Assembly (NCBI RefSeq): GCF_000400485.1
Contig: NZ_ASHR01000032.1
Location: 1-64,000, forward strand
Length of the DNA stretch: 64,000 nucleotides
Reading direction: 5' to 3'
From: Agrococcus pavilionensis RW1
GTDB lineage: Bacteria; Actinomycetota; Actinomycetes; Actinomycetales; Microbacteriaceae
Part shown: positions 1 through 64,000 of the stretch, one piece after another
Layout: each line of letters begins with the position of its first letter
How positions within the stretch are numbered: the stretch's first letter is position 1
Translations under genes and position numbers: made by a program
The notes under the pieces: generated by a model
Seen by the model: only the letters and a program-made list of their open reading frames with translations
Databases searched by the model: none
What the model was told of the DNA's origin: nothing

Positions 1-240
1 GGGGTGCATCCACGCTTCGAGGTCGCCGGTGGTGATGAGCTCGAGGGACGGTGCGAGCTGGGTGATGGCGGTGGCGTGGAGGAGTCGGAGGCGGATGGTG
101 CGGGGTGCTGCGCCGGTCGCGCGGAGGTGGGTCGCGTAGGCGGTGAGCAGCACCTGGGGAGTGCTGGGGTACATGACCGCATCCTGGGGTACGGGGTGGC
201 GGCTCGCCATAGGGCGAGGGAATCTCAGTACCTCTCCCAT
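1..240 (-). CDS. tyrosine-type site-specific recombinase, N-terminal fragment
   Basis: The minus-strand frame enters from the window edge and opens just after a stop at 277-279. Its residues (…YPSTPQVLLTAYATHL, then RTIRLRLLHATAI, then TTGDLEAW) read like the SAM-like core-binding domain of phage-type integrases, which holds DNA before the catalytic domain. The catalytic half lies outside the window, so no R-H-R-Y residues can be checked. Three in-frame ATGs are possible (240, 210, 174). None has a clear ribosome site, and 240 gives the longest frame. It is transcribed away from tRNA-Asn at 619-691, which suggests the end of an integrated element. A chromosomal integrase-like orphan is the alternative. 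Confidence 0.72.
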   Translation of the reverse strand, partial: MGEVLRFPRPMASRHPVPQDAVMYPSTPQVLLTAYATHLRATGAAPRTIRLRLLHATAITQLAPSLELITTGDLEAWMHP

Positions 241-276
241 AATCGGGACGCTGTTCGCTTGGCGTTCGCGTAGCGG

Positions 277-471
277 TCAGGCGCGCGCGGCCGTGATGCG
301 CGCGCAGCGCCGGCAGCGGGGGTTGTGGCTGATCTGGCGTGCGCTCGCGCTCTCGGCGACGAGAGCGCCGCAGACGGTGTGGCCGGCGTCGAGGTCGGCG
401 GCGACGTGCACGACCGCCTCCCACGATCCTCGCCGGTAGGAGGCGGTCGTGACCACGTGGACGGGCATCAC
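277..471 (-). CDS. small cysteine-containing protein next to the integrase
   Basis: A 64-residue frame starting at GTG 471 or ATG 468. It has one Cys after an HTV motif (VCGALV) and a CRRCAR motif near the C-terminus. The C…CxxC arrangement resembles small zinc-binding proteins common in actinobacterial phages and islands. The stop overlaps the upstream limit of the integrase frame, so the two could be co-transcribed. I cannot assign a function. A chance open frame in GC-rich DNA is possible. Confidence 0.4.
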   Translation of the reverse strand: MMPVHVVTTASYRRGSWEAVVHVAADLDAGHTVCGALVAESASARQISHNPRCRRCARITAARA

Positions 472-618
472 GCGCTCGGCTTCAGCGTCGAGACGATCGC
501 GAGCTTCGCGCGCTCGGGAGCGGTGGGCGCGGTGCGCGGGTGGAGGGGCACCACGTCGGCACCCTCGCCGTTCTCGGGTGCCGACACGCCGTCTGCCACG
601 TCATCGTGGCCTTCCTGG

Positions 619-691
619 CTCCTCGACCAAGATTCGAACTTGGAACCTGCCGGTTAACAGCCGGCTGCTCTGCCAATTGAGCTATCGAGGA
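619..691 (-). tRNA. tRNA-Asn (GTT anticodon)
   Basis: Read on the minus strand, the acceptor arm TCCTCGA pairs with TCGAGGA, and the anticodon loop CTGTTAA carries GTT. The T-arm contains GTTCGAATC. The discriminator is G, followed by an encoded CCA (616-618). A plausible -10 box TACGAT lies at 712-717. The 3' end faces the partial integrase, the usual geometry of a tRNA attachment site. Confidence 0.95.
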
Positions 692-787
692 TCGCTGCGG
701 GAGCGACGACCATCGTAGCATCCCGCGCGGGCCGGGGTCACATCGGCCGACCCCGACCGGCACGCTGGCCGCCAGAAGGAGGGCTCC

Positions 788-1960
788 ATGACCGTCACCC
801 AAGTCTCGCCCAAGCTCTACAACTGGGCATCGATCATCGACGACCAGACGCTCGAGCAGGCGAAGCGGACCTCGGCGATGCCGTTCGTCCAGCCGCACCT
901 CGCCCTCATGCCGGATGCGCACCTCGGCAAGGGCGCCACGGTCGGCTCGGTCATCCCGACCCTCGGCGCGATCATGCCGGCGGCCGTCGGCGTCGACATC
1001 GGGTGCGGCATGATCGCCGTGCTCACCTCGCACACCGCCGCCGCGCTGCCGAGCGACCGATCCATCGTGCGGACGGCGATCGAGCGCGCGGTCCCGCTCT
1101 CGGCGGGCCACTACAACAAGCGCCTCACGCCGAGCGCCGGGGACCGCGTCGCCGAGCTCGAGGCGCTCGCGCAGCGCGCCGGCTTCGACCCCGCCGAGTA
1201 CGCCAAGAACTGGCGCCTGCAGCTCGGCTCGCTCGGCTCGGGCAACCACTTCATCGAGATCAGCCTCGACGAGCAGGACCGCATCTGGCTCTTCCTGCAC
1301 TCCGGCTCCCGCGGCGTCGGCAACAAGATCGCGCAGCGGCACATCGCCGCCGCGCAGGCCTACGTCAAGGAGCAGCGGATCGACGTCCCCGACCGAGACC
1401 TCGCCTACCTCGAGGAGGGCACGCGCGAGTTCGACCGCTACATCGCCGAGCTCGAGTGGGCGCAGCGCTTCGCGCTCCTCAACCGCGAGGAGATGATGGA
1501 CCGCGTCATCGCCGCCTTCGAGGCCTGGATCGGCGCCGAGGCGGGCGAGCGCGAGCGCATCAACTGCCACCACAACTACTCGGTGCGCGAGCACCACGCG
1601 GGCGCAGACGTCTGGCTCTCCCGCAAGGGCGCGATCGACGCGGCCGAGGGCGTCGCGGGCCTCATCCCCGGGTCGATGGGCACTCGCTCGTACGTCGTCG
1701 AGGGGCTCGGCAATCCCACCGCGCTCGACTCGGCGCCGCACGGCGCGGGCCGCGAGTACTCCCGCTCGAAGGCGCGGCGCACCTTCACGCGCGCACAGCT
1801 CGAGGAGGCGATGCGAGGCATCGAGTGGCGGCGGACGGATGCGTTCCTCGACGAGATCCCACAGGCCTACAAGGACATCGACACCGTCATGGCCGACGCA
1901 TCCGACCTCGTGCGCGTGCGGCACACCCTGCGGCAGATCGTGAACGTGAAGGGCGACTGA
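788..1960 (+). CDS. rtcB: RNA-splicing ligase RtcB
   Basis: At 390 residues this is a full RtcB: it joins 2',3'-cyclic-phosphate or 3'-phosphate RNA ends to 5'-OH ends using Mn2+ and GTP. Visible signatures are MPDAHLGKG (about 41-49), GVDIGCGM with the metal Cys (about 68-75), GSGNHFIE (about 150-157), HSGSRGVGN (about 171-179), HHNY (about 261-264) and SAPHGAGR (about 316-323), whose His matches the GMP-linked histidine of the family. The ATG has a good ribosome site (AAGGAGG). No Archease, RtcA or RtcR gene lies nearby, so its substrate here is unknown; RNA repair after damage or toxin cleavage is plausible. A following gene at 2059 may be co-transcribed. Confidence 0.95.
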   Translation: MTVTQVSPKLYNWASIIDDQTLEQAKRTSAMPFVQPHLALMPDAHLGKGATVGSVIPTLGAIMPAAVGVDIGCGMIAVLTSHTAAALPSDRSIVRTAIERAVPLSAGHYNKRLTPSAGDRVAELEALAQRAGFDPAEYAKNWRLQLGSLGSGNHFIEISLDEQDRIWLFLHSGSRGVGNKIAQRHIAAAQAYVKEQRIDVPDRDLAYLEEGTREFDRYIAELEWAQRFALLNREEMMDRVIAAFEAWIGAEAGERERINCHHNYSVREHHAGADVWLSRKGAIDAAEGVAGLIPGSMGTRSYVVEGLGNPTALDSAPHGAGREYSRSKARRTFTRAQLEEAMRGIEWRRTDAFLDEIPQAYKDIDTVMADASDLVRVRHTLRQIVNVKGD

Positions 1961-2058
1961 CCGCCGACCTCAGGATTCGATCCGGATTGCGGCAATCGCA
2001 GCTCGCCGCCCGACCGCGCGCGAGAGCATGGCAGCCCACAGAACGAGGGGGCAGGCCG

Positions 2059-2169
2059 ATGAGCGACGAAGACACCGGTTGTCCGGACCTCGAGCCCGGC
2101 GAGCTCGAGGCGATCCAGGCGGAGGACCGGCGGGAGGAGCGCGCGGTCTCCGGCGACGCGAAGGGCTGA
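2059..2169 (+). CDS. 36-residue acidic hypothetical protein
   Basis: An ATG frame with a purine-rich ribosome site (GAGGGGG) about 9 bases upstream encodes a highly acidic peptide beginning MSDEDTGCPDLEPGELEA. It starts 98 bases after rtcB on the same strand. Short Asp/Glu-rich proteins of this kind are often annotated in actinobacteria without a function. It may be genuine, but coding cannot be proven by eye. Confidence 0.4.
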   Translation: MSDEDTGCPDLEPGELEAIQAEDRREERAVSGDAKG

Positions 2170-2255
2170 CGGAGCGCGCATCGTCGTCGATGCTCCGCCG
2201 AGCCGTCGCGCGATAGCGTTCGACGCACCACCGCCACCGCTCGACTGGAGTCACG

Positions 2256-2945
2256 ATGCCCCGCTCGACAGCCCGCCGCTCGCCGATCGCGCCGCTCGCC
2301 CTCGCGGCCGCGGCCCTGCTCTCGGTCACCGGCTGCGTCGTCGGTCCGCCGCCGCCCGTCGAGCACGGCGAGCCGGAGCCCTCGCTCGAGCCCTCCCCCG
2401 ACGCATCCCCCGACCCGTCGCCGAGCGCCGACGAGCCGCAGCCCGGCGCGCTCCCCGACGTGCTCGAGCTCGGCATGATCGCCGCCGAGGGTGCGCTGCC
2501 CGGGTGGGAGACGAGCATCATCACCGACGGCGACTTCGAGCCGCAGCCCGACTCCGACTTCCCGATCGGACCGACGATCAGCGTCGTCGAGACCGCGACC
2601 GGATGCACGTTCTGGGCCTACCAGGGCCAGCAGGACAGCGCCGACCCCGACGAGGTCGCCAATACGCAGGCGACGCTCGCCGCGATCACCGGCACGGCGC
2701 CCGGCGACTGGGAGGCCGACGAGTTCGTGCTCGAGCCGTCGGCGTCGCAGGGCGTGAGCGTCGTGCTCCTCTCGATCTTCAGCGAGGCGGACGACGGCGC
2801 CGTGCAGGCGGTCTACGCGCGCAACTTCCAGTCGAGCCAGACGACGAGCGCGATCCGCGCGGAGTGCGGGCCGGACGCGGGCGGGATCGACCAGATCGAC
2901 GACGTCGTCTCGGAGCACTTCCAGATCAACTTCCTGCTCCCCTGA
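2256..2945 (+). CDS. lipoprotein of unknown function
   Basis: A 229-residue protein with a classic lipoprotein signal: basic N-terminus (MPRSTARR), Ala/Leu-rich core, and lipobox VTGC at about residues 24-27. A Pro/Glu/Ser-rich linker follows, then a globular domain of roughly 160 residues with two cysteines (ATGCTFW and RAECGPD) that could form a disulfide outside the cell. A GGAG ribosome site precedes the ATG. It converges on dnaG with only 10 bases between stops. No domain family was recognised, so only its cell-surface location is inferred. Confidence 0.8.
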   Translation: MPRSTARRSPIAPLALAAAALLSVTGCVVGPPPPVEHGEPEPSLEPSPDASPDPSPSADEPQPGALPDVLELGMIAAEGALPGWETSIITDGDFEPQPDSDFPIGPTISVVETATGCTFWAYQGQQDSADPDEVANTQATLAAITGTAPGDWEADEFVLEPSASQGVSVVLLSIFSEADDGAVQAVYARNFQSSQTTSAIRAECGPDAGGIDQIDDVVSEHFQINFLLP

Positions 2946-2955
2946 CGCCGCCGCG

Positions 2956-4821
2956 CTACAGCTCCTCGCGCAGCGACCGCCGCTCGCGCTCGAGCTCGAG
3001 CAGCTGCTCCTGCAGCCGCTTCGAGCCCTCGGGGTCGGTCGAGCCCAGCCGCTGCAGGCTGCCGAGCATCTCGGCCTTCCGCCGCAGGATGTCGCGATCG
3101 ACGAGCGAGCCGACGATGCCCTGCACGTAGGCGCGCACCCCCTCGCGCGACGACTGCGGGATGGGCGCCATCGCGAGCGTGCGCACGAGCGGCACGATCT
3201 CGGCCGGCACGGTCTGCGCGACGTGCTCCGAGAAGTCGGGCGCCTCGATGCGGTCGAGCGATGCGAGGATGCCGTCGCGCACGACCGCGAGCGACGGGTT
3301 CGCGACGTACGCCGACGCACCGCGCGCGGCGAGGTCGCGCCCGACGACTGCCGGCTGCTGCAGGAGCGCCGCGATGGCGTCGCGCTCGAGCCGCGACGCG
3401 GGGTCGCGCTCGAGCTGCTGGAGCGCGACATCGGGCGGCGGATGCGCGGGGCCGGCCTCGGCGGGCCGGTCGCCCGACGTCGGCGCGGGCCGGGGCGCCG
3501 CGTGCCGCACGGCGCGCCGGACCTCGTCGGGACTCACGCCGAGCCACCCCGCGACCGTGCGCACGTAGCCGTCGGCGAGCGCGCGGTCGCGGATCGACAG
3601 CAGCACGGGTGCGGCCCGGCGCATCGCCGCGACCCGGCCCTCGACCGTCTCGAGGTCGTGCTCGGCGACGATGCGACGCAGCATGAACTCGAACAGCGGC
3701 CGCCGCTGCTGCACGAGCTTGCGCACGGCGTCGTCGCCGCGCTCGAGCCGCAGGTCGCACGGGTCGAGCCCTTGCGGCGGCACCGCGACGAAGGTCTGGG
3801 CGGCGAAGCGCTGCTCCTCGGCGAAGGTGCGCGCCGCGGCCTGCTGGCCCGCCTCGTCGGGGTCGAACGTGAAGATGACGCGGCCGAGCGAGCGGGTGTC
3901 GGTCGTCGAGACGTCGCCGAGCACGCGCCGCAGCACCTTGATGTGGTCGACGCCGAAGGCGGTGCCGCACGTCGCGACCGCGGTCGTGACGCCCGCGAGG
4001 TGGCACGCCATCACATCCGTGTACCCCTCCACGACGACCGCCTCGTGGCCGCGGGCGATGTCGCGCTTGGCGAGGTCGAGGCCGTAGAGCACCTGACTCT
4101 TGCGGAAGATGGGCGTCTCGGGCGAGTTGAGGTACTTCGGGCCCTTGTCGTCGTCGGCGAGCCGGCGCGCGCCGAAGCCGACCGTCGCGCCCGTGACGTC
4201 GCGGATGGGCCACACGAGCCGGCCGCGGAAGCGGTCGTAGCTGCCGCGCTGCCCCTCGCTCAGCAGGCCCGCGCCGAGCAGCTCGGCGTCGGTGTAGCCC
4301 TTGCCGCGGAGGTGCTGCTTCAGCGCGTCGAACGACTGCGGCGCGAAGCCGACCCCGAAGCGCTCCGCGGCGGCGAGGTCGAAGCCCCGCTCGCCGAGGA
4401 ATCGCTGCCCGAGCGCGGCGGCGGGCGTGAGCAGCTGCTCGCGGAAGAACGCCTCCGCGTCGCGGCTCGCGGCGAGCAGGCGCACGCGGCCGCTCGTCTC
4501 CTCCTGCGGCTTGCCGTCCTCGTAGTGCAGCGTGTAGCCGAGCTGCGCCGCGAAGCGCTCGACCGTCTCCTGGAACGACGTGTGGTCCATCGCCATGACG
4601 AACTGGAAGACGTCGCCGTCCTCGCCGCAGCCGAAGCAGTGGTAGCGGCCGACGGCGGGCCGCACGTGGAACGAGGGCGTGCGCTCGTCGTGGAAGGGGC
4701 ACAGCCCCTTCATGCTGCCGACGCCCGCCGACTTCAGCGTGACGTGCTCCCCGACGACGTCGACGATCGAGATGCGCGATCGCAGCTCGTCGATGTCGCT
4801 GCGCCGGATCCTGCCCGCCAT
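2956..4821 (-). CDS. dnaG: DNA primase DnaG
   Basis: A 621-residue primase that makes RNA primers for replication. The N-terminal CHC2 zinc finger is complete (CPFH at about 41-44, CFGC at about 62-65). The catalytic and Toprim parts follow, with VVVEGYTDVM and a TFDPDEAG metal-binding motif. The C-terminal part is helical and arginine/glutamate-rich, as in the helicase-binding domain. It is the last gene of the glyS-dusB-dgt-dnaG run and begins 7 bases after the dgt stop, so co-transcription is very likely. Confidence 0.97.
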   Translation of the reverse strand: MAGRIRRSDIDELRSRISIVDVVGEHVTLKSAGVGSMKGLCPFHDERTPSFHVRPAVGRYHCFGCGEDGDVFQFVMAMDHTSFQETVERFAAQLGYTLHYEDGKPQEETSGRVRLLAASRDAEAFFREQLLTPAAALGQRFLGERGFDLAAAERFGVGFAPQSFDALKQHLRGKGYTDAELLGAGLLSEGQRGSYDRFRGRLVWPIRDVTGATVGFGARRLADDDKGPKYLNSPETPIFRKSQVLYGLDLAKRDIARGHEAVVVEGYTDVMACHLAGVTTAVATCGTAFGVDHIKVLRRVLGDVSTTDTRSLGRVIFTFDPDEAGQQAAARTFAEEQRFAAQTFVAVPPQGLDPCDLRLERGDDAVRKLVQQRRPLFEFMLRRIVAEHDLETVEGRVAAMRRAAPVLLSIRDRALADGYVRTVAGWLGVSPDEVRRAVRHAAPRPAPTSGDRPAEAGPAHPPPDVALQQLERDPASRLERDAIAALLQQPAVVGRDLAARGASAYVANPSLAVVRDGILASLDRIEAPDFSEHVAQTVPAEIVPLVRTLAMAPIPQSSREGVRAYVQGIVGSLVDRDILRRKAEMLGSLQRLGSTDPEGSKRLQEQLLELERERRSLREEL

Positions 4822-4828
4822 GGCCGCT

Positions 4829-6070
4829 TCAGTCCCCCACGTAGCGCTCGTGCCACGCGAACGCGCCGCGATCGGTGAGGCTCGCGACCTGGTCGACGAC
4901 CACGCGAGCGCGCGCCGCGTCGTCGGGCGCCGCCGCCCAGTCGTCGGCGTAGGCGCGGTCGAGCGCCGACGGCCCGAGCCGCACGAGCGCGTCGCACAGC
5001 TCCTGCAGGATGCGCCGCTGGCTCGCGTAGATGGGCTGGCGCCGCTCGGCGAGGATGAAGCTCGCCGCCGTGCCCTTGAGCACCGCGATCTCGGCGCGCA
5101 CCTCGCGGGGCACCTCGATCGTGCCGCCGAAGCGCGCGAGCGGCCCCTCGTGGGTCTCGCGCGTCAGCCGGATGGCGGCGTTCGCGAAGCGCCCGATGAG
5201 CTTCGACGTGAGGTTCTTGAGCCGCGCGTGGTCGGCGCGCGAGCCGTCGAACGAGCGCAGCCACGTCTCGAGGTCGTCGAGCCGGTCGAAGGCGGCGAGC
5301 AGCTCGTCGCGCGTGTACTCCGGCCCCACCCACGTGAGCATCATCGAGACGAGCTCGTCGTGCCCGACGCGGCTCTGCAGCTTCGCGACGTCGACGTAGC
5401 CGCCCACGACCGCATCCTCGAAGTCGTGCACCGAGTAGGCGATGTCGTCGGCGAGGTCCATCGCCTGCGCCTCGATGCTCGGGCGTCCCTCGGGCGCGCC
5501 CTCGCGCATCCACGCGAACGCCTCGCGATCGTCGTCGTAGTAGCCGAACTTGATGCGGCCGGATGCGTCGTGGACGTCGGATGCGGCGGCCCACGGGTAC
5601 TTGCAGGCCGCGTCGACGCTCGCGCGCGTGAGGTTGAGCCCGTAGGGCCGCTCCCGGATGACCTTGGGCTCGAGCCGCGTGATGACGCGGAGCGTCTGCG
5701 CGTTGCCCTCGAAGCCGCCGATGCCGAGCGCCCACTCGTTGAGGCCCTTCTCGCCGTTGTGGCCGAAGGGCGGATGGCCGATGTCGTGCGCGAGGCACGC
5801 GGTGTCGACGACGTCGGGGTCGAGCCCGAGCTCGCCCGCGATCTCGCGGCCGATCTGCGCGACCTCGAGCGAGTGCGTCAAGCGCGTGCGCGAGTCGTCG
5901 AAGCCCATCGTGGGCGAGAGCACCTGCGTCTTCTGCCCGAGCCGGCGGAACGCGCTCGAGTGCGTGAGCCGCGCGCGGTCGCGCGAGAAGTCGGTGCGCG
6001 ACGAGGAGTGCGTCTCGGGCAGCCGGCGCTCGACGTCGTGGTCGCCGTAGCCGCGCGCGTCAGCCGCCAC
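4829..6070 (-). CDS. dgt: deoxyguanosinetriphosphate triphosphohydrolase-like HD protein
   Basis: A 413-residue HD-domain dNTPase that hydrolyses dGTP (or other dNTPs) to the nucleoside plus triphosphate. The metal site is visible as HSLEV…, CLAHDIGHPPFGHNG (the HD pair), and a later conserved Asp in LADDIAYSVHD. GTG 6070 is chosen because it overlaps the dusB stop by 11 bases and gives the usual actinobacterial N-terminus before YGDHDVERR; the frame stays open further upstream inside dusB. Association with dnaG is conserved in actinobacteria and links nucleotide-pool control to replication. Confidence 0.93.
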   Translation of the reverse strand: MAADARGYGDHDVERRLPETHSSSRTDFSRDRARLTHSSAFRRLGQKTQVLSPTMGFDDSRTRLTHSLEVAQIGREIAGELGLDPDVVDTACLAHDIGHPPFGHNGEKGLNEWALGIGGFEGNAQTLRVITRLEPKVIRERPYGLNLTRASVDAACKYPWAAASDVHDASGRIKFGYYDDDREAFAWMREGAPEGRPSIEAQAMDLADDIAYSVHDFEDAVVGGYVDVAKLQSRVGHDELVSMMLTWVGPEYTRDELLAAFDRLDDLETWLRSFDGSRADHARLKNLTSKLIGRFANAAIRLTRETHEGPLARFGGTIEVPREVRAEIAVLKGTAASFILAERRQPIYASQRRILQELCDALVRLGPSALDRAYADDWAAAPDDAARARVVVDQVASLTDRGAFAWHERYVGD

Positions 6071-7211
6071 GGGTGTCGCTCTCGTCCTCGATGAGCGCCT
6101 CGCGCTGGGCGGGCGTGAGCTCGGGGCTGTCGAGCCAGCCGTCCGGCAGGGCGGGCGTGCGGGGGCTCCCGGCGCGCCCGCGCTGCCCCTCGATGCCCTC
6201 GGCGACGTAGGGGATGTCGCGGTCGAGCCGGCCGAGCAGCTCGTCCATGTGCGCGAGCGACTCGACCGCCGCGAGCTCGCGGCGCGCGTCGCCGCCGACC
6301 GGGTAGCCCTTGAAGTACCACGCGACGTGCTTGCGGATGTCGCGGCACGCGCGATCCTCCTCGCCGAAGAACTCGACGAGCAGCTCCGCGTGGCGACGGA
6401 ACGCATCCGCCACCTGGCCGAGCCCAGGGCGGAACCGGGTGTCGGAGCCCGCGAACGCCGCGGCGAGGTCGCCGAAGAGCCACGGCCGGCCGAGGCAGCC
6501 GCGGCCGACCACGACGCCGTCGACGCCGGTCTCGTCGACCATGCGCAGCGCATCCTCCGCCTGCCAGATGTCGCCGTTGCCGAGCACCGGGATCGACGTG
6601 ACCGCTTGCTTGAGCTTCGCGATCGCCGTCCAGTCGGCCTTCCCCGAGTAGTGCTGCGCCGCCGTGCGGCCGTGGAGGGCGACCGCGGCGACGCCCGCGT
6701 CCTCGGCGATGCGGCCCGCGTCGAGGTAGGTGACGTGGCTCTCGTCGATGCCGATGCGCATCTTGACGGTGACGGGGATGTCGCCGGCGCGCTCGACCGC
6801 GCGGCGCACGATCGCGCCGAAGAGGTCGCGCTTCCACGGCAGCGCGCTGCCGCCGCCGCGGCGCGTCACCTTCGGCACGGGGCAGCCGAAGTTGAGGTCG
6901 ATGTGGTCGGCGCGGTCCTCGTCGACGAGGATGCCGACGGCCGCCTCGACCGTCTTCGGGTCGACGCCGTAGAGCTGCACCGAGCGCAGCGACTCCGAGG
7001 GGTGGTGGCTGATGAGCCGCATCGTCTCGGGCGTGCGCTCGACGAGCGCGCGCGAGGTGATCATCTCGCTCACGTAGAGCCCCGCGCCGTACTCGCGGCA
7101 CAGCCGCCGGAACGCGGTGTTCGTGATGCCGGCCATGGGCGCGAGCACGACCGGCGAGTCGAGGCCGATGGGCCCGATCGACAGCGCCGGCGTGCTCACG
7201 GTGGTCGTCAC
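6060..7211 (-). CDS. dusB: tRNA-dihydrouridine synthase
   Basis: A 383-residue FMN enzyme that reduces uridine to dihydrouridine in tRNA D-loops. Signatures include [12 protein letters not shown] (about 23-34), the active-site region [20 protein letters not shown] with catalytic Cys, [15 protein letters not shown], and GNGDIW. GTG 7211 overlaps the glyS stop by four bases (GTGA), supporting translational coupling. The C-terminal tail contains low-complexity Gly/Arg/Pro sequence. Confidence 0.95.
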
Positions 7212-8587
7212 GCTCCGACGAGCCCCTGCGCGAGGTGCGCCTCGAGGTCGTCGATCGCGACGCGCTGCTGCTGCATCGAGTCGCGCTCGCGCACGGTGAC
7301 GGCGCCGTCCTCGAGCGAGTCGAAGTCGACGGTGACGCAGAAGGGCGTGCCGACCTCGTCCTGGCGGCGGTAGCGGCGGCCGATCGCGCCGGCGTCGTCG
7401 AAGTCGATCGCCCAGTGCTTGCGCAGGCGCGCGGCGATGTCGCGCGCGAGCGGCGAGAGCTGCTCGTTGCGCGAGAGCGGCAGCACGGCGACCTTCACCG
7501 GCGCGAGGCGCGGGTCGAGGCGCAGCACCGTGCGGGTGTCGGTGCCGCCCTTCGCGTTCGGCACCTCCTCCTCGACGTAGGCGTCGACGAGGAACGCCAT
7601 GAGGCTGCGCGTGAGGCCGAACGACGGCTCGATGACGTAGGGCGTGTAGCGCTCGCCGGTCGCCTGGTCGAAGTAGACGAGGTCCTTGCCCGACGCCTCC
7701 GAGTGCGACGAGAGGTCGAAGTCGGTGCGGTTCGCGATGCCCATGAGCTCGCCCCACTCGGAGCCCTGGAAGCCGAAGCGGTACTCGACGTCGATCGTGC
7801 CTGCCGAGTAGTGCGCGCGCTCCGCCTCGGGCACGTCGAAGCGGCGCATGTTCGCCGGGTCGACGCCGAGGTCGACGAACCAGTCCCAGCACGCCTCGAC
7901 CCAGCGGTCGAACCACGCAGCCGCCTCGTCGGGGTGCGTGAAGAACTCGATCTCCATCTGCTCGAACTCGCGCGTGCGGAAGATGAAGTTGCCGGGCGTG
8001 ATCTCGTTGCGGAACGCCTTGCCGACCTGGCCGATGCCGAACGGCGGCTTCTTGCGCGAGACGGTCAGCACGTTCGCGAAGTTCACGAAGATGCCCTGCG
8101 CGGTCTCGGGGCGCAGGTAGTGCTGGCCGGCCTCGTTGTCGACCGGGCCGAGGAAGGTCTTCATGAGGCCCGAGAAGAGCTGCGGCTCGGTCCACTTGCC
8201 GGTCGTGCCGCAATCGGGGCACGTGATGTCGGCCATCGACTCGGGCTTGCGGCCCTTCTTCGCCTCGAACGCCTCCTCGAGGTGGTCCTGGCGGTGCCGC
8301 TTGTGGCACTGCAGGCACTCGACGAGCGGGTCGGTGAAGGTCGCCACGTGACCGGATGCGTTCCAGACGGCCGAGGGCAGGATGATCGACGAGTCGAGGC
8401 CGACCATGTCGTCGCGGCCCTGCACGAACGTCTTCCACCACTGGCGCTTGATGTTCTCCTTGAGCGCGACGCCGAGGGGCCCGTAGTCCCACGCGGAGCG
8501 GGAGCCTCCGTAGATCTCGCCCGCCTGGAACACGAAGCCACGGCGCTTCGCGAGGCTGATGACGGCGTCGAGACGGTTCTGGACCAC
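7208..8587 (-). CDS. glyS: glycyl-tRNA synthetase, single-chain type
   Basis: A 459-residue class II synthetase of the dimeric single-chain type that charges tRNA-Gly. The N-terminus has the [16 protein letters not shown] motif of this family. A zinc-ribbon insertion is intact (CLQCHKRH at about 95-102 and CPDCGT about 30 residues later). Motif 2 is visible around [10 protein letters not shown], and the C-terminal anticodon-binding domain around [14 protein letters not shown] 8587 follows a GAGGAGC ribosome site. A -10 box TAGAAT at 8651-8656 gives a leader of about 60 bases. It heads the glyS-dusB-dgt-dnaG operon. Confidence 0.97.
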
Positions 8588-8776
8588 GGATGCTCCTCGA
8601 GGATGCGGCTGCGCGCGCCTGCTGGATCGCGGCGCGACACGTGAACCTCGATTCTACCGAGCGCGGCGGGCGCTGCCGCCCGCGCTCGAGGTGGGCTGTG
8701 CAGGGTGTCGCCATGCGTCGCTGAGATAGTGTCTTCTCTCGGGGCGCGGGCGCCCCGACGTGTGCGAGGAGGTCGG

Positions 8777-9403
8777 ATGCAGAGCGAGGAAGGCCGCGAG
8801 CTCTACGGCGCCTGGGCGGAGCGCTGGCCGTCCGACGCGGCAGAGCTGCTCGACGGCTACTCCGGCTCCTGGTGGATCGGCGGCAGCTGGGCGATCGGCG
8901 CCGCGACCGGCATCGAGCGGCCGCGCACCGACATCGACATCGTCATCCCCCGCAGCGAGCTGAGCCTGCTGCGCGGCTGGCTCGGCGGCCGCTGGCAGCT
9001 GTGGTCGGCCTTCCAGGGCGCGCTCAAGCCGCTCCGCCCGCACGACTCCGACGTGCTGCCGATCGGCACCACGAGCATCTGGCTGCGCCGCAGCGCCTAC
9101 GGCCAGTGGGAGTACGAGATCCTGCTCGACCCGAGCGACACCGAGTCGTGGCGCTTCCGACGCGACACCGCCGTCACGATGCCGCTCGAGGACGCGCTCT
9201 TCGAGAAGGACGGCATCCGCTACGCGAAGCCGCAGATCGTGCTCGCCTACGCCGCTGCCGAGCGGGCCGACGTCTCCTGGCTCGAGGACGCGCTCCCCGC
9301 GCTCGATGACGAGGCACGCGCCTGGGTCGTCGACCGCCTCGCCGACGACCACCCGTGGCGGCAGCGGCTCGAGTCGGCGCCCGCCGCCGCCCCCGCCGAG
9401 TAG
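8777..9403 (+). CDS. aminoglycoside 2''-adenylyltransferase-like nucleotidyltransferase
   Basis: A 208-residue protein with the minimal nucleotidyltransferase core: WWIGGSWAIG (about 33-42) followed by RTDIDIVI (about 50-57), which supplies the paired aspartates. The fold and length resemble the PF10706 family (ANT(2'')-like). ATG 8777 follows a strong AGGAGG, with a possible -10 TAGTGT at 8727-8732. It is inserted on the opposite strand between uppS and glyS. Family members range from true resistance enzymes to housekeeping proteins of unknown substrate, so no resistance phenotype should be assumed. Confidence 0.75.
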   Translation: MQSEEGRELYGAWAERWPSDAAELLDGYSGSWWIGGSWAIGAATGIERPRTDIDIVIPRSELSLLRGWLGGRWQLWSAFQGALKPLRPHDSDVLPIGTTSIWLRRSAYGQWEYEILLDPSDTESWRFRRDTAVTMPLEDALFEKDGIRYAKPQIVLAYAAAERADVSWLEDALPALDDEARAWVVDRLADDHPWRQRLESAPAAAPAE

Positions 9404-9410
9404 CCGATCC

Positions 9411-9513
9411 CGCTCATCGAGTAGGCCCCTTCCCGCTCGTCGATTCGCCGCCTCCCGCTCGTCGATTCGCCCTCCGCTCGTCGATTCGCCCCCTCCCGCT
9501 CGTCGAGTAGGCC
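9411..9513. repeat. five degenerate copies of a CGCTCGTCGA element
   Basis: Five near-copies of CGCTCGTCGATTCGCC start at 9411, 9434, 9456, 9475 and 9497, spaced 19-23 bases apart. The first and last copies end GAGTAGGCC. The array is followed by GGCCC-GCA-GGGCC and TATCGAGAC, a combination that recalls dispersed intergenic repeats of Microbacteriaceae. It lies in a convergent 3'-3' intergenic region (adenylyltransferase-like gene against uppS). Confidence 0.75.
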
Positions 9514-9554
9514 CGCAGGGCCGTATCGAGACGGAGCCGTCGACCGACGGGAGC

Positions 9555-10328
9555 TCACCGCGACGGGGCGTCGACCGCCGCGCCGAAGCGGCGGTCGCGG
9601 CCCGTGTACTGGTCGAGCGCGTGCCAGAGGTCCTCGCGCGTGAAGTCGGGCCACAGCCGATCGAGGAAGACCATCTCGGCGTACGCGCCCTGCAGCGTCA
9701 GGAAGTTCGAGATGCGCTGCTCGCCCGACGAGCGGATGTAGAGGTCGACGTCGGGGATGTCGGGGTTGTACACGCGCCGGCGCACGAGCTTGTCGTCGAT
9801 GCCCGACGGCTTGAGGCGCCCGGCCGCGACGTCCTCGGCGATCGAGCGCACCGCATCCGCGATCTCGTGCGTGCCGCCGTAGTTGACGCACATCTGCAGC
9901 GTCATCGCGCGGTTACCGGCGGTGCGGCGCTCGGCCTCCTCGAGCTCGCGGATGACGCTCGGCCACAGCCGCGGGCGCCGGCCGGCCCAGCGCACCCGCA
10001 CGCCCCACGCATCCAGCTGGTCGCGCTGGCGCCGCAGCACGTCCTTGTTGAAGCCCATGAGGAAGCGCACCTCGTCGGGGCTGCGCTTCCAGTTCTCGGT
10101 CGAGAAGGCGTAGACCGAGAGGTGCTGGATGCCGACCTGGAGCGCGCCCGCGACGACGTCGAGCAGCCGCTCCTCCCCCGCCGCGTGGCCCTGCGTGCGC
10201 GTGAGGCCGCGCTGGTTGGCCCAGCGGCCGTTGCCGTCCATGATGATCGCGACGTGCGCCGGCAGGCTGCCCTGCGGGTACCGCGGCGGCTGCTGGCCCG
10301 TCCAGTCGATCGGCTTGACCTCGCTCAC
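9555..10328 (-). CDS. uppS: isoprenyl (undecaprenyl) diphosphate synthase
   Basis: A 257-residue cis-prenyltransferase that extends farnesyl diphosphate with isopentenyl diphosphate to form the lipid carrier for cell-wall synthesis. Key motifs are [18 protein letters not shown] (about 26-43, catalytic Asp), [19 protein letters not shown] and the C-terminal [19 protein letters not shown] 10328 overlaps the recO stop by four bases. It is the last gene of leuA-recO-uppS. Product chain length (C50 or C55) cannot be told from sequence; actinobacteria often use decaprenyl carriers. Confidence 0.95.
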
Positions 10329-11056
10329 CGCGCTCCCCGGTCGACGTGCTCGAGCGAGCGCAGGCCGCGCTCGAGGTGCCACTGCACGTAGGCCGCGACC
10401 GCGCCGGAGGCGCGCGTGCGCACGCCCGGGGGCGACGCCTCCGCGAGCGCCCACTCGCCCGTCAGCAGCGCCCCGAGCAGCTCGAGCGTCGCGGGATCGA
10501 TGCGGAGCGCGCCCGGCGGGGCCGCCTCGTCGGACACCATGCCGCCGAGCTGCGGCACGAACGCCCGGTGCGGGCCGGGCTCGCCGGTGACGGCGCAATC
10601 GCCGAACGACGGCGCCCAACCCGCGATCGACAGCGCCCGCAGCAGGTAGGAGTCGAGCGTGAGCGAGGGGTCGTGCTCGGCGCGCGCGAGCGAGCGGAGC
10701 GCCCCGACGAGCAGCAGGTACTGCTGGCGGGAGCCGTCCTCATCGGTCAGCCGGTCGGCCGTCTCGACCATCGCGGTCGCCGCGGTGTAGGAGCGGTAGT
10801 CGGCGACGATGACCGGCGCGTACGCCCCGAGCGTCACCGCTTGCGTGATGATGTCGAGGCTGCGCCCGACCGCGAGCTGCAGGTCGGCGACCATGAACGG
10901 CTCGAGCCTCGCCCCGAACCGCGACGACGTGCGCCGCACGCCCCGCGCGACGGCTCGCACCTTGCCGTGCTCGCGCGTCAGGAGCGTGACGATGCGGTCG
11001 GCCTCCCCCAGCTGGTGGGTGCGGAGGACGACGCCTTCGTCGCGGTAGGTGGGCAC
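10325..11056 (-). CDS. recO: DNA repair protein RecO
   Basis: A 243-residue RecO: an N-terminal OB fold ([28 protein letters not shown]) and a helical C-terminal domain with [15 protein letters not shown]. It acts with RecR to load RecA onto SSB-coated DNA. The usual four-cysteine zinc site is largely missing: only one Cys is seen near the GDCAVTG segment. GTG 11056 begins three bases after the leuA stop. Confidence 0.93.
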
Positions 11057-11059
11057 GGC

Positions 11060-12973
<1,914 letters not shown>

Positions 12974-14374
12974 TCACTCCGCGGCGACCGCGGCGAGCGG
13001 TGCGATGCGCGCCGCGCGCTGCCCCGCCGGGAGACTCGTCGCGACCGCGACGGCGAGGCCGACGGCTGCGAGCGCGAGCGGCAGCTGCCACGGCAGCGAC
13101 GGCGCGGTCGAGACGACGCCCTGCACCGACGAGAGCATCGCGTGCGCGCCGATCCAGCCGTAGAGCGTACCGACCGCGAAGCCGGTCGAGACCGCGACGA
13201 TCGTGATCGCCCCCGCCTCGGCGAGCAGCATCGAGCGCGTCTGGCCGCGGCGGAGGCCGAGCGTGCGCAGCAGCCCGATCTCGCGCGTGCGGCGGCGCAC
13301 CGAGAGCAGCATCGAGGCGACGAAGCCGAGCACGCCGAGCAGCGCCGAGAACCCGACGATGCCGGCGACGACGCTCGTGACGCCGACGATCAGCTCGCGC
13401 AGCTGCTGCTGGAAGAAGGGGTCGCGCTCGATCGTGTGGGCCGCGGTCGTGAGCGACGAGCCGGCAGCGATCATCATCGTGACGACCGCCGTCCCGGCGA
13501 AGAGCGAGAGCACGAGGGCCGACGTGCGTCCCGGATGCGTCGCGAGCGTGCCGGCCGCGGCTCGCGCGGGCACGCTCCGCCCGAGCGCCCGCGAGGCGAG
13601 CGTCACGAGCGGCGGGGCGATCGCCGGCGCGAGCGCCACGATGCCGGCGGTGGCCACGACGCCGCCGGCGAAGCCGACGAGCACGGCGAGCGGCGAGACG
13701 GGGCCGAGCAGCACCGCCGCCGCGAGCAGCACGGCACCCGAGACGAGCGTCACGACGCCGCCGGTGCGACGGCGCGCCACCGTCGTCTCGACGTCGACCG
13801 CGGAGCTCCGGAGCGCCTCCAGCGGGGAGACGGCGAGCACCGAGCGGGTCGCGAACAGCGCCGCGAGCACCGCGGCGACCGCGACGATGGCGGCAGGCAC
13901 CGCGGCCCACGGCTCGACGACGGGCAGGCCGCGCAGGTCGAGCCCCTCGGGCAGCGCCGCGAAGGCTTCGCTCGCGAGGACGGCGCCGCCGACGCCGAGC
14001 GCCCAGCCCGCGGCGGCGCCGCCGATGCCGACGATCGCGAAGCCGCCGAGCAGGCGGCGCCGCTCGGCGCGGGAGGACGCTCCGAGGAGCCGCCGCAGCG
14101 CGATCTCCGCGCGCCGGTCCTCCACCGCGCCGGTCAGCGCCTGCCGAGTGACGATCGCGCCGACGACGATCGAGACGCCGATGAGGAGCGACTGCGCGAG
14201 CGCGAGCAGCAGTCGGCCGGTCTCGCTGCCTGCGATGAGCGCCTCGCCGTAGAGCACGAGCGCGGCGTGCTCCATGACGGTCGACAGCGCGGTGCCGAAG
14301 CCCGCGGCGAGCACCGAGACGGCGAACGCGAGCCACAGCCCCGAGCGCGAGGCGCGGCGGTCGGTGCCGCTCAT
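12974..14374 (-). CDS. FtsX-type ABC transporter permease
   Basis: A 466-residue membrane protein with about eight predicted membrane segments in two FtsX-like halves. The first follows WLAFAVSVLAAGFGTAL and SLLIGVSIVVGAIV; the second starts near VVTMMIAAGSSL and ends with a pair of helices. Basic loops such as RRRTREIGLLRTLGLRRGQT match the FtsX coupling region. It is shorter than the roughly 800-residue two-unit permeases and lacks a large extracytoplasmic domain. Its ATG overlaps the ATPase stop by four bases. Its role, probably export of a peptide, lipid or drug, or envelope sensing, is inferred. Confidence 0.85.
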   Translation of the reverse strand: MSGTDRRASRSGLWLAFAVSVLAAGFGTALSTVMEHAALVLYGEALIAGSETGRLLLALAQSLLIGVSIVVGAIVTRQALTGAVEDRRAEIALRRLLGASSRAERRRLLGGFAIVGIGGAAAGWALGVGGAVLASEAFAALPEGLDLRGLPVVEPWAAVPAAIVAVAAVLAALFATRSVLAVSPLEALRSSAVDVETTVARRRTGGVVTLVSGAVLLAAAVLLGPVSPLAVLVGFAGGVVATAGIVALAPAIAPPLVTLASRALGRSVPARAAAGTLATHPGRTSALVLSLFAGTAVVTMMIAAGSSLTTAAHTIERDPFFQQQLRELIVGVTSVVAGIVGFSALLGVLGFVASMLLSVRRRTREIGLLRTLGLRRGQTRSMLLAEAGAITIVAVSTGFAVGTLYGWIGAHAMLSSVQGVVSTAPSLPWQLPLALAAVGLAVAVATSLPAGQRAARIAPLAAVAAE

Positions 14375-15114
14375 CGGGCGGCCTCGAGCATGCGCTGGGC
14401 GACGGTCGAGGCGTCGGTCGCGGGCAGCTCCTCCTCGATGCGCCCGTCGCGCAGGAGCACGATGCGCTCGGCGCGAGCGGCGACCGCGGGGTCGTGGGTG
14501 ACGACGACGATCGCCTGCCCGGCCGCGGCGCTCGCGACCAGGATGTCCTGCACCTCGCGGGAGGTCGCGGAGTCGAGCGCTCCGGTCGGCTCGTCGGCGA
14601 GCACGATCGCGGGTCGCTGCGCGAGGGCGCGGGCGATCGCGAAGCGCTGCTGCTGGCCGCCCGAGAGCTCGTGCGGGCGACGCTCGGCGAGCGCCGCGAC
14701 GTCGAGGTCGTCGAGCAGCGCGGCGATGCGCTCGTGGTCGGGCGCGCGCCCCGCGAGGCGCGCGGGCAGCTCGACGTTCTCGAGCGCGGTGAGGCTCGGC
14801 ACGAGGTTGAACGACTGGAAGACCACGCCCACCTCGTCGCGGCGCAGCGCCGTGAGCGCGTCGTCGTCGAGGCCGACGACCGATCGGCCGCCGATGATGA
14901 CGTCGCCGGCGCTCGGCGCGTCGAGCCCGGCCGCGAGGTGCAGGAGGGTCGACTTGCCCGAGCCGGACGGGCCCATGACGGCGGTGATCGAGCCGGGCTC
15001 GATCGCGAGGTCGACGCCGTCGAGCGCGGTGACGACGGCGGCGCCGGTGCCGTAGCGCTTGGTGACGCCGCGCAGGAGGAGGGCGTGCGAGGACGGGGAA
15101 GGGTGGCTGTGCAT
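14371..15114 (-). CDS. ABC transporter ATP-binding protein (MacB/LolD type)
   Basis: A 247-residue ATPase with Walker A GPSGSGKST, Q-loop VFQSFNLVPSLTALENV, signature LSGGQQQR, Walker B IVLADEPTGALDS and an H-loop VVTHD. The ENVELPARLAG segment is typical of ATPases paired with FtsX-type permeases. ATG 15114 is preferred; a TTG at 15126 is the alternative start. It is translationally coupled to the permease gene and lies downstream of a two-component system and a hydrolase gene on the same strand. Confidence 0.92.
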   Translation of the reverse strand: MHSHPSPSSHALLLRGVTKRYGTGAAVVTALDGVDLAIEPGSITAVMGPSGSGKSTLLHLAAGLDAPSAGDVIIGGRSVVGLDDDALTALRRDEVGVVFQSFNLVPSLTALENVELPARLAGRAPDHERIAALLDDLDVAALAERRPHELSGGQQQRFAIARALAQRPAIVLADEPTGALDSATSREVQDILVASAAAGQAIVVVTHDPAVAARAERIVLLRDGRIEEELPATDASTVAQRMLEAAR

Positions 15115-15216
15115 GCTCCCAGTCAAGGCGCGCGGCGACCGCGCGTCGTCAGCCGCGAGCCGGAACCGCGGTCATCCGCCGGGATGATCCGCCCGGTCGA
15201 CCGAAGCATCCGCCCG

Positions 15217-15960
15217 TCACCGATCGAGCCGCGCGAGCCGCTCATCGAGCATCGCCGCCATGCGCTCCGGGTGCTCGAGCGGCAGCCCGTGCCCGGCGCG
15301 CGGGACGACGCGCAGCTCGCTGCCGGGATGCGCGTCGTGCAGGAGCCGCGCCGAGTCGCGCATGACCCGGCGCTCGGCGCCGCCGACGACGACGAGCGCA
15401 CTGCCGCTCGCGCCCCAGCCGTCCGGCACGGTGAAGCGCAGGTTCTCCCCCACGCTCGCGAGGAGCGTCGCCCGCGTGATCGCGGCGCTGCCCGCGACGT
15501 ACTCGGGCAGCAGCTCGTCGGGCACGAGGAGCTCGCGGGCCTGCAGCCGTGCGAACCACGGCACGCGCGCGAGCGGCGCGCTGAGCCCGAGCAGCGCGAG
15601 CGTCGGGCCGGCGAGCGGCAGCGGCCTCGCTTGCGCGCTCACGACGACCGCGTCGGCGACGAGCTCGGGGCGGCGGGCGGCGAGCAGCACCGCGAGCTGC
15701 GCGCCGAGCGAGAAGCCCGCGACCACCGAGCCGCTCGACGCGCGCTCCTCCAGCAGCACCTCGAGCCCGGCGAGCGTTTCGGCGTGCGAGCGGTAGGGGT
15801 CGGATGCGCTGCGCCCGTGCCCGGGCAGGTCGGGCACGAGGGCGCGCACGGGGTGCCGGAGCGCCGCGAGCGTCGGCCGCCACATCCAGCCGCCCACTCC
15901 GCCGCCGTGGAGCAGCAGGAGCGGCGGCGCGCCCGCCGGTCCGGTCTCGTCGACGTGCAT
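15217..15960 (-). CDS. alpha/beta hydrolase
   Basis: A 247-residue alpha/beta-fold hydrolase. Visible are the oxyanion-hole motif LLLHGGGVGGWMW (about 16-28), DLPGHGRS (about 45-52), the nucleophile elbow GFSLG (Ser at about residue 84) and a C-terminal catalytic His in PRAGHGLPLEHPE. It starts 13 bases after the response-regulator stop, so it probably belongs to that operon. The substrate is not evident from sequence. Confidence 0.88.
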   Translation of the reverse strand: MHVDETGPAGAPPLLLLHGGGVGGWMWRPTLAALRHPVRALVPDLPGHGRSASDPYRSHAETLAGLEVLLEERASSGSVVAGFSLGAQLAVLLAARRPELVADAVVVSAQARPLPLAGPTLALLGLSAPLARVPWFARLQARELLVPDELLPEYVAGSAAITRATLLASVGENLRFTVPDGWGASGSALVVVGGAERRVMRDSARLLHDAHPGSELRVVPRAGHGLPLEHPERMAAMLDERLARLDR

Positions 15961-15973
15961 GCGGCCGGACGCC

Positions 15974-16621
15974 TCAGCGCGACTCGCCCGCGAGCCCGTG
16001 CTCGTAGGCGAAGACGACGAGCTGCACGCGGTCGCGCAGGCCCAGCTTGCCGAGGATGCGCGAGATGTGGGTCTTGACGGTCGCCTCCGAGACGAACTCG
16101 CTGCGGGCGATCTCGGTGTTCGAGAGCCCCTTCGCGGCGAGCGCGAAGATCTGCCGCTCCCGCTCGGTGAGCTCGGCGAACGCCGCGGGCGCCGATCGCT
16201 GCTGGCGACCGAACGCCTTGAACAGCTCCCGCGTCGCGCTCGCGGCGACGACCTCGTTGCCGGCGTGCACGGTGCGGATCGCGGCGAGCACGAGCTCGGG
16301 CTCGGCGTCCTTGAGCACGAAGCCGGATGCCCCGGCCCGGATGGCGCGCGCCGCGGCCTCGTCGAGGTCGAAGGTCGTGAGCACGACGACCCGCACGTCG
16401 GGCTGCGCGCGCACGATGCGATCGGTCGCCGAGATGCCGTCGAGCACGGGCATCCGCACGTCCATGAGCACGACGTCGGGCTGCTGCTCCTCGGCGAGCC
16501 GCACAGCCTGTGCGCCGTCCGCCGCTTCGCCGACGCACTGCAGGTCGGGCTGCGACTCGACGAGCATGCGGATGCCGCTGCGGAACAGCGCCTGGTCGTC
16601 GACGATGAGGACGCGGATCAT
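15974..16621 (-). CDS. LuxR/NarL-family response regulator
   Basis: A 215-residue regulator. The receiver domain (about 1-120) has the acidic pocket VLIVDDQ, phospho-acceptor Asp in VVLMDVRMP (about residue 54), Thr in VVLTTFD and Lys in FVLKDAE. The C-terminal helix-turn-helix has LTERERQIFALAAKGLSN and SEATVKTHISRILGKLG. ATG 16621 overlaps the histidine kinase stop by four bases, so the pair is coupled. It likely controls the adjacent hydrolase and ABC genes. Confidence 0.95.
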   Translation of the reverse strand: MIRVLIVDDQALFRSGIRMLVESQPDLQCVGEAADGAQAVRLAEEQQPDVVLMDVRMPVLDGISATDRIVRAQPDVRVVVLTTFDLDEAAARAIRAGASGFVLKDAEPELVLAAIRTVHAGNEVVAASATRELFKAFGRQQRSAPAAFAELTERERQIFALAAKGLSNTEIARSEFVSEATVKTHISRILGKLGLRDRVQLVVFAYEHGLAGESR

Positions 16622-17835
16622 GCGAGCCCCGCCGGGAACGCCGCGCGCACGCGGAACCACTCGTGCTCGATGCCCGTCCAGACGTCGCCGCCCGCGAGCC
16701 TCGCGCGCTCGTGCATGCCGCTCACGCCGTGCCCGGCGGGGCCGGGGGCGGCGGCGAGTCGGTTGTGCACGTCGATCACGACGCCAGGCCCCGCGCTCCT
16801 GAGCCGCACGTGCACCGGCTGGTCGCGATCGCCGTGGCGCAGCGCGTTCGTGAGCGCCTCCTGCAGGATCCGGTAGGCGGCGATGTCGGCCGTGCGCGGC
16901 AGCGGGGGCCGGCCGCCCACCCGCTCGAGCCGCACGTCGAGGCCGCTGCCGCGCATCCGCTCGACGAGTGCGTCGACGTCGTCGAGCGACGCGACGGGGT
17001 CGGGCGCCTCGCTGTGGCGCAGCTGCGCGAGCAGCAGCCGCACGTCGCCGAGCGCTTGCTTCGCGGTGCCGGCGATCGTCTCGAGCGTCGCGTCCTTCAC
17101 CGCGGGGTCGCGCGTGTAGCGCGCGCCGTTCGCCTGCGCGATGACGACCGCGAGCGAGTGGGCGACGACGTCGTGCATGTCGCGAGCGAGGGCGGCGCGC
17201 TCCTCCTGCTCGGTCGCGCGCCGGCTCGAGACCTGCGCGACCTGGACCGCCGCCTCGGAGCGCGCGACCGAGGAGACGCCCCAGCCGATCAGGATCGTCA
17301 TCGAGAACAGCAGCATCGGCGGCACCCACACGACCACCGCGAGCCGCAGCACCTCGTCGAAGGGCACGAGCACGCCCGGCGAGTAGCCGGCGAGGCCGCC
17401 CGTGGTCGTGATCCAGTAGGCCGCGAGCACCGAGGCGACGAGCGAGAGCCCGGCCGCCGCGAGCCTGCCGGGCCAGCGGCAGAAGCGACCGGCGGAGTAG
17501 AGCGGCACGAGCACCGCGAACCAGACCGGGAAGAGCGGTGCGGCGAGCGCGACGTGCACGGCCGCGAGCGCGACGAGCCCGGCGAGCGCGAGCAGCGGCC
17601 AGCGGCGGCGCGCCAGGATCGCCGCGCCGATCGCGGCGGTCTCGATCACGAGCAGCAGCCAGTGCCAGCCCCAGTTGAAGAAGAGCCCGCCGATGAGCAG
17701 CGTCGGCACCGCGAGCATGCCGAGCGTGACGGCCGCGATGAGGCCGTCGGTGCGGAGCGCGTCGCGATCGAGCGGGGCGCGCACCCGCGCCGGGACGGCG
17801 GGCTGCGCGTCGGGCGCGAGGGTGTCGGCGGTCAC
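16618..17835 (-). CDS. sensor histidine kinase (HisKA_3 type)
   Basis: A 405-residue kinase with about five to six membrane helices in the N-terminal 170 residues and little extracytoplasmic sequence, suggesting an intramembrane sensor. The H-box is RDMHDVVAHSLAVVI (phospho-His), followed by a HATPase_c domain with AYRILQEALTNALRHG (N-box) and GPAGHGVSGMHERA (G-box). GTG 17835 is chosen because a TACGCT box ends seven bases upstream with no good Shine-Dalgarno site. A longer open frame upstream (to 17925) lacks such support. Confidence 0.9.
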   Translation of the reverse strand: MTADTLAPDAQPAVPARVRAPLDRDALRTDGLIAAVTLGMLAVPTLLIGGLFFNWGWHWLLLVIETAAIGAAILARRRWPLLALAGLVALAAVHVALAAPLFPVWFAVLVPLYSAGRFCRWPGRLAAAGLSLVASVLAAYWITTTGGLAGYSPGVLVPFDEVLRLAVVVWVPPMLLFSMTILIGWGVSSVARSEAAVQVAQVSSRRATEQEERAALARDMHDVVAHSLAVVIAQANGARYTRDPAVKDATLETIAGTAKQALGDVRLLLAQLRHSEAPDPVASLDDVDALVERMRGSGLDVRLERVGGRPPLPRTADIAAYRILQEALTNALRHGDRDQPVHVRLRSAGPGVVIDVHNRLAAAPGPAGHGVSGMHERARLAGGDVWTGIEHEWFRVRAAFPAGLA

Positions 17836-17932
17836 GCCTGCCAGCGTATGGCGGGCAGCGGATGCGTCGGCCTGCGCGGGCGCGGAATCATCCGGGAGGG
17901 GGACAAGGCGGTCGCCCGCCCGCACCCGCAGG

Positions 17933-18823
17933 TCAGAACCCGAAGCGCCCCAGCTGCTTCGGGTCCCCCTGCCACTCCTTCGCGACCTTCACGCGCAGGT
18001 CGAGGTGCACCTGGGTGCCGACGATGCGCTCGATCTCGCGCCGCGCATCCGCCCCCACCTGCCGCAGCCGCGAGCCGCCCTTGCCGATGATGATGCCCTT
18101 CTGGCTGTCGCGCTCGACCCAGAGGTTCGCGTAGACGTCGGTGAGCTCGCGGTCCTCGCGGCGCACGATGTCGTCGAGCGTCACCATGATCGAGTGCGGC
18201 AGCTCGTCGCGCACGCCCTCGAGCGCGGCCTCGCGGATGAGCTCGGCGATGCGCACCGAGAGCGGCTCCTCCGTCGTCGTCTCGGCCTCGTAGAGCGGCG
18301 GCCCCTCGGGCAGCAGCTCGACGAGCGCGTCGACGAGCACGTCGAGCTGGTGGCCCGCGACCGACGACAGCGGCACGATCGCATCCCACTCGCGCAGCTC
18401 GCTCACCGCGAGCAGCTGCTGCGCGACGCGCTCCTTCGAGGCGGCGTCGGTCTTCGTCACGACGGCGACCTTCTTCGCGCGCGGGAAGCCCTCGAGCTGC
18501 TGGTCGATGTAGCGGTCGCCGGGGCCGAGCGGCTCGTCGGCCGGCACGCACAGGCAGATGACGTCGACGTCGCCGAGCGTCGTCTGCACGACGGCGTTGA
18601 GCCGCTTGCCGAGCAGCGTGCGCGGCTTGTGCATTCCCGGGGTGTCGACGATGACGAGCTGCGCGTCGTCGCGGTGCACGACGCCGCGGATCGCGTGGCG
18701 CGTCGTCTGCGGCTTCGACGACGTGATCGCGATCTTCTCGCCCACGAGCGCGTTCATGAGCGTCGACTTGCCCGCGTTGGGCCTCCCGACGAAGGTGACG
18801 AATCCGCTCCGGTGCTCGCTCAT
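17933..18823 (-). CDS. era: GTPase Era
   Basis: A 296-residue Era, needed for 16S rRNA processing and 30S assembly. G motifs: GRPNAGKST (about 13-21), VIVDTPGMHKP, TKTD, and the switch KPQTTRHAIRG. The KH domain carries IIIGKGGSRLRQVG near the C-terminus. ATG 18823 overlaps the CBS-protein stop by four bases. Last gene of the hrcA-dnaJ-…-ybeY-era run. Confidence 0.97.
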   Translation of the reverse strand: MSEHRSGFVTFVGRPNAGKSTLMNALVGEKIAITSSKPQTTRHAIRGVVHRDDAQLVIVDTPGMHKPRTLLGKRLNAVVQTTLGDVDVICLCVPADEPLGPGDRYIDQQLEGFPRAKKVAVVTKTDAASKERVAQQLLAVSELREWDAIVPLSSVAGHQLDVLVDALVELLPEGPPLYEAETTTEEPLSVRIAELIREAALEGVRDELPHSIMVTLDDIVRREDRELTDVYANLWVERDSQKGIIIGKGGSRLRQVGADARREIERIVGTQVHLDLRVKVAKEWQGDPKQLGRFGF

Positions 18824-20097
18824 GCCTCGGCCTCCGCCGTCGTCTCGGCCTCGACGATGCGCGAGACCTCCATCTCGCCCGCGAGCCGGCCGCGGCCGTC
18901 GAGCGAGCGCACCTCGATGCGCAGCCCCGCGACGTGCACGACGTCGCCGACCTCGGCGATGCGCCCGAGCTCCTTCTGCACGAGCCCGCCGACGGTGTCG
19001 ACCTCCTCGTCGTCGAGCGAGAGGTCGAACAGGTCGCCGAGCTCGTCGATCTGCAGCCGCGCCGAGACGCGCCACGAGCCGTCGCCGACCTCGACGACCT
19101 CGCTGCGGCCCCGGTCGTGCTCGTCGTGGATCTCGCCCACGAGCTCCTCGACGAGGTCCTCGAGCGTCACGAGCCCGGCGATGCCCCCGTACTCGTCGAC
19201 GACCATCGCGACGTGCACGCGATCGGCCTGCATGAGCGCGAGCGTGTCGTCGGCCTTCTTCGACTCCGGCACGAGCACCGCCGGGCGGGCGAGCTCCTCG
19301 GCGGTCTCGGATGCGTCGGGGCGCCACGTGCGGGAGCGCACGACGTCGCGCAGGTACAGGATCCCAAGGATCTCGTCGGTCGACTCCCCCACGACCGGCA
19401 TGCGCGAGAGCCCGTTGTCGAGGAACTGCCGGAGCGCGTCCTGCGCTGTGACGTCGCGCTCGACGACGATCATGTCGGGGCGCGGCACCATGACCTCGCG
19501 CACGAGCGTGTCGTTGAACTCGAAGATCGAGTGGATGAGCTCGCGGTCCTCGTCCTCGAGCACGTCGCTCTCGGCGGCGGCGTCGACCATCGACAGGAGC
19601 TGCGCCTCGGTCGTGAACGCCGTCTCGCGCTGGCGGCCGGGCGTGACCTTCTCGCCGACGGTCGCGACGAGCATCGCGATCGGCCCCATGAGCACGCGCC
19701 AGAAGCGGAGGAAGCCGGCGGAGGCGCGCAGGAGCGCGACGGCGTGCTGGCGGCCGACCGCGCGCGGGCTCGTGCCGACGAGCACGAACGAGACGACGAT
19801 CATGACGCCGCCGGCGACGAGCAGCGTGATCCACCACTCGGTGACGAGCGAGTCGACGGCGAGGGCGACGAGCACCGCGGCGATCGTCTCGCACATGATG
19901 CGGCCGAACTGGAGCGTCATGACGTGGCCGCGCAGGTCGTCGGCGATCGCGAGCATCTTCCGGCCGCGGCGGGCGGCGACGGCCGCCTCCTGCAGCTCGG
20001 CGCGCGAGACGACGCCGAGCGCCGCGTCGCACGCGGCGAGCCAGGCGCCGAAGACGATCAGCAGCCCCGCGACGACGAAGAGGACGACCTCGAACAT
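18820..20097 (-). CDS. hemolysin-C/CNNM family membrane protein with CBS domains
   Basis: A 425-residue protein: four membrane helices in an N-terminal DUF21/CNNM domain (VVLFVVAGLLIVFGAWLAA…, TEWWITLLVAGGVMIVV), a CBS pair (VMVPRPDMIVVERDVTAQDAL and later VHVAMVVDEYGGIAGLVTLEDLVEELVGEI), and a C-terminal CorC_HlyC domain. Family members are implicated in Mg2+ homeostasis. The ATG overlaps the ybeY stop by one base (TGATG). The position between ybeY and era is conserved in actinobacteria. Confidence 0.92.
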   Translation of the reverse strand: MFEVVLFVVAGLLIVFGAWLAACDAALGVVSRAELQEAAVAARRGRKMLAIADDLRGHVMTLQFGRIMCETIAAVLVALAVDSLVTEWWITLLVAGGVMIVVSFVLVGTSPRAVGRQHAVALLRASAGFLRFWRVLMGPIAMLVATVGEKVTPGRQRETAFTTEAQLLSMVDAAAESDVLEDEDRELIHSIFEFNDTLVREVMVPRPDMIVVERDVTAQDALRQFLDNGLSRMPVVGESTDEILGILYLRDVVRSRTWRPDASETAEELARPAVLVPESKKADDTLALMQADRVHVAMVVDEYGGIAGLVTLEDLVEELVGEIHDEHDRGRSEVVEVGDGSWRVSARLQIDELGDLFDLSLDDEEVDTVGGLVQKELGRIAEVGDVVHVAGLRIEVRSLDGRGRLAGEMEVSRIVEAETTAEAEA

Positions 20098-20573
20098 CAG
20101 CGGACGCGGCCGGGCGTGCCGCTGTCGGCCGCCTCGAACGCCGCGAGCAGCGTGTCCTGCAGCTCGAACATCTCGTCGCGCTCCGCGGGCTCGGCGTGGT
20201 CGAAGCCGAGCAGGTGGAGGAGCCCGTGGGTCGTGAGGAGCCGCAGCTCCGTCATGAGCGAGTGGCTCGCCTCGAGCGCCTGCTGCTGGGCGACCTCGGG
20301 GCACAGCACGATGTCGCCGAGCAGGCCCGCGGGCGCGGGCCGGTCGTGGCTGCCGGGCCGCAGCTCGTCCATCGGGAAGGAGAGCACGTCGGTGGGGCCG
20401 GGCTCGTCCATCCACTGCACGTGCAGCTGCTCCATCGCGGCGACGTCGACGAGCGCGATCGACACGTCGGCGTCGGGGTGCACGAAGAGCTTCTCGAGGT
20501 GGTGCGCGACGAGCCGCACGAGCTGCGCCTCGTCGACCGACGCATCCGTCTCGTTCAGGAGGTCGATCGACAT
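20097..20573 (-). CDS. ybeY: rRNA maturation endonuclease YbeY
   Basis: A 158-residue metal-dependent RNase that matures 16S rRNA and takes part in ribosome quality control. The signature zinc motif HGLLHLLGFDH (HxxxHxxxxxH, about 115-125) is intact, and the MDEPGPTDVLSFP segment is typical. It starts within one base of the phoH stop. PhoH, YbeY and Era form a conserved RNA-metabolism trio. Confidence 0.96.
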   Translation of the reverse strand: MSIDLLNETDASVDEAQLVRLVAHHLEKLFVHPDADVSIALVDVAAMEQLHVQWMDEPGPTDVLSFPMDELRPGSHDRPAPAGLLGDIVLCPEVAQQQALEASHSLMTELRLLTTHGLLHLLGFDHAEPAERDEMFELQDTLLAAFEAADSGTPGRVR

Positions 20574-21586
20574 CAGTGCCTCCCTCGCCGCGCGTGGTGC
20601 GACTGCTGGCCCTGGCGGGCCTGCCGCGCCATGACCCGCTGGTCGTGCGCCGTGTAGGCGTCGACGATCTCGCCGACGAGCGTGTGCCGCACGACGTCGG
20701 CGCTCGTGAGCATCGCGAAGCGGATGTCGTCGATCTTGCCGAGCACTTGCTGCGCGACCTGCAGGCCCGAGGTGCCCGCGGGCAGGTCGACCTGCGTCGC
20801 GTCGCCCGTGACGACCATCTTCGAGCCGAAGCCGAGGCGCGTGAGGAACATCTTCATCTGCTCGGGCGTCGTGTTCTGCGCCTCGTCGAGCACGATGAAC
20901 GAGTCGTTGAGCGTGCGGCCGCGCATGTAGGCGAGCGGCGCGACCTCGACGACGCCTGTCGCGAGCAGCTTCGGCACGAGCTCGGGATCCATCATCTCGT
21001 TGAGCGCGTCGTAGAGCGGCCGGAGGTAGGGGTCGATCTTGTCGGTGAGCGTGCCGGGCAGGAAGCCGAGCCGCTCCCCCGCCTCGACAGCGGGGCGCGT
21101 GAGGATGATGCGGTTGACCTCCTTGCGGTGCAGTGCCTGCACCGCCTTCGCCATCGCGAGGTAGGTCTTCCCCGTGCCGGCGGGGCCGATGCCGAAGACG
21201 ATCGTGTGCGCATCGATCGACTCGACGTAGGCGCGCTGGCCCTCGGTCTTCGCCCGGATCGACTTGCCCTTGCTCGTGAGGATCACCTCGCCGATCGCGT
21301 CGGCGAGGCTCCGCGAGGTGTCCTGCCGCAGGATGCGGCTGCCCTCGGCGACCTCCGTCTGGCTGAGGGCCGCGCCCTGCCGGACGAGGTCGACGAGCTC
21401 CTGCACGAGCCGGCCGGCGACCTCGACGTCGTGCTCGGGCCCCTCGAGCGTGACGAGGTTGCCGCGCACGGCGACGCGCACGTCGGGGTGCTCGTGCTCG
21501 AGGCGCGTGAGGAGCCGGTCCTGCGGCCCCAGCAGCCGCACCATCTCGATGCCGTCGATCTCGATCGAACGGGTTGCGTCAGGCAA
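20573..21586 (-). CDS. phoH: PhoH-family ATPase
   Basis: A 337-residue PhoH-like protein with an N-terminal KH-like segment and a P-loop ATPase core: Walker A GPAGTGKTYLAM, Walker B SFIVLDEAQN, and later VVTGDATQVD. It is probably an RNA helicase or ATPase acting with YbeY, although its exact activity is not settled. The start is a TTG (21586) preceded by AGAGGG; its reading frame overlaps the HIT gene by eight bases. Confidence 0.95.
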   Translation of the reverse strand: MPDATRSIEIDGIEMVRLLGPQDRLLTRLEHEHPDVRVAVRGNLVTLEGPEHDVEVAGRLVQELVDLVRQGAALSQTEVAEGSRILRQDTSRSLADAIGEVILTSKGKSIRAKTEGQRAYVESIDAHTIVFGIGPAGTGKTYLAMAKAVQALHRKEVNRIILTRPAVEAGERLGFLPGTLTDKIDPYLRPLYDALNEMMDPELVPKLLATGVVEVAPLAYMRGRTLNDSFIVLDEAQNTTPEQMKMFLTRLGFGSKMVVTGDATQVDLPAGTSGLQVAQQVLGKIDDIRFAMLTSADVVRHTLVGEIVDAYTAHDQRVMARQARQGQQSHHARRGRH

Positions 21587-21923
21587 GCGATCCCTCTCTG
21601 AGTGCGCCGGCGAGCACGTGCGCGTGCACGTGGAAGACGGTCTGCCCGGCGAGCTCGCCGGTGTTGAACACGAGCCGGAAGTCGCCCTCGGCGCGCTCCC
21701 GGGCGATCGCCTGCGCGGCCTGCACCATCTCGGCCATGAGGTGGGGGTCGCCGGCAGCGAGCTCGACGACGTCGCGGTACTGCGGCGACTTCGGCACGAC
21801 CACGACGTGCATCGGCGCTTGCGGCGCGATGTCGGTGAAGGCGATGATGCGGTCGGTCTCGAGGACGATCTCCGCCGGGATCTCTCGGGCGACGATCCGC
21901 TCGAACACGGTGGGCTCAGCCAT
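21579..21923 (-). CDS. HIT-family nucleotide hydrolase/transferase
   Basis: A 114-residue histidine-triad protein ending in the active-site motif HVHAHVLAG. Family members hydrolyse adenosine phosphoramidates or acyl-adenylates. ATG 21923 lacks a Shine-Dalgarno site but lies seven bases after a TAGGCT box (21931-21936), so an extra leaderless promoter may drive HIT-phoH-ybeY-era independently of HrcA. Confidence 0.93.
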   Translation of the reverse strand: MAEPTVFERIVAREIPAEIVLETDRIIAFTDIAPQAPMHVVVVPKSPQYRDVVELAAGDPHLMAEMVQAAQAIARERAEGDFRLVFNTGELAGQTVFHVHAHVLAGALREGSLA

Positions 21924-21930
21924 GGTCGTC

Positions 21931-21936
21931 AGCCTA
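21931..21936 (-). promoter_or_regulatory. -10 box of a leaderless promoter for the HIT-phoH genes
   Basis: TAGGCT is followed by seven bases and then the ATG of the HIT gene. No ribosome-binding site is present. It lies in the 25-base gap after rsmE. Confidence 0.5.
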
Positions 21937-21948
21937 CTCGCGCCCGGC

Positions 21949-22674
21949 TCACCAGCGCCCGAGCCGCAGCGACAGCGCCGCGAGCCCCGCGAGCCCGGCG
22001 GTCGACGTGCGCAGCACGTGGTCGCCCATGCGCGCGCGCACGGCGCCGGCCGCGTCGAGCGCCTCGAGCTCCCCCGGGTCGATGCCTCCCTCGGGCCCCA
22101 CGACGAGCAGCGCGTCGCGCTCGACCGGCACCTCGGCGATCGAGGCCGGCGCGGTCGGGTCGAGCACGACGAGCTGCCAGTGCGCGCCGAGGCCCGCGAG
22201 GCCCGCGGTGTCGACGACCCCGACGACCTCGGGCAGCCGCGCCCGGATCGCCTGCTTGCCCGCCTCGCGCACGATGCGCCGCCAGCGCTCGAGCGCCTTG
22301 TCGCCGCGGTCGCCCTTCCACTGCACGACGCTGCGCCGCGCTTGCCACGGCACGATGACGTCGACGCCGAGCTCGGTCGAGGCCTGCACGGCGAGCTCGG
22401 CCCGATCGCCCTTCGCGAGCGCCTGGGCGAGCGCGATGCGCGGGCTCGGCTGCGGCACCGCCTCGACGCGCTGCAGCACGACGTCTACGCCGTCGCGCTC
22501 GACGCGGTCGATGATCCCCTCGGCGAGCGTGCCAGCGCCGTCGCTCACGAGCACGCGCTCGCCGCGGCGCATGCGCGAGACGACGGCGGCGTGGTGCGCC
22601 TCCTCGCCCGCGAGCGTCACGACCGCGCCCGGCTCGGCGCCCACGAGCGCGTCGTGCCAGTAGCAGTGGGCCAT
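21949..22674 (-). CDS. rsmE: 16S rRNA m3U1498 methyltransferase RsmE
   Basis: A 241-residue SPOUT methyltransferase that methylates U1498 of 16S rRNA with SAM. An N-terminal PUA-like region (LAGEEAHHAAVVSRMRRGERVLVSDGAG) precedes the knot, with VVGPEGGIDPGELEAL and LRTSTAGLAGLAALS forming the SAM-binding loop. ATG 22674 overlaps the dnaJ stop by one base (ATGA-type junction). Confidence 0.95.
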   Translation of the reverse strand: MAHCYWHDALVGAEPGAVVTLAGEEAHHAAVVSRMRRGERVLVSDGAGTLAEGIIDRVERDGVDVVLQRVEAVPQPSPRIALAQALAKGDRAELAVQASTELGVDVIVPWQARRSVVQWKGDRGDKALERWRRIVREAGKQAIRARLPEVVGVVDTAGLAGLGAHWQLVVLDPTAPASIAEVPVERDALLVVGPEGGIDPGELEALDAAGAVRARMGDHVLRTSTAGLAGLAALSLRLGRW

Positions 22675-23762
22675 CAGAGCCGGAGGCGGTCGCGCATCTT
22701 CGCGAACAGCCCCTGCTTGAACTGGGCGAGCTGCGGCGCGGGCGCCTTCGTGCGGTCGCGGAGCTCGCGCAGCAGCTCCTCCGTGCGCCGGTCGATGCGC
22801 TGCGGCGTGACGACCTGCACGCCGAGCTTGAGGTCGCCGCGGCCGGCGCCGCGGAGGCGCGTGACGCCGCGCTCCCCGATCGTGATGACGTCGCCCGACT
22901 GCGTGCCGGGGCGCACCTCGACCTCGACGGGGCCGTCGATGCCCTCGACGGTGCTCCGCGCGCCGAGCGCGGCGTCGGAGATCGACACCTCGAGCGTGCC
23001 GAGCAGGTCGTCGCCCGAGCGGGAGAAGACGTCGTGGTGGCGCACGTTGATCTCGAGGTAGAGCGTGCCGGCGGGGCCGCCGGCCTCGCCGACCTCGCCC
23101 TGGCCGGGCAGCTGGATGCGCAGGCCCGTGTCGACGCCCGCGGGGATGTCGACGGGGATCGTGCGCTCGGCGCGCACGCGGCCGTGGCCCGCGCACGTCG
23201 GGCACGGCTCGGGGATGATGCTCCCGTAGCCCTGGCACGCCGCACACGGCTGTGAGGTGACGACGTTGCCGAGCAGCGACCGCACCTGCCGCTGCACGTG
23301 GCCGGAGCCGCCGCACATCGTGCAGCGCTGCGGGCTCGATCCGGGCGTGGTGCACGCGCCGTCGCACGTCTCGCACAGCACGGCCGTCTGCACGCGCAGC
23401 TCCCGGTGCACGCCGAAGACGACGTCGGCGAGGTCGAGGTCGACGCGCAGCAGGCTGTCCTGCCCCGGCTGGCGCCGCGAGCGCGGCCCGGCCGAGCGGC
23501 CGCCGCCGAAGAACTGCTCGAAGATGTCGCCGAACCCGAAGCCCCCGGCCCCGCCGAGCGACGGGCCGCGGTCGTACTCCGCGCGCGACTGCGGGTCGCC
23601 GAGCACGTCGTACGCGTGCGTGACGTCCTTGAATCGCTCGGCCGCGTCCTCGCTCGGGTTGACGTCGGGGTGCAGCTCTCGCGCGAGCCGGCGGTACGCC
23701 TTCTTGATCTCGTCCTGCGTGGCGTCGCGCTCGACGCCGAGTGTCTCGTAGTGGTCGCTCAC
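22674..23762 (-). CDS. dnaJ: chaperone DnaJ (DnaJ2 type)
   Basis: A 362-residue Hsp40: J-domain with HPD (RELHPDVNP), a Gly/Phe-rich linker ([12 protein letters not shown]), a zinc domain with four cysteine repeats (CETC, CTMC, CAAC, CPTC), and C-terminal substrate-binding domains. The first repeat is CETCDGACT, a variant usual for the actinobacterial paralog linked to hrcA rather than to dnaK. It starts immediately after the hrcA stop and is presumably repressed through the CIRCE site upstream of hrcA. Confidence 0.95.
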
Positions 23763-24776
23763 TCAGTCCTCGCTCAGCAGCCGCGTGAGGTAGCGCGCCA
23801 CTGCGCGCACCGCGGCCATGTTCCCTGCGTAGTCCATCCGGGTCGGGCCCAGGACGCCGACGTGCCCCTCGCTGCCGTCGGCCGTGTAGGTCGAGGCGAC
23901 GACCGCCGCCTCGCCGAGCGGCCCCGAGAGCTCGCGGCCGATGCGGGTCGCGACCTCCCCCTCGGAGCCCATCTCGTCGAAGAGGCGCAAGAGGGTCACC
24001 TGCTCCTCGATCGCGTCGAGCACGGGCGTCACGGTGCCCTGGAAGTCGCGCTCCTCCCGCACGAGGTTCGCGGCGCCCGCCATCACGATGCGGTCGCCGC
24101 CGGCCCCCTGCAGCATCTCGGTCAGCGCCTGCGCGACCGCGCCGGTCGCGGTCGCGATCGAGGCGGGGGCGGATGCGGCTGTCGACGAGAGGCGCTGGAC
24201 GGCCTCGGCGGGCGCGAGCTCGGCGATCGTCTCGGTGAACGCCCGGCCGAGCACCGATGCCTGCTCGGGCTCGATGCGCTGCCCGACGTCGAGCAGTCGC
24301 TGCTCGACGCGGCCCGAGTCGAGGATGAGCACCGCGAGCACCTTCGACTCGGTGACCGCGACGAGCTCGACGCGGCGCACGGCGCCCGGGCGCCGGAGCG
24401 GCACCTGCACGAGCGCGACCTGGTTCGTGAGGCTCGAGAGCAGGCGCGCGGTGCGCGCGAGCACGTCGTCGCGATCGACCGACTCGTCGAGGAAGCGCGC
24501 GATCGCCTGGCGCTGCGCGGGGGTGAGCGGCTGCATGCGCTGCAGGCGGTCGACGAAGACGCGGTAGCCCTTGTCGGTGGGCACGCGGCCCGACGAGGTG
24601 TGGGGCGCGACGATGAGCTCCTCCTCCTCGAGGAGCGCCATGTCATTGCGGATCGTCGCCGCGGAGACGCCGAAGGCGTGCCGCTCGACGATCGACTTCG
24701 ACCCCACCGGCTCCCGCAGGGCGACGTAGTCCTCGACGATCGCCCGGAGGACCTCGAGACCGCGATCCGAGACCAT
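23763..24776 (-). CDS. hrcA: heat-inducible transcription repressor HrcA
   Basis: A 337-residue HrcA. The N-terminal winged helix (LEVLRAIVEDYVALREPVGSKSI, VSAATIRNDMALLEEEELI) binds CIRCE, and the long C-terminal dimer domain follows. ATG 24776 is chosen over an upstream GTG at 24803 because GGAAGGAG precedes it and because the upstream GTG falls inside the CIRCE operator. Regulation is autogenous. Confidence 0.95.
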   Translation of the reverse strand: MVSDRGLEVLRAIVEDYVALREPVGSKSIVERHAFGVSAATIRNDMALLEEEELIVAPHTSSGRVPTDKGYRVFVDRLQRMQPLTPAQRQAIARFLDESVDRDDVLARTARLLSSLTNQVALVQVPLRRPGAVRRVELVAVTESKVLAVLILDSGRVEQRLLDVGQRIEPEQASVLGRAFTETIAELAPAEAVQRLSSTAASAPASIATATGAVAQALTEMLQGAGGDRIVMAGAANLVREERDFQGTVTPVLDAIEEQVTLLRLFDEMGSEGEVATRIGRELSGPLGEAAVVASTYTADGSEGHVGVLGPTRMDYAGNMAAVRAVARYLTRLLSED

Positions 24777-24796
24777 CCCGCGCTCCTTCCCCCCTG

Positions 24797-24823
24797 CTGG
24801 CACTCTCCAATGCTGACTGCCAA
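24797..24823 (-). promoter_or_regulatory. CIRCE operator for hrcA-dnaJ
   Basis: CTGGCACTC, a 9-base spacer, then GACTGCCAA. Each arm matches the CIRCE consensus (TTAGCACTC-N9-GAGTGCTAA) at 7 of 9 positions. A TAGGAT -10 box on the minus strand (24824-24829) directly abuts it, so HrcA would cover the start site. Confidence 0.85.
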
Positions 24824-24942
24824 TCCTACCGCGCCGCGACGCGCCGCGCCCGATCGCTCACCCGTTCTCCAGCCATCCCGGCGCACAATGGCCGTGCGGA
24901 ACGTCCGCAGATCCTGCGGACCACTCACGAAAGGCACTCCCC

Positions 24943-25764
24943 ATGTCCGACCCCAACGTGCCCCGCCGAGACGACCAGCACGAGCCGACCGACCCCTCGA
25001 GCGAGGGCTTCTCGGTCACCGACGAGCAGCACGCGGCCCCCAGCGCGCCCGCCGCTCCGGCGCTCGGCCAGCCGGCCGAGCCCTTCTCCGCTCCCGCGGG
25101 CGGCGCCGTGCCGAGCGCGCCCGGTCAGCCCGCGTTCGGCTCCGACGCGAGCCGCGACTGGAGCCAGCCGCAGCCGGGCCAGCAGGGCAGCGCTCCCTTC
25201 GACCAGCCCGGGTACGGCCAGGGCGGCTACGCCCAGCCGGGCTACGGCCAGCCGGGGGGCCAGCAGCATGGCGCCCCCCAGTACGGATCGCCGCAGCACG
25301 GATCGCCGCAGTACGGATCGCCGCAGTACGGATCCCCGCAGCACGGCGCTCCGCAGTACGGCGCGCCCGGCCAGCCGCAGTACGCGGCCGGCGCCCCCAT
25401 GTCGCCCGTCGACGAGAAGAACGCCGGCATGTGGGGCCACCTCTCGGGCCTCTCGACGATCGTCACCGGCGGCTGGGGCGGCTGGATCGGCCCGCTCATC
25501 GTCTTCCTCATCTACAAGGACCGCAGCGCGTTCGCGCGGCAGGAGTCGAAGGAGGCGCTCAACTTCGGCATCTTCATGACGATCCTGACGATCGGCCTCA
25601 TCGTCGTCGGGACCATCCTGTCGTTCGTCGGCATCGGGTTCCTGCTGCTGATGATCTGGTGGGTGCCGGGGCTGCTGCAGGTGATCTTCTCGATCATCGG
25701 CGGCGTGCGCGTCAACGCCGGCGGCTCCTACCGCTACCCGTTCAACTGGCGGCTGGTGAAGTAG
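24943..25764 (+). CDS. DUF4870 membrane protein with repeat-rich N-terminus
   Basis: A 273-residue protein with a long disordered N-terminal half rich in Gln, Gly, Pro and Tyr, including seven QHGAP/QYGSP-type pentapeptide repeats. The C-terminal half (from about residue 160) is the DUF4870 (Tic20-like) module: MWGHLSGLSTIV, WGGWIGPLIVFLIYKD, and three or four membrane helices. ATG 24943 follows AAAGG. A perfect 8-bp inverted repeat lies at 24903-24921 in the leader. Membrane location is inferred; function unknown. Confidence 0.85.
   Translation: MSDPNVPRRDDQHEPTDPSSEGFSVTDEQHAAPSAPAAPALGQPAEPFSAPAGGAVPSAPGQPAFGSDASRDWSQPQPGQQGSAPFDQPGYGQGGYAQPGYGQPGGQQHGAPQYGSPQHGSPQYGSPQYGSPQHGAPQYGAPGQPQYAAGAPMSPVDEKNAGMWGHLSGLSTIVTGGWGGWIGPLIVFLIYKDRSAFARQESKEALNFGIFMTILTIGLIVVGTILSFVGIGFLLLMIWWVPGLLQVIFSIIGGVRVNAGGSYRYPFNWRLVK
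25264..25368 (+). repeat. seven 15-bp tandem repeats inside the DUF4870 gene
   Basis: In-frame units of the type CAGTACGGATCGCCG start at 25264, 25279, 25294, 25309, 25324, 25339 and 25354. They encode Q-(Y/H)-G-(S/A)-P and keep the reading frame, so copy-number change would alter only linker length. Confidence 0.9.
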
Positions 25765-25765
25765 C

Positions 25766-26971
25766 TCAGGGCAGCAGGCGCCGCACGACGGCGTCGGCGA
25801 GCAGCCGCCCTCGCAGCGTCGGGATCACCCGGCCGGCGAGGGCGGCTCTCCCGTCCACGAGGCCGTCGGCGACGAGCCCCGCGACGGCGCGGCGACCCTC
25901 GGCGTCGAGCACGTCGATCGCGAGCCCCTCGGCGATGCGCGACTCCAGCAGCACGCGCTCCACGCGACGCGTCTCGGCGTCGAGCACCTCGCGCGCGAGC
26001 GCGGGCGAGGCGCCCGCGACGAGCCGGTCGCGGTAGGCGGCGGGGTGCTTGACGTTCCACCAGCGCACCCCGCCGACGTGGCTGTGGGCGCCGGGCCCGA
26101 AGCCCCACCAGTCGTGCCCGCGCCAGTAGGCGAGGTTGTGCCGGGCGACCCGGTCGCCCTTCGCCCAGTTGGAGATCTCGTACCAGGAGTAGCCGGCCCG
26201 GCCGAGGGTCGCATCCGCCGCCTCGTACATCGCGGCCTGCAGGTCGTCGTCGGGGGCAGCGAGCTCGCCGCGGCGGATGCGCCGCGCGAGCGCGGTGCCG
26301 TCCTCGACGATGAGCGCGTAGGCCGAGATGTGGTCGGGTGCCATCGCGACGGCCGCGTCGAGCGAGCGCTGCCAGTCGGCGAGCGACTCCCCCGGCGCGC
26401 CGTAGATGAGGTCGAGGCTCACCTCGAGCCCCGCCTCGCGCGCCCACTCGACGACGAGCGGCACGCGCTCGGGGTCGTGCGTGCGGTCGAGCGCCGCGAG
26501 CACGTGCGGCACCGCCGACTGCATGCCGATCGAGACGCGCGTCACGCCGCCCGCCCTCAGTTGCGCGAGGCCCGCGAGGTCGATCGAGTCGGGGTTCGCC
26601 TCGACCGAGACCTCCGCGCCGTCCGCGAGCCCGAAGGCATCCGTCACGCCCTGCAGCATCGCGACGAGGTCGCCCGACGGCAGGAGCGTCGGCGTGCCGC
26701 CGCCGAAGAAGACGGTCTGCATGGGCCGGAGCGGGCCGAGCTCGCCAAGCACCTCGCGCGCGAGGCGGATCTCGGCGGCGACGTCGCCCGGGTAGCCCGC
26801 GCGGGTCGCGCCGCGCAGCTCGTCGGCCGTGTAGGTGTTGAAGTCGCAGTAGCCGCACCGCACCGAGCAGAACGGCACGTGGATGTAGGCGCCGAAGGGC
26901 GCATCGGCCGCGGTGCCCTCGGGCAGCCGGCCGTCGGCGGGAGCCGCCTCGCCGTCGGGCAGGCGACCCAC
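25766..26971 (-). CDS. hemW: HemW-like radical SAM protein
   Basis: A 401-residue radical-SAM protein of the HemW (heme chaperone) family, often misnamed oxygen-independent coproporphyrinogen oxidase. The Fe-S motif is CSVRCGYCDF (CxxxCxxC, about 38-47), and the heme-binding HNLAYW motif of HemW is present. GTG 26971 begins one base after the DUF1990 stop. It probably delivers heme to respiratory enzymes. Linkage to lepA and hrcA is the standard actinobacterial order. Confidence 0.93.
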   Translation of the reverse strand: MGRLPDGEAAPADGRLPEGTAADAPFGAYIHVPFCSVRCGYCDFNTYTADELRGATRAGYPGDVAAEIRLAREVLGELGPLRPMQTVFFGGGTPTLLPSGDLVAMLQGVTDAFGLADGAEVSVEANPDSIDLAGLAQLRAGGVTRVSIGMQSAVPHVLAALDRTHDPERVPLVVEWAREAGLEVSLDLIYGAPGESLADWQRSLDAAVAMAPDHISAYALIVEDGTALARRIRRGELAAPDDDLQAAMYEAADATLGRAGYSWYEISNWAKGDRVARHNLAYWRGHDWWGFGPGAHSHVGGVRWWNVKHPAAYRDRLVAGASPALAREVLDAETRRVERVLLESRIAEGLAIDVLDAEGRRAVAGLVADGLVDGRAALAGRVIPTLRGRLLADAVVRRLLP

Positions 26972-26972
26972 G

Positions 26973-27608
26973 TCAGCGCACGTCGATCGAGCGCAGCACG
27001 TCCATGTAGCGGTCGTGGTACCTCGAGCGCAGCGCCTTCGAGACGGGAGCGCCGAGCTTGGCGTACCACGCGGCGTTGCGGACGATCGCGCGGAAGTGGA
27101 GGAAGACGGTCTCGTCCTCGGCGATCTCGACCGTGAAGCGCTCCTCGCCGGCCTCGGGGTGGCCCTCGAGCGAGCCGAGGATCACGCCGTGGCTATTGGG
27201 CTCCTCCTCGACCGCGATGACCCGCATCGGACCGTGGAACTGGATGCCGAGGAAGCGGATGCGCTGGTCGACCGAGTCGCCCGGCTGCAGGAACGGCTCG
27301 CCGTCGGGACCGAAGTCCTGCTGCGGCTCGACGCTCGCGGCGCGGGTCGCCTCGCCGTCCTGGAAGCCGACCGGGCGGTAGACGGTGCCCTCCTCGGTGC
27401 CGACGACGTCGACCTCGATGCCCGCGAGCCGCTGCACCTTCCAGGTGCGCAGCGCCGCGACGGCGGCGTCGAAGCGCGGCCGGCCGTGGCCGATGCGCGA
27501 GCGGCGCTGCACGACCTCGAAGCCCTTCGGCGGGAAGCGCGTGAAGTCGAAGTGCGCCGTCGCGCCGACGGCGCCGTAGTTCGTGGCGCGCTCGCGGATG
27601 GGCTTCAC
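26973..27608 (-). CDS. DUF1990 family protein
   Basis: A 211-residue protein with conserved DUF1990 blocks: NYGAVGAT near the start, [15 protein letters not shown] in the middle, and [13 protein letters not shown] followed by [30 protein letters not shown] at the end. No enzymatic residues stand out and the family is uncharacterised. GTG 27608 overlaps the lepA stop by four bases. Confidence 0.85.
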
Positions 27609-29455
27609 TTCGCGTCCTTCTTCGACTCGCCGCTCGAGAGCGCGGCGATGAACGCCTCTTGGGGCACCTCGACGCGGCCGACCATCTTCATGCGCTTCTT
27701 GCCCTCCTTCTGCTTCTCGAGCAGCTTGCGCTTGCGGGAGATGTCGCCGCCGTAGCACTTCGCGAGGACGTCCTTGCGGATCGCGCGGATCGTCTCGCGC
27801 GCGATGATGCGCGCCCCGACGGCGGCCTGGATCGGCACCTCGAACTGCTGCCTCGGGATGAGGTCCTTGAGCTTGCCCGCCATGAGCACCCCGTAGGCGT
27901 AGGCCTTGTCGCGGTGCACGATCGCGCTGAACGCATCCACCTGCTCGCCCTGGAGCAGGATGTCGACCTTGACGAGGTCGCCCTCCTCCTCGCCGTCGAG
28001 CTCGTAGTCGAGCGAGGCGTAGCCCTGCGTCTTCGACTTGAGCTGGTCGAAGAAGTCGAAGACGATCTCGCCGAGCGGCAGCCGGTAGCGCAGCTCGACG
28101 CGGTCCTCCGACAGGTACTCCATGCCGCCGAGCGTGCCGCGGCGCGACTGGCACAGCTCCATGATCGCGCCGACGTAGTCCTTGGGCGCGAGGATCGTCG
28201 CGCGCACCATCGGCTCGACGATCGAGTGGATCTTGCCCTCGGGGAACTCGCTCGGGTTCGTCACCGTGTGCACGACGCGGTCCTCGGTCTGCACTTCGTA
28301 GACGACGCTCGGGGCGGTCGCGATGAGGTCGAGGTTGAACTCGCGCTCGAGCCGCTCGGTGATGATCTCGAGGTGCAGGAGGCCGAGGAAGCCGCAGCGG
28401 AAGCCGAAGCCGAGCGCGACCGAGGTCTCCGGCTCGTAGACGAGCGCCGCATCCGACAGCTTGAGCTTGTCGAGCGCCTCGCGCAGCACCGGGTAGTCGC
28501 TGCCGTCGATCGGGTAGAGGCCCGAGAAGACCATGGGCTTGGGGTCGGCGTAGCCCTTGAGCGGCTCGGTCGCGGGTGCGCGGTAGGTCGTGACGGTGTC
28601 GCCGACCTTCGACTGGCGCACGTCCTTCACGCCCGTGATGAGGTAGCCGACCTCGCCCGCGGCGAGCCCCTTCGCGGGCACTGGCTCGGGGCTCGAGACG
28701 CCGATCTCGAGCAGCTCGTGGCGCGCGCCGGTCGACATCATCTGGATCTGCTCGCGCGGCTCGAGCCGGCCGTCGACCATGCGGACGTAGGTGACGACGC
28801 CGCGGTAGCTGTCGTAGACCGAGTCGAAGATCATCGCGCGGGCGGGGCCGTCGACGTCGCCCTGCGGCGCGGGGATCGTGCGCACGACGCGGTCGAGCAG
28901 TGCGTCGACGCCGACGCCCGTCTTGCCGCTCACGCGCAGCACGTCGTCGGGGTCGCCGCCGATGAGGCCGGCGATCTCGGCCGCGAACTTGTCGGGATCG
29001 GCGGCCGGCAGGTCGATCTTGTTGAGCACCGGGATGATCTCGAGGTCGTTGTCCATCGCGAGGTAGAGGTTCGCGAGCGTCTGCGCCTCGATGCCCTGGG
29101 CGGCGTCGACGAGCAGGATCGCGCCCTCGCACGCGGCGAGCGACCGGCTCACCTCGTAGGTGAAGTCGACGTGGCCGGGGGTGTCGATCATGTTGAGCGC
29201 GAAGGTCTGCCCGTCGACCTCCCACGGCATCCGCACGGCCTGCGACTTGATCGTGATGCCGCGCTCGCGCTCGATGTCCATGCGGTCGAGGTACTGCGCG
29301 CGCATCGAGCGGTCGTCGACGACGCCCGTGAGCTGCAGCATCCGGTCGGCGAGGGTCGACTTGCCGTGGTCGATGTGCGCGATGATGCAGAAGTTGCGGA
29401 TGCTCGCGGGATCGGTCGAGGCAGGCTCGAGTGCCTTGGTCGCTCTGGGGCTCAC
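27605..29455 (-). CDS. lepA: elongation factor 4 (LepA)
   Basis: A 616-residue translational GTPase. G1 [10 protein letters not shown]2 ERERGITI, G3 DTPGHVDF and G4 NKIDLP are intact, and the C-terminal LepA-specific domain ends the protein ([24 protein letters not shown]). GTG 29455 is selected because GAAGGA sits at ideal distance and the sequence before it is not protein-like. It diverges from rpsT across about 220 bases. Confidence 0.97.
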
Positions 29456-29492
29456 GGGTCCTTCTCGATGGGGGTCTCGATGGAGTGGTGCG

Positions 29493-29505
29493 GAATGGTC
29501 CATTC
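29493..29505. promoter_or_regulatory. GAATGG-T-CCATTC palindrome upstream of lepA
   Basis: A perfect 13-base palindrome in the lepA-rpsT intergenic region, about 40 bases upstream of the lepA start. It looks like a dimeric operator, but no cognate regulator is adjacent. Confidence 0.35.
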
Positions 29506-29531
29506 TCCCACAGCGGATGCGTCGGGCCGCG

Positions 29532-29561
29532 TTGCGACCGCGGGCCGCGCGCTGGTAGAGT
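29532..29561 (+). promoter_or_regulatory. rpsT promoter
   Basis: TTGCGA and TAGAGT are separated by 18 bases, a good vegetative promoter. The implied leader to rpsT is over 100 bases and contains CGCCC/GGGCG-type pairing, leaving room for S20 autoregulation. Confidence 0.6.
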
Positions 29562-29674
29562 CGTTCGTTGGCTTCCCCTTCTTCTGCGCGCCCGTCGCGC
29601 GAGGGCGGGTCGCGGCGGGGCTCATCGGAGCGCAAGCCGCCGCCAACCATCTTCCGAGCAGAACAGGACCCCAC

Positions 29675-29935
29675 GTGGCGAACATCAAGTCGCAGATCAA
29701 GCGCATCCTCACCAACCAGAAGGCGACCGACCGCAACCGCGCCGTCAAGAGCGAGGTCAAGACCGCTGTGCGCGAGGCGCGCAAGGCGATCGCCGCGGGC
29801 GACAAGGCCGTGGCGCAGGAGAAGGTCGCCATCGCGGCGCGCAAGCTCGACAAGGCTGCCTCGAAGGGCGTCATCCACAAGAACCAGGCCGCGAACCGCA
29901 AGTCGTCGATCGCGAAGCAGGCCGCTGCGCTCTGA
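29675..29935 (+). CDS. rpsT: 30S ribosomal protein S20
   Basis: An 86-residue, Lys/Arg/Ala-rich helical protein starting [14 protein letters not shown] after a GTG start, with [11 protein letters not shown] in the middle and the usual [14 protein letters not shown] ending. It binds 16S rRNA. An AGGA site precedes the GTG. A very strong hairpin follows the stop. Confidence 0.97.
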
Positions 29936-29951
29936 TCCGAGCCGCACACCT

Positions 29952-29985
29952 CGAAGGCGGGGGCCCCGACGGGCCCCCGCCTTCG
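29952..29985 (+). terminator. rpsT terminator
   Basis: A perfect 15-bp stem (CGAAGGCGGGGGCCC with its complement) and a CGAC loop start 16 bases after the rpsT stop. Confidence 0.9.
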
Positions 29986-30008
29986 TCGTCCTGCCGGGCG
30001 GCCACTCC

Positions 30009-30128
30009 GCGCCCGAGTGGTCACCCGCGCGCCTGAGTGGTCACTTCTGCGCCTGAGTGGTCACTTCCGCGCCTGAGCGGTCACTTCCGCGTTTGCGCGG
30101 TCACTTGCGCGCCCGAGTGGCGCCCGCC
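30009..30128. repeat. six tandem 20-bp repeats
   Basis: Units start at 30009, 30029, 30049, 30069, 30089 and 30109 and follow GCGCCTGAGTGGTCACTTCC. The central AGTGGTCACT is palindromic. Units 2-4 are nearly identical and the outer ones are diverged. The array lies between the convergent 3' ends of rpsT and the cyclase gene. Confidence 0.9.
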
Positions 30129-30172
30129 AGCCACCTGCGGAACGCGCCACTCACCTACGCAAGGGGCTCAAG

Positions 30173-30844
30173 TCAGTCGAGGAAGGCGACCGCGCGGACC
30201 GGGGCGCCGTCGCCGGCGAGTCGCAGCGGGAAGAACCCGACCCGCACCGTCGCCGGCAGCGCCTCGAGGCCCCGCACGTTCTCGACGATGAGGCCATCGG
30301 CGCCGAGCACGACCTCGTGGACCGGGAACGACGCATCCGTCGACCCCGTCGGGTCGGGGCTCAGGGTGTCGACCGCGAGCACCCGCATGCCGCGGCGCAC
30401 GAGCTCGCGCGCGGCATCCGCGCCGAGGGCGGGGTGGCGCAGCGCGCGCTCGGAGCCGAAGTGCGCGGCCCAACCGGTGTCGACGAGCACGATCGGCGGC
30501 ACTCGCTCCGGCAGCGGGCCCGCTGCCTCGAGCTCGCGCCAGCCGTACACGTCGCCGTCGGCGAGCCCCGCGACGCGCACGACGAGCGCCGCCCCCACGA
30601 GCTCGTCGAGCGCGACGTCGGCCATCGTGCGGCCGCCCTCGATCGAGTGGGAGGGCGCGTCGACGTGGGTGCCGGTGTGCGAGCCCATCCGGATGCTCGC
30701 GACGTCGACGCCGTCGGCCGCGACCGTGAGCGCGGGCTCGATGCGCACCGCCGGGTCGCCGGGGTAGACCTGCATCCCGTCGACGACGGGATGGCTCAGG
30801 TCGACGAGCGTGCCGCGACCCTCCCCCGTGGTCTCAGCGCGCAT
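30173..30844 (-). CDS. cyclase-family (kynurenine formamidase-like) hydrolase
   Basis: A 223-residue metal-dependent hydrolase of the cyclase/KynB superfamily: DLSHPVVDGMQVYPGDP near the N-terminus and the metal motif GSHTGTHVDAPSH (about 53-65). Members open amide or ring bonds (formylkynurenine, isatin, hydantoin-like compounds). ATG 30844 overlaps the permease stop by 11 bases. Adjacent transporter and ureohydrolase genes suggest it acts on an imported N-containing compound; the substrate is not known. Confidence 0.88.
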   Translation of the reverse strand: MRAETTGEGRGTLVDLSHPVVDGMQVYPGDPAVRIEPALTVAADGVDVASIRMGSHTGTHVDAPSHSIEGGRTMADVALDELVGAALVVRVAGLADGDVYGWRELEAAGPLPERVPPIVLVDTGWAAHFGSERALRHPALGADAARELVRRGMRVLAVDTLSPDPTGSTDASFPVHEVVLGADGLIVENVRGLEALPATVRVGFFPLRLAGDGAPVRAVAFLD

Positions 30845-32210
30845 CCGCCGTCTCGGCCAGGTGCGGCGCGGGCTCCGGGGCTCCCTTCGCACGGCCGGGC
30901 AGCGAGAGCGCGAGGTAGAGCACGAACGTGACGACGAAGCTCGGCACCGTCGCGCCGAACGGCAGCGGCCACACGTACGCCCACGCATAGGCGAGCGCGG
31001 CGCCGACGAGCCACGAGCCGACCGCGATCCAGTTGACGCCGCCCGTGTACCAGTAGCGGCCGCCGCGCGCCTCGAGGATGTCGGCGGTGTAGCTGCGGCG
31101 CTTGAGCAGGTAGTAGTCGACGATCATGATCGCGAACACCGGTGCGAACAGCGCGCTGATCGTGACGAGGAACGTCGTGAACTGGTCGAGCAGGCCGAAG
31201 AAGGTCGCGCCGATGATCGAGATGACGCCGAGGATGAGCGCGCTCGCGAGGAACGGCACGCGCTTGCCCGGCAGCGCGTTCACGACCGTCGTGACCATGC
31301 CGTAGACGACCATCGTGTTGGTGGCCATGACCGAGAGGAAGATCGCGACGGCGAAGAGCGCGCCGAAGGGCTCGATGATCGCCGTCGGGTCGAACGCGAC
31401 GGCCTCGCCGCCGCTCAGCACGACGTAGCCGATCGCGGTCGCGCCGACGGTCATCGCGGTGACGGTCGAGAGCGTGTAGCCGACGCCCGAGCCGATCGCG
31501 CCGCCCTTCGTCGTGCGGGCGAAGCGGTTGAAGTCGGCCGACAGGACGGTCCACGAGATCGCGGTCGCGAGCACGACGTCGAACATCAGGCCGGGCGTGT
31601 AGAACGGCTCGGCGCTCGCGGGGATCTCGGCGAACTCGGCGGGCGTGAAGGTCGTGAACGCGGTGATGAAGACGTAGGCCGAGATCGCGAGGATGACGGC
31701 GGCGAACCACGGCTCGATGCGCGCGACGCCGGCGTGGCCGAAGATCGCCAGGATGACCACGATCGTCTGGCACAGCACGGCGAAGATCACCGGGCTCGAG
31801 AAGCCCGTGAGCGCCTCGACGATGTAGTCGAGCGAGATGCCGGCGAGCATCGCCTGCACCCAGCTCCAGCCCATGAGGATCACGAGGTTCGCCGCGGCCG
31901 GCAGCAGGCTGCCGCGCGTGCCGAAGGGACCGCGCGTGAGCGCCATCGTGGGCAGCCCGGTGCGCGTGCCGATCGCGCCGATGAGCACGAGCACGCACGC
32001 GCCGAGCAGCGTGCCGCCGACGATGAGGCCGAGCACGAGGCCGTAGGGCACGTCGGGCACGAAGAGCGTGCCGGTGAGCAGCGTGGTCACGACGAGGTTC
32101 GCCGCGAGCCAGATCATGAGCATGCGGCCGGACGAGTAGGTGCCGCGGACGGGGCCGGCGTCGTCGGCGCTCGCCTCCAGTCGGCGTTCGAGGCGGGAGT
32201 AGAGCGACAT
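30834..32210 (-). CDS. NCS1-family permease (cytosine/purine/hydantoin type)
   Basis: A 458-residue transporter with about 12 membrane helices, typical of the NCS1 family that imports nucleobases, allantoin or hydantoins with H+ or Na+. Family-like segments are GTRTGLPTMALTRGPFGTRGSLLPA, ILMGWSWVQAML and SADFNRFAR. ATG 32210 follows AAGGAG. It lies in the ureohydrolase cluster, so it probably imports that pathway's substrate. Confidence 0.9.
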   Translation of the reverse strand: MSLYSRLERRLEASADDAGPVRGTYSSGRMLMIWLAANLVVTTLLTGTLFVPDVPYGLVLGLIVGGTLLGACVLVLIGAIGTRTGLPTMALTRGPFGTRGSLLPAAANLVILMGWSWVQAMLAGISLDYIVEALTGFSSPVIFAVLCQTIVVILAIFGHAGVARIEPWFAAVILAISAYVFITAFTTFTPAEFAEIPASAEPFYTPGLMFDVVLATAISWTVLSADFNRFARTTKGGAIGSGVGYTLSTVTAMTVGATAIGYVVLSGGEAVAFDPTAIIEPFGALFAVAIFLSVMATNTMVVYGMVTTVVNALPGKRVPFLASALILGVISIIGATFFGLLDQFTTFLVTISALFAPVFAIMIVDYYLLKRRSYTADILEARGGRYWYTGGVNWIAVGSWLVGAALAYAWAYVWPLPFGATVPSFVVTFVLYLALSLPGRAKGAPEPAPHLAETADAR

Positions 32211-32251
32211 CGGTCTCCTTCGACGGGTGGGGCTGGGGACGGGACTGGGGT

Positions 32252-32659
32252 TCAGGCGAGCGGCGAGAGGTGCTCGTGCACGGCGACCAGGCGGTCGCCG
32301 TCGACGGCGAAGACGATCGACTCGCGCTCGCGGTACGACTCGCGACCCTCGCCGGTCTCGACCGTCGTGTCGACGGTGTGGCTGAAGACGGCGCCGCCGG
32401 GCAGCGGCTGCACGAGCCGCTCGCTCGACGCGCACGAGACGACGCGCCAGCCGCTCTCGACCCACGTGCTCCACAGCCGCTCGTACGCCGCGCGGCTGTC
32501 GAGCCGGCTCGGCTCGGTGTGGAAGACGAAGGATGCGTCGTCAGCGAAGAGCGCGAAGTAGCGCTCGCCGTCGGTGGCGGCGAAGGCGTCGACGATCGAG
32601 GCCGCCGCGGCCTCGACCTCGGCGGCGTCAGGCGTTGGCACTGCCGTCACCGGAGGCAT
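32252..32659 (-). CDS. NTF2/SnoaL-like protein
   Basis: A 135-residue cone-shaped-fold protein (DUF4440/SnoaL type): [12 protein letters not shown], a central Trp-rich stretch ([13 protein letters not shown]) and a C-terminal VAVHEHLSP. Members are small enzymes or ligand binders. ATG 32659 overlaps the ureohydrolase stop by 32 bases; in-frame GTGs at 32650 and 32641 are alternative starts. Its role in the cluster is unknown. Confidence 0.75.
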
Positions 32660-33620
32660 CCGCCGCCGGCGCCATCGCGCTCAGCAGCTCGTAGACGACG
32701 TGGCTCGCGGCGATCGCGGTGAGCTGGGCGTGGTCGTAGGCCGGGGCGACCTCGACGACGTCGGCACCGACGATCTGCAGGTCGGAGAGCGCGCGCAGCA
32801 TGCGCAGCAGCTCGCGGCTCGTGAGGCCCCCCGCCTCGGGCGTGCCCGTGCCGGGCGCGTGCGACGGGTCGAGCACGTCGATGTCGATCGAGATGTAGAG
32901 CGGGGCGTCGCCGATGCGGGCGCGCATGCGCTCGATCGCGGCGGCGACGCCGTGCTCCTCGACGAACTCGCTCGTCACGACCGCGAAGCCGAGCCGCTCA
33001 TCGTCGACGAGGTCCTGCTTGTCGTAGAGCGGGCCGCGGGTGCCGACGTGCATGCTCGCGGTGAGGTCGATGAGGCCCTCCTCCGACGCGCGGCGGAACG
33101 GCGTGCCGTGCGTGATGGGGGCGCCGAAGTAGGTGTCCCACGTGTCGAGGTGCGCGTCGAAGTGCAGCACCGCGACCGGCCCGTGCTTCGCGGCGATGTC
33201 GCGCAGCAGCGGCAGCGCGATCGTGTGGTCGCCGCCGATCACGACGATGCGGTCGGCGCTGTCGTGCAGGGCGCGCGAGCCCGCCTCGATGTCGGCAACC
33301 GCGGCCTCGAGGTCGAAGGGGTTCGCGACGATGTCGCCGGCGTCGGCGACCTGCTGCGCCCCGAACGGGAAGACGTCCTGCGCCGGGTTGTAGGGGCGCA
33401 GCAGCCGCGACGCCTCGCGCACGTGCGAGGGGCCGAAGCGCGCGCCCGGGCGGTAGCTCACGCCGCTGTCGAAGGGCACGCCCGCGACGGCGATGTCCGC
33501 GCGCCCGACCTCGTCGAGCCGCGGCAGCCGGGCGAAGGTGGCGATGCCGGCGAAGCGCGGCACCGCGCTCGCGTCGATCGGTCCGCGCGGCGCAGAGGGA
33601 CGATTCTCGGTGGGTTGCAT
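32628..33620 (-). CDS. speB: agmatinase-family ureohydrolase
   Basis: A 330-residue member of the arginase/agmatinase superfamily, which cleaves guanidino compounds to urea. All metal motifs are present: [21 protein letters not shown], and [22 protein letters not shown], plus [12 protein letters not shown] 33620 is favoured by the promoter layout, although the frame is open to 33650. Agmatine, guanidinobutyrate and free guanidine are all possible substrates; sequence alone does not decide. First gene of a cluster divergent from an XRE-cupin regulator. Confidence 0.88.
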
Positions 33621-33651
33621 ATTGGACAACTTTCGATACGCTTCGTGCAAC
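33614..33651. promoter_or_regulatory. AT-richer divergent operator region, ureohydrolase and regulator
   Basis: Arms GTTGCA (33614-33619) and TGCAAC (33646-33651) form an outer inverted repeat, with another CAAC at 33627-33630. On the minus strand AGTTGcacgAA and AGTTGtccAAt are near direct repeats. The stretch is visibly less GC-rich than its surroundings. It overlaps the speB start and lies 72 bases upstream of the regulator gene, the expected site for that regulator. Confidence 0.5.
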
Positions 33652-33722
33652 TAGTGTCGTCACCGTACGCCCGTCCCGAGGCGTCCGTCAAGGCGAGCGA
33701 GCGACCAAGAGCGAGGACCGAG

Positions 33723-34307
33723 ATGCGCCCCATCCACCCCGACGCCGACGAGAGCTCGATCGCCCTCGGCGCGAAGCTGCGGTCGGCGCGCACCGCGCAG
33801 GGCATGTCGCTCAGCCAGGTCGCCGCGACCTCTGGGCTGTCGAAGGGCTTCCTCAGCCGGCTCGAGCGCGACGAGACCTCGCCGAGCGTCGCGACGCTCG
33901 TGCAGCTGTGCCAGGTGCTCTCGCTCCCGGTCGGCGCGCTCTTCGAGGAGCCCGACGTGCAGCTCGTGCAGTGGGCCGATGCGCCGCGCATCAACCTCGG
34001 GGGCGTCGGCGCCGATGAGCGCATGCTCTCGCCGCGCGGGCAGGAGCAGCTGCAGGTGCTGCGCTCGGAGCTCGAGCCCGGAGCGCACGGCGGCTCGGAG
34101 CTCTACACGATCAGCTGCGAGGTCGAGGTGCTGCACGTCGTCGCGGGCGCGGTCGAGGTGCGCTTCGCCGACCGCACCGTGCTCGTCGGCGCGGGCGATG
34201 CGCTGACGCTGCCGGGCCGCGAGCCGCACACGTGGCGCGTCGCGGGCGACGAGCGGGCGGTTGCGATCTGGGTGCTCGCTCCTGCGCCGTGGAGCGGTTC
34301 GGCGTAG
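33723..34307 (+). CDS. XRE-family regulator with cupin sensor domain
   Basis: A 194-residue regulator: N-terminal HTH_3 (GAKLRSARTAQGMSLSQVAATSGLSKGFLSRLERDETSPSV region, about 15-55), then a C-terminal cupin barrel (LEPGAHGGSELYTI…, VVAGAVEVRFADRTVLVGAGDALTLPGREPHTWR). Proteins of this layout sense small ligands such as polyamines and control catabolic operons. Divergent orientation from the ureohydrolase cluster supports it as that cluster's regulator. Confidence 0.9.
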   Translation: MRPIHPDADESSIALGAKLRSARTAQGMSLSQVAATSGLSKGFLSRLERDETSPSVATLVQLCQVLSLPVGALFEEPDVQLVQWADAPRINLGGVGADERMLSPRGQEQLQVLRSELEPGAHGGSELYTISCEVEVLHVVAGAVEVRFADRTVLVGAGDALTLPGREPHTWRVAGDERAVAIWVLAPAPWSGSA

Positions 34308-34310
34308 CCG

Positions 34311-35294
34311 TCAGGAGCGCGCGGCGAGCTGCCGCACGAGCCGCTCGACGGCGTAGTGCGGATCGCGCTCGGCGCCCTTGACCGCGTGGTCGGCGTGGGC
34401 GATCGCCTCGATCGCCTCGCACAGCGTCGCGTCGGTGTAGCCGCGGAGGTCCTTGCGGGCGTTCCGCACCTGCCAGTCCTGCATCCCGAGCTGGCGCGCG
34501 GCCTGCGAGTCGCCGCCGCCCGCGCCAGAGACCTTGGCGAGCTGCCGGAAGCGCATCGCGAACGCCGCGACGATCGGCACGGGATCGGCGCCGGTCGCGA
34601 TCGCGTGCCGCAGCGTCACGAGCGCGGTCGCGACGTCGCCGGCGATCACGGCGTCGACGACGGCGAAGGCGGTCGTCTCGACGCGGCCCGAGTAGTAGGT
34701 GCGCACGACCTGCTCGGTCACCTCGCCCTGCGTGTCGAGCGCGACCTGGCGCACCGCGTTCGCGAGCTCCGCGATGTCGGAGTGGAACGCATCCACGAGT
34801 GCCGCGATCGCACCGGGCGTCGCCTCGCGCTCGAGCAGCCGCAGCTCGCCGCGCACGAACGGGACGAGCTCGTCGCGCTTGAGCGGCTGGCACACGACCT
34901 CGATCGCGCCGGGCGTCTTGCGGATCGCGTCGAGCATCTTCTTGCCGCGCACCGTCGAGCCGTCGTGGCGGATGACGAGGGTCGTGCCGTCGACGGGCGA
35001 CGCGAGGTAGCGGAGCACGTCGGCGATGAGCGCGTCGGTCGCCTTCACGCCGTTCTCGACCCGCACGAGCCGCGGCTCGTCGAAGAGCGAGGGGCTCGCG
35101 ATGAGCTCGAGCGCGCCGTCGACGTACTGACCGGCGTCGACGTCGTGGATCTCGAGCTCGGGATCCTCCATGAGCAGGAGCGCGCGCAGGCGCTGCATCG
35201 CTCGGTCGGCGAGGAACGACTCCTTGCCGAACACGAGCACGACGGGCGCAGGAGACACCTGCTCCCAGCCGATCTTGGGGATGCTCGCTGCCAC
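34311..35294 (-). CDS. holA: DNA polymerase III delta subunit
   Basis: A 327-residue clamp-loader subunit that opens the beta clamp. N-terminal VLVFGKESFLADRAMQRL, middle TTLVIRHDGSTVRGKKMLDAIRK and C-terminal QVRNARKDLRGY are typical of actinobacterial HolA. GTG 35294 has no ribosome site but lies six bases after TAGGCT (35301-35306), so a leaderless transcript is likely. Downstream of comEC, as in many bacteria. Confidence 0.93.
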   Translation of the reverse strand: MAASIPKIGWEQVSPAPVVLVFGKESFLADRAMQRLRALLLMEDPELEIHDVDAGQYVDGALELIASPSLFDEPRLVRVENGVKATDALIADVLRYLASPVDGTTLVIRHDGSTVRGKKMLDAIRKTPGAIEVVCQPLKRDELVPFVRGELRLLEREATPGAIAALVDAFHSDIAELANAVRQVALDTQGEVTEQVVRTYYSGRVETTAFAVVDAVIAGDVATALVTLRHAIATGADPVPIVAAFAMRFRQLAKVSGAGGGDSQAARQLGMQDWQVRNARKDLRGYTDATLCEAIEAIAHADHAVKGAERDPHYAVERLVRQLAARS

Positions 35295-35300
35295 GCTCCC

Positions 35301-35306
35301 AGCCTA
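35301..35306 (-). promoter_or_regulatory. -10 box of a leaderless holA promoter, shared with the comEC stop
   Basis: TAGGCT begins with the TAG stop codon of comEC and is followed by six bases and the GTG of holA. Confidence 0.5.
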
Positions 35307-37502
35307 CGGCGGGCCGCCGACACGCTCCGACCACACGCGGACGCCGCCCTCGTCGACCGCGAGCGCGATCGTCCCCAGCCGATCGGTGCGGAGCGGCTGG
35401 CCGCCAGCCTCGCGCACGAGCCGCAGGGACGCATCCGTAGGGTGCCCGTAGTCGTTCTCCCCCACGCCGACGAGCCCCACGGCCGCACCGATGCGGCGAT
35501 AGAGCGCCGGCAGCTGATCCGCGGAGCCGTGATGCGCGACGACGACGACGGATGCGCCGGGCACGCCCGCGCGCAAGAGCCGAGACTGCGCCTGCGCGCC
35601 CAGGTCGCCGAGCACGACCAGCTCGACGCCTCCGTCCGGCGCATCGATCGCGACGGCGACGCTCGCGTCATTGCCGGGCTCCTCGTCGCCGATCGGCCAG
35701 AGCGCCTCGATGCGCAGCTCGCCGAGCTCCCACGCGTCGCCGCGGCGGGCCTCGTGCGTCATGGCGCCGGCCGCGGCGAGCTCGGCGACGAGCGCCTCGG
35801 AGCGCTCGTCGACCGGCCCGTGGACGAGCAGCCCGACGCGTCCGAGCAGCGCGCTCGCGCCGCCCGCGTGGTCGACGTCGAAGTGCGTGAGCACGAGCAG
35901 GTCGACGCGCCGCACGCCGAGCGTCGTCAGGCAGCCGTCGATGCGCGACGGCTCGGCGCCGGCGTCGACGAGCACCGTCGCCGCGCCGTGGCGCATGAGC
36001 GTCGCGCTCCCCTGCCCCACGTCGCACTGCGCGATGCTCCAGTCGGCGAGCGTGCCGAGCCGCACGCTCGGCCACGCGGCGGTGCCGGCCGCGACGAGCC
36101 CGAGCACGCCGGCGATCGCGACGCCGCGGGCGATTCGGCCGCGGGCCTGGCCCACGAGCACTGCGGCGAGCATGGCGGATGCCGTGAGCGCGCCCCAGGG
36201 CGCGACCGGCCACGGCACTTGCGCGGCTGGCAGCTGCTGCGCGACCATCGCGACCTGCGCGATCCAGGCGGCCGGCAGCCACGCGATCCACGCGAGACCG
36301 GCTGCGACAGCGGGCGCGAGCGGCGACGCGAGGCATGCCGCGAGACCGACGACCGTGACGATCGGTGCCGCCGGTCCGGCAAGCAGGTTGGCGAGCACCG
36401 AGACGGCGCTCACGCTCGCGTCGAGCCCGACGAGCACCGGGAGGCACCAGAGCTGGGCGGCGAGCGGTACCGCGACGAGTGCCGCGATGGGCATCGGCAG
36501 CGCGCGGGAGAGCACCTCGGCGATCGGGCGCCCGTGCACGATGAGCCCGCACGTCGCGAACGCCGAGAGCGCGAAGCCCGGGCTCGTCGCGAGGTGCGGC
36601 TGCGCCGCGAGCACGAGCAGCACGGCGAGAGAGAGGAGCGCGACGGCGCCCGCGCGCCGGCCGGTCACGATGCCGACGAGCGCGATCGCCGCCATCGCCC
36701 CGGCTCGCACGACCGACGGCTCGGGCGTGACGAGCACGACGAAGCCGCCGAGCGCGGCAGCCGCAACCGCGACGCGGACCCTCCGTCGAGCACCCATCGC
36801 AGCGGCGAGCTGGAACGCGGCGCCGACGACGATGACGCAGTTCGCGCCCGAGACCGCCGTCAGGTGGCTGAGGCCGGAATCGAGCATCGCCGTCCGCAGC
36901 GTCGCGCTCACGCGTCGCTCGTCGCCGATCGTGAGTCCCGGCAGCAGCTCGCCGCCCATGCCGGGCAGCTGCGCGGACGAGGCGAGCAGCCCGTCGCGCA
37001 GCGTCCCTGCCCACGACGCCCAGCCGGCCGGCTCGCCGACCTCGAGCCCGTCGCACACCATCAGCCAGCGCGAGCCGTCGAGCCACGCGTCGCAGCGGCC
37101 GATCGCGGTCGCGCCGATCGCGAGCGGCGCGTCGGGCGCGCGCAGCAGCATCGCGCTGCGCGCCGTGCCGGCGCCGTCGCACCCGGTGACGACGACCTCG
37201 GTCGGCGCCGTCTCGCCGAGCAGGAGCAGGCCGAGCGCATCGCAGCGGTCGAGGGCGCTCGAGCCCGCCGCGTCGGCGCCGAGCAGCAGCGGGCACGCGA
37301 GCGCCGCGCCGACCGCGACCGTCCGCAGCAGCGCAGCTGGCCGCTCGCCTCGACGCGCGACGAGGTGGGCGAGCAGCAGGCCAGCAGCAGCGCTCGCGCC
37401 GCTCGCGATCGCCCCGGGCCCGAGCACCGCCGGGTGTGGGCTGAGCGCCGCGAGAGCTGCCCACGCGATCGCGACCGGCAGGGCGAGGCGCAGATCGCGC
37501 AT
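35304..37502 (-). CDS. comEC: ComEC/Rec2-type DNA uptake channel
   Basis: A 732-residue membrane protein: N-terminal helices, the Competence domain (SHLTAVSGANCVIVV and many helices), and a C-terminal metallo-beta-lactamase domain with LTHFDVDHAGGA and VVAHHGSADQ. It would form the inner channel and nuclease for incoming single-stranded DNA. ATG 37502 overlaps the comEA stop by one base. No pilus genes are in the window, so natural transformation is not proven. Confidence 0.93.
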   Translation of the reverse strand: MRDLRLALPVAIAWAALAALSPHPAVLGPGAIASGASAAAGLLLAHLVARRGERPAALLRTVAVGAALACPLLLGADAAGSSALDRCDALGLLLLGETAPTEVVVTGCDGAGTARSAMLLRAPDAPLAIGATAIGRCDAWLDGSRWLMVCDGLEVGEPAGWASWAGTLRDGLLASSAQLPGMGGELLPGLTIGDERRVSATLRTAMLDSGLSHLTAVSGANCVIVVGAAFQLAAAMGARRRVRVAVAAAALGGFVVLVTPEPSVVRAGAMAAIALVGIVTGRRAGAVALLSLAVLLVLAAQPHLATSPGFALSAFATCGLIVHGRPIAEVLSRALPMPIAALVAVPLAAQLWCLPVLVGLDASVSAVSVLANLLAGPAAPIVTVVGLAACLASPLAPAVAAGLAWIAWLPAAWIAQVAMVAQQLPAAQVPWPVAPWGALTASAMLAAVLVGQARGRIARGVAIAGVLGLVAAGTAAWPSVRLGTLADWSIAQCDVGQGSATLMRHGAATVLVDAGAEPSRIDGCLTTLGVRRVDLLVLTHFDVDHAGGASALLGRVGLLVHGPVDERSEALVAELAAAGAMTHEARRGDAWELGELRIEALWPIGDEEPGNDASVAVAIDAPDGGVELVVLGDLGAQAQSRLLRAGVPGASVVVVAHHGSADQLPALYRRIGAAVGLVGVGENDYGHPTDASLRLVREAGGQPLRTDRLGTIALAVDEGGVRVWSERVGGPP

Positions 37503-38080
37503 CAGAGCGTCACGAGCGGCGTGAGCGTCGCGAGCAGCGCAGGCCCGATGCCGGGCACGTCGTCGAGCTGCGCGAGGTCGGTGAAGGGCCCGTGCTCGTC
37601 GCGGTGGGCGATGATCGCGAGCGCGAGCGAGGGGCCGACGCGCGGCAGCGACTCGAGCGCCGCCTGGTCGGCGCGATTGAGCGACACGAGCCCGTCGGCA
37701 CCGACGCCGCTGCCGGGCGCGCCGGGCGGCGGCGCGGCGGCCGCCTCCTCGGCGGTCGGCACGATGAGCTGCTCGCCGTCGACGACCGGCCTCGCGAGGT
37801 TCAGCGCGCCTGGCGCCGCTTCGGCGCTCGTGCCGCCGGCTCGCGCGAGCGCGTCGAGCACGCGCGAGCCGCTCGGCAGCCGATAGACCCCCGGCCGAGC
37901 GACCGCGCCCTGCACGTCGACGACGAGATCCGAGGCGGCGGTCGCGACCGGCTCCGCGACGATCGTCGCGGGTGCGGCGTCCTGCATCATGCGCTGCGCG
38001 ACGCCCCCGGCGACGGCACCGAGCACGAGCAGCACAGCGGCCCCCGCGCCCAGCCGCCAGCGCGCATCCGTCCCGGCCAT
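37502..38080 (-). CDS. comEA: ComEA-like DNA-binding competence protein
   Basis: A 192-residue protein with one N-terminal membrane helix (GAGAAVLLVLGAVAGGV), a SLBB-like domain (VDVQGAVARPGVYRLPSGSRVLDALARAGG) and a C-terminal double helix-hairpin-helix (SLNRADQAALESLPRVGP, FTDLAQLDDVPGIGPALL). It captures DNA at the cell surface for ComEC. The ATG follows TACCGT by six bases and lacks a ribosome site, suggesting a leaderless comEA-comEC transcript. Confidence 0.93.
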   Translation of the reverse strand: MAGTDARWRLGAGAAVLLVLGAVAGGVAQRMMQDAAPATIVAEPVATAASDLVVDVQGAVARPGVYRLPSGSRVLDALARAGGTSAEAAPGALNLARPVVDGEQLIVPTAEEAAAAPPPGAPGSGVGADGLVSLNRADQAALESLPRVGPSLALAIIAHRDEHGPFTDLAQLDDVPGIGPALLATLTPLVTL

Positions 38081-38086
38081 CCGGGA

Positions 38087-38092
38087 ACGGTA
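38087..38092 (-). promoter_or_regulatory. -10 box of a leaderless comEA promoter
   Basis: TACCGT followed by TCCCGG and the comEA ATG; no Shine-Dalgarno sequence. Confidence 0.45.
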
Positions 38093-38177
38093 GGGCGGAT
38101 GCGTCGGCGCTGGTGCCGGGGCAGGGAGCGTCTGTGGATCAGCGCGGCTTCGACACGGTCAGCGCGCTGCGCGCGCG

Positions 38178-38201
38178 GACCGGCTCAGCCAGCGGCCGGT
38201 C
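38178..38201 (-). terminator. hairpin after leuS
   Basis: GACCGGC and GCCGGTC arms with a 10-base loop lie three bases beyond the leuS stop. No U-tract follows. Confidence 0.55.
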
Positions 38202-38204
38202 GGG

Positions 38205-40748
38205 TCAGCCGACGACGAAGTTCACGAGCTTCGGCGCCCGCACGACGACGTGCCGCACGACCCCGTCGCCGATCGAGCGCGCGACACCCGGCAGCTCCCG
38301 CGCGCGGCGCTCGAGCTCGGCGTCGGCGATGTCGACGGGCACCTCGACCCGGTCGCGCACCTTGCCGTTCACCTGCACGATCGCCGTCGTCGACTGCTCG
38401 ACGAGCAGCGAGCGGTCGGGCTCGCGCCATCCCGCGTTCGCGACCGAGGGCTCGTGGCCGAGGTTCGCCCACATGTCCTCCGCCGTGTACGGCGCGAACA
38501 GCGACAGGCCGAGCGCGATCGTCTCGACCGCCTCGCGCACCGCGGGGTCGGCCGCGCCGGCGCCGGAGTCGACGGTCTTGCGCGTCGCGTTCGTGAGCTC
38601 CATGAGGCGAGCGACGACGACGTTGAACTTGAGCGACTCGACGAGACCCGGCGCATCCGCCAGGAACCGGTGCGTCTCGCGCCGCAGCCCCCGGTCGCCG
38701 CCCTTGGGGTCGGTGCCGCGCTTCGCAAGCGGCTCCTTCGAGAGCCGCCACGCTCGCGCGAGGAACTTCTGCGCGCCCGCGGGGCTCACGTCGCGCCAGT
38801 CGATGTCATCCTCGGGCGGGCCGGCGAAGCTCATCGCGAGCCGCACCGCGTCGACGCCGTGCTTCTCGAGCTCGTCCGAGAGCTCGACGAGGTTGCCCTT
38901 CGACTTCGACATCTTGCCGCCGTCGAGGATCACCATGCCCTGGTTGAGCAGCGACTCGAAGGGCTCGGTGAAGGGCACGTGGCCCATGTCGAAGAGCACC
39001 TTCGTGATGAAGCGCGCGTAGAGCAGGTGCAGGATCGCGTGCTCGACGCCGCCGACGTAGCGGTCGACGGGCGCCCAGCGCTCGACCTGCTCCTTGTCGA
39101 ACGGCTGGGTGTCGTCGTTCGGGCTCAGGAACCGCAGGTAGTACCAGGAGGAGTCGACGAACGTGTCCATCGTGTCGGCATCGCGGCGCGCGGGGGTGCC
39201 GTCGATCGGCGAGGGCACATTGACCCAGTCCTCGGCGGCGCCGAGCGGGCTCGAGCCCTTCGGCGACAGGTCGAGGCCGTGCGAGTCGGGCAGCGTGACG
39301 GGCAGCTGCTCGTACGGCACCGGCACCTCCTGCCCGTCGGCCGTGTGGATGATGGGGATGGGCGTGCCCCAGTAGCGCTGGCGGCTCACGAGCCAGTCGC
39401 GCAGCCGGAACGACTTCGCCGCGCGGCCGACGCCCTTGCGCTCGAGCAGCTGGATCATGCGGCCGATCGCGTGCTGCTTCGAGAGGCCGTCGAGCTCGCC
39501 GGAGTTGATCATGCGGCCCTCGCCGGGCAGCGCGACGCCGGTCGAGGCCGGGTCGAGCGGAGGGAGGTCCTCGGGCAGCACCGCGTTGCCGTGCTCGTCG
39601 AGCGGGATCGTCGGCATGACGCCCGTGACGGGCGCGAGCGTGTCGACGACGACCTTGATCGGCAGGTCGAACGCGCGGGCGAAGTCGAGGTCGCGCTGGT
39701 CGTGGGCCGGCACCGCCATGACGGCGCCGTGGCCGTAGTCGGCGAGCACGTAGTCGGCGGCCCACACGGGCATCCGCTCCCCCGTGAGCGGGTGGATCGC
39801 GAAGCGGCCGAGGTCGACGCCCGTCTTCGGGCGCTCGGTGCTCTGCCGGTCGATCTCCGTCATCCGCCCGACCGACTCCAGGTAGTCCTGGAACCGCATC
39901 CGCACCTCGGGGCTGGCGCCCGCGGCGAGCTCGGCGGCGAGGTCGGAGTCGGGCGCGACGACCATGAACGTCGCGCCGTAGAGCGTGTCGGGGCGCGTCG
40001 TGAAGACGGGCACGCGCGAGTGGTGGCCCTCGATCTCGAACTCGACCTCGGCGCCCTCGGAGCGGCCGATCCAGTTGCGCTGCATGCGCAGCACCTTCTC
40101 GGGCCAGCGGCCCTCGAGCTGGTTGAGGTCATCGAGCAGCCGGTCGGCGTAGTCGGTGATCTTGAAGTACCACTGGGTGAGCTTCTTCTTGACGACCGGG
40201 GTGTCGCACCGCTCGCACAGCCCGCCGATGACCTGCTCGTTCGCGAGCACGGTCTGGTCCTTCGGGCACCAGTTGACGTTCGACGGCTTCCGGTAGGCGA
40301 GCCCGGCCTTGTACATCTCGAGGAACAGCCACTGGTTCCACTTGTAGTACGAGGGGTCGGAGGTGTGGAGGATGCGGTCCCAGTCGAACGCGGTCGCGTA
40401 GAGCCGCATCGAGCGCTTGTGCTGCTCGATGTTGGCCTCGGTCCACTCCTTCGGGTCGGCGCCGCGCTTGATCGCGGCGTTCTCGGCCGGCAGGCCGAAC
40501 GAGTCCCAGCCGATCGGGTGGAGCACGTTGAAGCCCTGCTGGCGCCAGTAGCGCGCGAGCACGTCGCCGTACGCGTACGACTCGGCGTGCCCCATGTGGA
40601 GGTCGCCCGACGGGTAGGGGAACATGTCGAGCACGTACTTGCGCGGCCGGGTGTCGGTCTCGTCGTCGGTCGCGAAGGGGCGCAGCTCGTCCCACACCGG
40701 CAGCCATCGCTGCTGGATGCGGGCGAAGTCGTAGGTCTCGTCGGTCAC
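38205..40748 (-). CDS. leuS: leucyl-tRNA synthetase
   Basis: An 847-residue class I synthetase. HIGH-like motif [16 protein letters not shown] (about 40-55), connective editing domain ([20 protein letters not shown]), KMSKS at GKMSKSKGN, and a C-terminal domain with [17 protein letters not shown] 40748 has an AGGAG site; the open frame upstream is not LeuS-like. A TAGACT box at 40795-40800 gives a leader of about 40 bases. Its product is the signal sensed by the leuA attenuator. Confidence 0.97.
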
Positions 40749-40860
40749 ATGGGCTCCTGGATGTCGTCGGCCGGAGTCGGCACGACGGCTTCCCAGTCTA
40801 CGGGCGCTCGTGCGGCGGCGCCGCGTGGCACAATCGGGGCAGCCGGAGGGAGGCCCAACG

Positions 40861-41340
40861 GTGCCGGAGTTCGAGAACCCGCCCGCGACGGTCGATGTGC
40901 CAGGCGTGCGCGTGACGCGCATCGTCGCCGTCGACGCGGACCGCGGCACGGTGTGGCGCTGCCTGACCGAGCCCGAGCTGCTCGCGCGCTGGCTCGGCGA
41001 CATCGCCGCGTTCCCCGACGGCGTCGTCGCCGGAGCGACCGGCCGCTTCGCCTGGACGGGTGAAGTCGTGCTCGCCGCGCGCATCCGCGAGCTCGAGCCC
41101 GGCTCGCGCTTCGTCTTCGACTGGGCCGAGGGCATCCTCTCGGACAAGGCGTCGACGGTCGAGATGACGCTCCGCGACGTCGACGGCCAGACGCAGGTGC
41201 ACCTCGTCGAGTCGGGATTCCCGCTCGAGGGCGACGACGCGTCGAAGCGGGAGTCGCTGCGCGCGCTCGCCGCCGGCTGGACGGTCGAGCTCGACGAGCT
41301 CGTGGATCTCGCGGAGCACCTGGAGTCGGCGAGCAGCTGA
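40861..41340 (+). CDS. SRPBCC/AHSA1 domain protein, single domain
   Basis: A 159-residue START-like protein of the AHSA1 group: [32 protein letters not shown], then FVFDWAEG and VHLVESGF. These domains bind hydrophobic ligands in a deep cavity; no enzymatic residues can be named. GTG 40861 follows GGAGGGAGG. It resembles both domains of the next gene, pointing to duplication. -10 candidate CACAAT at 40829-40834. Confidence 0.85.
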
Positions 41341-41341
41341 C

Positions 41342-41404
41342 GCAACCCAAGGGTTGCACTTCGCCCCTCGCCGGGTTATCTTGACCTGCAACCAGCCGAT
41401 TGCA
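41342..41404 (+). promoter_or_regulatory. promoter with two palindromic operators (ArsR target)
   Basis: A vegetative promoter TTGCAC (41354-41359), 17-base spacer, TATCTT (41377-41382). Operator 1 is the perfect palindrome GCAACCCAAGGGTTGC (41342-41357), overlapping the -35. Operator 2 has TGCAA/TTGCA arms (41387-41391, 41400-41404) at the expected start site. The downstream ArsR regulator is the likely ligand. Confidence 0.75.
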
Positions 41405-41413
41405 GGAGGAAGC

Positions 41414-42361
41414 ATGCCGCACACGGACCCTGCCGAGCACCGGCACGACGCGCAGGCCGCGATCGACGAGCCGGGCGCGCGCGTGACGCGCACGATCGCC
41501 GTCCGCGCGCCGATCGAGGTCGTGTGGGAGTGCTTGACCGACCCCGCTTCCCTCGCCGACTGGTTCGGCGACACCGCGACGTTCCCCGACGGCACCGGCG
41601 AGGGCGCCACCGGCTCCTTCGGCTGGAGCGACGCCGGCGAGTTCCCCGCCCGCATCGAGCGCGCCGAGGCGCCGCACGTCTGGGCGTTCCGCTGGGGCCG
41701 GCGCGGCGAGCCGCTCCGCGACGAGCACAGCACGCTCGCGACCTTCACCCTCGAGCGCGTCGGCGGCGGCACGCGCGTCACCGTGGTCGAGACCGGCTTC
41801 GAGCGGCTCGGCGACGAGGTCGCCGTGCGCGCGGCGCTCGAGGACAACCGCGAGGGCTGGACCTCCGAGCTCGACGAGCTCATCGCGCTCGTCGCGCGCC
41901 GCTGGACGCCCGCCGCCATCGACCCGCTCGCAGGCACGATCACGCGCTCGCTCGACGTCGCCGCCCCCGTCGCGCTCGTGTGGCGCCACCTCACCGACCC
42001 CGCCTCGATCGAGGCCTGGTGGGGGCATCCCGCCGTCTTCCCCGGCGGCCTCCGCGAGGGCATCACCGGCACCTTCGAGCACGAGGGCGAGCGGTGGCCC
42101 GTCGCGATCCGCATGCTGCGGCCCGAGCGCGCCTTCGCGTTCCGCTGGGGCGAGATCGGCGAGGCCGAGCCCGGCCCGACCGCGTGCGACGTGCGCTTCG
42201 ACCTCGAGCCGCTCGGCGACGGCACGCGCGTCACGGTCGTCGAGTCGGGGTGGATGCGCGTGCCCGGCGACGTGCGCGACGACCGGATGCGCGGCAACGC
42301 CGGCGGGTGGGAGATGGTGCTCGACGGGCTGCGGCGGCACGTGCTCGAGGCGGCGCGGTGA
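41414..42361 (+). CDS. tandem SRPBCC (two AHSA1 domains) protein
   Basis: A 315-residue protein made of two AHSA1-type START domains. Both halves repeat the pattern R-T-I/L-x-V-x-A-P-x-x-V-W, then LTDPAS…W, FPxG, a GATGSF/GITGTF turn, and RVTVVE(T/S)G. ATG 41414 follows AGGAGGA. It overlaps the ArsR gene by four bases and is probably co-regulated with it. Ligand unknown; a role in binding or removing a small hydrophobic compound is inference. Confidence 0.88.
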   Translation: MPHTDPAEHRHDAQAAIDEPGARVTRTIAVRAPIEVVWECLTDPASLADWFGDTATFPDGTGEGATGSFGWSDAGEFPARIERAEAPHVWAFRWGRRGEPLRDEHSTLATFTLERVGGGTRVTVVETGFERLGDEVAVRAALEDNREGWTSELDELIALVARRWTPAAIDPLAGTITRSLDVAAPVALVWRHLTDPASIEAWWGHPAVFPGGLREGITGTFEHEGERWPVAIRMLRPERAFAFRWGEIGEAEPGPTACDVRFDLEPLGDGTRVTVVESGWMRVPGDVRDDRMRGNAGGWEMVLDGLRRHVLEAAR

Positions 42362-42699
42362 GCGGATCCGCCCCCGCGCCCACGCAGCAGCTCGCCGCGC
42401 TCGCCGACGACACGCGCTGGGCGATCCTCGAGCTGCTCGGCAGCCGCGCGCGATCCGCGAGCGAGCTCGCCGTGGAGCTGCCCGTCTCCCGGCAGGCGAT
42501 CGCGAAGCACCTCGCGGTGCTCGAGGCGGCGGGCCTCGTCGAGTCGGCGCGCGAGGGCCGCTCGGTGCGGCACCGCGCGATCGGCGCGAGCCTCAGCGCG
42601 CTCGCCGACCGGCTCGATGCGATCGGGCGGCAGTGGGAGTCGCGGCTCGAGCGCGTCGCGCGCATGGCCGAGGAGCGCGCGGCGAGCGAGCGCAGCTGA
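42358..42699 (+). CDS. ArsR-family winged-helix regulator
   Basis: A 113-residue HTH_20-type regulator: LAALADDTRWAILELLGSR, ASELAVELPVSRQAIAKHLAVLEAAGLVESAREGRSVRH. The metal-binding ELCVC motif of ArsR/SmtB is absent, so it is the non-metal ArsR type often fused or paired with AHSA1 proteins. GTG overlaps the preceding stop (GTGA). It probably binds the palindromes at 41342-41404. Confidence 0.93.
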   Translation: MSGSAPAPTQQLAALADDTRWAILELLGSRARSASELAVELPVSRQAIAKHLAVLEAAGLVESAREGRSVRHRAIGASLSALADRLDAIGRQWESRLERVARMAEERAASERS

Positions 42700-42717
42700 G
42701 CCGCGGGCGCGCGATCG

Positions 42718-44007
42718 TCACGCGGGGACGAGTGACGCGAGCATCGCCGCCGCCTTCACGTGCAGCTCATCGACCTCGAACGCCGGCTCGGAGAGCGCGG
42801 TCACTCCCCCGCCGACGCCGATGTGCGCGCCGTCTGCGTCGGCGACGACCGACCGGATGACCATCGCGAGCTGGCACGACTCCCCCGCGACGACCCCGAA
42901 GCATCCGCTGTACACGCCCCGCGGCGCGCCCTCGAGGCCCTGCAGCAGCTCGACCGTGCGGCGCTTGGGCGCGCCCGTCATCGAGCCCGCCGGGAAGAGC
43001 GCGCGCACCGCGTCGAGCGGGCCGAGGCCCGGCAGCAGCCGCGACCGCACGGTCGAGACGAGCTGGTGCACCGTCGGGTAGGTCTCGACCGCGAGCAGCC
43101 CCGCGACCTCGACCGAACCGGGCTCGGAGACGCGCTGCAGGTCGTTGCGGCACAGGTCGACGATCATGACGTTCTCGGCGCGCTCCTTCTCGCTCTCGAA
43201 GAGCTCGCGCGCGAGCGCGGCGTCGTCGTCGGCGCCGCGGCGGCGCGTGCCCTTGATGGGGCGAGTGGTCGCGACGCCGCCCTCGACGCGCAGGAAGGTC
43301 TCGGGGCTCGCGCTCGAGACGGTGACGCCGCCGATGCGCAGCAGCCCGCCGTGGTGCACGGGGCTCGCGGCCCGCAGCCGCGCGTGCGTCGCGACCATGT
43401 CGAGCGGCGGCGCCTCGATCGCGGTCGTGAGGCACAGCACGTACGAGTCGCCGTCGCGGATGTGCTCGCGGCAGCGCTCGACCTTCGCGGCGTAGCCGGC
43501 GTCGTCGTCGCGCCAGCGGAGGCTCGACGGGTCGATGCGCGCGCTCGAGGGCACGCGCGGCGCGGGCATCGCCGGGATCGCCCACGGCTCGCCGTCGCGC
43601 GACTGCAGCTGCGCCTCGCCGCCCGAGACGACGATCCACCGGTCGAGCAGCAGCCAGGCCGCCTCGGGGAAGCGCCCGGCCGGGGGCTGCAGCCCGAGCA
43701 TCCGCACACCGGCCTCGAACCCGAGCCAGCCGACCCACGCGCCGGGCGTCGCGGCGCGCGCGGCCTCGAGCGCCTCGAGCGCGTCGCCGTCCACCAGGCG
43801 GCCGTCGAGCGTCGCGCGACCATCCTCGACGAGCAGCACGTGCCAGCCCGTGCCGATGACGTGGTCGCCGCTCGAGGAGGAGTCGAGCCACACGACGTCG
43901 CCGCCGGCGGCCTCGAGCGCCGCGAAGGCCGACTCGGGCGTGACGTCGACGGGGAGCGACCAACGAGCGCCGAGGTGCGGCAGCAAGTGCGCAGAGGTCG
44001 CTGGCAT
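42718..44007 (-). CDS. pabB: aminodeoxychorismate synthase component I / anthranilate-synthase-like
   Basis: A 429-residue chorismate-utilising enzyme. The C-terminal chorismate-binding domain has SPETFLRVEGG, TRPIKGTRRRG, VDLCRNDL, FPAGSMTGAPK and GGGVTALSEPAFE. Pairing with an aminotransferase-IV gene favours PabB (folate) over TrpE. ATG 44007 is chosen because TAGGAT on the minus strand lies seven bases upstream; an in-frame ATG at 44016 is the alternative. No pabA glutaminase gene is in the window. Confidence 0.88.
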   Translation of the reverse strand: MPATSAHLLPHLGARWSLPVDVTPESAFAALEAAGGDVVWLDSSSSGDHVIGTGWHVLLVEDGRATLDGRLVDGDALEALEAARAATPGAWVGWLGFEAGVRMLGLQPPAGRFPEAAWLLLDRWIVVSGGEAQLQSRDGEPWAIPAMPAPRVPSSARIDPSSLRWRDDDAGYAAKVERCREHIRDGDSYVLCLTTAIEAPPLDMVATHARLRAASPVHHGGLLRIGGVTVSSASPETFLRVEGGVATTRPIKGTRRRGADDDAALARELFESEKERAENVMIVDLCRNDLQRVSEPGSVEVAGLLAVETYPTVHQLVSTVRSRLLPGLGPLDAVRALFPAGSMTGAPKRRTVELLQGLEGAPRGVYSGCFGVVAGESCQLAMVIRSVVADADGAHIGVGGGVTALSEPAFEVDELHVKAAAMLASLVPA

Positions 44008-44022
44008 AGGGTGCATCCTATG
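44007..44022. promoter_or_regulatory. overlapping divergent leaderless promoters of pabB and pabC
   Basis: The 18-base near-palindrome CATAGGGTGCATCCTATG (44005-44022) holds both start codons and both -10 boxes. TAGGGT (44007-44012) precedes the pabC ATG by seven bases. On the other strand TAGGAT (44015-44020) precedes the pabB ATG by seven bases. Each -10 overlaps the other gene's start codon. Confidence 0.65.
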
Positions 44023-44796
44023 AGCGCCGAGCAGCCCGTCCGCGCGTGGTCGGCGGGCGGCTTCGCGCCCGTCGACGAGCCGGTCGGGGCGACGATCGCC
44101 GCGGACTCGTGGCTCGTCGCCGACGGCCGCGTGCTCGCGTGGCAGCGGCACCAGCTGCGCTTCGCGGATGCGGTGGCGGAGGTCGGCGGGGATCGCCTCG
44201 ACGCGATGGCGGCCGTCAGGAGCGCCGTCGAGCTCGCGCCGGGCGAGGGCCGCTGGTCGCCGCGCGTCGACCTCACCCCGGCGGGCATCCGGCTGCGGAT
44301 GCGCCCGGCCCCCGCGCCGAGCGAGCGCGTCGAGGTCGTCACGGCCGCGCGCGACCCGCGGCGCGCGCCGCTGCGGAAGGGTCCCGACCTCGAGGCGCTC
44401 CAGGCGCTCCTGGAGGACGAGTCGGCGAGGGCCGGGCGCGAGGTCGAGCCGGTCCTGTGCTCGGACGGCGTCGTCGCCGAGGGCTCGCGGTCGGCGCTCC
44501 TGTGGTGGCAGGGCGGAGTCCTGCACGTGCCGGCCCCGCGCATCCCCCACATGGCCTCGGTGACCGCCGCCGTGATCGCCGAGCTCGCCCGCCTCGACGG
44601 CATCGAGCTGCGCCAGGTCGCCGCCCGCCCCGACGAGCTCGAGGGCGCCGAGGTGTGGCTCGCGAACGCGCTCCGCGGCATCCGCGGCGTCACGTCGTGG
44701 CACGGCGGCCCGGAGCTCGCGACCCCCTCCCGCGTCGACGCGTGGCGCGCGCGCCTCGACGCCCTCCGCATCCCGGCGACGGCGGCCCGCTCGTGA
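44020..44796 (+). CDS. pabC: class IV aminotransferase, probable aminodeoxychorismate lyase
   Basis: A 258-residue PLP fold-IV protein. The Lys in LRKGPDLEAL is a candidate Schiff-base residue, and DGVVAEGSRSALLWWQGGVLHVPAP matches the cofactor-phosphate region. It would convert aminodeoxychorismate to 4-aminobenzoate plus pyruvate for folate. It is divergent from pabB with 12 bases between start codons and overlaps the DedA gene by four bases. Some family signatures are weak, so the exact substrate is inference. Confidence 0.82.
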   Translation: MSAEQPVRAWSAGGFAPVDEPVGATIAADSWLVADGRVLAWQRHQLRFADAVAEVGGDRLDAMAAVRSAVELAPGEGRWSPRVDLTPAGIRLRMRPAPAPSERVEVVTAARDPRRAPLRKGPDLEALQALLEDESARAGREVEPVLCSDGVVAEGSRSALLWWQGGVLHVPAPRIPHMASVTAAVIAELARLDGIELRQVAARPDELEGAEVWLANALRGIRGVTSWHGGPELATPSRVDAWRARLDALRIPATAARS

Positions 44797-45515
44797 TCGA
44801 TGACGTCATCGACGTCGTGCTGGAGACCGTCGGATCGATCGACCCGTGGCTGCGCACCCTGCTGGCGTTCATCGCGATGGCGCTCGAGACGAGCGTGCTG
44901 CTCGGGCTGCTCGTGCCGGGCGACACCGTCGTCATCATCGCCGCCCTCGCGGTCGAGGAGTGGCCGTGGTGGCTCGCGCTCATCGCCGCGACGGTGCTCG
45001 GCGCGATCGCGGGCGAGTCGATCGGCTTCGCGATCGGCCGCTGGCTCGGCCCGCGGATCGATCGCTGGCTCGCGCGCCGCTGGCCGGCGGCGTCGAAGCG
45101 CTGGCGCCGCACCGAGCGCTACCTCGCGCGGCGCGGCGGCATCGCCATCTTCCTCTCGCGCTTCCTCCCCGTCGCGCACTCGCTCGTCCCGCTCATCGTC
45201 GGCGCCTCCCCCATGCCCTACCGGCGGTTCCTCGCCTGGACCCTCCCCGCGTGCATGCTGTGGGCGACGGCCTACGCGAGCGCGGGCTGGGCGGCCGGCG
45301 GCAGCTACCGCGAGCTCGCCGACGAGCTGCACGGCGCGGGCTACGTGCTCGTCGCCGTGATCGTCGCGTTCGTGCTCGCCGTCTGGGGCGTCAAGCAGCT
45401 CGTCTCGCGACTCGAGGCGCGGCACATGCGCGAGGACGACGAGGAGGAGCGCTCAGAGGAGGAGCGATCGGCCCGGGAGCGCTCGGCCCAGGAGCGCTCC
45501 GGCGAGGAGCGCTGA
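44793..45515 (+). CDS. DedA-family membrane protein with charged C-terminal repeats
   Basis: A 240-residue SNARE-associated (DedA/VTT) protein: about five membrane helices, with LLGLLVPGDTVVIIAAL near the start, AGESIGFAIGRWLG, and FLSRFLPVAHSLVPLIVGASPMPYRRF. The last 25 residues are repeats of E/R-E-R-S (45446-45512). Relatives translocate lipid carriers such as undecaprenyl phosphate. GTG overlaps the pabC stop (GTGA). Confidence 0.9.
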   Translation: MIDDVIDVVLETVGSIDPWLRTLLAFIAMALETSVLLGLLVPGDTVVIIAALAVEEWPWWLALIAATVLGAIAGESIGFAIGRWLGPRIDRWLARRWPAASKRWRRTERYLARRGGIAIFLSRFLPVAHSLVPLIVGASPMPYRRFLAWTLPACMLWATAYASAGWAAGGSYRELADELHGAGYVLVAVIVAFVLAVWGVKQLVSRLEARHMREDDEEERSEEERSARERSAQERSGEER

Positions 45516-45518
45516 GCG

Positions 45519-46163
45519 CTACGCGCCCTCGGCGAGCTGCGGAAGCGCCGCGACGATGCGCTCGCGCATGACCTGCACCCCGAGCTGCAGGTAGCGCGGG
45601 TCGCCGTCGGGGTCGTGCAGGAACGCGTAGGTCACGAGCGCGTCGAGCGCGCCGATCGCGAGCTCGAGCGCCTCCCGCTGCTCGTCGTCGAGCTCGATCT
45701 CCCAGCGCTCGCGCAAGTGGGCGGCCATGTCGTCGACGAAGGTCGGCGCGACCGGCGGCCGCTCCGTCGGCCCGAGGTCGAGCCCCTCGCCGCCGCGCAG
45801 CGAGCGGAACGAGGGCACCGTGCGGAAGGTCTCGACCATCGCGTCGACGACCGCCTCGATCGTCGCCATGAGCGAGGGGTGCTCGGCGAGCAGCACGCGC
45901 TCGATCGCGAGCCGGATGCGCTCGAGGTTGCGCTCCGCGAGCGCCACGAGCACCGCGACCCGGTCGGGGAAGTAGCGGTAGACGGTGCCGATCGAGGCGC
46001 CCGCGCGCTCGGCGACGAGCGCGGTCGTGAGGTGCTCGATGCCGTGGTCGACGACGACCGCGGCCGCGGCGTCGAGGAGCGCCTCGATGCGGAGCGCGGC
46101 GCGTGCCTGCACCGGCTCGTGGCGGACCGTGACGGAGGAGCCGCTGGCCTGACGATCGTTCAT
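45519..46163 (-). CDS. TetR-family transcriptional regulator
   Basis: A 214-residue regulator: HTH at ARAALRIEALLDAAAAVVVDHGIEHLTTALVAERAGASIGTVYRYFPDR (about 20-65), then a helical ligand domain. ATG 46163 gives a normal TetR N-terminus. It is divergent from the HMCES-like gene with 49 bases between starts, so it may control itself or that gene. Ligand unknown. Confidence 0.92.
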   Translation of the reverse strand: MNDRQASGSSVTVRHEPVQARAALRIEALLDAAAAVVVDHGIEHLTTALVAERAGASIGTVYRYFPDRVAVLVALAERNLERIRLAIERVLLAEHPSLMATIEAVVDAMVETFRTVPSFRSLRGGEGLDLGPTERPPVAPTFVDDMAAHLRERWEIELDDEQREALELAIGALDALVTYAFLHDPDGDPRYLQLGVQVMRERIVAALPQLAEGA

Positions 46164-46212
46164 GGGCCAATGATGACGCACGTCCGCTCCGAGCGGTGCG
46201 ATCATGTTCGGC

Positions 46213-46905
46213 ATGTGCGGACGCTACGTCATGGCCACGCCCGCGAGCGACCTCGTGGCGCTGTTCGAGATCGACGAGCAGGGCGAGATCCCCGCGGCGA
46301 ACTGGAACATCCCGCCGACGACGACCGTGCCGATCGTGGTCGAGCCGTCCCCGCGCGACGACTCGCCGCCCATCCGCCGCCTCGAGCCGGCCCGCTGGGG
46401 ACTCGTGCCGGCGTGGGCCGACGACATCTCGGTCGGCACGCGCGCGTTCAACGCCCGCGCCGAGACCGCGGCCTCGAAGCCGATGTTCCGCGACGCCGTC
46501 CGCGAGCGTCGCGCGCTCGTGCCGGCCGACGGCTGGTTCGAGTGGCAGAAGCGCGGCGAGTCGAAGACGCCGTTCTACATCCACGACGACCACCCCTTGA
46601 GCTTCGCGGGCCTCTACGCCTGGTGGAAGCAGCCCGATGGCACGTGGCTGCTCTCGACCACGATCCTCACGACGGCCGCGTCGGGCGCGCTCGCCGACAT
46701 CCACGAGCGCATGCCGGTCGTCGTCTCCCCCGAGATGCGGGATGCGTGGCTCGACCCCGAGGAGGACGGCGAGGCCGCGCTCGAGGCCGTCGTCGCCGAG
46801 GCGGGCGCGGTCGCCGAGTCGCTCGCGATGCACGAGGTGGACCGACGCGTCGGGAGCGTGCGCGAGGAGGGCCCCTCGCTCATCGAGCCGGCGGCGACTC
46901 GGTAG
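46213..46905 (+). CDS. yedK: SOS-response-associated peptidase (YedK/HMCES family)
   Basis: A 230-residue SRAP-domain protein that covalently shields abasic sites in single-stranded DNA. The catalytic Cys must be residue 2 after Met removal; this decides ATG 46213 (MCGRYVM) over the ATG at 46204. Other active-site parts are NWNIPPT, FNARAET, LVPADGWFEW and the His in DIHERMPVV. It starts 49 bases from the divergent TetR gene. Confidence 0.93.
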   Translation: MCGRYVMATPASDLVALFEIDEQGEIPAANWNIPPTTTVPIVVEPSPRDDSPPIRRLEPARWGLVPAWADDISVGTRAFNARAETAASKPMFRDAVRERRALVPADGWFEWQKRGESKTPFYIHDDHPLSFAGLYAWWKQPDGTWLLSTTILTTAASGALADIHERMPVVVSPEMRDAWLDPEEDGEAALEAVVAEAGAVAESLAMHEVDRRVGSVREEGPSLIEPAATR

Positions 46906-46940
46906 GGTCGATCCCGACGACGACCCGGGAGGAGCCGCCC

Positions 46941-47978
46941 ATGGAAGAGCTGGTGCCGCTCGCCCGCATCCCCGAGCCGATCAAGCACGTCGCGGCGCGC
47001 GTCGAGGACTGGGTGCACGAGCACCGCGAGGCCGGGGCGCTGCGCGCGGGTCGCCTGCCCGCGATCGTCACGTACCCCGGCTACGGCGGCGAGGGGTGGG
47101 TGCGCGTGCTCGCGCGCGTGCTGCTCGTCGAGCCCGGCGGCGAGCGCGGCGCCCTCTACGAGAACGTGCGGGGCTGGCGCTCCTTCACGTCGCTCGCGCT
47201 CAACGACATCGACGTGATGATCGAGGCGGGCGGCGAGCGCCACGTCGTGACGGCGGATCGCGGCGGCCTCGTCGATGTCCGCGTGCCGATGCGGCTCGAG
47301 CCCGGCTGGCGCGAGGTGACCGTCTCGGTCGCGGGCAGCGCGCCCGTCACCGCTCCCGTGTTCGTGGTCGACCCGGCGACGCGCTTCGGGGTCGTGAGCG
47401 ACATCGACGACACCGTGATGGTGACGTCGCTCCCGCGGCCGCTGCTCGCAGCGTGGAACGCCTTCGTGCTCGACGAGCACGCGCGCTCCCCCGTGCCCGG
47501 CATGGCCGTGCTCTACGAGCGCATCGCGCAGCGGCATCCCGAGAGCCCGTTCATCTACCTCTCGACCGGCGCGTGGAACGCGGCGCCGGCGCTCACGCGC
47601 TTCCTCTCCCGCAACCTCTACCCCGCCGGCAGCATGCTGCTGACCGATTGGGGCCCGACGCCCGACCGCTTCTTCCGCTCGGGCAAGGAGCACAAGCGCG
47701 CGCAGCTGCGCCGCCTCGCGCGCGAGCTGCCGCACGTGCGGTGGCTGCTCGTCGGCGACGACGGCCAGCACGACGAGGAGCTCTACGGCGAGTTCGCGAG
47801 CGCCCACCCCGAGCACGTCCGCGCGGTCGCGATCCGCGAGCTCTCGGCGCAGGAGGCGGTGCTCGCCGGTGGCCGCAAGCACGCCGACACGCGCTCGATG
47901 CACCCGTGGGTGTGGTCGTCGAACGGCGGCGGCCTCGCGCAGGAGCTCGGCGCCATCCCCGAGCTCGACATCCTGTGA
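46941..47978 (+). CDS. App1-like phosphatase-domain protein (DUF2183)
   Basis: A 345-residue protein with the DUF2183 catalytic domain: VVSDIDDTVMVTSLP (DxDxT-like motif, about 153-167), FIYLSTGAWNAAPALTRFL, and a later GDDGQHDEELY. Yeast App1 of this family is a phosphatidate phosphatase. The N-terminal 140 residues form a beta-rich domain (VRGWRSFTSLALND). ATG follows GGAGGAG. It overlaps the NUDIX gene by four bases. Confidence 0.88.
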   Translation: MEELVPLARIPEPIKHVAARVEDWVHEHREAGALRAGRLPAIVTYPGYGGEGWVRVLARVLLVEPGGERGALYENVRGWRSFTSLALNDIDVMIEAGGERHVVTADRGGLVDVRVPMRLEPGWREVTVSVAGSAPVTAPVFVVDPATRFGVVSDIDDTVMVTSLPRPLLAAWNAFVLDEHARSPVPGMAVLYERIAQRHPESPFIYLSTGAWNAAPALTRFLSRNLYPAGSMLLTDWGPTPDRFFRSGKEHKRAQLRRLARELPHVRWLLVGDDGQHDEELYGEFASAHPEHVRAVAIRELSAQEAVLAGGRKHADTRSMHPWVWSSNGGGLAQELGAIPELDIL

Positions 47979-48409
47979 CCGCGGCGCCGCCCGACCGCAT
48001 CCGCGCGATCGCGATCGCGGTCGTGCGCGATGCCGCCGGGCGCCTGCTCGTGACGAGCACGGTCGACCCCGTCACGGGTCGCACGCTCGCGCGGCCACCC
48101 GGCGGCGGCATCGAGCCGGGCGAGCTCGCCGCCGAGACGATCGTGCGCGAGCTCGACGAGGAGCTCGGCCTCGCGGTCGAGGCTCCGCGGCTGCTCGGCG
48201 TGCTCGAGAGCGTCCTCGAGTTCGCCGGCCGCACCCTGCACGAGCACGTCTTCGTCCTCGAGATCGAGATGGCTGCGGATGCGGTGCTCCCCTCGGTCAC
48301 GGACGCGGGCCACCCGGTGTGGTGGCTCCCCGTCGAGCGCTTCCGCGACCCGGAGCTCGACCTCGTCCCCGCGGGGCTGGTCGAGCTCCTCGACGACGCC
48401 GACGCCTGA
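47975..48409 (+). CDS. NUDIX hydrolase
   Basis: A 144-residue NUDIX protein with a complete box: G-G-G-I-E-P-G-E followed by RELDEELGL. It hydrolyses a nucleoside-diphosphate derivative, not predictable from sequence. Its GTG overlaps the preceding stop, so the two genes are coupled. Confidence 0.92.
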   Translation: MTAAPPDRIRAIAIAVVRDAAGRLLVTSTVDPVTGRTLARPPGGGIEPGELAAETIVRELDEELGLAVEAPRLLGVLESVLEFAGRTLHEHVFVLEIEMAADAVLPSVTDAGHPVWWLPVERFRDPELDLVPAGLVELLDDADA

Positions 48410-48518
48410 GCCAGGGCAGCGAGCGTCGTCGGCAGGGTACGGTGACCGCAGGGCGACGACGCACCGACCGACGACCGGGGCTCCGCTCTCCACCGACCCT
48501 CGAGCACCGGAGCCGCCG

Positions 48519-49016
48519 ATGACCGATCACGAGCAGCCCAGCGCTGCGACTCCGGTCATGCACGTGCCGTGGCGACGCGTCGCTCGCTTCACCGCGGTCG
48601 CCTCGGGCGCGCTCATCGTCGCCGCGATCGCCGCGATGCTCCTCGGGGCGGTCGTGCTGGGCCAGCGGACGATCCGCGCCATGCCGTCGCTCGTCATGCT
48701 GGCGCTCGGGCTCGGCGGGCTCCTGGCGGTCGCCGCGACGACATCGGCGCTGCGTCGCGTCGAGCGCGTCGGCGTCGACCCGCAGCGCGAGCTCGAGCGG
48801 CGGCCCGAGCTGGCGGCGGGATTCGCCGGGGCGACGGGGCTGCTCGCGCTGGCCCTCACCGGCATCGCCTTCGGCACGGCGATGGTCGCGCTGACGGGCA
48901 ACCCGCGCTCCGCGCTCCCGCTCGCGCTCGGGGCGGCAGTGGCGCTCGGGGCGCTCATGCTGCTGCGACGGGCGACGCGCTCGCTGCGCGCCGCGTCGAC
49001 CGCGGCGCTCGGCTAG
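48519..49016 (+). CDS. four-helix membrane protein of unknown function
   Basis: A 165-residue protein with four predicted membrane helices (SGALIVAAIAAMLLGAVVL, SLVMLALGLGGLLAVAA, GATGLLALALTGIAFG, LPLALGAAVALGALMLL). A possible -10 TACGGT lies about 75 bases upstream. No family recognised. Its end overlaps that of the convergent gene by four bases. Confidence 0.75.
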   Translation: MTDHEQPSAATPVMHVPWRRVARFTAVASGALIVAAIAAMLLGAVVLGQRTIRAMPSLVMLALGLGGLLAVAATTSALRRVERVGVDPQRELERRPELAAGFAGATGLLALALTGIAFGTAMVALTGNPRSALPLALGAAVALGALMLLRRATRSLRAASTAALG

Positions 49017-49627
49017 CGGGCGAGCACCTCGCCGGCGCGCCCTGAGGCGCGCGTCCAGCCGCCGGCCGCGGTGACGCGCACCGGCGCATCGCCGAGGAAG
49101 CGCATCGCGACGAGCGCGGCCGCCTGGCCCGCGGTGAGCCCGCTCGCATCGACCTGCCGTGCCCACACCGCGCGCTCCGCGCGCCGCCGCACCGCCTCGC
49201 CGGGCGATGCGGGCAGCGCCGCCTCCACGTCGGAGGCCGCCTGGACCGCGAGGGCCCGGACCGCCTCGGGCGAGACGTCGCCCGCGTGCGCCCAGCCCGA
49301 CCGCGGCGGCGAGACCGCGGCCCACGCGGGCCGGGTCACCGCATCCGGGATCTCCACGTCCGCACCGTCGCGCAGCGCATCCCGCAGCGCCGGCAGCGCC
49401 ACGACGCCGTCGAAGCGCGCCGGCTCGCGCATGCGCGACGCGCGCGCGACGAGGATCGTGGGGCCCGAGTCGAGCAGCCCGGCGGCCGCCGCCATGGGCG
49501 TCGTGAGCAGCGCGACCTCGCCGTCGGCGACGAGCCGCACGGTGCCGTCGCCGAAGACCGCGGCGCGGTCGAGCAGCAGGACGAGGTCGGCGCGCGCCCG
49601 TTCGTCGAGGGCGAGGATGCGGTGCAT
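49013..49627 (-). CDS. conserved-looking hypothetical protein
   Basis: A 204-residue soluble protein rich in Ala, Arg and Asp. N-terminal strands (RLVADGEVALLTTPM, GPTILVARASRM) are followed by Ala-rich helices. It contains no motif I recognise. ATG 49627 is preceded by TAGTCT nine bases upstream, in a divergent arrangement with the thioesterase gene. Confidence 0.72.
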   Translation of the reverse strand: MHRILALDERARADLVLLLDRAAVFGDGTVRLVADGEVALLTTPMAAAAGLLDSGPTILVARASRMREPARFDGVVALPALRDALRDGADVEIPDAVTRPAWAAVSPPRSGWAHAGDVSPEAVRALAVQAASDVEAALPASPGEAVRRRAERAVWARQVDASGLTAGQAAALVAMRFLGDAPVRVTAAGGWTRASGRAGEVLAR

Positions 49628-49633
49628 GCGCTC

Positions 49634-49644
49634 CCTAGACTAGG
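49634..49644. promoter_or_regulatory. back-to-back -10 boxes between the hypothetical gene and tesB
   Basis: CCTAG-A-CTAGG is a perfect palindrome containing TAGACT on the plus strand (49636-49641) and TAGTCT on the minus strand (49637-49642), one for each divergent gene. Confidence 0.55.
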
Positions 49645-49667
49645 CGCCAGACCGCGAGAGGAACCGA

Positions 49668-50552
49668 ATGAGCGAGCGCATCCGCATCCTGCTGGAGACC
49701 CTAGACCTCGTCGACACCGGCGCTCGCACGGATGAGGACATCTTCACCGGCACGAGCCACCCGATGCCGCTCGGTCGCGTGTTCGGCGGCCAGGTGATGG
49801 CGCAGGCCGTGGTCTCGGCGCAGCGGACGATCGCCGCGGATCGGCACATCCACTCGGTGCACGGCTACTTCGTGCGGCCGGGCGACGTCGAGCTGCCCAT
49901 CACGTTCGCAGTCGATCGCATCCACGACGGCCGCTCCTTCTCGACGCGGCGCGTGCAGGCCTACCAGCACGGGCTGCCGATCATGTCGATGATCTCCTCC
50001 TTCCAGGACGTCGACCCCGGCCCGAGCTCGCAGCACCCGATGCCGCAGGACTTGCCGTCGCCCGAGGAGCTCCCCTCGTCGGACGACGTGCTCGCGCCCT
50101 TCGCCGAGCACCCCTCGGCGCGCGCGGTCATCGCGCGGCCGTTCGACATCCGCCACGTCGAGGGCCCCGTCTACGTGCCCGACCCCTCGCGCCCCCGGCA
50201 CGGCAAGCAGCACGTGTGGATCAAGGCGAAGGATCGCCTGCCCGATGACGACGCGCTGCACCGCGCGGCGCTCGCCTACCTCTCGGACTACGCGATCCTC
50301 GAGCCGATCGTGCGGATGCACGGGGCCGCGTGGTCGACGCCGGGCCTCAAGGCCGCGAGCCTCGACCACGCCGTGTGGTGGCACCGTCGCGCGCGCGTCG
50401 ACGAGTGGCTGCTGCTCGAGCTCGAGACGAGCTCGTCCGGCGGCGGCCGGGGGCTCGGCCACGGCCACGTCTACAAGGCCGACGGCACGCACGTCGCGAC
50501 GATCGCGCAGGAGGGCATGGTGCGCGTGCCGGCCGAGGAGCAGCAGGACTGA
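49668..50552 (+). CDS. tesB: acyl-CoA thioesterase II
   Basis: A 294-residue double-hotdog thioesterase that frees fatty acids from acyl-CoA. RVFGGQVMAQAVVSAQ and SVHGYFVRPGD are in the first hotdog; SLDHAVWWHRRARVDEWLLLE and GGGRGLGHGHVY in the second. Ribosome site GAGAGGA. Overlaps the acetyltransferase gene by one base. Confidence 0.94.
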   Translation: MSERIRILLETLDLVDTGARTDEDIFTGTSHPMPLGRVFGGQVMAQAVVSAQRTIAADRHIHSVHGYFVRPGDVELPITFAVDRIHDGRSFSTRRVQAYQHGLPIMSMISSFQDVDPGPSSQHPMPQDLPSPEELPSSDDVLAPFAEHPSARAVIARPFDIRHVEGPVYVPDPSRPRHGKQHVWIKAKDRLPDDDALHRAALAYLSDYAILEPIVRMHGAAWSTPGLKAASLDHAVWWHRRARVDEWLLLELETSSSGGGRGLGHGHVYKADGTHVATIAQEGMVRVPAEEQQD

Positions 50553-51127
50553 TGCCGGTGCAGCCGATCGCGCCCGCCGAGGCGATGCGCACGCTCCGCG
50601 GGGCCCTGCCGCTGCGCACCGAGCGGCTCGTGCTGCGCACCCTCTCCCCTGATGACCTCGAGGCCGTGCGCGGCTACCGCAACGCCCCCGGCCAGCGCCG
50701 CTGGACCTACAACCGCGACCAGACCGAGGCCGAGCTCATGGCGTGGACGGCGGGCGGCGCGCCCGTCTTCCTGCGCGACGGCGACGCGGCGCAGCTCGGC
50801 ATCGAGCTGGACGGTGCGCTCGTCGGCGACCTCATGCTCCGCATCACGAGCCTCGGCAGCCGGCAGGCCGAGCTCGGCTGGATGATCGCGGCAGAGCAGC
50901 AGGGCAAGGGCATCGCGACCGAGGCCGCGCGCGCGGCGCTCGAGCTCGCGTTCGCGATGGGTGCGCATCGCGTCATCGCGCACCTCGACGAGCAGAACGT
51001 CGGCTCTCGCAAGGTCGCGGAGCGGCTCGGGATGCAGCTCGAGGCTCGACTCGTCGACGACGAGGTCAACCCGGCGACGGGCGAGCTCGGCACGTCGCTC
51101 ATCTTCGCGGTGCGGCGGCCGGGGTAG
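50552..51127 (+). CDS. GNAT-family N-acetyltransferase
   Basis: A 191-residue acetyltransferase of the RimJ/RimL-like type: RTERLVLRTLSPDDLEAVRGYRN, acetyl-CoA loop EQQGKGIATEAARAALELAF, and HLDEQNVGSRKVAERLGM. Acceptor unknown. The start ATG overlaps the tesB stop (TGATG). Confidence 0.9.
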   Translation: MPVQPIAPAEAMRTLRGALPLRTERLVLRTLSPDDLEAVRGYRNAPGQRRWTYNRDQTEAELMAWTAGGAPVFLRDGDAAQLGIELDGALVGDLMLRITSLGSRQAELGWMIAAEQQGKGIATEAARAALELAFAMGAHRVIAHLDEQNVGSRKVAERLGMQLEARLVDDEVNPATGELGTSLIFAVRRPG

Positions 51128-51137
51128 GCGTGCAGGT

Positions 51138-51167
51138 GAGGCGGAGGCCCGAAGGTGCCTCCGCCTC
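51138..51167. terminator. bidirectional hairpin between convergent acetyltransferase and mmsA genes
   Basis: GAGGCGGAGGC and GCCTCCGCCTC form an 11-bp perfect stem with an 8-base loop. Confidence 0.8.
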
Positions 51168-51182
51168 CAGCTCCAGCGCGCG

Positions 51183-52736
51183 TCAGTCGTGCTGCGGGAA
51201 GCCGAGGTTCAGACCGCCGTGGCTCGGGTCGAGCCAGCGGCTCGTGACGACCTTCTCGCGCGTGTAGAACTCGAACGCGTGCTTGCCGTAGGCCTTGCCC
51301 TGCCCGAAGATCGAGCGCTTCCAGCCGCCGAACGAGTGGTATCCCACCGGCACAGGGATGGGCACGTTGATGCCGACCATGCCGACCTGCACCTCGTTCT
51401 GGAAGCGCCGGGCGGCGCCGCCGTCGTTCGTGAAGATCGCCGTGCCGTTGCCGTAGGGGTTCGAGTTGATGAGCTCGAGCCCCTCTTCGTAGCTCGAGAC
51501 GCGCACGATCGAGAGCACGGGTCCGAAGATCTCCTCCTTGTAGGCGGCGGAGTCGGTCGGCACGTTGTCGATGAGCGTGGGCTTCAGCCAGAAGCCGTTC
51601 GGGTCGCCGTCGACCTCCGGGTCCCTGCCGTCGACGACGAGCGAGGCGCCGTCGTCGGCGGCGGTCTGGATGTAGCCGGCGACCTTGTCGCGGTGCTGCC
51701 CCGTGATGAGCGGCCCCATGTCGTTGTCGCGCGTGCCGTCGCCCGTGCGGATGCCCGCCATCTTCTCCTTGATCTTGGCGGCGAGCTCGTCGGCGATCGA
51801 GTCGATCGCGACGACGACCGAGATCGCCATGCAGCGCTCGCCCGCCGAGCCGAAGCCCGCGTTGACGGCCGCGTCGGCCGTGACGTCGAGGTCGGCGTCG
51901 GGCAGCACGAGCATGTGGTTCTTGGCGCCGCCGAGCGCCTGCACGCGCTTGCCGTGCTTCGAGCCGGTCTCGTAGACGTACTCGGCGATCGGGGTCGAGC
52001 CGACGAACGAGATGGCCTGCACCTCCGGGTGCGTCAGGAGCGTGTCGACGGCCTCCTTGCTGCCGTGCACGACGTTGAGCACGCCGTCGGGCAGCCCCGC
52101 CTCCTGGAAGAGCTCGGCGATGAAGAGCGACGCCGACGGGTCCTTCTCGCTCGGCTTGATGACGACCGCGTTGCCCGCGGCGAGCGCGACCGGCGCGAAC
52201 CACAGCGGGATCATCGCCGGGAAGTTGAACGGGCTGATGATGCCGACGACGCCGAGCGGCTGCCGCAGCGAATAGACGTCGACGCCGGTCGAGGCGTTCT
52301 CGGAGTACTCGCCCTTCGTCAGCAGCGGGAACGCGGTCGCGAGCTCGACGACCTCGATGCCACGCGCGATCTCGCCGAGCGCGTCGGAGTGCACCTTGCC
52401 GTGCTCGCGCGTGACGATCGCGGCGAGCTCGTCCTTGCGCGAGACGATGAGCTCGCGGAAGCGGAACATGATCGACTGGCGCTTCGCGATCGAGAGGTCG
52501 CGCCAGGCCGGGAACGCCGCGCTCGCCGCCGCGATCGCCTCGCCGACCTCGTCGGCGCCGGCGAGCGGCACCTGCGAGACGGGCGTGCCGAGCGCGGGGT
52601 TGAAGACGGGCGCGGTCTCGCCGGCCCCCTGCCGACGCTGCCCGTCGATGAAGTGCGGGATGCGGTCGGGACCGCTGGGGTCGTCGTGCACCTCGTCGGT
52701 GATCTGCTCCTCGGGCTCGACAGCGGTGTCGGTCAT
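51183..52736 (-). CDS. mmsA: CoA-acylating methylmalonate-semialdehyde dehydrogenase
   Basis: A 517-residue aldehyde dehydrogenase (MmsA/IolA type) that turns methylmalonate or malonate semialdehyde into propionyl- or acetyl-CoA in valine, thymine or inositol breakdown. Family marks: ISPFNFPAMIPLWFAPVALAAGN, SFVGSTPIAEYVY, LGGAKNHMLVLPDADL, and catalytic Cys in FGSAGERCMAIS. The ATG follows AGGAGGAG. No other valine or inositol catabolic genes are adjacent. Confidence 0.93.
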   Translation of the reverse strand: MTDTAVEPEEQITDEVHDDPSGPDRIPHFIDGQRRQGAGETAPVFNPALGTPVSQVPLAGADEVGEAIAAASAAFPAWRDLSIAKRQSIMFRFRELIVSRKDELAAIVTREHGKVHSDALGEIARGIEVVELATAFPLLTKGEYSENASTGVDVYSLRQPLGVVGIISPFNFPAMIPLWFAPVALAAGNAVVIKPSEKDPSASLFIAELFQEAGLPDGVLNVVHGSKEAVDTLLTHPEVQAISFVGSTPIAEYVYETGSKHGKRVQALGGAKNHMLVLPDADLDVTADAAVNAGFGSAGERCMAISVVVAIDSIADELAAKIKEKMAGIRTGDGTRDNDMGPLITGQHRDKVAGYIQTAADDGASLVVDGRDPEVDGDPNGFWLKPTLIDNVPTDSAAYKEEIFGPVLSIVRVSSYEEGLELINSNPYGNGTAIFTNDGGAARRFQNEVQVGMVGINVPIPVPVGYHSFGGWKRSIFGQGKAYGKHAFEFYTREKVVTSRWLDPSHGGLNLGFPQHD

Positions 52737-52787
52737 GGCGCTCCTCCTCGGACGGCGACGTTGCCCCGCCAGCCTATCGGCGGCGCC

Positions 52788-53243
52788 TCAGCGACGGCGG
52801 AACTCGATCGGCTCCTCGACGTAGGGCGCCCACGCCTCGCGCTCGACCGCCGTGAGCCGACGCGGCCGGCCCGTGGACGCATCCAGCATCACGACCGTCG
52901 TCGTCGCCCGCGCGTACAGCTCGTCGCGGTCGGGCGAGCGCACCTCATAGCAGACGAGCATGCTCGCGCCGCCCATCTGGCCGATCCAGGTGTCGACGAT
53001 GAGCGGCTCGCGGTGGTGCGGGATCTGGCCGAGGTACTCGGCCTCCTGGCGGGCGATGACCGTGATGCTCGTCGCCCCGTGGCCGGCGTCGATGATCGCC
53101 GTCGCCGGCGAGCCCTCGGGCCCGCCGGCCCAGAAGGCGGCGACGCGCGCCTCCTCGAGGAGCGTCAGCAGCGATGCGTTGTTGACGTGCCCGTAGGCAT
53201 CGAGGTCCGACCAGCGGACCGTCACCGGCACCGCGAGGCGCAT
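52788..53243 (-). CDS. acyl-CoA thioesterase, 4HBT hotdog type
   Basis: A 151-residue single-hotdog thioesterase with the catalytic motif WSDLDAYGHVNNASLL. Its ATG overlaps the ettA stop by one base, an arrangement seen in many actinobacteria. Substrate unknown. Confidence 0.9.
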   Translation of the reverse strand: MRLAVPVTVRWSDLDAYGHVNNASLLTLLEEARVAAFWAGGPEGSPATAIIDAGHGATSITVIARQEAEYLGQIPHHREPLIVDTWIGQMGGASMLVCYEVRSPDRDELYARATTTVVMLDASTGRPRRLTAVEREAWAPYVEEPIEFRRR

Positions 53244-54925
53244 CAGTCCCTCGTGAGCTTCCGGTAGGCCGAGCGGTGCGGCTTCGCCGCGTCCGGCCCG
53301 AGACGCTCGATCTTGTTCTGCTCGTAGGCCTCGAAGTTGCCCTCGAACCAGTGCCAGTTCGCCGGCTCCTCGTCGGTGCCCTCGTACGCGAGGATGTGCG
53401 TGGCGATGCGGTCGAGGAACCACCGGTCGTGCGTGATGACGACGGCGCAGCCGGGGAACTCGAGCAGCGCGTTCTCGAGGCTGCCGAGCGTCTCGATGTC
53501 GAGGTCGTTCGTCGGCTCGTCGAGCAGCAGCAGGTTGCCGCCCTGCTTCAGGGTGAGCGCGAGGTTGAGGCGGTTGCGCTCTCCACCCGAGAGCACGCCG
53601 GCCTTCTTCTGCTGGTCGGGTCCCTTGAAGCCGAACTGCGAGACGTAGGCGCGCGACGGGATCTCGACGTTGCCGACCTGGATGTAGTCGAGCCCGTCGG
53701 AGACGACCTCCCACAGGTTCTTGTTCGGGTCGATGTTCGCCCGGCCCTGGTCGACGTAGCTGAGCTTGACGGTCTCGCCGATCTTGAGCGAGCCGCCGTC
53801 GAGCGGCTCGAGCCCGACGATCGTCTTGAACAGCGTCGTCTTGCCCACGCCGTTCGGGCCGATGACGCCGACGATGCCGTTGCGCGGCAGCGTGAACGAG
53901 AGCCCGTCGATGAGGGTGCGGTCGTCGAAGCCCTTCTCGAGGTCGTTCGCCTCGAGCACGATCGAGCCGAGGCGCGGGCCCGGCGGGATCTGGATCTCCT
54001 CGAAGTCGAGCTTCCTGGTGCGCTCGGCCTCGGCGGCCATCTCCTCGTAGCGGGCGAGGCGCGCCTTCGACTTCGCCTGGCGGCCCTTCGCGTTGGAGCG
54101 CACCCAGTCGAGCTCCTCGGAGAGGCGCTTGGCGAGCTTCGCGTCCTTCTTGCCCTGCACCTGCAGACGCTCGGCCTTCTTCTCGAGGTAGGTCGAGTAG
54201 TTGCCCTCGTAGGGGTAGAGGCGGCCGCGGTCGACCTCGCAGATCCAGCCGGCGACGTGGTCGAGGAAGTAGCGGTCGTGCGTGACGGCCATGACGGCGC
54301 CGGGGTACTTCGCGAGGTGCTGCTCGAGCCACAGCACGCTCTCGGCGTCGAGGTGGTTCGTCGGCTCGTCGAGCAGCAGCAGGTCGGGCTTCTCGAGCAG
54401 GAGCTTGCAGAGCGCGACGCGACGGCGCTCACCGCCGGAGAGGTTGGTGACGGGCCAGTCGCCCGGCGGGCAGCGCAGCGCATCCATCGCCTGCTCGAGC
54501 TGCGAGTCGAGATCCCACGCGTCGGCGGCGTCGATCTCCTCCTGCAGCGTGCCCATCTCGGCCATGAGCGCGTCGAAGTCGGCGTCGGGGTTCGCCATCT
54601 CGGCGGAGATCTCGTTGAAGCGCGTGATCTTCGCCGTCAGGTGGCCGAAGGCCTCCTGCACGTTCTCGAGCACCGTCTTCGACTCGTCGAGCTCCGGCTC
54701 CTGCATGAGGATGCCGACGGAGTAGCCCGGCGTGAGCTTCGCGTCGCCGTTGGAGGGCGTGTCGAGGCCGGCGATGATCTTCAGGATCGTCGACTTCCCC
54801 GCACCGTTGGGTCCGACGACGCCGATCTTCGCGCCCGGCAGGATCGCGGTCGTGACGTCGTCGAGAATCACCTTGTCGCCCACCGTCTTGCGGGCGCGCA
54901 CCATGGAGAAGATGTACTCGGCCAT
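53243..54925 (-). CDS. ettA: energy-dependent translational throttle protein EttA (ABC-F)
   Basis: A 560-residue ABC-F ATPase without membrane segments. Two Walker A motifs (GPNGAGKST, GPNGVGKTT), two LSGGE signatures, two LLLDEPTN Walker B motifs, and a linker rich in Lys/Arg (SNAKGRQAKSKARLARYEE). Length and sequence fit EttA, which gates the first elongation step by ATP/ADP level, rather than a resistance ABC-F. The ATG lies six bases after TAGACT and lacks a ribosome site: probably leaderless. Confidence 0.95.
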   Translation of the reverse strand: MAEYIFSMVRARKTVGDKVILDDVTTAILPGAKIGVVGPNGAGKSTILKIIAGLDTPSNGDAKLTPGYSVGILMQEPELDESKTVLENVQEAFGHLTAKITRFNEISAEMANPDADFDALMAEMGTLQEEIDAADAWDLDSQLEQAMDALRCPPGDWPVTNLSGGERRRVALCKLLLEKPDLLLLDEPTNHLDAESVLWLEQHLAKYPGAVMAVTHDRYFLDHVAGWICEVDRGRLYPYEGNYSTYLEKKAERLQVQGKKDAKLAKRLSEELDWVRSNAKGRQAKSKARLARYEEMAAEAERTRKLDFEEIQIPPGPRLGSIVLEANDLEKGFDDRTLIDGLSFTLPRNGIVGVIGPNGVGKTTLFKTIVGLEPLDGGSLKIGETVKLSYVDQGRANIDPNKNLWEVVSDGLDYIQVGNVEIPSRAYVSQFGFKGPDQQKKAGVLSGGERNRLNLALTLKQGGNLLLLDEPTNDLDIETLGSLENALLEFPGCAVVITHDRWFLDRIATHILAYEGTDEEPANWHWFEGNFEAYEQNKIERLGPDAAKPHRSAYRKLTRD

Positions 54926-54929
54926 GCCC

Positions 54930-55346
54930 TCAGTCTACGGTGACGATCTCGCCCACGAGGCACCGGCCGCCACCGAGGGCGTCGACGCGGAGCGCCGTCG
55001 GCTCGCCATCGCCGACCTGGCCGAGGAGGCACGACTCGCCCTGCCGGACGGCGACCTCGAGGAAGGTCACCGGCTCGCCGAGCGAGTCGACCTCGCGCGT
55101 GCGCTCGATCGCGGAGCGCTCGAAGCCGGCCGCCTCGACCGCGGCGACGAGCGCCGCTGGATCGGCGGGCGAGTGGCCCTCGAGCGCCGCGCGGAAGGCG
55201 TCGAGCTCGGGATCCGTCGCGGCACCGGCCTCCGCGCCGCCGCGCGAGCCGGATGACGACGGCGCGGGTGCCGGCGAGGGCGCTTCGGCTGCGCAGCCGA
55301 CGAGCGCGAGGACGCCGACGAGCGCGACTGCCGCGAGCTGGCGCAC
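54930..55346 (-). CDS. DUF6993-like lipoprotein
   Basis: A 138-residue secreted lipoprotein: signal peptide with lipobox LVGC (about 15-18), Ser/Pro/Ala linker, then a small domain with two Cys (SCLLGQV and RCLVGEIV) likely paired. The C-terminal pattern resembles DUF6993, a family frequent in Microbacteriaceae. Its last codons overlap the ettA -10 box. Confidence 0.75.
   Translation of the reverse strand: MRQLAAVALVGVLALVGCAAEAPSPAPAPSSSGSRGGAEAGAATDPELDAFRAALEGHSPADPAALVAAVEAAGFERSAIERTREVDSLGEPVTFLEVAVRQGESCLLGQVGDGEPTALRVDALGGGRCLVGEIVTVD
54932..54937 (-). promoter_or_regulatory. -10 box of a leaderless ettA promoter
   Basis: TAGACT, then GAGGGC, then the ettA ATG. It overlaps the last codons and stop of the upstream lipoprotein gene. 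Confidence 0.5.
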
Positions 55347-55423
55347 GCGCCCTCCTCCGATGCGTGACGGGACGCATCCAGTCTAGGACGGTGCCGTCTC
55401 GCAGCCCCGCTCGCCGCGCGAGC

Positions 55424-55573
55424 TCAGAGCACCGAGCTCCTGCCGCGCCGCACGCGGCCGGCGACCGAGACGACGAGCCTCGCGAGCACGGCGCTGACCG
55501 CGTCGATCGCGAGCAGGAACGCGGTCGCGATCGCGAAGATCAGCACCAGGAAGACGATCATCAGCCATTCCAT
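55424..55573 (-). CDS. 49-residue single-helix membrane peptide
   Basis: ATG 55573 follows a strong GAGGAGG eight bases upstream. The peptide begins MEWLMIVFLVLIFAIATAFL, one membrane helix of about 25 residues, and ends in a basic tail with RVRRGRSS. The excellent ribosome site and clear helix-plus-basic-tail layout support a real gene. Function unknown. Confidence 0.65.
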   Translation of the reverse strand: MEWLMIVFLVLIFAIATAFLLAIDAVSAVLARLVVSVAGRVRRGRSSVL

Positions 55574-55645
55574 CGGTGGACCTCCTCGTCGCTCGGGTCG
55601 TCGTCACGGTATCCGGCCGCGGCGCCGCGCACCAGGGGTGCGGGC

Positions 55646-56143
55646 TCAGAACGGCGTCTCGGGCTCGTCGATCGGAGCACCCCAGTGCTCGACGCGCGCT
55701 CCGACGAACGCGGGCTCCGGCGTCTCCGGAGGTGACGCCTCCATCGGGTCGGGCGAGGAGCCGGGCTGCTCGGCCGCGCGCTGCTCGGCATCGTCGCGGG
55801 GGCGCCGGTCGCGCGACGTGGGGCTCACGCGCATGGAGTGGCCGATGTGGTCGGCGCGGATCTTGACGCTCGTGCCGCGGCGCTCCCCCGACTCCCACTG
55901 GTCGACCTTGAGACGGCCGAGCACGACGACGAGGTCACCCTTCCGGACCGACGTGATGACGTTCCGCGCGAAGCCGCCCCACGCCTCGACGGTGAACCAG
56001 TTGGTGTGGGCATCGACCCAGTCGTCGCCGTCCTTGCGGCGCGACTTGCAGGCGATGCGGAACTCGGCGACCTGGTCGCCGGCGACGGACTTCAGGATGG
56101 GGTCGGTGCCGATGGACCCGACCACGGAGATTGCTTCGCTCAT
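55646..56143 (-). CDS. ssb: single-stranded DNA-binding protein
   Basis: A 165-residue OB-fold SSB: SVVGSIGTDPILKSVAGDQVAEFRIAC, NWFTVEAWGGFARNV and VVVLGRLKVDQWES. The C-terminal tail is Pro/Glu-rich and ends DEPETPF rather than the canonical DDDIPF, which may weaken partner binding. It is not next to rpsF/rpsR, so it is probably an SsbB-like second copy. Confidence 0.9.
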   Translation of the reverse strand: MSEAISVVGSIGTDPILKSVAGDQVAEFRIACKSRRKDGDDWVDAHTNWFTVEAWGGFARNVITSVRKGDLVVVLGRLKVDQWESGERRGTSVKIRADHIGHSMRVSPTSRDRRPRDDAEQRAAEQPGSSPDPMEASPPETPEPAFVGARVEHWGAPIDEPETPF

Positions 56144-56210
56144 GCGGGCGAGGATGCACCGGCGCGAGCGGAGCGCGCAGACCTCGGCGGGAGGCCTGTG
56201 GAGAACGGCC

Positions 56211-56735
56211 TCAGCCGCGCAGGTACTCCGCGAAGCCGGCTCGGATCTTGTTGACCTTCGGAGCGGCGACGGCCAGGCAGTAGCCCTGCGTCGGGTTCTT
56301 CGCGAAGAAGTCCTGGTGGTGGTCCTCGGCGTCGTAGAACTCGCCGAGCGGCTCGAGCGTCGTGACGATCTCGCCCGGCCACCACTCGCCCGCCCGTGCG
56401 ATCGCGGCCTCGAAGCGCTCGCGCTCGGCATCGTCGCGGTAGAACATCGCCGAGCGGTACTGCGTGCCGATGTCGTTGCCCTGGCGGTTGAGCTGCCGCG
56501 GGTCGTGCATCGTGAAGAACATGTCGAGCACGACCTCGGTCGGCAGCCGCTCCTCGTCGTAGACGACCTTCACGGCCTCCGCGTGGCCCGTCGAGCCCGT
56601 GCACACGAGCTCGTAGCTCGGGTGCGGCACCGAGCCGCCCGTGTAGCCCGACACGACGTCGTCGACGCCGTCGACGACGCGGTAGGCGGCGTCGAGGCAC
56701 CAGAAGCAACCACCGGCGAGCACGATCTCCTGCAT
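56211..56735 (-). CDS. msrA: peptide methionine-S-sulfoxide reductase
   Basis: A 174-residue MsrA that repairs oxidised methionine. The active site GGCFWC is at about residues 9-14, with GYTGG and the HAEAVKVVYD motif. ATG 56735 lies six bases after TACGCT (56742-56747) without a ribosome site, so it is probably leaderless. Confidence 0.95.
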   Translation of the reverse strand: MQEIVLAGGCFWCLDAAYRVVDGVDDVVSGYTGGSVPHPSYELVCTGSTGHAEAVKVVYDEERLPTEVVLDMFFTMHDPRQLNRQGNDIGTQYRSAMFYRDDAERERFEAAIARAGEWWPGEIVTTLEPLGEFYDAEDHHQDFFAKNPTQGYCLAVAAPKVNKIRAGFAEYLRG

Positions 56736-56741
56736 GCCGCC

Positions 56742-56747
56742 AGCGTA
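56742..56747 (-). promoter_or_regulatory. -10 box of a leaderless msrA promoter
   Basis: TACGCT, then GGCGGC, then the msrA ATG. Confidence 0.45.
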
Positions 56748-56819
56748 GCGGCGCACGCTGTGGGATCCCGATGTGGGCGGCCGCCCCTAGCGTCGCAGAC
56801 AGGAAGGAAGGAGCACGCC

Positions 56820-57071
56820 ATGGCCATCATGTCGACCGCCCAGCGGCGCACCGCCCCGCACGCGCCGCACGTCGCGACCAAGCGCGTGCGCGACGACCTC
56901 TGGAGGGTGGTCAGCGCATCCGGCCTCGCCCTCGGCTACATCGCGCGCATCGACGGCGCGCACGGTCCCGCCTTCGAGGCGCGCCGGCTCGTGCCCGGCG
57001 GCACCGCGATGCTCCCGATCGGCCAGTGCTGGTCGCTCGACGACGCCCTCGCGTGCTTCACCGGTCCCTGA
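56820..57071 (+). CDS. 83-residue hypothetical protein
   Basis: A small basic protein with a strong ribosome site (AGGAAGGAAGGAG). The pattern RDDLWRVVSASGLALGYIARI … FEARR … SLDDALACF suggests a compact beta-beta-alpha fold. No family recognised. Confidence 0.7.
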   Translation: MAIMSTAQRRTAPHAPHVATKRVRDDLWRVVSASGLALGYIARIDGAHGPAFEARRLVPGGTAMLPIGQCWSLDDALACFTGP

Positions 57072-57088
57072 CGCGCAGCGACGGCGAA

Positions 57089-57124
57089 GGGGCGGGGCCG
57101 AGGCTCTCGCCCCGACCCCGCCCC
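57089..57124. terminator. bidirectional hairpin between convergent genes
   Basis: GGGGCGGGG and CCCCGCCCC pair across an 18-base loop between the 83-residue gene and the YceI gene. Confidence 0.7.
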
Positions 57125-57143
57125 CGTTCGCGGCGCGAGCAGC

Positions 57144-57704
57144 TCAGGCGCTGACGGGCGCCTGCTGGATCGCGGAGATCTCGATCTCGACGTCGACCTC
57201 GTCGGAGAGCATGACGCCGCCCGTCTCGATCGCGACGTTCCAGCTGATGCCGAAGTCGGAGCGCTTGATGCGCGTGCGAGCCGAGGCGCCGGCGCGGGTG
57301 TTGCCCCACGTGTCGGGGCCGATGCCGCCGAACTCGACGAGCAGCGCGACGCGCTTCGTCACGCCGCGGAGCGTCAGGTCGCCGTCGACGTAGAGGTCGT
57401 CGCCCTCGATGCGCCCGCCGGTGGAGACGAAGGTCCACTCGGGGTGCTCGTCGATGGCGAAGAAGTCGTTGGACCGCAGGTGCTGGTCGCGGTCGGCATT
57501 CTTGGTGTTGATGGTCGACGGGTCGACGGTCGCGGTGATCGACGACTCCTCCGGATTCTCGGCGAGCACGATCGTGCCCTCGAGGCCCTCGATCTCGCCG
57601 CGGACCTTCGCGACCATCATGTGGCGAACGGAGAAGGTGACGTTCGAGTGCGAGCCGTCGATGACGTAGGTGCCGGGCTGGTAGCCGGGGAAGCTGTGCT
57701 GCAT
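57144..57704 (-). CDS. YceI-family protein
   Basis: A 186-residue lipocalin-like YceI protein: PGTYVIDGSHSNVTFSVRHMMVAKVRG, STINTKNADRDQHLRSNDFF, and LTLRGVTKRV. It has no signal peptide and so is likely cytoplasmic, as in many actinobacterial homologs. Relatives bind isoprenoid lipids. The ATG follows GAAAGG. Confidence 0.92.
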   Translation of the reverse strand: MQHSFPGYQPGTYVIDGSHSNVTFSVRHMMVAKVRGEIEGLEGTIVLAENPEESSITATVDPSTINTKNADRDQHLRSNDFFAIDEHPEWTFVSTGGRIEGDDLYVDGDLTLRGVTKRVALLVEFGGIGPDTWGNTRAGASARTRIKRSDFGISWNVAIETGGVMLSDEVDVEIEISAIQQAPVSA

Positions 57705-57803
57705 GGGTGCCTTTCGGAAGCGGTGGTCAGGTCGTACGAATTCGAACAACGCGCTCGCGCGCCCGGCCATTCCCGATCCGCGACGACGCTTCCCCGCGAG
57801 AGG

Positions 57804-58478
57804 TCACTCCCCCGACAGCAGCGGCTTCCCCTCCTTGCGGTTCTGCAGCATCCGGTGCACGACGAACCACACGAGCACGACGATGACGAGCCCGATCACG
57901 ACCCACTGCAGCCAGTCCATGTAGGGCTCGATGACGTGGTAGTTCCGGCCGAGGAAGACGCCGATGAGGATGAAGATGGTGTTCCAGATGGCCGAGCCGA
58001 CGAGCGTCAGCCCCAGGAACAGCAGCACCGGCATGCGCTCGATCCCCGCGGGGATCGAGATGAGGCTGCGGAAGATCGGCAGGAAGCGGCCGAAGAGCAC
58101 CGTCTTCCAGCCGTGCTTGGCGAACCAGGCGGTCGTCTTGTCGATGTCGCTCGCTCGCACGAGCGGCATCTTGCGGGCGATCGCGGCGAGCCGGTCGTGG
58201 CCGAGCCAGCGGCCGAGCAGGTAGAGCACGAGGGCGCCGACGACCGAGCCGATCGTCGTCCAGATGATCGCCTCGGCGACGGTGAACGTGCCCTGCGCCG
58301 CGCTGAAGCCCGCGAGCGGCAGGATGACCTCGCTCGGGATGGGCGGGAACAGGTTCTCCGCGGCGATCGCGACCGCGGCGCCGGGGGCGCCGATCGCGTC
58401 CATGAGGCCTACCGCCCAGCCGGCGACGCCGCTCAGCTCTTCGGAGGACTGGGTGGACTGCAGGATCGTCGGGAGCAC
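57804..58478 (-). CDS. DedA-family membrane protein
   Basis: A 224-residue DedA/VTT protein with about five helices: AAENLFPPIPSEVILPLAGF (signature), FGRFLPIFRSLISIPAGIERMP and a C-terminal helix with a basic tail. GTG 58478 is preferred to the GTG at 58481 because it lies six bases after TAGGCT (58485-58490). This is the second DedA paralog in the window. Confidence 0.93.
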   Translation of the reverse strand: MLPTILQSTQSSEELSGVAGWAVGLMDAIGAPGAAVAIAAENLFPPIPSEVILPLAGFSAAQGTFTVAEAIIWTTIGSVVGALVLYLLGRWLGHDRLAAIARKMPLVRASDIDKTTAWFAKHGWKTVLFGRFLPIFRSLISIPAGIERMPVLLFLGLTLVGSAIWNTIFILIGVFLGRNYHVIEPYMDWLQWVVIGLVIVVLVWFVVHRMLQNRKEGKPLLSGE

Positions 58479-58533
58479 CACGACAGCCTACGGTCGCCGA
58501 TCGGGTCAACCCATCAGAGAAGGGCTCCGGATG

Positions 58534-58606
58534 CGCCCCCGGCGGGAGTCGAACCCGCGACAAAAGGATTAGAAGGCCTCTGCTCTATCCGCTGAGCTAC
58601 GGGGGC
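58534..58606 (-). tRNA. tRNA-Arg (TCT anticodon)
   Basis: On the minus strand acceptor arms GCCCCCG/CGGGGGC pair, the anticodon loop CTTCTAA carries TCT, and the T-arm has GTTCGACTC. CCA is not encoded. A TAGATT -10 box (58613-58618) lies six bases before the first base of the mature tRNA. Confidence 0.95.
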
Positions 58607-58672
58607 CCGATCAATCTACCGGGAGCTCGTGCGGGCCCGATCTCGTGGCGGCGTGGGTGGCAGAGTAGGTCG

Positions 58673-59545
58673 GTGAGCATCCTCGCCCGAGACCGGAGCA
58701 CCGCAGCGCGGCTGCGGGACGGCGATCGCGTGGTGGCCGAGCGGATCGGCCCGCTGCACCGAGGCGCGCCGATGCTCGAGTGGGGCTCGATCACGAAGAC
58801 GGTCACGGCCGCGATCGCCGCACGGCTCGCCGAGGCCGGCGAGCTCGACCTCGACGCGCCCGTCGCCACGCTGCTGCCGGCGACGCTGCTCCCCGACGCC
58901 GTGACCGTGCGCTCGCTCATCGAGCACACGTCCGGACTCCCTCGCGTGCCGGTGGGCATGACCGACCCGCTCGACCCCTACGCCGCCTTCTCGACCCAGC
59001 GCTTCGACGCCGAGGTCGTGCCGACGCTCGCGGCGCGGCGTCGCGAGCCGAGGCCCACGCCCGAGTACTCGAACCTCGGCTACGCGGTGCTCACGCGCGC
59101 CCTCGAGGACCTCACCGACCGGTCGTGGTGGCAGCTCGCGCGCGAGCGCGTGCTCGAGCCGCTCGGGGTGCTCGACGTCGACGTCGTCCCTCCTGCCGAG
59201 CGACGCCCCGTCGTGCGCGGCTGGAGCGGCGCCCCGCGCGCGCCGTGGACGATGCACACCGGACCGTTCGTCGGCGCGGGCGGGCTCTGGGGCGCCTTCG
59301 ATGGACTCGAGCGCTACGCGAGCGCCGCGCTGCGGGGCACAGGGGCGGATGCGTGGGCCCCTGGCTGGCAGGTCTCGGGCACGCTGCGCTGGCACAACGG
59401 CCACGTGCGCGACTCGGGCTCCTTCGTCGCCGTCGACACCGCATCCGACCGGGTCGTCACGGTGCACACGCTCGGCCGCTTCGTCGGCACGGCCGATCGC
59501 GTCGCGCAGCGGCTCGCGCGCCGCCATCGCCGCGACGCTCGCTGA
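58673..59545 (+). CDS. beta-lactamase-family serine hydrolase
   Basis: A 290-residue class C-like serine hydrolase: SxxK at GSITKT (about 38-43), a YSN motif in PEYSNLGYAVL, and a later GGLWG loop. There is no signal peptide, which argues for a cytoplasmic esterase or peptidase rather than an antibiotic-degrading beta-lactamase. GTG 58673 is the start. The HAD gene follows on the same strand. Confidence 0.85.
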   Translation: MSILARDRSTAARLRDGDRVVAERIGPLHRGAPMLEWGSITKTVTAAIAARLAEAGELDLDAPVATLLPATLLPDAVTVRSLIEHTSGLPRVPVGMTDPLDPYAAFSTQRFDAEVVPTLAARRREPRPTPEYSNLGYAVLTRALEDLTDRSWWQLARERVLEPLGVLDVDVVPPAERRPVVRGWSGAPRAPWTMHTGPFVGAGGLWGAFDGLERYASAALRGTGADAWAPGWQVSGTLRWHNGHVRDSGSFVAVDTASDRVVTVHTLGRFVGTADRVAQRLARRHRRDAR

Positions 59546-59585
59546 AGCGGTCGGGCGCGCCCCCGCGGCATGCCAGGCTGGAGGC

Positions 59586-60227
59586 ATGCCCGGCGCACTC
59601 CTGTTCGACATGGACGGCACGCTCATCGACTCGGAGCCGCTCTGGCACGCGGAGATGCGTCGCTTCGCCCGAGTGCAGGGCATCGAGTGGACAGCCGAGG
59701 ACGCGCACTGGACGACCGGCAGGCCGATGGTCGAGTGGGCCGACCGGATGCGCGAGCGCGGGGTGACGCTGGAGCGCGCGTCGATCATCGCCACCGTCGC
59801 GGGCACCGTCGCCGCCGCGGTGCGCGAGGAGACGCCGTGGCTGCCCGGCAGCCTCGCGCTGCTCGAGCGGGTCGCGGAGGCCGGCGTGCCGGCCGCGCTC
59901 GTCACGAACGCGACGCGGGAGAACGCGGAGGCGCTCCTCCAGGCCGCTCCGGAGGGCGCGCTGCGATTCGCCGTCACCTCGGAGGACGTCGAGCGCTCGA
60001 AGCCCGACCCCGAGCCCTACGCGCTCGCCGCCCGGCGCCTCGGTGCCGACGCGACCGCGAGCATCGCCTTCGAGGACTCGGGCAGCGGCGCGCGCTCGGC
60101 AGCCGCGGCCGGCGCGCGGCTCTGGTTCCTCACGACCCAGCTGACCGCATCGCCCGTGCCCGCCGAGCGCACGATCGCGACGCTCGCCGACATCGACGCC
60201 GACGAGCTCTTCGCGCAGCTGGACTGA
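59586..60227 (+). CDS. HAD-family phosphatase (subfamily IA)
   Basis: A 213-residue HAD hydrolase: LLFDMDGTLIDSEPLWHAE (motif I, about 5-23), LVTNATRENA (motif II), SKPDPEPY (motif III Lys) and IAFEDSGSGARSA (motif IV). The substrate is not predictable. The ATG has a GGAGG site close upstream. Confidence 0.92.
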   Translation: MPGALLFDMDGTLIDSEPLWHAEMRRFARVQGIEWTAEDAHWTTGRPMVEWADRMRERGVTLERASIIATVAGTVAAAVREETPWLPGSLALLERVAEAGVPAALVTNATRENAEALLQAAPEGALRFAVTSEDVERSKPDPEPYALAARRLGADATASIAFEDSGSGARSAAAAGARLWFLTTQLTASPVPAERTIATLADIDADELFAQLD

Positions 60228-60245
60228 GCCCCGGCGGCCCGCCCG

Positions 60246-60251
60246 TAGACT
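60246..60251 (+). promoter_or_regulatory. -10 box of a leaderless orn promoter
   Basis: TAGACT, then CGGCGT, then the orn GTG; no ribosome site. Confidence 0.55.
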
Positions 60252-60257
60252 CGGCGT

Positions 60258-60881
60258 GTGGCTGCCGCTGACCGGATCGTCTGGATCGACTGCGAGATGA
60301 CGGGCCTCGACCCCACGGTCGACGAGCTCGTCGAGGTGGCGGTCGTCGTCACCGACTTCGAGCTGCGGGTGCTCGACCCGGGCCTGCAGGTCGTCATCAA
60401 GCCGTCGGACGCCGCGCTCGAGCAGATGAACGACTTCGTGCGCCAGATGCACGCGACGAGCGGGCTCGACGCCGAGCTCGAGCACGGCGTCTCGCTCGCC
60501 GAGGCCGAGCTGCTCGTGCTCGAGTACGTGCAGCGCTTCGTGCCGCTCGAGCGCTCCGCCGCCGTCGGCGGCAACACGATCGGCACCGACCGGATGTTCC
60601 TCGCGCGCTACATGCCCGCGCTCGACGGCTTCCTGCACTACCGCTCGATCGACGTCTCGAGCATCAAGGAGCTCTCGCGCCGCTGGTTCCCGCGCGCCTA
60701 CTTCCAGAGCCCGGAGAAGGCGGGCGGCCACCGCGCGCTCGCCGACATCCTCGAGTCGATCCGCGAGCTGCGCTACTACCGGCGCGCGGTGTTCACGGAT
60801 GCGCCGGGTCGCTCGAGCGAAGAGCTCCAGGCGATCGCGGCCGACGTCGTCGACGGCTTCGGGGAGCACCTCGGCAGCTGA
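60258..60881 (+). CDS. orn: oligoribonuclease
   Basis: A 207-residue DEDDh 3'-5' exoribonuclease that degrades dinucleotides, including pGp[11 protein letters not shown] (about 9-18), LGS/EL segments, [15 protein letters not shown] and the general-base His in GGHRALADI are intact. GTG 60258 follows the TAGACT box by six bases, indicating a leaderless mRNA. Confidence 0.96.
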
Positions 60882-60953
60882 CACACCATCCCGCCGATGT
60901 CGTGCGGGCGTCGTGGATGTCGTATGCTGTCATGGTTGCGCTCGCGCACATGG

Positions 60954-61029
60954 TGGGTATAGCTCAGTTGGTAGAGCGCCTCGTTGTGGTCGAGGAGGCC
61001 GCGGGTTCAAGCCCCGTTACTCACCCCAC
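60954..61029 (+). tRNA. tRNA-His (GTG anticodon)
   Basis: Acceptor GTGGGTA pairs with TACTCAC; the anticodon loop TTGTGGT carries GTG; the T-arm has GTTCAAGCC. The discriminator is C (61026), opposite an encoded G at 60953 as required for His tRNA, and CCA is encoded (61027-61029). -10 candidate TATGCT at 60924-60929. Confidence 0.95.
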
Positions 61030-61033
61030 GCGG

Positions 61034-61066
61034 AAGGCCCGGAGGATCATGTCCTCCGGGCCTTCA
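61034..61066 (+). terminator. tRNA-His terminator
   Basis: GAAGGCCCGGAGGA and its complement form a perfect 14-bp stem with a TCATG loop, five bases after the CCA. Confidence 0.9.
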
Positions 61067-61081
61067 CTCGTCCCCGGCTCG

Positions 61082-61372
61082 TCACGCGGGCTCGTCCGCC
61101 GCTCCCGGCGGGCGCACGAGGCGGATGCGGATGGGTCCCCTCGCGCTGTCGAGGTCGACGACGCTGCCGCGCTGGGTCACCTCGACGGCGCCCGCGGCGA
61201 CGAGCCGCCTCGCGGCGTCACGCGCCGCGTCCATCTGCGGTCGCCAGTCGGCCTCGTCGGAGCCCGCGACGGCCTTCGCCGCGTCGCTCGGGCAGATGGT
61301 CGCGCCTTCGCGGCGCTGTGCGAGGAGGTCGAGGATGGCCGACTCCATGAGCTCGTCCTGCGCGCGCGTCAT
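61082..61372 (-). CDS. DUF3253 protein
   Basis: A 96-residue protein matching the DUF3253 pattern: AILDLLAQRREGATICPSDAAKAVAG, then DAARRLVAAGAVEVTQRG and ARGPIRIRL. It looks like a winged-helix fold. Function unknown, though the layout resembles small DNA-binding proteins. Confidence 0.85.
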   Translation of the reverse strand: MTRAQDELMESAILDLLAQRREGATICPSDAAKAVAGSDEADWRPQMDAARDAARRLVAAGAVEVTQRGSVVDLDSARGPIRIRLVRPPGAADEPA

Positions 61373-61405
61373 GCGGTCAGTGTGACCGGCTGCGCTGAGG
61401 GTCGG

Positions 61406-62254
61406 CTAGGAAGCGGCGTGCTCCGGCGGCAGGATCTGGCCGATGGGCTCGCGCTTCTCGGCCTGGAAGCGGTCCTCCGTGCGGCCGAGCGCCCAGTAGC
61501 CCGAGAGCGAGACCTGGGAGCGCTCGAGGCCGCGGCGCACGAGCAGCTCGTCGCGGAGCGCCTTCATCGACTCGCGCTCGCCGTGCGCGAAGACCTGTCC
61601 GCGGCCGGCGGGCAGCTCGAGCGCCGCGGTCTGCTCGGCGAGCAGGCCGACGGTCGCAGCACTCGCCTCACCGCGGTGCAGCCACCGCACGTCGAAGCCG
61701 ACGGGAGCCGAGAACGGGATCTCCTCCGACGCATCCCGCACCTCGATGAGCGCGGCGCCGCGAGCCGTCGCCGGGAGCGCCTCGACGCTCCGCGCGATCG
61801 CCGGGAGCGACGACTCGTCGCCGAGGAAGAGGTGCCACGCGGCGGTCTCGTCGGGCGCGAAGGCACCGCCCGGTCCGCCGAACACGACGCGCTCCCCCGG
61901 CTGCACGCGCGCGGCCCACGGGCCCGCGAGCCCCTGGTCGCCGTGCACGACGACGTCGATCGCGAACGAGTCGTCGGCGATCGCGCGCACGGTGTACGTG
62001 CGCGTCACCGGCAGGTCGTCGGGCGCGAGCGACTCGCGGAGCGCCGCGACGTCGTAGGGCGGCTCGAGGCCGAGCTCGGGCTTGGCGAACCAGAGCTTGA
62101 CGTAGGCGTCGGTGAAGGCGTTGGGCGCGAAGCTCGCGAAGCCGTCGCCGCCGATCCAGAGCCGCACCATGCTCGGGGCGATCCGCTCGGTGCGGACGAC
62201 CTCCATCACGTGCTGCGGACGGTTGGGACGAGGGGGACGACCAGGGTTGCTCAT
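61406..62254 (-). CDS. siderophore-interacting protein (FAD ferric reductase family)
   Basis: A 282-residue SIP/ViuB-type flavoprotein that reduces ferric siderophores in the cytoplasm. The FAD motif is VTRTYTVRAI, followed by VVHGDQGLAGPWA, and the NAD(P)H domain has FLGDESSLPAIAR and SGYWALGRTEDRF. ATG 62254 is the start; TAGCGT lies 10 bases upstream. No siderophore synthesis or uptake genes are in the window. Confidence 0.92.
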   Translation of the reverse strand: MSNPGRPPRPNRPQHVMEVVRTERIAPSMVRLWIGGDGFASFAPNAFTDAYVKLWFAKPELGLEPPYDVAALRESLAPDDLPVTRTYTVRAIADDSFAIDVVVHGDQGLAGPWAARVQPGERVVFGGPGGAFAPDETAAWHLFLGDESSLPAIARSVEALPATARGAALIEVRDASEEIPFSAPVGFDVRWLHRGEASAATVGLLAEQTAALELPAGRGQVFAHGERESMKALRDELLVRRGLERSQVSLSGYWALGRTEDRFQAEKREPIGQILPPEHAAS

Positions 62255-62335
62255 GTCGCTCTCGACGCTATCAGCGAGGGTGCGGACGCTCGGCCTCGGT
62301 AGGCTCACGATGAGGATGCAGAGGAGGCGGTCGCG

Positions 62336-62680
62336 GTGCTCGAGCTCGACCACGACGCGTTCGAGGCGCTCGTCACCGACGTGCTCGACGAGCTGCCCGA
62401 CGAGATGGTCGAGGGCCTCGACAACGTCGTCTTCCTCGTCGAGGACGAGCATCCCGAGGAGGACCTGCTCGGCATCTACGAGGGCGTCGCGATCACCGAG
62501 CGCGGTCAGTACGGGTTCGGTGAGCTGCCCGATCGGATCATGGTCTACCGGCTCCCGCATCTCGACTCCACGGACTCGCTCGAGGAGCTGCGGGCCGAGG
62601 TGCGGACGACGATCGTGCACGAGATCGCGCACTTCTACGGGATCGACGACGAGCAGCTGCACGAGCTCGGCTGGGCCTAG
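62336..62680 (+). CDS. zincin-like metallopeptidase (minimal MMP-like domain)
   Basis: A 114-residue protein of the PF06262 type: acidic N-terminal half, LGIYEGVAITERGQYGFGELPDRIMVYR, and the zinc motif VHEIAHFYGIDD (HExxH…D) near residue 95. GTG 62336 follows GAGGAGG at eight bases. Peptidase activity of the family is presumed rather than proven. Confidence 0.9.
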   Translation: MLELDHDAFEALVTDVLDELPDEMVEGLDNVVFLVEDEHPEEDLLGIYEGVAITERGQYGFGELPDRIMVYRLPHLDSTDSLEELRAEVRTTIVHEIAHFYGIDDEQLHELGWA

Positions 62681-62685
62681 TCGCC

Positions 62686-63537
62686 TCAGGCGGTCTCGCG
62701 GTACAGCTCGAGCAGCAGCCGGTGGCCGAGCTGCTCGAACTCCGCGTCGCCGACGCCGTAGGCCCAGACGGCCGTTCCCACCGCTTCGGCCACGAGGGCG
62801 CGCCGCCACTCCTCCGGTTCGCGGGGGTCGCTGCCGTACCCGTCCAGGAACGCCGCCTCCAGCGCCGGATCGCGCGCGAAGTCCTGTCGCGCGAGTCGGA
62901 CGAAGTCGTCGGCCGCGGGGCGCAGGTCGGCGCGGCCGAAGTCGATGATCCTGACGACGCCGTCGTCGATCAGCCAGTTCCGGGGCTGCCAGTCGCCGTG
63001 CGTCGGCACCACGCGAGCCCCGCCGTCGGGCCAGGCGGACAGCTCGGCCCGCACGCGCCGCACGACCTCGGGATCGATCCGGTGCGGCAGCGCGAGGTGC
63101 CGCACGACGCGTCGGCGGAGCCGGTCGTTCCACTGCTCGTCGAAGAGCGACGCCTGGCCGTGGAAGGCGGCGAGGAGCGAGCCCGCCTGCCGGTAGACCT
63201 CCGGATCGTGCTGCGCCCCGGTCCCCTCCACGAGCGTGCCCGGGAGGTACCGCGTGACCAGCAGCTTCTCGGCGTCGTCGCCGAACAGCAGCTGCGGAGC
63301 GCGTCCGGTGGCGACCCAGGGCCGGACCCACTCCCGATGCGCCCGCAGCTCCCTTCCGATGTGGTGGTCGTCGCGGCCGCCTGCCTTCACGATGCATCGG
63401 CCCTGCGAGCTGGCCACGTCGAGCACCGTCGTCTCGACGAGCCCCCAGCCGAGATCGGCGAGGACCGTCGCGTCGGGGAGCCAGCGAGCCAGGAGCGCGC
63501 GCTGCTGCGGCCTCAACGGGTACGGCTCATCGATCAC
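62686..63537 (-). CDS. aminoglycoside-phosphotransferase-fold kinase
   Basis: A 283-residue APH/choline-kinase-fold protein: VPTHGDWQPRNWLIDD (catalytic loop) and VRIIDFGRADL (metal DFG-like). GTG 63537 lies eight bases after TAGGAT (63546-63551); an ATG at 63576 is the alternative and would place that box inside the gene. Such proteins phosphorylate many small molecules, so resistance cannot be inferred. Confidence 0.85.
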   Translation of the reverse strand: MIDEPYPLRPQQRALLARWLPDATVLADLGWGLVETTVLDVASSQGRCIVKAGGRDDHHIGRELRAHREWVRPWVATGRAPQLLFGDDAEKLLVTRYLPGTLVEGTGAQHDPEVYRQAGSLLAAFHGQASLFDEQWNDRLRRRVVRHLALPHRIDPEVVRRVRAELSAWPDGGARVVPTHGDWQPRNWLIDDGVVRIIDFGRADLRPAADDFVRLARQDFARDPALEAAFLDGYGSDPREPEEWRRALVAEAVGTAVWAYGVGDAEFEQLGHRLLLELYRETA

Positions 63538-63612
63538 GAGGAGCGATCCTAGGTGCACGACGGCGCCTTCGGGCATGCCGATGCTCGAGTGATCGCGTCG
63601 CGCTGGCGGAGG

Positions 63613-64000
63613 TCAGAACGGCAGCGGCGGAGCGTTCGGATCGCCCTGCGCGGCTGGTTCGAGCGGGGCCCCGTGCCACTCGCGCAGCACCGCGGGATCG
63701 GGCTCGGTCCAGGTCGTCGGATCATCCCAGCGGCCGAGCCGCTCGAGCGCTGCGCGCTGGTCGGCACGCCGCTCGGCGCGAGTGCGGGTGGGCGGTCTCG
63801 GCTTCGTGCGCGGCATGTCGGTGAAGACCGGGCCGGCCGGCTCCGGCAGGTCGTCGATCACCTGGCCGAGCGGTGAGGTCCAGCGCAGCACGCCACCGGG
63901 CAGCTGCTCGACGGCCCAGCGGGAGCTGTGCTTGAGCACGTGATCGCGACGGCAGACGAAGCCGAGGTTGTCGAGGCTCGTCGCGCCGCCCTCGGCCCAC
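63613..64000 (-). CDS. HNH endonuclease (DUF222-type), C-terminal part
   Basis: The frame enters from the right edge and ends at 63613. The first residues in the window (WAEGGATSLDNLGFVCRRDH, then LKHSSRW) are the end of the HNH nuclease motif in DUF222-HNH proteins, the REP13E12-like family of actinobacteria. The tail is Pro/Arg-rich. The N-terminal DUF222 domain and first His lie outside. These genes are often multicopy and may be mobile. Confidence 0.85.
   Translation of the reverse strand, partial: WAEGGATSLDNLGFVCRRDHVLKHSSRWAVEQLPGGVLRWTSPLGQVIDDLPEPAGPVFTDMPRTKPRPPTRTRAERRADQRAALERLGRWDDPTTWTEPDPAVLREWHGAPLEPAAQGDPNAPPLPF

Follow-up and report, generated by a model that had tools for sequence, protein, structure and literature searches.

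The window analysed here is a stretch of 64,000 nt from Agrococcus pavilionensis RW1, in which a pabB-like and a pabC-like gene diverge from start codons lying almost back to back (Table 1). The two predicted proteins match the chorismate-binding (PF00425) and class IV aminotransferase (PF01063) families clearly above the Pfam cut-offs, and their family assignments are firm; in the pabC-like protein, Lys120 lies within a KGPD motif that is invariant in all 12 aligned rows from the genus (12/12). The first-pass annotation had called the pair the folate-pathway genes pabB and pabC, which holds at the level of the Pfam families but less well for the exact names, as both proteins score under the curated NCBIfam cut-offs (283 vs. 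328 bits for pabB and 28.7 vs. 176.9 bits for pabC). The names, drawn from this sub-cut-off similarity and from the conserved neighbourhood, are to be taken as family-level designations, and the two enzymes probably belong to one vitamin pathway. Downstream, a gene for a VTT-domain membrane protein (window 44793-45515) has a possible GTG start that overlaps the stop codon of pabC, and because of this overlap it may be cotranscribed with pabC.

Both start codons are contained in positions 44005-44022 (CATAGGGTGCATCCTATG), the ATG of pabB as the complement of 44005-44007 on the minus strand and that of pabC at 44020-44022 on the plus strand, with 12 bases (44008-44019) between them. This confirms the earlier description of divergent starts 12 bases apart within an 18-base near-palindrome: eight of the nine base pairs are palindromic, the sole mismatch being 44011/44016. 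It had further been claimed that the -10 of each gene overlaps the start codon of the other, and this proved correct by exactly one base in each direction, since the predicted pabC -10 has its first T opposite the A of the pabB start codon, and the predicted pabB -10 likewise has its first T opposite the A of the pabC start codon. Both genes thus read TANNNT-N7-ATG. The interlocked motif, CATANNNTNNANNNTATG, occurs once in the 2.88-Mb genome, and its reversed control does not occur at all. A scan of 43700-44300 for two-hexamer sigma-70 sites returned none, which says little because the scan demands a -35. The 30 bases preceding each -10 on the pab sides contain no common TTGACA-like element, and the conserved columns in these bases double as coding sequence for the N-terminus of the opposite protein.

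Table 1. Coordinates of the genes and predicted promoter elements at the pabB-pabC locus, in window positions.
Feature	Position	Strand	Basis
pabB-like gene, 429 aa; chorismate-binding enzyme (aminodeoxychorismate synthase component I-like)	42718..44007	-	Translation; PF00425, E 3.3e-75; TIGR00553 best NCBIfam match, below cut-off
pabC-like gene, 258 aa; class IV aminotransferase (aminodeoxychorismate lyase-like)	44020..44796	+	Translation; PF01063, E 1.5e-17; alignment
Predicted interlocked dual leaderless promoter, CATANNNTNNANNNTATG	44005..44022	.	Start-to-start gap 12 bp; sequence, uniqueness in genome, 21/23 Agrococcus loci including its own
Predicted pabC -10, TAGGGT	44007..44012	+	7 nt before pabC ATG; TANNNT-N7-ATG in 23/23 Agrococcus loci
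Predicted pabB -10, TAGGAT	44015..44020	-	7 nt before pabB ATG; kept in 21/23 Agrococcus loci

A protein search that made no use of the motif found pabC in 23 of 24 genomes of the genus. At 21 of these 23 loci, the window's own included, CATANNNTNNANNNTATG lies between the two genes, each of which is in frame with it, and four of the 21 have a pabC that is only ~43% identical; the 18-mer core of Agrococcus lahaulensis is identical to the window's. Two loci depart from the pattern, L023 and L024, which have kept TANNNT-N7-ATG on the pabC side and lost the pabB side. Comparison among relatives thus supports the proposal that the two -10s are spaced as for leaderless mRNAs. At one locus (L011, genome G018) the reading frame of pabB is interrupted around codon 130, with two matches in different frames and an open frame of 280 aa, which could be either a real frameshift or a sequencing error.

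For a wider comparison among named genomes, the best 80 of 214 candidates from a pabC profile were taken and the 21 without a divergent pabB dropped, leaving 59 loci. The dual motif, with pabC in frame, is present at 45 of them and absent in that form from 14; the motif loci divide into 23 with a start-to-start gap of 11 bp (6-nt spacers) and 22 with a gap of 12 bp (7-nt spacers), with none at 10 or at 13-16. The same 59 loci were searched for start codons alone, with in-frame starts on both strands 4-30 bp apart and no -10 criterion, a search that also counted GTG or TTG start pairs at some loci. An ATG/ATG pair was found at 44 of the 59, at gap 11 in 23 and at gap 12 in 21, and every one of these 44 pairs has a TANNNT on both sides, although none had been asked for, with its first T paired to the A of the opposite ATG. 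In a tree built from the joined pabB and pabC proteins of all 59 loci, the states gap 11, gap 12 and other require at least 10 changes, one row (L181, whose motif ATG opens only a short frame) having been labelled gap 12 by hand. The motif rows alone (45, with L181 left out) require at least five changes between gap 11 and gap 12, so that the spacer has repeatedly changed by one base while the interlock was kept. On the same tree, pabB-pabC loci from metagenome-assembled genomes filed as Acidobacteria (L122) and Mucilaginibacter (L151) nest inside the Microbacteriaceae, and their contigs are probably misbinned. Of the family genomes, 103 have a match to the pabC profile, and the motif stands at pabC in at least 43 (at least 30 with gap 11, and 13 with gap 12).

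The motif was also counted without regard to gene content in 149 Microbacteriaceae genomes, against a reversed control with the same ten fixed bases at each gap. It had 85 matches vs. 17 for the control at gap 11 and 86 vs. 26 at gap 12, compared with 10 vs. 13 at gap 13; at gap 10 the control outnumbered the interlocked pattern (9 matches for the pattern vs. 26). A non-overlapping variant with a gap of 13 and 7-nt spacers (CATTANNNTNANNNTAATG) gave no motif match and one control match in these genomes, a rarity that may follow simply from its two additional fixed bases, which alone could explain it. The family counts are not independent, as the conserved matches collapse to four classes of gene pair. 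At gap 12, 75 of the 86 matches were listed and 72 of these were fetched, the remaining three being Agrococcus pab loci. Forty-six of the 72 fall in the four conserved classes, namely map with a small SPOR-like protein (30), pabB/pabC (10), upp with a deaminase (3), and a DUF255-thioredoxin protein with a metallo-beta-lactamase-fold protein (3), and most of the remaining 26 appear to be chance matches; two loci (L076 and L080) have map on one side only. At gap 11, 75 of the 85 matches were listed, 30 of them at pabC; of the 45 elsewhere, 39 were fetched together with one gap-13 match. Ten of these 39 belong to conserved classes (8 DUF255/metallo-beta-lactamase and 2 upp/deaminase), and at L225 the DUF255 gene has a different partner. 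Among the matches listed, the conserved pairs besides pabB/pabC therefore comprise 30 map/small SPOR-like, 11 DUF255-thioredoxin/metallo-beta-lactamase-fold and 5 upp/deaminase loci. In this sample, the pab, DUF255 and upp classes occur at both gaps and the map class only at 12. The map pair (30 loci, including L046) consists of a 57-80 aa protein divergent from a methionine aminopeptidase-like (Peptidase M24) gene at gap 12; the small protein often starts with a WYNxxTGxVExG-type sequence and, in L046, has a marginal SPOR match.

Beyond the family, a sample of 296 genomes from the phylum gave 179 motif and 118 control matches, a small excess. Among the 29 phylum loci examined there was no conserved pair class outside the family, and the one match to a known class came from the same family. 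At two loci from other actinobacterial families (L187 and L190), the motif lies between an 83-aa frame and a frame of 156-159 aa; the 83-aa frame resembles, by eye, a ribbon-helix-helix protein, and the cores carry CATATG at both ends.

Leaderless bacterial genes have been described as preceded by TANNNT at a distance of about 12 bp from the start (PMC3160421), and in the promoter analysis of Mycobacterium tuberculosis this hexamer is given as the dominant -10 box, with no -35 consensus (PMC3898074). The pab genes conform to this pattern, with 13 nt from the first T to the ATG on each side (12 or 13 in relatives). In order to place these distances among ordinary starts of the family, TANNNT was scored at offsets of 7-30 bases upstream of ATGs at 120 family loci and in the window, with interlocked sites masked; the loci are non-independent, and eight of them, pabC genes without the gap-12 motif (L097-L104), entered this pooled scan only. 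The hexamer occurred 60 times at 12 and 42 times at 13 bases, vs. 9-22 times at each of the 22 other offsets. No such peak was seen for ATC, ACG or CTG, and any rise for GTG was slight. The window alone, with the pab site masked, gives a thin signal (5 ATGs at 12, 1 at 13, and up to 3 elsewhere). Spacers of 6 or 7 nt thus appear to be typical of ordinary leaderless-type starts in the family, and two such starts, when interlocked, would lie 11 or 12 bp apart.

Taken together, these observations make it highly likely, as far as sequence comparison can carry the argument, that the pab locus is a minimal bidirectional promoter for the housekeeping sigma factor, giving rise to two leaderless mRNAs. 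Each promoter would consist essentially of its -10 TANNNT, placed 6 or 7 nt before the ATG at which transcription and translation would both begin, and sigma-A would presumably be the factor used. The interlock resides in the first T of one -10, the complement of the A with which the other gene's ATG begins; the TA of each hexamer is supplied by the T-A step before and at the opposite start, and the whole intergenic region would form one melted bubble whichever way polymerase faces. Start-to-start gaps of 11 and 12 bp fit this scheme because the working spacers would be 6 and 7 nt, and neither start could be GTG, which would destroy the -10 of the partner, so that ATG would be required at both. 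Each pab mRNA probably starts at its own ATG, given that TANNNT is the dominant box in M. tuberculosis and lies about 12 bp before leaderless starts. The likely outcome is weak basal expression in both directions, with little mutual exclusion.

The first-pass annotation had gone further, proposing that polymerase can occupy only one direction at a time and that transcription of the two genes is in consequence mutually exclusive. Where polymerase sites overlap, simultaneous binding is sterically unlikely, and to this extent the proposal is supported. By standard geometry, the region melted in an open complex would span approximately the same 13-14 bases for both orientations, so that polymerase could be oriented towards only one of the two genes at any moment, and single occupancy is plausible. 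A regulatory switch, in which mutual occlusion makes transcription of pabB and pabC exclusive in a way that the cell uses, would draw on this geometry of overlapping promoters with one shared bubble, and for E. coli bidirectional promoters it has been stated that overlapping sites sterically exclude simultaneous polymerase binding (PMC12825309). The same work, however, describes basal transcription at five such promoters as too low for competition, which set in on strong activation (PMC12825309), so single occupancy does not by itself imply mutually exclusive expression. Exclusion would presumably also be counter-productive for two enzymes that probably belong to one pathway, and the same layout serves other gene pairs. 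We regard a regulatory switch of this kind as improbable. By analogy with the E. coli promoters, two weak and roughly independent housekeeping promoters, possibly with mild coupling, are to be expected at the pab locus.

Another reading would take the hexamers TAGGGT and TAGGAT as Shine-Dalgarno-like sequences, with the promoters lying farther upstream inside the opposite genes. In the Agrococcus genome, AGGG and AGGA do indeed stand 8 nt before the ATGs. Across the 68 distinct cores, however, only 44 of 136 hexamers are TAGGNT, the others including TAGCCT, TACCCT and TAACCT, so that no Shine-Dalgarno sequence is conserved; moreover, all 44 start pairs from the search that did not ask for it have the final T, irrelevant to a site of this type, in both of their hexamers. 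The variety of the hexamers and their invariant final T led us to reject this reading, which we consider very unlikely.

The near-palindrome of 18 bp sits exactly where both genes start, as an operator for a dimeric regulator of folate genes might, and conservation of the palindrome in relatives had been suggested in the first-pass annotation as a check. As a palindrome, the 18-mer is unremarkable in this GC-rich window: 63 of 63,983 18-mers, 44005-44022 among them, are symmetric in at least eight of nine pairs, and part of its symmetry exists because two ATGs and two TANNNT boxes impose it. The inner three bases of the two boxes were therefore compared with shuffled partners across the loci of the conserved classes (68 distinct cores). 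They matched at 29 of 105 positions at the pab locus vs. a null mean of 31.2, and at 65 of 204 vs. 75.9 for all four pair classes, that is, no better than shuffles, and the dyad symmetry between half-sites expected of a palindromic operator has not been kept. In addition, the Agrococcus core variants CATACCCTGCATCCTATG and CATAAACTCGATCCTATG retain both TANNNT boxes and have lost the inner symmetry, and the same scaffold is found at gene pairs of differing function. The conserved signal is the two TANNNT boxes and their spacing, not the palindrome, and an operator, rejected on the shuffling result, is scarcely credible.

Chance, in the form of an AT-rich short spacer mimicking two -10 boxes, could be argued from a motif of just ten fixed bases, from the 26 control matches at gap 12 and from the many fetched matches that do not lie between two plausible genes, but at the pab locus it is contradicted by conservation at 21 of 23 genus loci and by the sharp 11/12 spacing of pabB-pabC across the family, and its probability is negligible. 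Its inheritance among relatives, and its recurrence at a small number of other housekeeping-type pairs in the family, give the tight arrangement the look of a genuine design, not of a palindrome that arose by chance. A stronger version of the bidirectional leaderless promoter is conceivable, although we hold it only tentatively and think it less probable than not: a distinct, selected promoter class with the start codons inside the partner's -10, ATG frozen at both starts, a gap of 11 or 12, and a shared bubble tying two housekeeping outputs together (at a fixed ratio or with lower noise), kept at four gene pairs and moving between the spacings in one-base steps.

Bidirectional promoters were reportedly first described in a 2021 Nature Microbiology paper. 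They have been defined as divergent start sites 7-25 bp apart with reciprocal overlap of key -10 and +1 positions (PMC10268837). If transcription starts at the ATGs, the predicted start sites of the pab locus (44007 and 44020) are 13 bp apart, with 12 or 13 bp across loci, and -10 and +1 overlap reciprocally on the predicted starts both here and at all 44 start pairs, so that by its predicted geometry the locus falls within this definition. As in the bacterial bidirectional promoters described, the same DNA would serve both directions (PMC12825309; PMC10268837). The common distances reported for E. coli are 18 (the commonest), 10 and 23 bp, with small variations (PMC12825309); the 12-13 bp predicted for pab is not among these values, which are not a strict requirement for a bidirectional promoter. 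Unlike the hexamers of shared -10 promoters, those of pab do not overlap each other; each overlaps the start codon of the other gene, and the products are predicted to be leaderless, whereas the words "leaderless" and "codon" are absent from the main text of the E. coli study (PMC12825309). A shared -10 does occur at pab loci of two other genera, Agreia (3/3) and Rathayibacter (2/3, the third locus yielding no architecture call), in the form of TAGCGTA, which reads TAGCGT one way and TACGCT the other. With spacers of 5-8 nt allowed, the predicted starts of these loci are 19-20 bp apart, and the arrangement thus resembles the shared -10 promoter of E. coli with its commonest distance of 18 bp (PMC12825309). 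The pabB start is GTG at all five of these loci, and that of pabC is GTG at four and ATG at one, in agreement with the notion that both starts are held at ATG in the interlocked but not in the shared form.

The locus also resembles the leaderless TANNNT genes of high-GC Actinobacteria, with the box about 12 bp before the start (PMC3160421; PMC3898074). It differs from them in that two such genes are interlocked back to back, and the word "divergent" was not found in the text of one of these sources (PMC3160421). Closely juxtaposed divergent promoters are called a common feature of M. tuberculosis, in a passage that gives no fixed spacing, start-codon overlap or conserved pair classes, unlike what is seen at pab (PMC3898074). 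Among the matches listed in a literature search, with subscription journals mostly outside its coverage, there were no start-codon-interlocked leaderless pairs. The 11/12 bp rule could aid start-codon annotation in the Microbacteriaceae and predicts promoters straight from sequence. The pab locus itself would offer a natural and very small system, in which one melted stretch serves two leaderless genes, for learning whether there is competition between the directions, whether noise falls with coupling, and by what route a start codon and a -10 box evolve when they have bases in common. Relative to known bidirectional promoters, what appears to be new is the predicted distance of 12-13 bp together with products predicted to be leaderless.
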